Below are positions 1 to 22,424 of a stretch of DNA of 22,424 nt, piece by piece. Source of the stretch: a virus. The notes under the pieces were generated by a model. It ran no database searches. It was given only the letters and a program-made list of their open reading frames with translations, and was not told where the DNA came from. The stretch spans positions 1 to 22,424 of IMG/VR virus record IMGVR_UViG_3300009011_000058. The stretch is one strand, 5' to 3'. Position 1 is the stretch's first letter. Each line of letters starts with the position of its first letter. Made by a program: the position numbers and the translations under genes.

Positions 1-1109
1 ATGAACAGCGAGCCGTGAGCCCAGTACACCATGCCACGGTAAATCGCCGACAGGTCGCGCAGCAGCGTCCAGGCCTCGGCACGGCCCTGCAGGTTCATGT
101 CGCAAAGGAATCGCGGCTCTTGGCCGCCTTGCCCATTCGGCACCTGCTGGTCGCAGTACTGGGCGATTCGATACATCTCCCACTTGTCGACCATCCACGA
201 CTTGATGCGCTTACCCAGGCCGAAACGATCCTCGACACATAGGCCATAGGTCACAAAAGCCGGGTTGTTGGTCCAAGCCTGCTTGAAGGTACCGTCCCAC
301 ACACCGGTGTACGTGCGTGTCACCGGGTCGTAGTTGGTCGGCACAGGCCAACGCTTGGCCTTACACTTCACGGTGACCGCTGGAATGTTCTGGAACTGCT
401 GGGCGTCGAACTCAATGTACAGCAGCGCGGTGTTCGGATAGCGCAACTTCTCGTCGATAATTTCCGTGTAGCCCGCAATGGTCATCGTGTCAGCAATGGT
501 GCCTTTGTTGGCGTTCGGCGTGATACGGCGGACGCGAAGCATCCAACCAGAAGTGGCCTTGGGCAGGTTGATACGCACGGACCGCTGGTAACCGTTGGTA
601 GTCTTGCCATCCACCGCGCCAAGGTGGGCCTCGGAGTAGGCGCCGCCATCAGTGGCAATGTCGATGGCGTACTCAATGCGGTACCCGTTGGTGTTGCCGT
701 TTTCATCTTGGCTGACAAGGCGCGGCCACGACATCCGGACACGCACAGCGGAAAGCTTGGTGTCGCTAAGGGCACGACTGAACGGGTTATCGCTGCGCAA
801 CTCGACACCGACGGTGGTCTCGTTCTCGACTGCCGGAATGCCTTGAATGTAGTCCTGCTCAATCGTGCCGCGGCGCCACTCCCACTTCACACCCGGGAAG
901 TTCACGTTGCCGCTGGCATCCATGATCGGCGTGTTGTCCAAGTAGATATCGCGGTCGGTTGGAGTACCTTCGAATTCACCTTCACCCACGGCCAGCAGAA
1001 GCTTGGCAACGTTGGTCGACTGCAAGCTATCCGGGGCCTCGACGGGCGATTTTGGCTTGCTCTCACCGCCCTTGGCGCCGGTGATGTCGAAGTGAGCTGC
1101 TGAGCCCAT
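1..1109 (-). CDS. J: gpJ-like host-specificity / tail tip attachment protein, N-terminal 369 residues (partial)
   Basis: The minus-strand frame stays open from an ATG at 1109 to the window edge, so the C-terminal part is missing. The start is preceded by a strong Shine-Dalgarno (GGAGGAAAG). The N-terminus reads MGSAAHFDITGAKGG, followed by SPVEAPDSLQSTNVAKLLLA and then GEGEFEG, which is the hallmark of lambda gpJ-type central tail tip proteins. Later segments such as GLCVEDRFGLG and LCDMNLQGRAEAW also fit this family. In lambda, gpJ forms the tail tip, and its distal region binds the host receptor; the receptor-binding part would lie outside this window. It follows the gpI-like gene by 55 bases, with an intrinsic-terminator-like hairpin between them. 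Family assignment is sure; receptor unknown. Confidence 0.95.
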   Translation of the reverse strand, partial: MGSAAHFDITGAKGGESKPKSPVEAPDSLQSTNVAKLLLAVGEGEFEGTPTDRDIYLDNTPIMDASGNVNFPGVKWEWRRGTIEQDYIQGIPAVENETTVGVELRSDNPFSRALSDTKLSAVRVRMSWPRLVSQDENGNTNGYRIEYAIDIATDGGAYSEAHLGAVDGKTTNGYQRSVRINLPKATSGWMLRVRRITPNANKGTIADTMTIAGYTEIIDEKLRYPNTALLYIEFDAQQFQNIPAVTVKCKAKRWPVPTNYDPVTRTYTGVWDGTFKQAWTNNPAFVTYGLCVEDRFGLGKRIKSWMVDKWEMYRIAQYCDQQVPNGQGGQEPRFLCDMNLQGRAEAWTLLRDLSAIYRGMVYWAHGSLF

Positions 1110-1126
1110 ACTTTCCTCCAGGCAAT

Positions 1127-1146
1127 AAAAAACCGCCCGGAGGCGG
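1127..1146 (-). terminator. Intrinsic terminator-like hairpin between gpI and gpJ genes
   Basis: On the minus strand a 5-bp GC stem (CCGCC / GGCGG) with a 4-nt loop is followed directly by six U. It lies just upstream of the gpJ Shine-Dalgarno. Unlike the other terminators in the late operon, no moron gene precedes it. It may mark a lost or potential insertion site, or attenuate gpJ unless late antitermination is active. Confidence 0.6.
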
Positions 1147-1164
1147 CTGTTCGCTGAGTTGGCC

Positions 1165-1743
1165 CTAGGCCTTGTCTTGCGCCTCGATCGAGGCAGAGAT
1201 AATCGCCCCGCCCCAGCGGCGTTCGCCGATGCAGATCGGGACAGGGTTGCCGCTGGCTGTGGTGTTCTTGGCACTGCCGAAGGCGTAACTCGGTAAGTTC
1301 TCAGGTGCGGCACTCTGAGACAGGCCTTTGGCCTGAGGGCTGAGCATCTGGATGACGCCGCTGGCGGCCATTGCTACACCTACGGGAAGAAGGGCTTGGA
1401 ACCCAGGAACGGGTATGAAGGAAGCGGCAATCAAAATCGCGCCAATGACTGTCTGCAGCATCCCCCCACGCTTACTGCCAGCTATAACCGGAACGATTTT
1501 CACCACTTTCGCTCCGCCCCGACTGAATTCGGTTTCACCTACATTTTTACCGTTGCGGTAGATTGCGAAATTCATTCCCAAGCGAGACAGCCGATCAACC
1601 TCTTCCTTGAATCCTGGCAGCGTGATCGTCAGGGCTTTCAGCAACTCGCGCACGCTGCCGGTATCCAACAGCCGTCGATGCCGCTGTCCAAGCGCTTTGC
1701 GCAAGGTGCCTGAAAACTCGATAACGGTCATGTCTTGGGTCAT
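1165..1743 (-). CDS. I: gpI-like tail assembly protein
   Basis: A 192-residue protein of the lambda tail assembly I family, acting with gpK and gpL during tail tip assembly. The N-terminal half is soluble (VIEFSGTLRKALGQRHRRLL). A hydrophobic Gly/Ala-rich stretch at about residues 95 to 135 (GGMLQTVIGAILIAAS, then VGVAMAASGVIQML) and a C-terminal GNPVPICIGERRWGG are typical of the family. I chose ATG 1743 because GGAG lies about 6 bases upstream; the more upstream ATG at 1785 would place the terminator hairpin inside the coding sequence. The gene sits between the cargo region and gpJ, whereas in lambda it follows K directly. Confidence 0.92.
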   Translation of the reverse strand: MTQDMTVIEFSGTLRKALGQRHRRLLDTGSVRELLKALTITLPGFKEEVDRLSRLGMNFAIYRNGKNVGETEFSRGGAKVVKIVPVIAGSKRGGMLQTVIGAILIAASFIPVPGFQALLPVGVAMAASGVIQMLSPQAKGLSQSAAPENLPSYAFGSAKNTTASGNPVPICIGERRWGGAIISASIEAQDKA

Positions 1744-1758
1744 GCATTTCTCCGGACG

Positions 1759-1782
1759 AAAAAAAGCCGCCAAGTGGCGGCT
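1759..1782 (-). terminator. Intrinsic terminator after the lipoprotein gene
   Basis: Minus-strand 7-bp stem AGCCGCC / GGCGGCT with a 4-nt loop, followed by a run of U. It lies 19 bases past the lipoprotein stop and immediately upstream of the gpI ribosome binding site. It would end imm-lipoprotein transcripts initiated in the lysogen, while late transcripts must read through. Confidence 0.8.
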
Positions 1783-1800
1783 CATGGCTTGAAACAGCGT

Positions 1801-2148
1801 TCAAAGGCAGTTTTTCACGGACGAAGTAATCTTTGACCTGCCAATGGTTATTCCTGGCATCCGCTGATACAGCCGCACCTCGCTGCCGTGGGCCGTTTTT
1901 TTGATTTCCAGAAGCTCGTTGGTCTGACCGATCGATTCAGCTGAGGAAACCAATCGGTAGCCCGTAAGGGTCTCATTCATGGTTGCCCCGGCCTGGTGCT
2001 CTTGCCATTCAGGCAAAACGCAAAGCGCGTATGCCTTTGGTGACTTCGAGGTTTCTGCAACGATCGTAGGGCTCCCCTTGAGTAAATCACCGGGCGTTGT
2101 GCACCCCGCCAGCAATCCCAGCCCCATCGCTAGAAGAAGCGCCTTCAT
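1801..2148 (-). CDS. Small phage lipoprotein, probable superinfection-exclusion partner
   Basis: A 115-residue protein with a lipoprotein signal peptide: MKALLLAMGLGLLAGC, lipobox LLAGC, acylated Cys at residue 16. The following residues are TTP with no Asp at +2, which in Gram-negative sorting rules points to the outer membrane. The mature part has one Cys mid-protein and one near the C-terminus. Start ATG 2148 overlaps the stop of the upstream immunity gene (ATGA) and has GGAGG 6 bases before it, so the two are translationally coupled. Small phage lipoproteins such as T5 Llp block receptors against superinfection; that role is inferred from context, not homology. A lysis role (Rz1-like) is unlikely because no Rz or holin is adjacent. 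Confidence 0.85.
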   Translation of the reverse strand: MKALLLAMGLGLLAGCTTPGDLLKGSPTIVAETSKSPKAYALCVLPEWQEHQAGATMNETLTGYRLVSSAESIGQTNELLEIKKTAHGSEVRLYQRMPGITIGRSKITSSVKNCL

Positions 2149-2594
2149 ACGGCACCTCCAGCAGTTCCAGCCAAGTCGCTTCCACAATGCTTGCACTTGA
2201 TAGCAACCGCCAAGACTTCTTCGCCGCAGAATGGGCAGTCTTTTTTCGGCTTGGAATCAGCGACGGTGCGCATATCCGCAACAGGTGTAGGCGAGGCGGA
2301 TACCGGTACGTCCGCGACTATGACGGGAGAAGGCTTCTTAAATGCCCATACCAAGGCAGCTACCCAGCCAAGCAGGCTCCAACCCAGGAAGAAGTTAACA
2401 GCAGCGATGGCTCCCAGGTTGTTGTTCTTTCGCAGCCACGCCTCGATCGTTGGAAGCATGTAGAAAGCGGGGATGAACACGACACCACTGAATGCCACTA
2501 GGGTGCCAAACGCATTCAGCCCGCCCCGCTCTGCCCCCATCGCGTAGCTGTAGAAGGCGAGAAAGCCCAGGACGAGTAGACGGACGACGAACAT
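2145..2594 (-). CDS. Superinfection immunity membrane protein (Imm family) with C-terminal zinc ribbon
   Basis: A 149-residue protein. Hydrophobic segments lie at about residues 2 to 19, 28 to 46 and 62 to 82. The last two carry the pattern YMLPTIEAWLRKNN then NFFLGWSLLGWVAALVW, which matches the superinfection immunity family (Imm_superinfect) related to T4 Imm, an inner-membrane protein that stops DNA entry of related phages. The C-terminus adds CPFC (120, 123) and CKHC (134, 137), a zinc-ribbon-like pair; a linker rich in Pro, Val and Ala separates it from the membrane part. ATG 2594 is chosen because AAGGAG lies 7 bases upstream; the longer frame to 2810 crosses the promoter and the upstream terminator. 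The gene has its own candidate promoter. Confidence 0.88.
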   Translation of the reverse strand: MFVVRLLVLGFLAFYSYAMGAERGGLNAFGTLVAFSGVVFIPAFYMLPTIEAWLRKNNNLGAIAAVNFFLGWSLLGWVAALVWAFKKPSPVIVADVPVSASPTPVADMRTVADSKPKKDCPFCGEEVLAVAIKCKHCGSDLAGTAGGAV

Positions 2595-2643
2595 TTGAAC
2601 TCCTTGCTCACTGGCCATGGCCAATCCAATGGCTAATGACAGG

Positions 2644-2672
2644 ATGCTATCACCATCCGCGCTGCTCGTGAA
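2644..2672 (-). promoter_or_regulatory. Candidate sigma70 promoter for the immunity and lipoprotein genes
   Basis: On the minus strand TTCACG (2672-2667) and TAGCAT (2649-2644) are separated by 17 bases, each matching consensus at 4 of 6 positions. It sits just downstream of the KilA-N gene terminator and about 50 bases before the immunity gene start, as expected for a moron promoter active in the lysogen. Confidence 0.5.
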
Positions 2673-2683
2673 AAGCCAGCACC

Positions 2684-2704
2684 AAAACCCCGCGAGAGCG
2701 GGGT
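2684..2704 (-). terminator. Intrinsic terminator after the KilA-N gene
   Basis: Minus-strand 7-bp stem ACCCCGC / GCGGGGT with a 4-nt loop, followed by a short U run (UUU then GG). It lies 19 bases past the KilA-N stop and separates the antirepressor operon from the immunity genes. The U tract is short, so termination may be partial. Confidence 0.65.
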
Positions 2705-2722
2705 GCGATTGGATTTGGCGAT

Positions 2723-3223
2723 TCACGCTTCGTTGAGACCTAGAGTCAGTTGGAGTTGTTCGCGCCAGTAATCCACACGATTTTCCAAGGAAGGCTTTTG
2801 CCACCGCCAAGCTGAGAGCCCCTTCCCCTGCTGGCTCGCCAGGTCTTTGCGATGCTCAAGCGCTTTGCAGGCATTTTCGAGCTGCTGTCGAGCTCCCAAA
2901 TCCCCATGAAGGATTGAATCGATCTGGAGATCGCACCACACAGCAAATCTGACATCCAGCCACTGCGCAAATCGAACGCCCAGCTTCGGGTGAAGCCAAG
3001 TCCCTCCGTGGTGTCTGCCACGGCGCGTTTCTAAAAGTGATTCAGGATCACAATTAAGAACCTCACCCAGGACCTTCAGATATTGCCTAGTTTCATCCTG
3101 CTTGAGCCAGTCTACCGGGCGCTTTCCGAAGGGACGTGCGATTTCGGTTGCGTTGATCCACCCGTCGGTATTGAAACTAATTTCGTTGCCATCGTAGTCA
3201 AACGGGATGATTGTCGGATTCAT
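2723..3223 (-). CDS. KilA-N domain protein
   Basis: A 166-residue protein. Residues about 1 to 110 match a KilA-N DNA-binding domain: FNTDGWINATEIARPFGKR near the N-terminus, then TRRGRHHGGTWLHPKLGVRF and AQWLDVRFAVWCD. These motifs are shared by phage antirepressors and large-DNA-virus proteins. The remainder (about 110 to 166) is charged and helical with no recognised fold. Its ATG overlaps the antirepressor stop by 4 bases (ATGA), so both come from one coupled transcript. It probably cooperates with, or is an accessory of, the antirepressor; the exact target is unknown. Confidence 0.87.
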   Translation of the reverse strand: MNPTIIPFDYDGNEISFNTDGWINATEIARPFGKRPVDWLKQDETRQYLKVLGEVLNCDPESLLETRRGRHHGGTWLHPKLGVRFAQWLDVRFAVWCDLQIDSILHGDLGARQQLENACKALEHRKDLASQQGKGLSAWRWQKPSLENRVDYWREQLQLTLGLNEA

Positions 3224-4164
3224 GCGACAGCTCTCCCCTCAGACACCTCTACCGCGTAGCGCGTCGGCTGCTGCATCGCAGCCCCCAGGCCGGTCAAGAA
3301 CGAATTCATCTGATGCAATCGGTTTCGCAGGCTGCGAACTTCGTACCAGGCTCCATCGATCTCATAACCGGCCTCACGCAGCTCGCACAGGATCTTCTCG
3401 CACAGTGACAGATCCTGAGGACGCGAGCAGAGGTCGTTCATGCTCACATCAAGCCAGGCATGGCCCATGCCGCGATGCTCAAGCATTTCCATGCGGCGCT
3501 GGGTTAGCGCCTCAAGCGGGTAATGAATGGCCAGCGGTGGCTTGGCTTGCTGCGGGCCGAGGTATTCACCCTCAAGCGCGTAAGACGCGACGAAAGTGGC
3601 AGCGGCTTCAAACTGCGAGCTTGGAATCAGCTCAATGCGCGGCACCCCGAAGCAGGCATGAAGCGCAGACGCAAGCTTTGCCGTAGCGCTGCGCTGGTGT
3701 TCCGAGCTCATCTTGGCTACCCGGCAACGCATGATGTTACTGAGTCGCAAGGCGCCAGGCTTACCGAGGATGTCATCGACCATCGGCACCATGACTCCTT
3801 TTAAGTCTTCGTAGCGACCATGCTTACGGATCGCTGGCAGCACGTCAGAAGTCACCCACTTTTTGAAGCGCTTGGCCTCCGCCTTGCGGCTCTTGAAGAT
3901 CAAGGCATAGAGCCCGGATTCATTCACCACAAGCATTTCCTGGGCGCCTGAGGGGGTATTGACAGTGGCAATACCCTTCTCGTCCTCATCCAGACCGTCG
4001 GTTTCGCGGTCAGCGCGCCCGTTCACGGCGAGGGAGACGTTGCCGATCGCCAAGGACGCGCAAACATCTGCAGCCACAAACCACGGCTGATCATCAATCA
4101 GCAGCGTGCGCACCTGCTGCTTGCCAAAATTGAAAGGGATTACGTTTGTGCTATTATCGCCCAT
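3220..4164 (-). CDS. BRO-N family phage antirepressor
   Basis: A 314-residue protein. Residues about 5 to 110 form a BRO-N domain (RTLLIDDQPWFVAADVCASL, then VVNESGLYALIFKSRKAEAK and RFKKWVTSDVLPAIRKHG), typical of phage antirepressors that inactivate the prophage repressor. The C-terminal 200 residues have no domain I can name. The start is uncertain: ATG 4164 fits family N-termini (MGDNSTNVIPFNFG) and has AGGA 10 bases upstream. ATG 4275, behind a strong GAGGAGGGG within the Arc-like gene, would add 37 residues. I prefer 4164 because a predicted antisense RNA begins exactly there. It lies downstream of the Arc-like gene and is coupled to the KilA-N gene. Function is inferred from family and P22-like context. 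Confidence 0.85.
   Translation of the reverse strand: MGDNSTNVIPFNFGKQQVRTLLIDDQPWFVAADVCASLAIGNVSLAVNGRADRETDGLDEDEKGIATVNTPSGAQEMLVVNESGLYALIFKSRKAEAKRFKKWVTSDVLPAIRKHGRYEDLKGVMVPMVDDILGKPGALRLSNIMRCRVAKMSSEHQRSATAKLASALHACFGVPRIELIPSSQFEAAATFVASYALEGEYLGPQQAKPPLAIHYPLEALTQRRMEMLEHRGMGHAWLDVSMNDLCSRPQDLSLCEKILCELREAGYEIDGAWYEVRSLRNRLHQMNSFLTGLGAAMQQPTRYAVEVSEGRAVA
4130..4157 (+). promoter_or_regulatory. Candidate antisense promoter inside the antirepressor start (Psar-like)
   Basis: On the plus strand TTGAAA (4130-4135) and TATTAT (4152-4157) are 16 bases apart, each matching the sigma70 consensus at 5 of 6 positions. This is one of the best promoter matches seen in the window. It points away from the antirepressor coding sequence and towards the arc-ant junction. 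Confidence 0.6.
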
Positions 4165-4240
4165 GACGTTGTTTTCCTGATCGATGACTGCGTTGATCTC
4201 CGAAGCCTCAGTGTTCCCGCACTGGGGCTTCTTCGTTTTT
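4164..4240 (+). ncRNA. Predicted sar-like antisense RNA, about 77 nt, against antirepressor translation start
   Basis: Predicted from a promoter (-10 at 4152-4157) and an intrinsic terminator whose U tract ends at 4240. The RNA would be complementary to the antirepressor start codon at 4164, its Shine-Dalgarno region and the intercistronic stretch up to the Arc-like stop. In P22, sar RNA is a small antisense RNA over the arc-ant intercistronic region that represses ant translation. Here the position, orientation and size correspond, while no sequence similarity to P22 is claimed. The exact 5' end is estimated from promoter spacing. Confidence 0.55.
4202..4240 (+). terminator. Intrinsic terminator of the predicted antisense RNA
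   Basis: Plus-strand 12-bp stem: GAAGCCTCAGTG pairs with CACTGGGGCTTC across a 6-nt loop (TTCCCG), followed by TTCGTTTTT. One pair is a U-G wobble in plus-strand RNA but a C-A mismatch in minus-strand RNA, so the structure is formed better by the antisense transcript. It also overlaps the arc-ant intercistronic region. Confidence 0.7.
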
Positions 4241-4412
4241 AGGCTTCCGCCTGTTGCCTCTGCATTGCCCGCCATTTCAGCCCCTCCTCGATTAAAAGGC
4301 CAAGCTCGGCATTGAGACTGCGACGGTTGATTCCCGCCTCCTCCTTTGCCTTCTCTTTTAATTCATTCGCAATCCGCAAGCTGTATGCGGGACATTGATG
4401 TGCGCCTTTCAT
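4239..4412 (-). CDS. Arc-like ribbon-helix-helix repressor (57 residues)
   Basis: A short gene with the Arc family pattern: a beta strand (PAYSLRIANELKE), then helices containing RRSLNAELGLLIEEGL. P22 Arc is 53 residues and binds operator DNA with its N-terminal strand; the length here fits. A strong Shine-Dalgarno (GGGAGGAGAG) precedes ATG 4412. It is the first gene of the arc-like, antirepressor, KilA-N operon and faces a second Arc-family gene across a palindromic operator. It probably represses its own promoter and hence the antirepressor. Its 3' end contains a strong GAGGAGGGG followed by an in-frame ATG for the downstream antirepressor frame, so translational coupling is possible. Confidence 0.88.
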   Translation of the reverse strand: MKGAHQCPAYSLRIANELKEKAKEEAGINRRSLNAELGLLIEEGLKWRAMQRQQAEA

Positions 4413-4439
4413 GGCTCTCCTCCCTGGGCTTGTGGATTC

Positions 4440-4468
4440 ATATTGACGTCACACAAATGTGACGTCAA
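4440..4468 (-). promoter_or_regulatory. Candidate promoter of the arc-like/antirepressor operon
   Basis: On the minus strand TTGACG (4468-4463) matches the -35 consensus at 5 of 6 positions, and CAATAT (4445-4440) lies 17 bases downstream as a weak -10. The whole spacer is filled by the palindrome at 4445-4466, so a bound repressor would block polymerase. Confidence 0.45.
4445..4466. promoter_or_regulatory. Perfect palindromic operator in the divergent RHH regulator intergenic region
   Basis: Nine-base arms GACGTCACA and TGTGACGTC are perfectly inverted around a CAAA centre. The site lies between two divergently transcribed Arc-family genes and inside the candidate promoter of the minus-strand one. 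RHH repressors bind such palindromes as paired dimers. The direct repeat GTGGATTC flanks it at 4432-4439 and 4469-4476, and a smaller inverted repeat GATTC-TT-GAATC sits at 4472-4483. Which of the two proteins binds which element cannot be told from sequence. Confidence 0.75.
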
Positions 4469-4486
4469 GTGGATTCTTGAATCTTT

Positions 4487-4516
4487 TTGAATGCACGAAC
4501 AGAATCGCTGTTTAAT
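4487..4516 (+). promoter_or_regulatory. Candidate promoter of the Mnt-like operon
   Basis: Plus-strand TTGAAT (4487-4492) and TTTAAT (4511-4516) with 18-base spacing, 22 bases before the chosen start. An alternative pairing is TTGAAT at 4477-4482 with CAGAAT at 4500-4505 (17-base spacing). Both are moderate matches; some promoter here is expected because the gene is the first on its strand. Confidence 0.4.
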
Positions 4517-4537
4517 ATCATTGCACCTAGGAAACCC

Positions 4538-4978
4538 ATGACTGACCGCCACGTCCTGCCCCCATACTCATTACGGATGCCAGCCGATCTGCGGGAGAAA
4601 CTGGAGACGTCCGCATCAGAGGGTAAGCGCAGTCTCAACGCTGAAATCGTTGCGAGGCTTGAGGCAAGCTACGACTTCATTCCTCAGTCCAGGGCCATAT
4701 CAGCCGAAGACGGCGTTTCAGAGCTCAATGAGCTCTACAGTCAGCAAGCTGCCATTTCTGCATTGCAGATCGCCAAGATTAGAGCCTTGGTCGCCCTGAA
4801 AGCCGAGCTCAATGAATCACACTCCCCAGAAGAGAAAGCGGCCCTGCTTGCTGCATCAACTATTGCTCAGTCTGAAATCGATAGTCTTTCTACCCATAGA
4901 AGCGAACTCCTAAGCGAATATGAAAAGCTCAGGGCAGTACTGAAGCTGAACCAGCGCGCGCCGCGAGAGGAGCAATGA
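4538..4978 (+). CDS. Mnt-like ribbon-helix-helix regulator with long C-terminal helix
   Basis: A 146-residue protein. Residues about 8 to 43 are an Arc/Mnt RHH domain (PPYSLRMPADLREKLE, then GKRSLNAEIVARLEASY), sharing YSLR and RSLNAE with the Arc-like protein encoded on the other strand. The remaining 100 residues are charged and alanine-rich, predicted helical or coiled coil. P22 Mnt tetramerises through a C-terminal coiled coil, though it is only 82 residues. I chose ATG 4538 because AGGAA lies 5 bases upstream; a TTG at 4487 would add 17 residues without a ribosome site. It heads a plus-strand operon running against the late genes, so it is probably expressed in the lysogen to repress the antirepressor operon. 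Confidence 0.85.
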   Translation: MTDRHVLPPYSLRMPADLREKLETSASEGKRSLNAEIVARLEASYDFIPQSRAISAEDGVSELNELYSQQAAISALQIAKIRALVALKAELNESHSPEEKAALLAASTIAQSEIDSLSTHRSELLSEYEKLRAVLKLNQRAPREEQ

Positions 4979-5030
4979 CGTCCGAATCATGGGCCTGCGA
5001 CTTCGCCCTCCGACACGGATAAACTCAAGC

Positions 5031-5045
5031 CCGGCCAAGCGCCGG
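5031..5045 (+). repeat. Decayed copy of the terminator hairpin found at 5582
   Basis: CCGGC / GCCGG with a 5-nt loop, preceded by AAGC. It resembles the start and stem of the hairpin at 5582-5604 (both contain AAGCCCGGCCAAG then GCCGG) but ends in ATTCCC rather than a U run. It may be a weak attenuator between the Mnt-like gene and the next two genes, or a degenerate terminator. Confidence 0.45.
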
Positions 5046-5078
5046 ATTCCCACATAAATGAGACATCAAGGAAGAACG

Positions 5079-5291
5079 ATGCGAAAGCTGCGCAGCCGTG
5101 AAGTGATTGGTCTGAGCGTTGATGAAATCCTTCAAGAGTTCAACGAGCGAGCCTCGGAGCTCGACATCACCGAGGAGAACCTGGTATCGGTGAACGTGAA
5201 TCCACCTCGTCACGCACTCCGCATTCTCGACGGAGGTAAGATCAAGGAAGCCAACGTCCAGGTAACCTTCATCTACTGGAGTGAGCGATGA
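5079..5291 (+). CDS. Small unrecognised protein (70 residues)
   Basis: I do not recognise this protein. It begins MRKLRSREVIGLSVDEILQE and ends in beta-like segments (ENLVSVNVNPP, VQVTFIYWSER). There is no signal peptide or membrane segment. ATG 5079 has AAGGAAG just upstream; an earlier in-frame ATG at 5058 lacks one. Its stop overlaps the next start (ATGA), giving a coupled pair in the same strand and probable operon as the Mnt-like regulator. A small acidic-basic pair might suggest an antitoxin or regulator, but nothing specific supports that. Confidence 0.75.
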   Translation: MRKLRSREVIGLSVDEILQEFNERASELDITEENLVSVNVNPPRHALRILDGGKIKEANVQVTFIYWSER

Positions 5292-5575
5292 GCCACATCA
5301 AAGCCCGCGTCGAAGCGCTACGGGAGCTCATCGACGAACTCAAGAATGCTGAAAGTATTTTCGAGCGTGCTGCGCTATTCGCTGCCATTCGGGGCGTTGT
5401 AGAGGACCTCGAGAACGACGAGCAACTCAATGGCTATGCCAAAGAGAAGGCCTTGGGTGTGCGCTGGCACGCTGCCGCTGCACTCGGCTTCGACGAAAAC
5501 AATGGCCACACTGCAGAAGCGCATCGAGTGTGGGCGTACGGGGAAATGAACACGCTCGAATCTGCATACGAATAA
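5288..5575 (+). CDS. Unrecognised helical protein (95 residues)
   Basis: A mostly helical, acidic protein without membrane segments or Cys pairs. Motifs visible: an N-terminal helix (HIKARVEALRELIDELKNAE) and a C-terminal part with WHAAAALGFDENNG and HRVWAYGEMNTLESAYE. Start overlaps the preceding stop by 4 bases. It is the last gene of the plus-strand operon, followed by a clear intrinsic terminator 6 bases later. Function unknown. Confidence 0.78.
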   Translation: MSHIKARVEALRELIDELKNAESIFERAALFAAIRGVVEDLENDEQLNGYAKEKALGVRWHAAAALGFDENNGHTAEAHRVWAYGEMNTLESAYE

Positions 5576-5581
5576 GCATAA

Positions 5582-5604
5582 GCCCGGCCAAGAGCCGGGC
5601 TTTT
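5582..5604 (+). terminator. Intrinsic terminator of the Mnt-like operon
   Basis: Plus-strand 7-bp stem GCCCGGC / GCCGGGC with 5-nt loop CAAGA and four U. It lies directly after the 95-residue protein and separates this operon from the AT-richer HEPN gene. Confidence 0.85.
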
Positions 5605-5644
5605 CAATCAAAACACTGTCAAACTAGCCCGAGGATCTATAAAA

Positions 5645-6220
5645 ATGACGTTTAACGAAGAAATTTATTACAAGCTCATAGGCCGGGCAGACCTCAAAAA
5701 AGAACTAAACACCCTAATGAATAACACAAAGGACGATGTGCTCGTAATCTTACGAATCCATTTAATGTGTGAAAATCTGCTAGAAGCCTGGATATGTGCC
5801 TCCACTGACAGACCTGAATTTTTCAGCCACCCAGAAGATCTCCGACTAACGTTTAACAATAAACTAGGGATAGCTTACAACCTAGACCTTCCCAAAGCCG
5901 CACATGAATTCTTGGCACAGGTGAACAAAGCAAGAAACGAGTTCGCTCACAATCTTCACAAAAAGACAATCACAAATGGCCTCTCATCAAAACTAGAACG
6001 CATCATAGCGAAGCTTGTGCCTCTCTCCCCCCCAGAAATGCAGATTATGGATGGAGACAGGGAAGTGGATAGCTTAAGGAGCGAATCTACCCCCGAGAGA
6101 TTGAAACTCTGTATGATATTCTTCTTATTCCAAATTTACTTAACAATGAGCAGAACCCCTGCGACTGATAACAATGATTCTACCGAACGAAAAACCGCTA
6201 AAATAAGCTTTACACTATAG
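5645..6220 (+). CDS. HEPN-motif protein, possible antiphage ribonuclease or toxin
   Basis: A 191-residue, AT-rich gene unlike its GC-rich neighbours, suggesting separate acquisition. The N-terminal 120 residues look all-helical. At residues 97 to 102 is RNEFAH, the R-x4-H motif of HEPN domains, preceded by VNKA and by a region (RIHLMCENLLEAWI) typical of MltR/DUF4145-like HEPN relatives. Active HEPN proteins cleave RNA and often act in abortive infection or toxin-antitoxin systems, but some are non-catalytic. The C-terminus has a hydrophobic stretch (LCMIFFLFQIYLTM) that is not clearly a membrane helix. GAGG lies 10 bases before ATG 5645. It is transcribed against the late operon and converges on the unknown pair to its right. 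Function is inferred. Confidence 0.75.
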   Translation: MTFNEEIYYKLIGRADLKKELNTLMNNTKDDVLVILRIHLMCENLLEAWICASTDRPEFFSHPEDLRLTFNNKLGIAYNLDLPKAAHEFLAQVNKARNEFAHNLHKKTITNGLSSKLERIIAKLVPLSPPEMQIMDGDREVDSLRSESTPERLKLCMIFFLFQIYLTMSRTPATDNNDSTERKTAKISFTL

Positions 6221-6291
6221 GCAAAAACCTAAACATCCATGGGGCGGTTAAGACACCTCCATAAAAAATCTAGTCGAGAAGTGCCAGGCGC

Positions 6292-6316
6292 AAAAAGCCC
6301 AGCGCGGGGCTGGGCT
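6292..6316 (-). terminator. Intrinsic terminator after the 119-residue protein gene
   Basis: Minus-strand 8-bp stem AGCCCAGC / GCTGGGCT with a 5-nt loop, followed by UUUU and G. It ends the two-gene minus-strand unit and lies in the convergent gap with the HEPN gene. I see no good plus-strand terminator for the HEPN gene in 6221-6346. Confidence 0.8.
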
Positions 6317-6346
6317 ACAATCTAAATAACATAAACTTCCAGGGAT

Positions 6347-6706
6347 CTAGGGAGACTTATGCTTCCACTCTCGCACATTTAGTAGAACCGCAGTATTATT
6401 AGATTCGCCGCCCCATATAGCATTTTTAAGCTGCCAATAATAAAAATGAACCACCCGGCCATCATCTAGTGTCTTTTTGCTTGATTTTCCTTGCTTACTG
6501 TAAACAACGACCAAGTCTCCAGCTTTAACAGTCACATCTGGCAGCCAATATGCCGTTTTTGATCCAGACTGAGGATTTCCTGATTTACCCTTTTTGGATC
6601 GCAGCAGTACATATTTGCCGATATCCAAATCCTCACTAGCCTTCATAACGACGCGTTCTTTTTGCAAGTTCCCCGCCTCAGGTATCCGGTCAATTTCGAG
6701 TTTCAT
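6347..6706 (-). CDS. Unrecognised beta-rich protein (119 residues), faint lamin-tail-like look
   Basis: AT-rich gene coupled to the preceding membrane protein by an ATGA overlap. The protein is Lys- and Ser-rich with alternating beta patterns: DIGKYVLLRSKKGKSG, then LPDVTVKAGDLVVVYSKQG, and a C-terminal NAIWGGESNNTAVLLN. The order of a 'GxYVLL', a 'vkaGdlVvvYs' and an 'aiW...ntAvLln' segment recalls bacterial lamin-tail domains; this is a visual resemblance only. No signal peptide. It probably works with the membrane protein encoded just upstream. Confidence 0.7.
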   Translation of the reverse strand: MKLEIDRIPEAGNLQKERVVMKASEDLDIGKYVLLRSKKGKSGNPQSGSKTAYWLPDVTVKAGDLVVVYSKQGKSSKKTLDDGRVVHFYYWQLKNAIWGGESNNTAVLLNVREWKHKSP

Positions 6707-7122
6707 TTGTTACTCCACTTTGACCAAACGCTTCCACCAACAAGCCCAGCTCCGCCAAAAAAAACTACGAAAGCCAAAGGCCAGTTCCCCCAAGCCGTTG
6801 GCAAATAGCCCAGTATCAAGCAACCGACACCTAGTGCCGCAGACTGCAAAGTATCAAGTGATGCAACTCTCTTTGAAGATGACTCAGCCACAGCAAGTTT
6901 ACTTTTAACATCATAGTAAGCAGTTCGGAACCTCTCCAAGGCAGAAATATTTATTTCAGCCACATGAAGACGATCCAAGATCATCTTCTGTACACCTGGA
7001 TGTTTAAGTTCGTCATCATTGAGCTGTCGCTCTACCCGGGAAAGCGCTCTCTTTTCCGTTTGGGCATTATCTTTAAGTTCTATTGCATCACTATCATCTG
7101 AGGCCTGATCAACCTGTGCCAT
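6703..7122 (-). CDS. Unrecognised membrane protein with coiled-coil N-terminus (139 residues)
   Basis: The first 90 residues are charged and helical (KRALSRVERQLNDDELKHPG, LHVAEINISALERFRTAYYD). Two adjacent hydrophobic segments follow at about residues 92 to 110 (LQSAALGVGCLILGYLPTAW) and 112 to 132 (WPLAFVVFFGGAGLVGGSVW), so it is probably a two-helix inner-membrane protein with a large cytoplasmic N-terminus. It begins a two-gene minus-strand unit that ends in its own terminator. AT-rich like its partner. Soluble sensor plus membrane hairpin is a common shape of phage-exclusion effectors, but there is no direct evidence for this here. Confidence 0.72.
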   Translation of the reverse strand: MAQVDQASDDSDAIELKDNAQTEKRALSRVERQLNDDELKHPGVQKMILDRLHVAEINISALERFRTAYYDVKSKLAVAESSSKRVASLDTLQSAALGVGCLILGYLPTAWGNWPLAFVVFFGGAGLVGGSVWSKWSNK

Positions 7123-7353
7123 ATTCCATTACCTAATTAGAGTGTCTAGTAGCCCGCACGCTAGTTCCTCTTCTTGAAAACGGCACTCACATGCAACTTG
7201 ACAAAATACAACGAACCACTCGAATTTCCAACTGGATGGAAAGCCAGTAACCTACCCAGGAGCTGCCATAGTAGCTTTGCACCTCCAATGAACCGCCTCG
7301 GTCCATTGCGGGCAAACCCATGGATTGGGGCAGCATCAACCAGGAGTTACCGA

Positions 7354-7539
7354 ATGTCTTTCACGCTCTACACCCTGGTGACAAGTACTGATGGCCGCAT
7401 CAGTGTCACCCTAAGGAATTTGTCTGCCGACAGCACCACCACCGTCTGGGTTACGCCAGGGCAACCAATCGAGAACCTGACAATCGCTCAGATCGAAAAG
7501 CTTGCGCGCCAAGAAGCAGCCAAGCAGCACTCCTGCTAA
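7354..7539 (+). CDS. Small unrecognised protein (61 residues)
   Basis: Starts MSFTLYTLVTSTDGRISVTL, continues with a beta-rich segment and ends in a helix (TIAQIEKLARQEAAKQHSC). AGGAG lies 7 bases before ATG 7354, so I prefer it over an in-frame upstream start at 7174 whose added sequence looks non-coding. Its last 4 bases overlap the end of the convergent 55-residue gene. The 231 bases between 7123 and 7353 hold no gene I can support; a TTGACA at 7198-7203 has no good -10 partner. Confidence 0.6.
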   Translation: MSFTLYTLVTSTDGRISVTLRNLSADSTTTVWVTPGQPIENLTIAQIEKLARQEAAKQHSC

Positions 7540-7703
7540 CGCTGACAAATCGCTTCAAGCAAGCTAACCCGCTGCGCAAGATCACTATCAGCAGCAAATC
7601 GCTGGCTCGCTTCACCTCCGAGGCGAGCCTCAAGACTAATCAATGCTTTGAGCGCTTGATCCAGCCCTTTTTCCAGTTCCTCGATTCGTTTAGCCTTACT
7701 CAT
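7536..7703 (-). CDS. Small coiled-coil protein (55 residues) coupled to gpK
   Basis: ATG 7703 overlaps the gpK stop (ATGA) and has GAGAGGA upstream. The product, beginning MSKAKRIEELEKGLDQALKA, is a short amphipathic helix or coiled coil throughout, ending at AICQR. It is the last gene contiguous with the tail operon before the cargo region. Small proteins at this position are not part of the lambda set; function unknown. Confidence 0.72.
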   Translation of the reverse strand: MSKAKRIEELEKGLDQALKALISLEARLGGEASQRFAADSDLAQRVSLLEAICQR

Positions 7704-8485
7704 CGCGTCCTCTCTTGCGGCTTGGCCGCTTCATTCGCGTCCCGATGACGCAACACAAGGCGCGTCCGGTCGAGCCATGGCCCGCCGAACACGATGATTT
7801 CTGATGGCCTGCCGAGCAGGTGGTGCAGCATGAAGGGCCCAGGGCCGAAGACCTCGGCATGCTCCTCCTGCAACTGAGCGGCGGCGCCCAGGTAAATGCC
7901 GGCATGATTTGGGTGAGCCGTACGACCTACGGCCATGACGATCATGTCGCCGCGCTGAGGCTGGCTTACCTGGTAGAAGCCGGCAGCTTCATAGGCCTGC
8001 TCGTAAAGGCTCGGTCCGTCTGCCTGCTCCCACCATCCCTCCTCTCTGGCGTAAGCCGGGAACTCCAGGCCCCACTCGCGCTGGTACCAATCCGCGCAGA
8101 CCTGCCAACAGTCCCAGGCCCCGTGCACAAAAGGCCGCCCCAACAGCGCGGTGTAACCTGTGGGTGTGACGGTGCGAAAGTCGCCCTCCGGCCACGACAA
8201 GATGTACCAAGGCAATCCTGTGGCCTCGCACATGGCGAGGTCGCGGGACGAAGGCCTACTGGTGGCGTCCGGGTGCGAGTGCACGATACCGATTACCTGG
8301 CCTTGGTCCTCGGCGGCCGCATACTGCTCCGGTGAGATGCGGAACTCCTCGGCCGGGTCGGTCGCGGTGTTGTCGCATGGCACGTACTTATGGGAGCGGC
8401 CTGCGGCGATGATCAGCCCGCAGCACTCCCGCGGGTACTCTGCCACAGCGTGCGATTGCACGGCGGCGAGGATGTGTTTGCGCAT
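7700..8485 (-). CDS. K: gpK-like tail tip protein: JAMM metalloprotease plus NlpC/P60 peptidase
   Basis: 261 residues with two domains. The N-terminal JAB/MPN domain has a full JAMM metal site: Glu20 (YPRECCG), then HSH at 69-71, Ser79 and Asp82 in the H-x-H-x7-S-x2-D arrangement. The C-terminal NlpC/P60 domain has a probable catalytic Cys126 (GAWDCWQV) and His194 (HPNHAGIYLG). Lambda gpK has this architecture and acts in tail tip assembly; the peptidase may help penetrate the cell wall. ATG 8485 lies 2 bases after the gpL stop; a longer upstream frame overlaps gpL and is not real. Both active sites look intact. Confidence 0.94.
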   Translation of the reverse strand: MRKHILAAVQSHAVAEYPRECCGLIIAAGRSHKYVPCDNTATDPAEEFRISPEQYAAAEDQGQVIGIVHSHPDATSRPSSRDLAMCEATGLPWYILSWPEGDFRTVTPTGYTALLGRPFVHGAWDCWQVCADWYQREWGLEFPAYAREEGWWEQADGPSLYEQAYEAAGFYQVSQPQRGDMIVMAVGRTAHPNHAGIYLGAAAQLQEEHAEVFGPGPFMLHHLLGRPSEIIVFGGPWLDRTRLVLRHRDANEAAKPQERTR

Positions 8486-8487
8486 TG

Positions 8488-9237
8488 TCAGCTCCGTGAG
8501 ATCAGAGAAACGGCAGGGAAGCCGCCGAAGGGCAACTGGTTGCCCCGGCCAAAGCGAACTGTGCAGCCAGTGTCCAGGCAGCCATTGCACTGGTCCCTGG
8601 CAGGATCGTCCGTGGCTTTTCCGTCGAGGTCGAAGTAGGGGCCGGTGTATCCGCAGTTCGGGCCGCGGTAGCCGGCAGTCATCGCCCAGTGGCACAACTG
8701 GGTCATCTGCCGGCCAATCGTCTCGCCTCCTACATCGCCAGGGCTGGCCAGCTCCCAGGCGACCGTGGTACCGCTCTCCGACACCTTCTGGTCGATGTAC
8801 CAGACCTCGATCGCTTCCTCGGTAGGGTCGGCCTCCGGGTTGCCGGCGGGGAAGTTTGCCGCGTCCAAGTAGCGCGCCATGGTGTGACGCATGGTCAGCT
8901 TGAACTCGAGAAGGTTATCGAACGCGAGGCACAACGCGGTGATCCTGCCGTTGACGTTACCAATGGTCAGTGTGGGTCGCACAGCCGTGCCGTCCGAGTT
9001 CGCCTCAATGCCATCGATCTGCATTGGCCAGGCACCGTACTCGTTGCCCTGCCACCAGATGGACTTGGCCGGCAGTTGGTCCGCGTCAATGCCGGCGGCA
9101 GCCAGTTCCTCTGGGGTGTGCGGGATCGCATGCCCATGGAAACGCAGCGTGTCGGCGCCAAAGTCTGAGCCATCCAGCTCAAACAACAGCACCTCGCTGC
9201 CAGGCTCCAGGCTCTGGATGTCCTTGATCAGTGACAT
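8488..9237 (-). CDS. L: gpL-like minor tail protein (Fe-S type)
   Basis: 249 residues, start ATG 9237 with AAGGA upstream. The N-terminus (MSLIKDIQSLEPGSEVLLFELD) and the C-terminal cysteine-rich domain match lambda gpL. Cysteines lie at 182 (LCHW), 195 (PNCGY), 217 and 220 (QCNGC) and 225. Lambda gpL binds an iron-sulfur cluster through C-terminal cysteines, and the cluster cysteines appear preserved here. It forms part of the tail tip with gpM, gpK, gpI and gpJ. Confidence 0.94.
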   Translation of the reverse strand: MSLIKDIQSLEPGSEVLLFELDGSDFGADTLRFHGHAIPHTPEELAAAGIDADQLPAKSIWWQGNEYGAWPMQIDGIEANSDGTAVRPTLTIGNVNGRITALCLAFDNLLEFKLTMRHTMARYLDAANFPAGNPEADPTEEAIEVWYIDQKVSESGTTVAWELASPGDVGGETIGRQMTQLCHWAMTAGYRGPNCGYTGPYFDLDGKATDDPARDQCNGCLDTGCTVRFGRGNQLPFGGFPAVSLISRS

Positions 9238-9246
9238 GGTGAATCC

Positions 9247-9585
9247 TTACGGGTGGAATGCCCGCTCAAAGGTGGCCGTGACTTTGAATCGACCACCGCC
9301 GACGGGCGTGGGCTTGGGGTCAGTGCAAGTGAAGAGCCCGAGATCCCCGAGCGGCGTCGACCAGAGAAAAGACTTCGCGCCGCCGTGCCGGTCGAAGAAC
9401 TCCATGACCTTGCGGACCTGGGCCTTCGTTCCCGTCACGGTGATTGGGTAGCTGTCTTCCTTGTTGTTGGGGCCATCACCCACCGTTTGCCGGTATCCTC
9501 CGCCGAAGCGGGACTCGCGGACCCGGTAGTTGATATCCGGCGTTTCACCGCGCTGCGTCGGCCAGCTGAACTTCTCGATCGCCAT
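9247..9585 (-). CDS. M: gpM-like minor tail protein
   Basis: 112 residues. MAIEKFSWPTQRGETPDINY, RVRESRFGGGYRQTVGDG and a C-terminal GRFKVTATFERAF are family signatures of the phage minor tail (gpM) proteins that join the tape measure to the tail tip. The start overlaps the tape measure stop by one base (TGATG), so it is translationally coupled. Length matches lambda gpM (109). Confidence 0.94.
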   Translation of the reverse strand: MAIEKFSWPTQRGETPDINYRVRESRFGGGYRQTVGDGPNNKEDSYPITVTGTKAQVRKVMEFFDRHGGAKSFLWSTPLGDLGLFTCTDPKPTPVGGGRFKVTATFERAFHP

Positions 9586-12500
9586 CAGCGCCTCCCTTGA
9601 GTGTTTCGATGGCTAATCCCGCCAGGGCGCCAAGAGTCAGCGACCGCCTTTTCGGCAGCCATTTGCACCTGTTTCTGCATGTTCTGCTGCAGCAGTGCCT
9701 GATCGAGCTGCAAGCCTTCGCTGCTCCTGTCCTCCATAACCAGGCTGACAGGGGCCGAGAGGCTGATTGAGGTTCCACCGTTTCCACCCACTGCCCTCAC
9801 GCCTAGCTGGCCGCCAGCTGTTCGAGTCAATGGCATCACCGCCTCGTCTCCAGCCTCGCCCATGACCCCCATCCTGCCGCCGGCCATGCCGAAGGCCGTG
9901 GGTGTGCTGACGATGGAGTTGGTAAATGCCCCCCCATTGGCGAACAACTGAACGCCGTTCGACCAAGCACCGCCAAGCGCTTGGGGAAAGTAGGCGCTGC
10001 CGTAGCCTGCCTGAGATGCGCCGAGGTTAGAGGAAACAGCACCTGCTGACCCGGCCTGCATACCATTGCCGCTGCCCCCGCCAAAGTAAGCCGAGGCCGC
10101 AGTGGTCCCCCAGCTCACCAAGCCGCCTAGCAACCCTGACGCGGCACGCTGGATCTCGATCCGTACCATGTCAGCGAGAATCGACTTGGTGAAGTCCGCG
10201 AAGGAGAACTTGCCGGTCATGGCAAAATTGACGATCGCATCCTCCATCGAGCTAAACGCGTTTGTGAACAGCGCTTTCGTCTGCCCGGCAACATCACGTG
10301 CCTGTTCCAGGTAATTCTGAAAGGCAGATGACGCTCCTTTGCGCCAATCACCCTGCGCGACCGTCATCTGGTCGTAGTTGGTGATAGTTGTTTCCTGCAG
10401 CTCTCGCTCGGTTTTGCTCAGCGCGGCCAGCTTCTGGTTGTACTCATCAAGACTCATGCCGCGGGAGCCGTCGCCATATTGGTTGGCCAGGTCGAGGCGC
10501 TGCTGGTTCATCCGATCGGTGATGTCGTTCTGCTGATCCTGTAAGCCGCGCTGGCGATCACCGAGTCCAAGGCTATTGGCGGAGCGCTGCCCCTGCTGCC
10601 TCAGCGCCAGGACTTGCTGGTCGAGGGCGTCGGTATAGGTCTGCACAGCCCTGGCTTGCTTGGCCAAGCGTCCTTGCTCATTTGTCGCCAGCACCGAAAG
10701 CTCGGTATCGGCGTCCTTTTGCGCCTTCACCATGGCGGCCTGGGCATCGGCGATCTTCTGGTCCAGTTGGATACGCTGCTGCGCGCTGGTACTGCTCCGC
10801 CCTTTGGCTTCAGCCAGCGCCTTGATCTCCGCCTCGTAGGCGTTTGTGACCTCGACCTTCTGCTGCTCGATGATTGCGGACCGCTGGGCTGCATAAGACT
10901 CCTGTGAGATCAGGCCGGCCTTCTGCGCCGCGTCCAGCTCCTTCTGGTAGTTCTTGTACTCAGCCAGGATGACGCTCAGCGCGTTCTTCTGGTCGTTGAA
11001 CCCGGAGAGGTCGACCGAACCAGTCCGTCCAGCTGGATCCTTAAACTGCTTGGCAATGTCGGATTCAACCCGGGCGACTCGTTCAGGTTTCAAACGGTCA
11101 TCGTTCGGATTCTTTTCGCGGATAGCGTCGAGAGACTTCCGGTACTCCTTAAGCGCGTCCGCCCGCTTCTCGGCGTTGGTTCTGGCAGATTTTTCCAGCG
11201 CGTCAACCTTGCCTATAGCGATGATTGCTGCCTGCTGCTGTTGGGCATTCAATGCGCGCGCCTTGGCGATTGCGTCGAGGGTGTCCCGCTGCTGGATGAG
11301 CCCTTTGAGCTCAAGGCTAGCGTTGGTCAGCTTCTTCTGCGCATCACTGTCGTCCTTGTCAGCATTCACAGCGCTCTGCGCTGCGGCCACCTGCTGCTGT
11401 AAGTCGACGATGCGGCTTGCGATATCCTGGTCCCGGCCAATGTTCTTGACCGAATCCACTGTTGCAGCAACCTCGCCACGCAGCGATTTCCATCCGCGCT
11501 CCCAGATGGATAAGTTCTCGGTGACCTCCTTGCTGCGGTTTTTGATGGTATCGACGTACGTGTCGGTCAGCAGCTTGGCAGCCCCGATGGTGTCGCCCTG
11601 CTCCTTCAACGCGACGATCTGCGAGTACGTTGTTGCTGTCAGGAAGTTGTACTGCTCGTTGAGTTCCTTGGCGGCGGTCACCGGGTCCTTGCCGATCTTC
11701 ACGAACTCGGCAACGGTCTCCTCTATTGCCCTTCCGGTCGCAGACCGCCATTCCAGGGCTGCCTCGGTGATCTCGACGAAGCTGTCTGATGCGATTTTGC
11801 CGCTGCCGGCCAGCTGGGTGAGCACCTCAGCCGCGGCGCCGGTGGTGCCGACGGTCGCCGCGACCTGGCGTGCCATCCCGGACATTTGGTCCGCCGTTGT
11901 GCCAGCGGCATTACCGATCTTAATCAGCTCCTTCTGGAATCCGACCGCCTCCTCGCTGCCCGAATAGTAGGCATAGCCGAGCACGGCCATCGCGGCAGCC
12001 GCAACAGTGAAGGGATTCACCAGGCCCAGGACGTAGCCGCCGAGCGCTTGTACGGCAGGACCTATCCCACCGAACATGTCCTTGAGCTGGCCGCCCTGCT
12101 GGAGCAATACGGTCAGTGGCGCCTGGCCGCCTTGCAGGGATACCACGATGTCGGTGAACTGCGCGGGTACTCCGCGCAGCGCAGCGGCGGTAGCCTTGGC
12201 GGTCATCCCCGTCTTGTTGAGCGCGTTATCGGCGGCGCCCAAGGCGGTGCGCGCCTGCTCAATCTTCGTTTGGTACTCGCCGAATGTCTCGGCGTCGAGC
12301 ACGCCGTTGGCGCGGAAGCCCTTGAGCCTCTGCTCCATCTGGTCCAGCCGGCTCATAGCCGCGACGGTTGGGTCGATCTTGCCCAGCAGCTCTTCCAGCG
12401 CCTGGCCTTCTTCCCGATGTGCGCCGGCGGCCTTCTTTGCCGCCTCCGCCTGGCGCTCCTCCGTGGCGATAAGGGCCTGGGCCCGACTATTGATGGACGC

Positions 12501-13043
12501 CTGACGGCTGGCACTGTCCGACAGCACGGCGTTCGCCTGGGCGGTGACCTCGGCGCTCTGCTCAGTCGCCCGGTTCAGCGACTGCACGTACTGGCTGGCC
12601 TCCAGTGAGGCCTTGGCCACGGCCAGAATCCTAGCCTGCTGCTCGTCGGCGGATTCAGCGGCTCGCCGACCGGCTTGAGCACCGGCATCCGTGGCACTGG
12701 TGAGCGCTTCCTGCACCTTGCCCGCCTGCGCGGTCTCAGTCCGAAACGCGCCAATATTCGCCGCGGCGCTGCTGAATGCCGTGGAAGCGCTGGTAACGGC
12801 ACGCCCCACAGTGGCCATCTGCTGCGCTAGCTCGGCCTGCTTGGCGTTGAGCGACTGCAGCTCTTGAACGATCTGCCGGGTATCACCCTGCAGGCTGCCT
12901 AGGGCGGCCTCCCAAGCGCGTCCGGTTCGCCCCGCCGACTCCTCGCTGCGCTTGCCGGCGTCCGTCAACAGGTCGAGGTTGTACTTGGCCTCGACAGCGT
13001 CACCGGAGTCGATCTGCAGGCCCAGGGATGCAATGGTTGTCAT
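9585..13043 (-). CDS. H: Tape measure protein
   Basis: 1152 residues, the longest gene here. It begins MTTIASLGLQIDSGDAVEAK and is dominated by Ala/Gln-rich coiled coil. Residues 291 to 326 (GVPAQFTDIVVSLQGGQAPL then TVLLQQGGQLKDMFGG) are the conserved tape-measure motif, followed by hydrophobic residues 331 to 360. The C-terminus has a Gly-rich stretch and GVMGEAGDEAVMPLTR, as in lambda gpH-like proteins. It sets tail length and is probably ejected with DNA. Scaling from lambda (853 residues, about 135 nm) suggests a tail near 170 to 180 nm, if little is trimmed. GGAGA precedes ATG 13043. It is separated from the tail chaperones by a moron gene and terminator. Confidence 0.96.
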   Translation of the reverse strand: MTTIASLGLQIDSGDAVEAKYNLDLLTDAGKRSEESAGRTGRAWEAALGSLQGDTRQIVQELQSLNAKQAELAQQMATVGRAVTSASTAFSSAAANIGAFRTETAQAGKVQEALTSATDAGAQAGRRAAESADEQQARILAVAKASLEASQYVQSLNRATEQSAEVTAQANAVLSDSASRQASINSRAQALIATEERQAEAAKKAAGAHREEGQALEELLGKIDPTVAAMSRLDQMEQRLKGFRANGVLDAETFGEYQTKIEQARTALGAADNALNKTGMTAKATAAALRGVPAQFTDIVVSLQGGQAPLTVLLQQGGQLKDMFGGIGPAVQALGGYVLGLVNPFTVAAAAMAVLGYAYYSGSEEAVGFQKELIKIGNAAGTTADQMSGMARQVAATVGTTGAAAEVLTQLAGSGKIASDSFVEITEAALEWRSATGRAIEETVAEFVKIGKDPVTAAKELNEQYNFLTATTYSQIVALKEQGDTIGAAKLLTDTYVDTIKNRSKEVTENLSIWERGWKSLRGEVAATVDSVKNIGRDQDIASRIVDLQQQVAAAQSAVNADKDDSDAQKKLTNASLELKGLIQQRDTLDAIAKARALNAQQQQAAIIAIGKVDALEKSARTNAEKRADALKEYRKSLDAIREKNPNDDRLKPERVARVESDIAKQFKDPAGRTGSVDLSGFNDQKNALSVILAEYKNYQKELDAAQKAGLISQESYAAQRSAIIEQQKVEVTNAYEAEIKALAEAKGRSSTSAQQRIQLDQKIADAQAAMVKAQKDADTELSVLATNEQGRLAKQARAVQTYTDALDQQVLALRQQGQRSANSLGLGDRQRGLQDQQNDITDRMNQQRLDLANQYGDGSRGMSLDEYNQKLAALSKTERELQETTITNYDQMTVAQGDWRKGASSAFQNYLEQARDVAGQTKALFTNAFSSMEDAIVNFAMTGKFSFADFTKSILADMVRIEIQRAASGLLGGLVSWGTTAASAYFGGGSGNGMQAGSAGAVSSNLGASQAGYGSAYFPQALGGAWSNGVQLFANGGAFTNSIVSTPTAFGMAGGRMGVMGEAGDEAVMPLTRTAGGQLGVRAVGGNGGTSISLSAPVSLVMEDRSSEGLQLDQALLQQNMQKQVQMAAEKAVADSWRPGGISHRNTQGRR

Positions 13044-13060
13044 GCTTTTCTCCGGGCAAC

Positions 13061-13086
13061 AAAAAACCGCCGATGGGCGGTTTTTT
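13061..13086 (-). terminator. Intrinsic terminator between the secreted moron and the tape measure gene
   Basis: Perfect 11-bp inverted repeat AAAAAACCGCC / GGCGGTTTTTT around GATG, able to work in both directions. It lies 15 bases after the moron stop and just before the tape measure ribosome site, so late transcription must read through it. Confidence 0.87.
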
Positions 13087-13100
13087 GAGACCTGCGATCG

Positions 13101-13985
13101 TTATTTAGAATCTGGGACCAATAGGTCCCATGACTGATCGGAAATCAAGAATGGCGCCTGGTAATCGCCTTTTTTAGATGTCATATATGCAGCAGTTCTA
13201 ATGTTTCTGCTGATTCGAAGATCCTTGTCATCTGGCCAGTGCGGGTAGACACCGTCTGGATCTGGCTTACCAAATGCTTTCATCATCAGGCTGTAGCCTG
13301 CTTGGTAGGAGCTTTTGTTCCCCGGCGTGATAATCGCCTGATAAAACACTCCTTTGTAAAAACACATCGAGACATTTCCGACCGTCGTTCCCCTGAACAC
13401 GTCTTGGGTATTCTCGCCCCAGAAGCACTCCTGATCACCATTGACCTTGCTTTTCTCAAGAGATGGCCTTTCTTTTTCATACCTCGATCCAATTTTAAAT
13501 CCTAGAATCTCAATCTCGGGCCTCTGGTCGTACTTAATCGGCAGGCTATCTAGGGTGTATCTGAACTGATAGGGATATCCATCAACATGCATTTCTACGA
13601 AAAGCTTGTCCCCATGATAGACGGCACCGAAAAACGCCCCCATTTCCGTGGGGATGAACCGTTTACCGTCCTCAGTTGAAAACAGGGTTTTCTTCACAGC
13701 GCCATCACCAAACCTGACCTCAAGCTCGCAAGTCGCTTCGCCCTGCTCGGGGCAGCCGTCGACCCGGGCGCCTGAAAGGTCAAGCATTGCAGAAGGGGCG
13801 CCATCTCCCTTATCAAAAACTCGAATCGTAAGTTTCGGCCCAGACCCATTAAGAGGGCTGGACTCTTGTGTATACATCTGGATGCTCGACGAGCGCATCT
13901 CATCCTTAATTTCGCTGCTTACCCATGATGCGTGGCAAACAGCTGGCAACATCGACAGAACCGCTATCGAAAAACGAACCACCAT
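13101..13985 (-). CDS. Secreted moron protein of unknown function
   Basis: 294 residues with a Sec signal peptide (MVVRFSIAVLSMLPAVCHA, likely cut before SWVSS), so it is probably periplasmic. Mature protein has several Cys (two close together in VDGCPEQGEATCELE, two more in DQECFWGEN and SMCFYKG), suggesting disulfides, and looks beta-rich. I recognise no domain. GGAGGG lies 8 bases before ATG 13985. A TTGACC with a loose TGATAG downstream in 13990-14050 could be a promoter, and a terminator follows, which is the classic moron layout. It interrupts the usual adjacency of tail chaperone and tape measure genes. A lysogen surface or periplasmic effect is likely but unproven. Confidence 0.85.
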   Translation of the reverse strand: MVVRFSIAVLSMLPAVCHASWVSSEIKDEMRSSSIQMYTQESSPLNGSGPKLTIRVFDKGDGAPSAMLDLSGARVDGCPEQGEATCELEVRFGDGAVKKTLFSTEDGKRFIPTEMGAFFGAVYHGDKLFVEMHVDGYPYQFRYTLDSLPIKYDQRPEIEILGFKIGSRYEKERPSLEKSKVNGDQECFWGENTQDVFRGTTVGNVSMCFYKGVFYQAIITPGNKSSYQAGYSLMMKAFGKPDPDGVYPHWPDDKDLRISRNIRTAAYMTSKKGDYQAPFLISDQSWDLLVPDSK

Positions 13986-14042
13986 TGTGTTCCCTCCCCA
14001 TTGAAGGAGAGAAATCTATCACGTAGCGCCCAGACGCAGAGG

Positions 14043-14360
14043 TCAATCGAGGGCCTCAGCCATGACGGACAAAGCCTCGACTTCCATGACGCGGAGATCT
14101 GGAAAAATGTCGGTGAGGTCGCGGCGCTTGATGCCGAGCATTGAGGCCGTTGCAGGAATGGCGGTGTAGTCCAGTCCGGACGGGCCGTCTGACGCCACCC
14201 GCCACTGCGTGCCCAAAGCATCGAACAGTCGGAAGGCTGGCCATGCATCAGGCCAGACCTCCAGTACCTCCTCCTCGATGTCATCAAGGGTCAGCCCGAG
14301 CGCCGCTAGTTGCTCGGCGGACGGGCCTCGCTCGTAACAGGCCCGGGCCGCCGCTCTCAG
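14043..14360 (-). CDS. gpT-like part of tail assembly chaperone, made by -1 frameshift (G-T fusion)
   Basis: This open frame begins within the end of the upstream chaperone gene and has no good start of its own near its 5' end. Read in the -1 frame from the slippery site, it gives 105 residues, starting LRAAARACYERGPSAEQLAA, with WPAFRLFDALGTQWR and GLDYTAIPATASMLGI. This resembles the DUF1799 family found downstream of tail tube genes. The fusion with the 127-residue product would be 232 residues. In lambda, gpGT is a minor frameshift product required for loading the tape measure protein during tail assembly. The small zero-frame and large fused products are expected in an excess-to-minor ratio. 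Confidence 0.85.
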   Translation of the reverse strand: MRAAARACYERGPSAEQLAALGLTLDDIEEEVLEVWPDAWPAFRLFDALGTQWRVASDGPSGLDYTAIPATASMLGIKRRDLTDIFPDLRVMEVEALSVMAEALD

Positions 14361-14740
14361 TTTCCCAAGCGGGCCGGGCTGTAAGCAGCCTGGAAAGCAT
14401 CGACGACCGCCTTCGGTGCACCGGTGCAGGTGCGCACCAGGTCTACAATAGCCTCGCCGCCGAACTCGTCTTCAAGGTCCCAGGCGGTGACGATCTCGCC
14501 CAACTGCTCAGCCTGCAGGGTGATCTCGCCGGCGGTGACCTCCTCCCAAGTTGCGCCGTCATTCTTGGCCTTCTCCGCCCAGGCGTCGCGCGCCTTATTC
14601 CAACGGTCAAACATCCCGGCAAGGGTCATGCGGTCCATGTAGCGAAACTGGAATTCCACGGGCACTGACTCGCCGCCAATTCGCGGCACCTGCACTACGG
14701 CGGTGAATGTGGGGTTCTGCGCAATTTTGATCTTCGCCAT
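14357..14740 (-). CDS. Tail assembly chaperone (gpG-like)
   Basis: 127 residues, MAKIKIAQNPTFTAVVQVP start with AAGGA upstream. Contains FRYMDRMTLAGMFDRWN and an acidic helical region (AEQLGEIVTAWDLEDEFGGE), as in phage tail assembly chaperones. It follows the tail tube gene, the standard position. The gene ends in a slippery heptamer immediately before its TGA, so a share of ribosomes should continue into the gpT-like frame. Confidence 0.9.
   Translation of the reverse strand: MAKIKIAQNPTFTAVVQVPRIGGESVPVEFQFRYMDRMTLAGMFDRWNKARDAWAEKAKNDGATWEEVTAGEITLQAEQLGEIVTAWDLEDEFGGEAIVDLVRTCTGAPKAVVDAFQAAYSPARLGN
14360..14366 (-). promoter_or_regulatory. -1 ribosomal slippery sequence GGGAAAC
   Basis: Read on the minus strand, the heptamer G GGA AAC fits X XXY YYZ in the zero frame and is followed at once by the TGA stop of the gpG-like gene. 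Lambda uses GGGAAAG at the equivalent place. After slipping, the next codon is CTG and the frame stays open for 105 residues. Confidence 0.88.
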
Positions 14741-14749
14741 GAGGAGTCC

Positions 14750-15409
14750 TTAAGCACCGGCCAGGTAACGGGTGGGTCGGCCCGAGAGTGCGATGCTGAT
14801 GGTGCGGGTCATGAGGTTGTTCCGCTCCATCGTCGGGGTGGACGTGATACTCACGTACCCTGGATAGACGATCTGGTCGCCACCTGGCAGCTTCAGCCGC
14901 ACCACTGTCAGCTCTTTACTGTCGCCATAGCCTTCCACCAGAGGCACATAGGCGGCGCTCGGCTGGTCTTCAACAGTGATCGAAAGGGTGATCGGGTTGC
15001 GGTTTGTCGGGAATTGACGATCGTCGTCATCTTCCAGATAGCCCACGGTCAGATACTGCTGCTCCCCACCCGAGGAGGTGAAGGCCGTAACCTTGGAGAT
15101 CTGGGCCCAGTTGGTTACCGGGACTACGGAGCCAATACCCGCGCCAGCGGTGAATTTCTCGACGTTGCTGGTGTTCATGCCGCCAAGCGAAAACTTGTCG
15201 GCCGCTACACTCGCAGCGCGCACAGCACGGTCGGTGATGAGCGCCCAACCTGAGTTGACCAGCAGAACGTCTCCGTTCTTGATGGTGTGGCCTGCGGCGG
15301 TGGCCACCGGTGGCGCCGCGTTGGTCAGGGCGGTGAAGGCGATTGAGGCGCCGAGTACGCTGGCAATTTCCAGCACGGAGCCGTTCGGCAGCGGGAAGCG
15401 TGCGGCCAT
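14750..15409 (-). CDS. Major tail tube protein (gpV-like)
   Basis: 219 residues, MAARFPLPNGSVLEIASVLG start, beta-rich throughout, with TLSITVEDQPSAAYVPLVEG and a C-terminal MTRTISIALSGRPTRYLAG. This fits phage tail tube proteins that polymerise into the hexameric tail tube around the tape measure. AGAGGAA precedes the start. It lies between the tail terminator and the tail chaperones as expected. I assign it by composition and position rather than a named diagnostic motif. Confidence 0.88.
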   Translation of the reverse strand: MAARFPLPNGSVLEIASVLGASIAFTALTNAAPPVATAAGHTIKNGDVLLVNSGWALITDRAVRAASVAADKFSLGGMNTSNVEKFTAGAGIGSVVPVTNWAQISKVTAFTSSGGEQQYLTVGYLEDDDDRQFPTNRNPITLSITVEDQPSAAYVPLVEGYGDSKELTVVRLKLPGGDQIVYPGYVSITSTPTMERNNLMTRTISIALSGRPTRYLAGA

Positions 15410-15448
15410 GGTTTTATTCCTCTTGATAGCCCGCCGGGCGGCGGTTGG

Positions 15449-15877
15449 TCATGCCCCAGCGGGCGGTTGGTCCGCGACACCGCGGTAAGTGAAGCTGGCC
15501 GGCACCGTGTAGGTCGCCGACTCGGTGATGGTTGGGCCCTGGTCAACTGGTTCGGCGACCAGGCCCTCAAAGCCGTTCCTGCTGAGTTCCGAATCCACCC
15601 GGAAGAGGCTTGAAAGCTCGTCGACCAAGGCCTCGGCTGTAGCCAACGGCTGGCCCGCCGGGCACACGATGCTCACCTGGTAGACGCCGGTGTACTCGTA
15701 GGCCTCCCCGCCCAGGTAACGGCAGGTAGTTGCTCCCGGCAGCTGAAAGGCCTGTAGGTAGATCTCACCCGGCTGAGCCTCGAAGGCTTGCTCAAAATTC
15801 GCGACGCGGATTGGGCGCGCCGAGGCCCAGGCCATCAGTTTGATCTCGATAGCCTGTCGGGCCTTTGCTTGGCTCAT
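15449..15877 (-). CDS. Tail terminator protein (gpU-like, DUF4128 type)
   Basis: 142 residues. Visible features: MSQAKARQAIEIKLMAWASA, YEYTGVYQVSIVCPAGQPLA and a C-terminal ATYTVPASFTYRGVAD. Such proteins cap the tail tube at its head end and stop polymerisation. Start overlaps the preceding gene's stop by 4 bases (ATGA). Position right before the tail tube gene supports the call. Confidence 0.86.
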   Translation of the reverse strand: MSQAKARQAIEIKLMAWASARPIRVANFEQAFEAQPGEIYLQAFQLPGATTCRYLGGEAYEYTGVYQVSIVCPAGQPLATAEALVDELSSLFRVDSELSRNGFEGLVAEPVDQGPTITESATYTVPASFTYRGVADQPPAGA

Positions 15878-16548
15878 ACGCTGTTGTTCCTGATGGCTTC
15901 GTCGACGATGCGTTGGAAGTTGGTCAGGGTCACCCTGACCATGCCGGCCGGGGCCTGTGTTGAATGTCCGTACTCGAGCGGAATCGCATACGGCAGGTTG
16001 TTCACGATGTACGCCGTCTGGCCGATGGTTAGCGCCTGCACTTGGCTGATGAGCGCGGTAATAGCCTCGCTACCCGACGGGTCTATGCGCTCGAGCTCCT
16101 CAGTTGCCGGAGAGTCGATGGAGAACTGCCAGTTGCCTCGGAACCGCCCGCCGACGTAGCCCTGGCCTGCAACCAACCCGTTCACAGCGAAGTTCTGCAC
16201 GCGCTCGGTCTTGGTCAGGGGCTGCGCATACTTCACGCCCTTGCGCAGCTTGCCGGCCTTGGTGAAGTTGTCCTGGTTCAGGTTGATCAGGGTGTTGCGG
16301 ACCGCGACCTTGAAGTCGTAGTCATCAGCGGCCTTGTTGGCCTTGGCTCGGTGGGCCACGTTGGCCGCCCATAGCTCCGGATTACCTACCGGCGACATGA
16401 GGATGACGCTGCTACCTATCTCGATCACAATTGACCTAAAGGTCGAATCCAAGGCCTGCAGGGCTTGCTCAGTGAATGCCTGAATGCTGTTGGCAAAACT
16501 CCCTTCAAGCCCCCCATATCGTTGAGCCATATGTGAGCCGCGTGGCAT
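15874..16548 (-). CDS. HK97 gp10-like neck / tail completion protein
   Basis: 224 residues. The central and C-terminal pattern (GGRFRGNWQFSIDSPATEE, then YIVNNLPYAIPLEYGHSTQ and APAGMVRVTLTNFQRIV) is typical of HK97 gp10-like proteins that join head and tail. Start ATG 16548 is supported by GAGGAA 5 bases upstream; the in-frame ATG at 16530 has no ribosome site. The N-terminus happens to read PRGSHM. Located between head completion and tail terminator genes. Confidence 0.87.
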   Translation of the reverse strand: MPRGSHMAQRYGGLEGSFANSIQAFTEQALQALDSTFRSIVIEIGSSVILMSPVGNPELWAANVAHRAKANKAADDYDFKVAVRNTLINLNQDNFTKAGKLRKGVKYAQPLTKTERVQNFAVNGLVAGQGYVGGRFRGNWQFSIDSPATEELERIDPSGSEAITALISQVQALTIGQTAYIVNNLPYAIPLEYGHSTQAPAGMVRVTLTNFQRIVDEAIRNNSV

Positions 16549-16549
16549 A

Positions 16550-16942
16550 TCATTTCCTCAGCTGGATGGTCCAGGTTGCCTGAGCCGGGTCCTCCGAGAC
16601 ATTAAGAACCCTGAAACCACTGATTTGATCGCCGATGTTGGGTACTGCCGGCGTTCCAGTGACTACCCCGGCCTGGACCTCGAAAACTTCGCTCTGAAGC
16701 ACCAACAGTTTCACGTCCTCCGTCTGGATTCGTGACCCGTCGATTTCCTGCACCTGATAGCTATCAAAGACCCCTCTGCCCGTGTACTGAATGGAGGCGG
16801 CCGAACCTGCGCCGCCCAGGTTCGGATCGTAGCTCCCTTTTACCGTGCGGCTGCCGGCAACTGGCCGAACCACATCAGCTAATCCATTAGGGTCATCGAA
16901 TGCCTCTGCCAGGTCAGCCTGTATTTCATCACGTAAGGCCAT
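16550..16942 (-). CDS. Head-completion / head-tail joining protein (unnamed family)
   Basis: 130 residues from ATG 16942, which is 2 bases after the preceding stop; a longer frame to 17155 only overlaps that gene. Beginning MALRDEIQADLAEAFDDPNG, ending in beta-rich RVLNVSEDPAQATWTIQLRK. Size, beta content and position between the connector and gp10-like genes fit a head closure protein of the gpFII class. I do not recognise a specific motif. Confidence 0.75.
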   Translation of the reverse strand: MALRDEIQADLAEAFDDPNGLADVVRPVAGSRTVKGSYDPNLGGAGSAASIQYTGRGVFDSYQVQEIDGSRIQTEDVKLLVLQSEVFEVQAGVVTGTPAVPNIGDQISGFRVLNVSEDPAQATWTIQLRK

Positions 16943-16944
16943 GG

Positions 16945-17337
16945 CTATCCCCTGCGTACAGCGAAAGCAAATGGATTGCTGCGCCAGGACGTGAGCAGGG
17001 CCAGCGCCAACTGCACACAGGCTGGCTGAGCGGCTGTGCTGGTCTTGTCGATCGAGCCGAAGGTCTTGCTGGTCGATACCAAGCCGGCTTTGACAGTCTT
17101 CGCCTCGAGCGATCCCTCGGTTTGCTGCTGGTAAAGCTTGCCTTGGGAGGCGCATTTGGCCAGCCTGGCGCCCGCCTCCTTCACATCATCAGGGATGTTG
17201 CCCATGTCGATGCCGACCAGTTTGAGCGAGGTTAGGTAGGCGTTCGCCTCGAAGACCGCCTCTTCCTTCAGCCCTGTAGCTGCCCAGTCAGGCCCGAGGA
17301 TGGTGTCCACGTCGGCCACGGTGATGTAGGTAGCCAT
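16945..17337 (-). CDS. Head-tail connector-type protein (family often labelled DnaT-like)
   Basis: 130 residues: MATYITVADVDTILGPDWAA, then a helical region (EAVFEANAYLTSLKLVGID) and a C-terminal ALALLTSWRSNPFAFAVRRG. Databases often call this family a DnaT-like ssDNA-binding protein, but its constant place just after the capsid gene and helical fold suggest a head-tail adaptor. Start ATG 17337 has GGAGG upstream. Confidence 0.8.
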   Translation of the reverse strand: MATYITVADVDTILGPDWAATGLKEEAVFEANAYLTSLKLVGIDMGNIPDDVKEAGARLAKCASQGKLYQQQTEGSLEAKTVKAGLVSTSKTFGSIDKTSTAAQPACVQLALALLTSWRSNPFAFAVRRG

Positions 17338-17376
17338 CCAGCCTCCGCTTAAATGAGTGGGGCCAAGGCCCCGGGA

Positions 17377-17973
17377 TTACTGCTGGCCAAGTTCAGCGAC
17401 CTGCTTCTGCAGCGCCTCTTTCGAGGCGTTGGCGCGGTAGGTGACGTTCGCAGCGTCCAACGTGGCCTTGAGCTCGGCGACCTCTTTGGCCTCGCGGCTT
17501 TCGTCGGTCTCGAGCTCCCGCTTGGCTGCTTGGGCCAGCAGATCGTCCACTTGCTTCTGCAGCACTCTGGCCTTCTCGACTTCACCGTCGCGCTCGCGCT
17601 GAAGGCTGGCGATACCGGCGTTGACCGCTTCCAACACCTGGAACAGGTGGCCAGCAGTTTCGCCAAGCTCGCCTTCGGGGCGCTCCAGGCGCTGCGCTGC
17701 GAAGGAGTCGACGATCACGTCGATGGATGCAAGCTCGGTGACCAAGCGATCGAGCTCCGCATGATCGGGACCTTCGACAAGAGCCACACGTGTAGGTACC
17801 TCAACCACTGACACATCAGCGCCAGCGGCTTCGTAAGCATCGACCACCTTGGGCCAATCGCCGATCACCACAACCGATTCAACGCCAGGTTCGGCCTGAT
17901 CAAAATGTCGTGGGTTGCGATAGGTCCGGCCTTGCTCGAAGCCGTCACGCTGGGTGGTGTAAATCAGTTCCAT
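17377..17973 (-). CDS. Head-region protein with C-terminal HeH/LEM-like domain
   Basis: 198 residues. N-terminal about 60 residues are soluble mixed structure (MELIYTTQRDGFEQGRTYRN), then a long Glu/Lys-rich coiled coil at about 85 to 165, and the last 31 residues (LDAANVTYRANASKEALQKQ) resemble a HeH domain, a small helix-extended-helix module seen in Mu-like and other phage head proteins. Function in the virion is unknown; it may decorate or complete the head. GGAG precedes ATG 17973. Confidence 0.78.
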   Translation of the reverse strand: MELIYTTQRDGFEQGRTYRNPRHFDQAEPGVESVVVIGDWPKVVDAYEAAGADVSVVEVPTRVALVEGPDHAELDRLVTELASIDVIVDSFAAQRLERPEGELGETAGHLFQVLEAVNAGIASLQRERDGEVEKARVLQKQVDDLLAQAAKRELETDESREAKEVAELKATLDAANVTYRANASKEALQKQVAELGQQ

Positions 17974-18021
17974 GGATTATCTCCAAGGCAGGCCCGCTGG
18001 ACCCGCCTTTGCTGTGGCCGA

Positions 18022-18966
18022 TTAAGGCGCGGACAGGTCGATCAGGACGCCGGCAGTAGCCTTGTCGCTGGTCGCATGCTTACGCCAGTTCGCGCCGGCG
18101 CCGAGAGCTGCGAGGTTCGGGTTTACGCCTGCGGTGTCCTTCCAGGAGTAACCCATGATGTCGACGTTGAAAGCGCCTTCCGCGCGATAGCCGATCGCCA
18201 AGTTTTCCTGAGTGTTTACCGGATACGAGCGCACACCCGGGGCTTGGGATTCAGTTACCGAAACAGCGCCCACCTGCAGGCCGAAGATGCGCTCTTCGGT
18301 GACCTTGTCGGATACGAGGACCGGTTTGCCCATGGTGCCAGGCGAACCGCCGTAGATGACCACGCCCGCCTCTTCGTAAATCTTCTGGTCGATTGCGTCG
18401 TCAACCAGGTCGAAGTAGGTGGCGGAGTCCATGGCGAAGAGCGCGATTCGGTTGAAGCGATCACCGAACTTGCGCATGCCCTTAGTCAGCACCTTCTTGT
18501 GATCGACCGCGAAGGAGCCACTGGCAACCATGTTGGCGTTTGCACCAATGGCAGCACCCAAGGACGCAAAGGCAGTCTGGATGTAGTAGTCCAAGGCTGC
18601 GTCGGCCATGTCCTGGCCAACCAGCATGGAGAACTCTTCCGGGCTTCGTGCGCGACGTTTGAACGCTTCTTCCGTGGTTTCGTACGGGCCGTATTTCCAC
18701 GGAGTCTTGACACCGACCGCTTCGTCAGCGCCGATCTTGATGCCAGCTACAGCTGCATCGGAGTTGACGTTGCGGTGACCCAGGCTGCCACCAATCTTGT
18801 AGAACGAACGCTTACGGAGGTCGCCCTCGATCAGTTCGTTGCGCAGGATAAGCGCGCCGCCGGACGACGCATTGAATACTTCCAGTACGTCCTGCAGACG
18901 CTCCAGGTAGGCGGTTTGGGCAAGATCGTTATAGATGATCATGTCCGAGTTGAGGGTAGTGGCCAT
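18022..18966 (-). CDS. Major capsid protein (Gp13-like family)
   Basis: 314 residues, start MATTLNSDMIIYNDLAQTAY with AGGAAG upstream. Signature stretches include RKRSFYKIGGSLGHRNVNSD, HKKVLTKGMRKFGDR, and FAMDSATYFDLVDDAID. It matches the family of 'major capsid protein 13-like' coat proteins with an HK97-type fold. It follows the scaffold gene and precedes connector genes. It is full length and no N-terminal prohead-protease delta domain is evident, consistent with a separate scaffold. Confidence 0.91.
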   Translation of the reverse strand: MATTLNSDMIIYNDLAQTAYLERLQDVLEVFNASSGGALILRNELIEGDLRKRSFYKIGGSLGHRNVNSDAAVAGIKIGADEAVGVKTPWKYGPYETTEEAFKRRARSPEEFSMLVGQDMADAALDYYIQTAFASLGAAIGANANMVASGSFAVDHKKVLTKGMRKFGDRFNRIALFAMDSATYFDLVDDAIDQKIYEEAGVVIYGGSPGTMGKPVLVSDKVTEERIFGLQVGAVSVTESQAPGVRSYPVNTQENLAIGYRAEGAFNVDIMGYSWKDTAGVNPNLAALGAGANWRKHATSDKATAGVLIDLSAP

Positions 18967-18976
18967 CTGTTACTTC

Positions 18977-19696
18977 CTATTTTGGCAATTTGAGGTATGC
19001 CTCCTGCCCATGCGCTTCGATGTATTCGCGCTTCTGGACAGAGGTCATTTCGGAGCGTTTCTGCGCGGCCCCGCCGCCCTTTTGGTGTCCGCCGGCCCCG
19101 CCGCCAGATGCCTTGCTACCAGCGATCAGCGGACCGAAGGCCGGATCGTTGGTGAATTCTGCTTTCAGCTCGTCCAGCGTTGCCGCCGAGAGCTTGCCGG
19201 CGGCGTCGAGCACGACGACGGTGGGTTTACCGTCGCGCTGCTCGACGCTCAGCCGGCGTTCGATGTGGGGAAGCAATGCCTTGGCGCTGCCTGGGACGGC
19301 CAGCGTGGTCGCGATCTCGGTAGCGGTGCGACCCACGGTCAGATCCCGGATCTGGCCTTGCAGGATGCTATTGGTGCTTTCGAGTTGGCCGGTCAGCTCG
19401 GCCTCGCGGCGCGCGTACTTCTCGGACCAGGACTTCTCGAGTTCCTCGACGTTGCCCGACTTGCGGGCCGCCTCTTCGCGCTCGAGGCGAGCGGTTTCCT
19501 CGGCCTCCTTGCGCGCCTTCTCGGCCGCCTTCTTCTCGCCGAGTAGTTCGTCAACCTTGGCCTTCAGGCCGGTGACGTCCTCCTGCTGCGGGAGCCCGTC
19601 GATGCCGAGGACAAACTTGCCGTCCTTCTCGACGTACAGGGCTGCTACCGATTCATCTACGCCTTCGAGGCTGTCCAGTTGGAATTTCAAGGTCAT
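18977..19696 (-). CDS. Capsid scaffolding protein
   Basis: 239 residues. After MTLKFQLDSLEGVDESVAAL and YVEKDGKFVLGIDGL comes a long Glu/Lys-rich coiled coil (about 40 to 115), then ATEIATTLAVPGSAKALLPH and a Gly/Lys-rich C-terminal tail. This layout is typical of phage scaffold proteins that guide procapsid assembly and leave afterwards. It immediately precedes the capsid gene, with 10 bases between them. Confidence 0.88.
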   Translation of the reverse strand: MTLKFQLDSLEGVDESVAALYVEKDGKFVLGIDGLPQQEDVTGLKAKVDELLGEKKAAEKARKEAEETARLEREEAARKSGNVEELEKSWSEKYARREAELTGQLESTNSILQGQIRDLTVGRTATEIATTLAVPGSAKALLPHIERRLSVEQRDGKPTVVVLDAAGKLSAATLDELKAEFTNDPAFGPLIAGSKASGGGAGGHQKGGGAAQKRSEMTSVQKREYIEAHGQEAYLKLPK

Positions 19697-19740
19697 TGCT
19701 GTCTCCCAGAGACGTTGAGCAGGCCCTGCCTGCGGGCATA

Positions 19741-19767
19741 AAAAAGCCCCGCATTGCGGGGCTTTTT
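19741..19767. terminator. Bidirectional intrinsic terminator after the membrane moron gene
   Basis: Perfect 12-bp inverted repeat AAAAAGCCCCGC / GCGGGGCTTTTT around ATT. It lies 16 bases past the moron stop and upstream of the scaffold gene. It can terminate on either strand; on the minus strand it separates the moron from capsid genes. Confidence 0.9.
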
Positions 19768-19783
19768 GGGTATTTACGAATGC

Positions 19784-20368
19784 TTATGGTTGAGGTGTTC
19801 GAATTGCTGCCTGGAGGCGCTCCGCAAATTTTTGGTTTACTCCAACTTTAAACTCTGCGATTCCCGTATCTACGACAAGCTGTAAGCCAGTGAACCCATC
19901 AGCTCCAAGCTCGTTCTTAATATATAGACCAAAATCAAAAAAACTGCCGCCTATAGAAATCTGTCTTTTCTCACCATATTCATATCGGCCTACTATTTTC
20001 TTATAACCTTCTACTTGATGGTGATCGAATAGGACCTGCTTTTTATGCGATGACGACCTAATGTAGACACCTACGACAATGGCTGCCCTTTCCCCCGTAG
20101 ATACAATATCAACAGTAAAATGGTCCTTATCGAAAGACTGAGCAATCTCAATTTTAGCAGTATTATTTCTGCGTTGTATAAACGCCAAATAGAGGGCTAC
20201 AACAGCTGCAGATACTGATCCTAACCCTGAGACCCAATCTGCAAAACTTCCCCAATTCGGCACAAATTGGACTGTAGAAAGTGGATTGATGTTAACCCCA
20301 ACGGTCAGCCCTAAAAGCCCACAAATCACGCACGCGGTTAGAGAAACAATAAAAAAAACAAATTTCAT
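19784..20368 (-). CDS. AT-rich membrane moron protein
   Basis: 194 residues from ATG 20368, or 204 from TTG 20398; neither has a convincing ribosome site, but the ATG begins directly with a membrane segment (MKFVFFIVSLTACVICGLLG). A second segment (WVSGLGSVSAAVVALYLAFI) follows at about residues 42 to 62, then a soluble domain of about 130 residues (IEIAQSFDKDHFTVDIVSTG and GGSFFDFGLYIKNELG). Base composition is much richer in AT than the head genes on both sides, indicating later acquisition. It sits between minor head protein and scaffold genes and ends in a strong terminator. No function recognised; membrane exclusion proteins of lysogens have similar shape. Confidence 0.8.
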   Translation of the reverse strand: MKFVFFIVSLTACVICGLLGLTVGVNINPLSTVQFVPNWGSFADWVSGLGSVSAAVVALYLAFIQRRNNTAKIEIAQSFDKDHFTVDIVSTGERAAIVVGVYIRSSSHKKQVLFDHHQVEGYKKIVGRYEYGEKRQISIGGSFFDFGLYIKNELGADGFTGLQLVVDTGIAEFKVGVNQKFAERLQAAIRTPQP

Positions 20369-20407
20369 GCAAGCATCCGTAGCCCGAGGTGATGGCAATT
20401 GACCACT

Positions 20408-21451
20408 CTAAAGCCCTAGACGCTCAAACGCCATTGGCTCCCGCTGCTTAAGCTGCTCCAGCGTCAGCGTCTTGCCTTCGTCATCCACGAACCGATCAAT
20501 GGGCAGCTTGCCTTTGCTGAACAGTTTGTAGCGTGATGGCCCGAGAACGTCACTCTGGAAAGCTGCAGGCTGCCTGGACAGCCACTCGCCGTAGCTGGTC
20601 TTGCTGCTCACCTGCTCGACGCCATCTGGACCGACTGAAGGCCGGGTAGACCCTGGGATCTCCCGGGCGAACTCGTCTTTCAGCACCGGGATGAGCGTGG
20701 TCCGGCATCGCCAGTGATACGGAGGCTTTGGCCCATACAGAGGGATGATCGTCTGGTCGATGCTCATGCAGAACAGCGTCGTCCGGCTGTCCAGGGTGGC
20801 AATCCGGCGCATCCCCTTGAGGATGTCATCATTGTCCTTGAGGACTTCGACGCGCGCCGTGGTGGCGATGTGATTGGTCATGGTGTTGACCAGGGCCTGC
20901 GCCTGATCACGCTGCTGGACGCCCAGCGAGGTAAGCCTGCGACTGATCTGCCCGGACGTCTCGCCCAGTGCCGACCCCATGCGAATCTCGCTGATGATCT
21001 CAGCGCTCTTCTTGGTGCCGTACTGGTCGAGCGCGCCGTTGATGCTGATGCGCTGGCGACCCTTACCGACCTCGAGGTCGAGCGGATCGGCCAGAGCTGC
21101 GGCGGCGACCTGCTCAATGCTCGGCCTGTTCAGCTGAACGACCGTCTTCACGACTTTGCCCAGCAGGTTCATGTTGAACTCAGCCTCATAGCCACCGAAT
21201 TCGGCAAGGTCGAGCACGGCCTGCTGCTTCATCTCGCCGTACACGCCCGCCAGCTCGCCCTGTAGCTCTTGAATCTGCTTCTCGTACCGTTGGGTGCCGT
21301 ACCGGCTCAATCCTTCTGATACGCGCGATTTGGCGGTGCTGATGGCCTTGGTGATGAACTTGGCCAGCCGCTTGAGACTGCCCCCGGCGTAGCGCTGCAC
21401 GTGCACCTGGTGGCGAGTCGCTGCGTCGGACAGGTAGCCGTCACCGCTCAT
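20408..21451 (-). CDS. Minor head protein, SPP1 gp7 / Mu F-like head morphogenesis family
   Basis: About 347 residues. The C-terminal domain carries TTLFCMSIDQTIIPL and PPYHWRCRTTLIPVL, the Cys/His pattern of the phage head morphogenesis family; upstream, a helical region includes SGQISRRLTSLGVQQRDQAQ. These proteins sit near the portal inside the capsid. I chose ATG 21451 because GGAG lies 9 bases before it; ATG 21460 (3 residues longer) has GGAG touching the codon. It overlaps the portal gene end, so translation is coupled. Confidence 0.9.
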   Translation of the reverse strand: MSGDGYLSDAATRHQVHVQRYAGGSLKRLAKFITKAISTAKSRVSEGLSRYGTQRYEKQIQELQGELAGVYGEMKQQAVLDLAEFGGYEAEFNMNLLGKVVKTVVQLNRPSIEQVAAAALADPLDLEVGKGRQRISINGALDQYGTKKSAEIISEIRMGSALGETSGQISRRLTSLGVQQRDQAQALVNTMTNHIATTARVEVLKDNDDILKGMRRIATLDSRTTLFCMSIDQTIIPLYGPKPPYHWRCRTTLIPVLKDEFAREIPGSTRPSVGPDGVEQVSSKTSYGEWLSRQPAAFQSDVLGPSRYKLFSKGKLPIDRFVDDEGKTLTLEQLKQREPMAFERLGL

Positions 21452-22424
21452 CGCCGCCATCTCCGGTGTCGTTGCCGGTCACCGGCGGCTGCTGGGCGAT
21501 CTCTTCGTCAATCTTCTCGTCGCTGCGGTCTGCCTCGAGCACACCGCCCTGGCGCAGATTGGTGCGCACGTCGGACTTGGCGATCAGGCCCTGCTGCCAG
21601 AGCTGAACCTGGGCCAGGATGTCCTGGGCGGTCATCGTCTCGTCGAAGAACGATTGGTTGAGCCAGAAGACCGTGCCTTCATCATCCGGCTCGCCCATCA
21701 TGAAGCGCTCGGCGTCGAGGATGGCCCGCTTCAGGGCCTCAGACACGTTGCCGGCGATGGTTCCCAGCACACTGTTGTCAGAGCTGTAGCGAATGCGAAC
21801 GGCCTCAGCCGTCTCGGCGCCGCCCGCCTTCTGCACGATGCGGGCGCCGATCATGAGCATCTGCTCTTCCTTGTCCTTCATCAGCGTGCGGGCCAGTTGG
21901 CTCTCGGTTGCCTGAACAAGCTTTGCGTCACCTGACTTACCCAGGTTGTAGCCCCGGGTCGAGCCAATGTGCATGCCGTTCGGGTTTACCTTGGCAAACT
22001 CGTCAGCACTGATGTCGGTCGTGATGAACAGCGTGGGCTGGCTGCTGATGAAGCCGCTCTCCTCTACCGTGGCGCTGTTGCCGTAATGAAGGATGTTCAC
22101 GTCGGCCAAGTCTTCCAGCGGCGACTTGTCGATGCTGCCGTCGTTGTTCTGGGCGCCGTAGAAGCTGAACAGGATGTGGTCGAAGGGGCGGCCATTCTTA
22201 TCGAGCGGCGCGACCTCGGTGTAGGTGTTGCCGTCTTCGGCGTAGACGCGCTGGACGTAGCGGCCATCAACCAGCAGCAGCACGCGATATTGGGTGCTAT
22301 TTGTGCGCTCCAGGCTGTCCGGGCTGAACACCGACACGCACTCCAGCAGGCAGACATAGACCAGGCGCTTCACGCCATCGACCACCTGCTCGTCCCAGTC
22401 GATGATCGACTCGGCGCCGTAGTG
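21441..22424 (-). CDS. Portal protein (DUF4055 type), 5' part missing
   Basis: The frame is open to the window edge, reading HYGAESIIDWDEQVVDGVKR, so the GTG at 22385 is internal and the N-terminus lies outside. This phrase (AESIIDW) followed by YRVLLLVDGRYVQRVY and later GSTRGYNLGKSGDAKLVQAT is typical of DUF4055 portal proteins. Portals form the dodecameric DNA channel at one capsid vertex. 327 residues plus the stop codon are present. The C-terminus is acidic and Asp/Gly rich (GNDTGDGGDER). The terminase genes would be expected further right. Confidence 0.92.
   Translation of the reverse strand, partial: HYGAESIIDWDEQVVDGVKRLVYVCLLECVSVFSPDSLERTNSTQYRVLLLVDGRYVQRVYAEDGNTYTEVAPLDKNGRPFDHILFSFYGAQNNDGSIDKSPLEDLADVNILHYGNSATVEESGFISSQPTLFITTDISADEFAKVNPNGMHIGSTRGYNLGKSGDAKLVQATESQLARTLMKDKEEQMLMIGARIVQKAGGAETAEAVRIRYSSDNSVLGTIAGNVSEALKRAILDAERFMMGEPDDEGTVFWLNQSFFDETMTAQDILAQVQLWQQGLIAKSDVRTNLRQGGVLEADRSDEKIDEEIAQQPPVTGNDTGDGGDER

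Follow-up and report, generated by a model that had tools for sequence, protein, structure and literature searches.

The four-gene block at positions 2723-4978 of the window (the whole 22,424-nt stretch of viral DNA analysed here) is very probably an immI-type ("ant moron") switch, placed inside the tail operon of a Pseudomonas siphovirus. A P22 immI-like switch in this setting had been proposed from the letters of the sequence, and that reading is now stronger than when it was made, since a fourth immI element -- a gene for the antisense RNA sar -- is also predicted in the P22 position; the antirepression itself would follow by analogy with P22.

Gene content, setting and candidate operator

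The cassette sits between the lambda-type tail genes K (7700-8695) and I (1165-1785), with the genes for L, M, the tape measure and the major tail protein upstream; this is an insertion into a late (virion) operon, as for the P22 immI (ant moron) region. All of its reading frames are intact. The 22-kb fragment has no immunity region, and a defence-system scan of the neighbouring genes gave no match. A superinfection gene adjoins the cassette; it belongs to the Imm_superinfect family, not to SieA.

As originally described, two Arc-family genes diverge across a palindrome, and the minus-strand order arc-like, antirepressor, KilA-N agrees with Pfam domains and coordinates. The mnt-like gene (plus strand, 4538-4978, 146 aa) diverges from the arc/antirepressor/KilA-N operon (minus strand, 4412-2723), whose first gene encodes the 57 AA Arc-like repressor (4239-4412); P22 immI likewise has two diverging ribbon-helix-helix (RHH) repressor genes, one of them heading the ant operon. 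Both products pass the Pfam Arc (PF03869) cut-off of 20.4 bits, the Arc-like protein with 23.6 bits and the Mnt-like with 36 bits (E=6e-9), and AlphaFold models show RHH helices in both. The best solved-structure fold matches of the Arc-like model in Foldseek are P22 Arc, 1par and 1bdv. The other protein had been called Mnt-like with a long C-terminal helix; the Mnt-like RHH domain stands, at the N-terminus, while its AF2 model (pLDDT 87) carries two long C-terminal helices, not one. Compared with PDB sequences it matched AmrZ, Mnt and Arc, and a fold search with the model returned generic coiled coils only. Its start is most likely the ATG at 4538 and not the TTG at 4487, to judge from an SD-like AGGA and the alignment with the sister locus L033.

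Between the divergent genes, at 4443-4468, is a perfect 26-bp palindrome, TTGACGTCACA-N4-TGTGACGTCAA, with 11-bp arms; in 30 base-shuffles of the region the longest arm averaged 4.4 bp and never exceeded 7. Two related loci (L033 and L179) have identical half-sites around a different centre, and across loci the operator class tracks the beta-strand class of the Mnt protein. By this symmetry and co-variation, the sequence would be the counterpart of the symmetric P22 immI operator, and it is most likely the site of the Mnt-like protein, for which we regard it as the candidate. The TTGACG within it may also serve the arc operon as a -35-like element (TTGACG-N17-CAATAT), though this promoter, Pant, is uncertain because its own -10, CAATAT, is weak.

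The antirepressor gene, ant (minus strand, 3220-4164, 314 aa), has a Bro-N domain (PF02498, 78.3 bits against a Pfam cut-off of 25.6, E=7e-22) and matches phrog_245, anti-repressor Ant. Its reading frame is open from 4275, but a start there, overlapping arc, was rejected, as in several relatives the frame is closed by a stop codon nearer to, or past, the end of arc. We place the start at the ATG at 4164 because it is preceded by a Shine-Dalgarno sequence, TCAGGAAAA, and because its distance from arc is conserved, being roughly equal in 44 relatives (arc-ant gap 62-83 nt; 68 nt in P22). The product is not orthologous to P22 Ant, having Bro-N only, with neither P22_AR_N nor P22_AR_C; the cassette is therefore counted as a variant of immI rather than immI proper. 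The gene behind it (minus strand, 2723-3223) encodes a KilA-N + ORF11CD3 regulator and overlaps the ant stop, so that the two are probably translationally coupled. Domain matches and the K and I flanks thus bear out an antirepressor of BRO-N type, an added KilA-N gene and a lambda-like tail.

The predicted sar-type RNA at the arc-ant junction

The sar gene was missed by the original prediction. The predicted RNA (plus strand, about 4164-4238, ~75 nt, two hairpins) spans the stretch between the start of ant and the stop codon of arc, where its 3' end lies, and it covers the Shine-Dalgarno sequence and start codon of ant; at the sequence level this is the P22 immI arrangement, with sar overlapping the start of ant and ending at arc. 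Among 4227 Rfam families, the best match in the region is to RF00262, over its full length, at 4168-4235, with 25.8 bits against a gathering score of 43 bits (E=0.052 in a 4.5-kb search with all 4227 families; 6e-5 within its own record). The predicted promoter, Psar (plus strand, 4130-4157), reads TTGAAA-16 bp-TATTAT with a TG extension and is the only sigma-70-like match in 3 kb; it lies in ant codons 3-12, housed by the leader MGDNST. A 13-bp terminator hairpin follows at 4202-4231 (plus strand), and then TTCGTTTTTA. The fold of the RNA scores -30.9, compared with -17.1 +/- 2.6 for shuffles. The terminator covaries, with 97.7% paired and 79 double-change cells against 21 in shuffles. Pairing that holds on the sar strand only, through G-U, is seen in 64 cells and on the mRNA strand only in 2, and on account of this asymmetry a structural role for the hairpin in the mRNA was rejected.

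Each of the 45 viral loci in which arc is detectable has the RNA gene, against 0 of 28 control antirepressor loci without arc, though the loci are related and these counts therefore not independent. RF00262 itself matches 37 of the 45 records, the in-locus matches falling at the arc-ant junction, and its 43 bits are reached by none of the 45 relatives. The covariance models work in both directions: the P22-based Rfam model finds the Pseudomonas RNAs, and a model made from Pseudomonas only finds P22 sar at 6022-6094 (annotated 6022-6091; E=9e-6, the E-values of our models R1 and R2 being rough because calibration was shortened). An extended -10 stands at the equivalent position in 48 of 61 distinct loci and in none of 14 antirepressor genes lacking arc; the usual -10 is absent from six loci (L017, L019, L036, L041, L047 and L080). 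Also, six contigs of the L049 type keep sar with no detectable arc. The sar gene is 99-100% identical between some loci in which arc and ant agree to only 50-80%.

When 299 Pseudomonas genomes were scanned with the RNA only, 20 of the 21 new matches proved to be arc-sar-effector units, with BRO-N, P22_AR_N, Rha or ORF6N effectors and RHH or HTH repressors opposite. In relatives a KilA-N gene recurs behind ant. Among the close relatives is locus L090 of Pseudomonas mediterranea CFBP 5447. One R1 match (L196) was spurious and fell on the end of a permease gene. DUF3077 was rejected as an effector other than an antirepressor, since a Rha/ANT antirepressor gene follows it, and Aggregatibacter S1249 and the PAJU2-type phages were rejected as immI relatives, their Bro-N genes having neither arc nor sar. 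At E<=1e-6, R1 found nothing in 368 other sampled gammaproteobacterial genomes, a weak negative given strict filters and a Pseudomonas-weighted model.

Proposed mechanism and alternative explanations

By analogy with the P22 switch (PMC2629481, PMC11016777, PMC13397905), repressor binding, transcription of sar, a translational block and antirepressor action would combine as follows. In the lysogen, Mnt-like protein on the palindrome would hold the arc-ant-kilAN promoter off; upon induction or infection the operon would be transcribed, with Arc damping it. Late read-through transcripts would include ant, since the cassette and the surrounding late tail operon point the same way; sar made from Psar would pair with ant at its Shine-Dalgarno and start codon, leaving the read-through ant untranslated. 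Ant, once made, would bind and disarm the prophage repressor and might act likewise on a resident prophage's repressor.

The hairpin at 4202-4231 might instead be a mere intrinsic terminator against stray antisense transcription, with no regulatory RNA involved, and the conserved part of sar is indeed chiefly the terminator, its 5' half being more variable. We consider this quite improbable, since that 5' half always spans the ant Shine-Dalgarno and start, the extended -10, preceded at 16 bp by a -35, keeps a fixed distance in most loci and is missing from the controls, promoter and hairpin fell into the sar arrangement in 0 of 2000 shuffles, and the RNA is homologous to the experimentally known P22 sar. 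The -10 is also accompanied by a rare Thr codon, ACA, used 46 times in 80 in the leader and 45 in 505 downstream. Also at odds with the RNA is the view, held in the original prediction, that the circuit was assembled independently, an unrelated RHH pair having captured a BRO-N antirepressor and converged on the P22 design. The antirepressor N-domain (Bro-N, as opposed to P22_AR_N) and the tail context are unlike P22, yet sar homology is found in both model directions, phages Kapi1 and PhiR12_1 join Bro-N to P22_AR_C beside a P22-like sar, and P22_AR_N antirepressors follow the arc-sar unit in Pseudomonas. With the RNA shared by descent, independent assembly is unsupported and very unlikely; the comparisons point to common ancestry combined with exchange of modules.

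Decay of the ant moron is known from several P22-like phages (PMC2629481), and the block could be such an ageing or inactive moron, a functionless passenger; its intact frames, the covarying terminator and the operator half-sites retained in L033, although the centre differs, make this highly improbable. It is scarcely credible that the RHH pair forms a toxin-antitoxin-like or partition module with no tie to lysogeny: the PHROG names of the RHH proteins that suggest it include "partition protein ATPase", a name that P22's own Mnt carries in the P22 record, and the genes linked to the pair encode antirepressors rather than toxins or ParA.

Among antisense RNAs P22 sar is a classical example, and the literature found does not describe it beyond P22-like phages. 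We put forward, with only tentative confidence, a further reading in which a widespread modular switch is built around sar as its constant part, the repressors and antirepressors being swapped around the RNA. The 75-bp antisense-RNA gene, its promoter buried in the effector's shared leader, would act as a socket: recombination at the RNA would plug in BRO-N, P22_AR_N, Rha, ORF6N or DUF3077-Rha antirepressors and, likewise, different divergent repressors (RHH, HTH or HTH-RHH). Silencing in trans, of another phage's antirepressor by one prophage's sar, would be possible since identical RNAs occur in unrelated cassettes, which raises the question of whether one prophage's sar does control another's antirepressor. 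The Rha-type cassette of L043, for example, has an RNA 99% identical to that of a BRO-N cassette. The occurrence of sar in many Pseudomonas phages, with several antirepressor families, would make a general mechanism of one known from a single phage, and would offer a reason why antirepressors can lie in late operons without read-through expression; annotators gain a model for an RNA that the Rfam cut-off misses.

Comparison with known systems

The cassette shares with P22 immI a divergent Mnt-type RHH gene, an Arc-type RHH gene heading the ant operon, an operator between them (a candidate here), a sar from ant start to arc stop (as annotated in P22) in the same gene order, a late-operon location and a superinfection gene as neighbour. 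It differs in that ant is Bro-N rather than P22_AR_N/P22_AR_C, a KilA-N gene is added, the Mnt-like protein has 146 aa and two long helices, one palindrome is found where P22 has separate arc and mnt operators, the site is a lambda-type tail operon, between K and I, whereas the P22 cassette precedes the tailspike, and the superinfection gene is Imm_superinfect in place of SieA. The RNA resembles RF00262 in length, two-hairpin form, position, promoter, and terminator and loop sequence; it differs in its sub-cut-off score and in stem letters exchanged by compensating changes.

Kapi1 (a Lederbergvirus and P22 relative, MT813197) and the lambda-like E. coli phage PhiR12_1 (PV340549) likewise have an mnt-like gene, an arc-like gene, sar and a Bro-N antirepressor, in PhiR12_1 located between L and K of a lambda-type tail operon; in contrast to the present phage, their antirepressors end in P22_AR_C, P22's own C-terminal domain, and their sar is of P22 type, far nearer to that of P22. 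Edwardsiella phage GF-2 (NC_026611) has two Arc-like genes, a Bro-N ant and a sar match of 32.1 bits, again within tail genes, but it is a myovirus, with sheath and baseplate genes, and no KilA-N gene was seen beside its ant. Neither the Bro-N type nor the tail location is unique to the present phage. In phage P1, immI (c4/icd/ant) also has an antirepressor under antisense RNA control, as proposed here, although P1 c4 arises by processing of the same transcript and P1 immI has no Arc/Mnt pair.

The proposed switch block and its candidate operator

On the minus strand of the window, a virus record of 22,424 bases, genes for the head-tail connector, major tail protein, tape measure and tail proteins M, L and K lead into the block of interest, which is followed by tail gene I; the original prediction of a P22 immI-like switch lying within a tail operon is supported, with K and I as its flanks. 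Gene and domain content also confirm the two divergent Arc-family genes: an Mnt-like gene (4538-4978, + strand) stands opposite a minus-strand series made up of an Arc-like gene (4239-4412), a Bro-N antirepressor gene, ant (3220-4164), and a KilA-N/ORF11CD3 gene (2723-3223). In structure models, the Arc-like protein has the two helices of the RHH fold, with P22 Arc as its nearest solved structure; the Mnt-like protein has two additional long helices rather than the one proposed. A 191-aa gene of phrog_5483 (unknown function) at 5645-6220 runs in the same direction as mnt and is accompanied by small genes at 5058-5291 and 5288-5575; Pfam and the defence scan gave no match.

The palindrome said to be shared by the divergent genes was found between them at 4443-4468: TTGACGTCACA-N4-TGTGACGTCAA, a candidate operator of perfect symmetry. 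Across the compared loci, palindrome class tracks the Mnt beta-strand: INPFGLR pairs with ACACGrTG...CAyCGTGT whichever of two Arc types is present, YRSQFR with TAGTGAC-N5-GTCACTA, and the PPYSLRMPADLRE of the window with TTGACGTCAC...GTGACGTCAA in its sister loci. This association points to Mnt as the likely reader of the palindrome. The sequence GTGGATTC lies on both sides of it (4432-4439 and 4469-4476) and may form a second operator, since the principal palindrome of loci L041 and L047 is GTGGAT...ATCCAC.

A predicted sar-type RNA at the arc-ant junction

The original prediction overlooked an RNA gene that is predicted here in the position of P22 sar, the small antisense RNA of immI, and that extends the immI-like reading. 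The sole sigma-70-like site in a 3-kb promoter scan is the TG-extended TTGAAA-16-TATTAT at 4130-4157 (+). With a 13-bp terminator at 4202-4231, also on the plus strand, it would yield an RNA of about 75 nt spanning approximately 4164-4238 (+). As an antisense transcript of the arc-ant junction, this RNA would have its 5' end at the ant ATG and its 3' end at the arc stop codon. P22 shows a matching layout: its annotated sar begins at the base preceding the ant start, reaches the final bases of arc and has its promoter within ant. The Rfam sar family, RF00262, which takes its name from P22 sar, ranks top of 4227 families for the region and covers the whole RNA (4168-4235), with a score of 25.8 bits (E 0.052), below the family cut-off of 43. 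Promoter and hairpin occurred in the sar arrangement in 0 of 2000 dinucleotide shuffles, and the energy of the predicted fold (-30.9 kcal/mol) is lower than that of shuffled sequences by about five standard deviations.

With ant as the query, 80 viral loci were retrieved. About half have arc, mostly with mnt too, and the synteny comparison places these mostly in two tail-operon slots, the K-I gap or ahead of the tape measure gene; in L022 the cassette follows tail gene I, a further insertion slot. RF00262 matches 37 of the 45 arc-bearing records, and within the fetched loci its matches lie at the arc-ant junction, save one weak match. In 44 loci the arc stop and the ant start lie 62-83 nt apart, a range that includes the 68 nt of P22. 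The RNA is present in all 45 loci with detectable arc and absent from 28 without it, among loci that are interrelated and in part picked by ant similarity, which the RNA-first scan described below partly answers. The remaining seven of the 80 have the RNA with no arc detected: L015, where the contig end cuts arc, and six near-identical contigs (L049, L050, L053-L055, L059) with a good sar match upstream of ant, no detectable Arc-like gene, and an upstream ORF lacking RHH.

In a 46-row alignment, 97.7% of terminator-helix cells are paired, versus 85.4% in shuffles, and two-sided changes number 79 versus 21. Cells pairing on one strand only number 64 for the sar strand and 2 for the mRNA strand, an asymmetry which argues that structure is maintained for the antisense RNA. 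A covariance model built only from Pseudomonas-type loci recovers P22 sar at E 9e-6, such E-values being rough, as well as the sar of GF-2, PhiR12_1, Kapi1 and one Klebsiella phage.

Of 61 distinct loci, 48 have the extended -10 of the sar promoter at the same ant codons; among 14 antirepressor genes without arc, none does. ACA encodes 46 of 80 threonines in the first seven codons, versus 45 of 505 further downstream. Because Bro-N, P22_AR_N (L178, L187), ORF6N (L186) and some Rha-type (L043, L065, L197) antirepressors carry the same leader, it reads as a promoter footprint rather than a protein property. In L207, a truncated ant leader stands in tandem with a second BRO-type antirepressor, intact and just after it, as would result from insertion of one effector downstream of the start of another.

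RNA-first scan of Pseudomonas genomes

Run alone against 299 Pseudomonas genomes, the RNA model gave 25 matches in 23 genomes, a lower bound, few candidates having been scored per genome. Twenty of 21 newly fetched loci are arc-sar-effector units; the other is a false positive. The effectors are Bro-N, P22_AR_N, Rha, ORF6N, or DUF3077 with a Rha/ANT antirepressor behind it, and the divergent gene is mostly Mnt-like, with an HTH repressor in several. In L199, L200 and L201 (loci L188, L192 and L194), a small DUF3077 gene stands between the arc-sar unit and a Rha/ANT antirepressor, with Cro/CI-like HTH genes alongside in place of tail genes. The divergent repressors of L194 and L197 show HTH_3 and then a weak RHH_1 match in a single chain, possibly a fused HTH-RHH repressor.

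A Pseudomonas prophage in genome G070 (L204) carries an mnt-arc-sar-ant(P22_AR_N)-KilA-N cassette with large, ejection-protein-sized genes on one side and, on the other, a tailspike-sized gene beside an integrase-like gene; going by the size and order of these neighbours, it looks like a cassette in the P22 slot of a podovirus-like layout. Genomes G314 and G259 each have two separate sar-type matches and so are probable polylysogens, a setting where cross-control by sar could occur.

Likely module exchange and relationship to P22

In L006, L064, L043 and L023, sar is 99-100% identical to that of the window, against 61-78% for arc and 52-84% for ant, and the L043 antirepressor belongs to a wholly different family; between L033 and L025, sar is 100% and arc 51-52% identical. 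On these comparisons the 75-bp RNA gene is the most conserved piece and a likely recombination joint, though selection could account for the identity as well.

By analogy with P22, whose Mnt, Arc, sar and Ant serve as the model (PMC2629481, PMC11016777, PMC13397905), Mnt would silence the operon during lysogeny, Arc would damp it during lytic growth, sar would block ant translation, and Ant would antagonise a prophage repressor. Placement in a late operon would leave sar an obvious role, as read-through that begins at the late promoter is beyond the reach of protein repressors acting at the promoter of the operon itself. Beside the KilA-N gene, immediately after it, is a membrane protein gene with Imm_superinfect and zinc-ribbon domains (2145-2810, - strand), parallel in position to the sieA that adjoins immI in P22, yet not SieA.

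Circuits of this type are already known, and published work calls the "ant moron" of P22-like phages highly variable (PMC2629481). Bro-N versions exist in annotated phages, with no sar among the listed features, and no description of sar outside P22-like phages was found in the literature searched, which covers few subscription journals. The sequences support a wider, tentative reading, a possible modular switch centred on sar.
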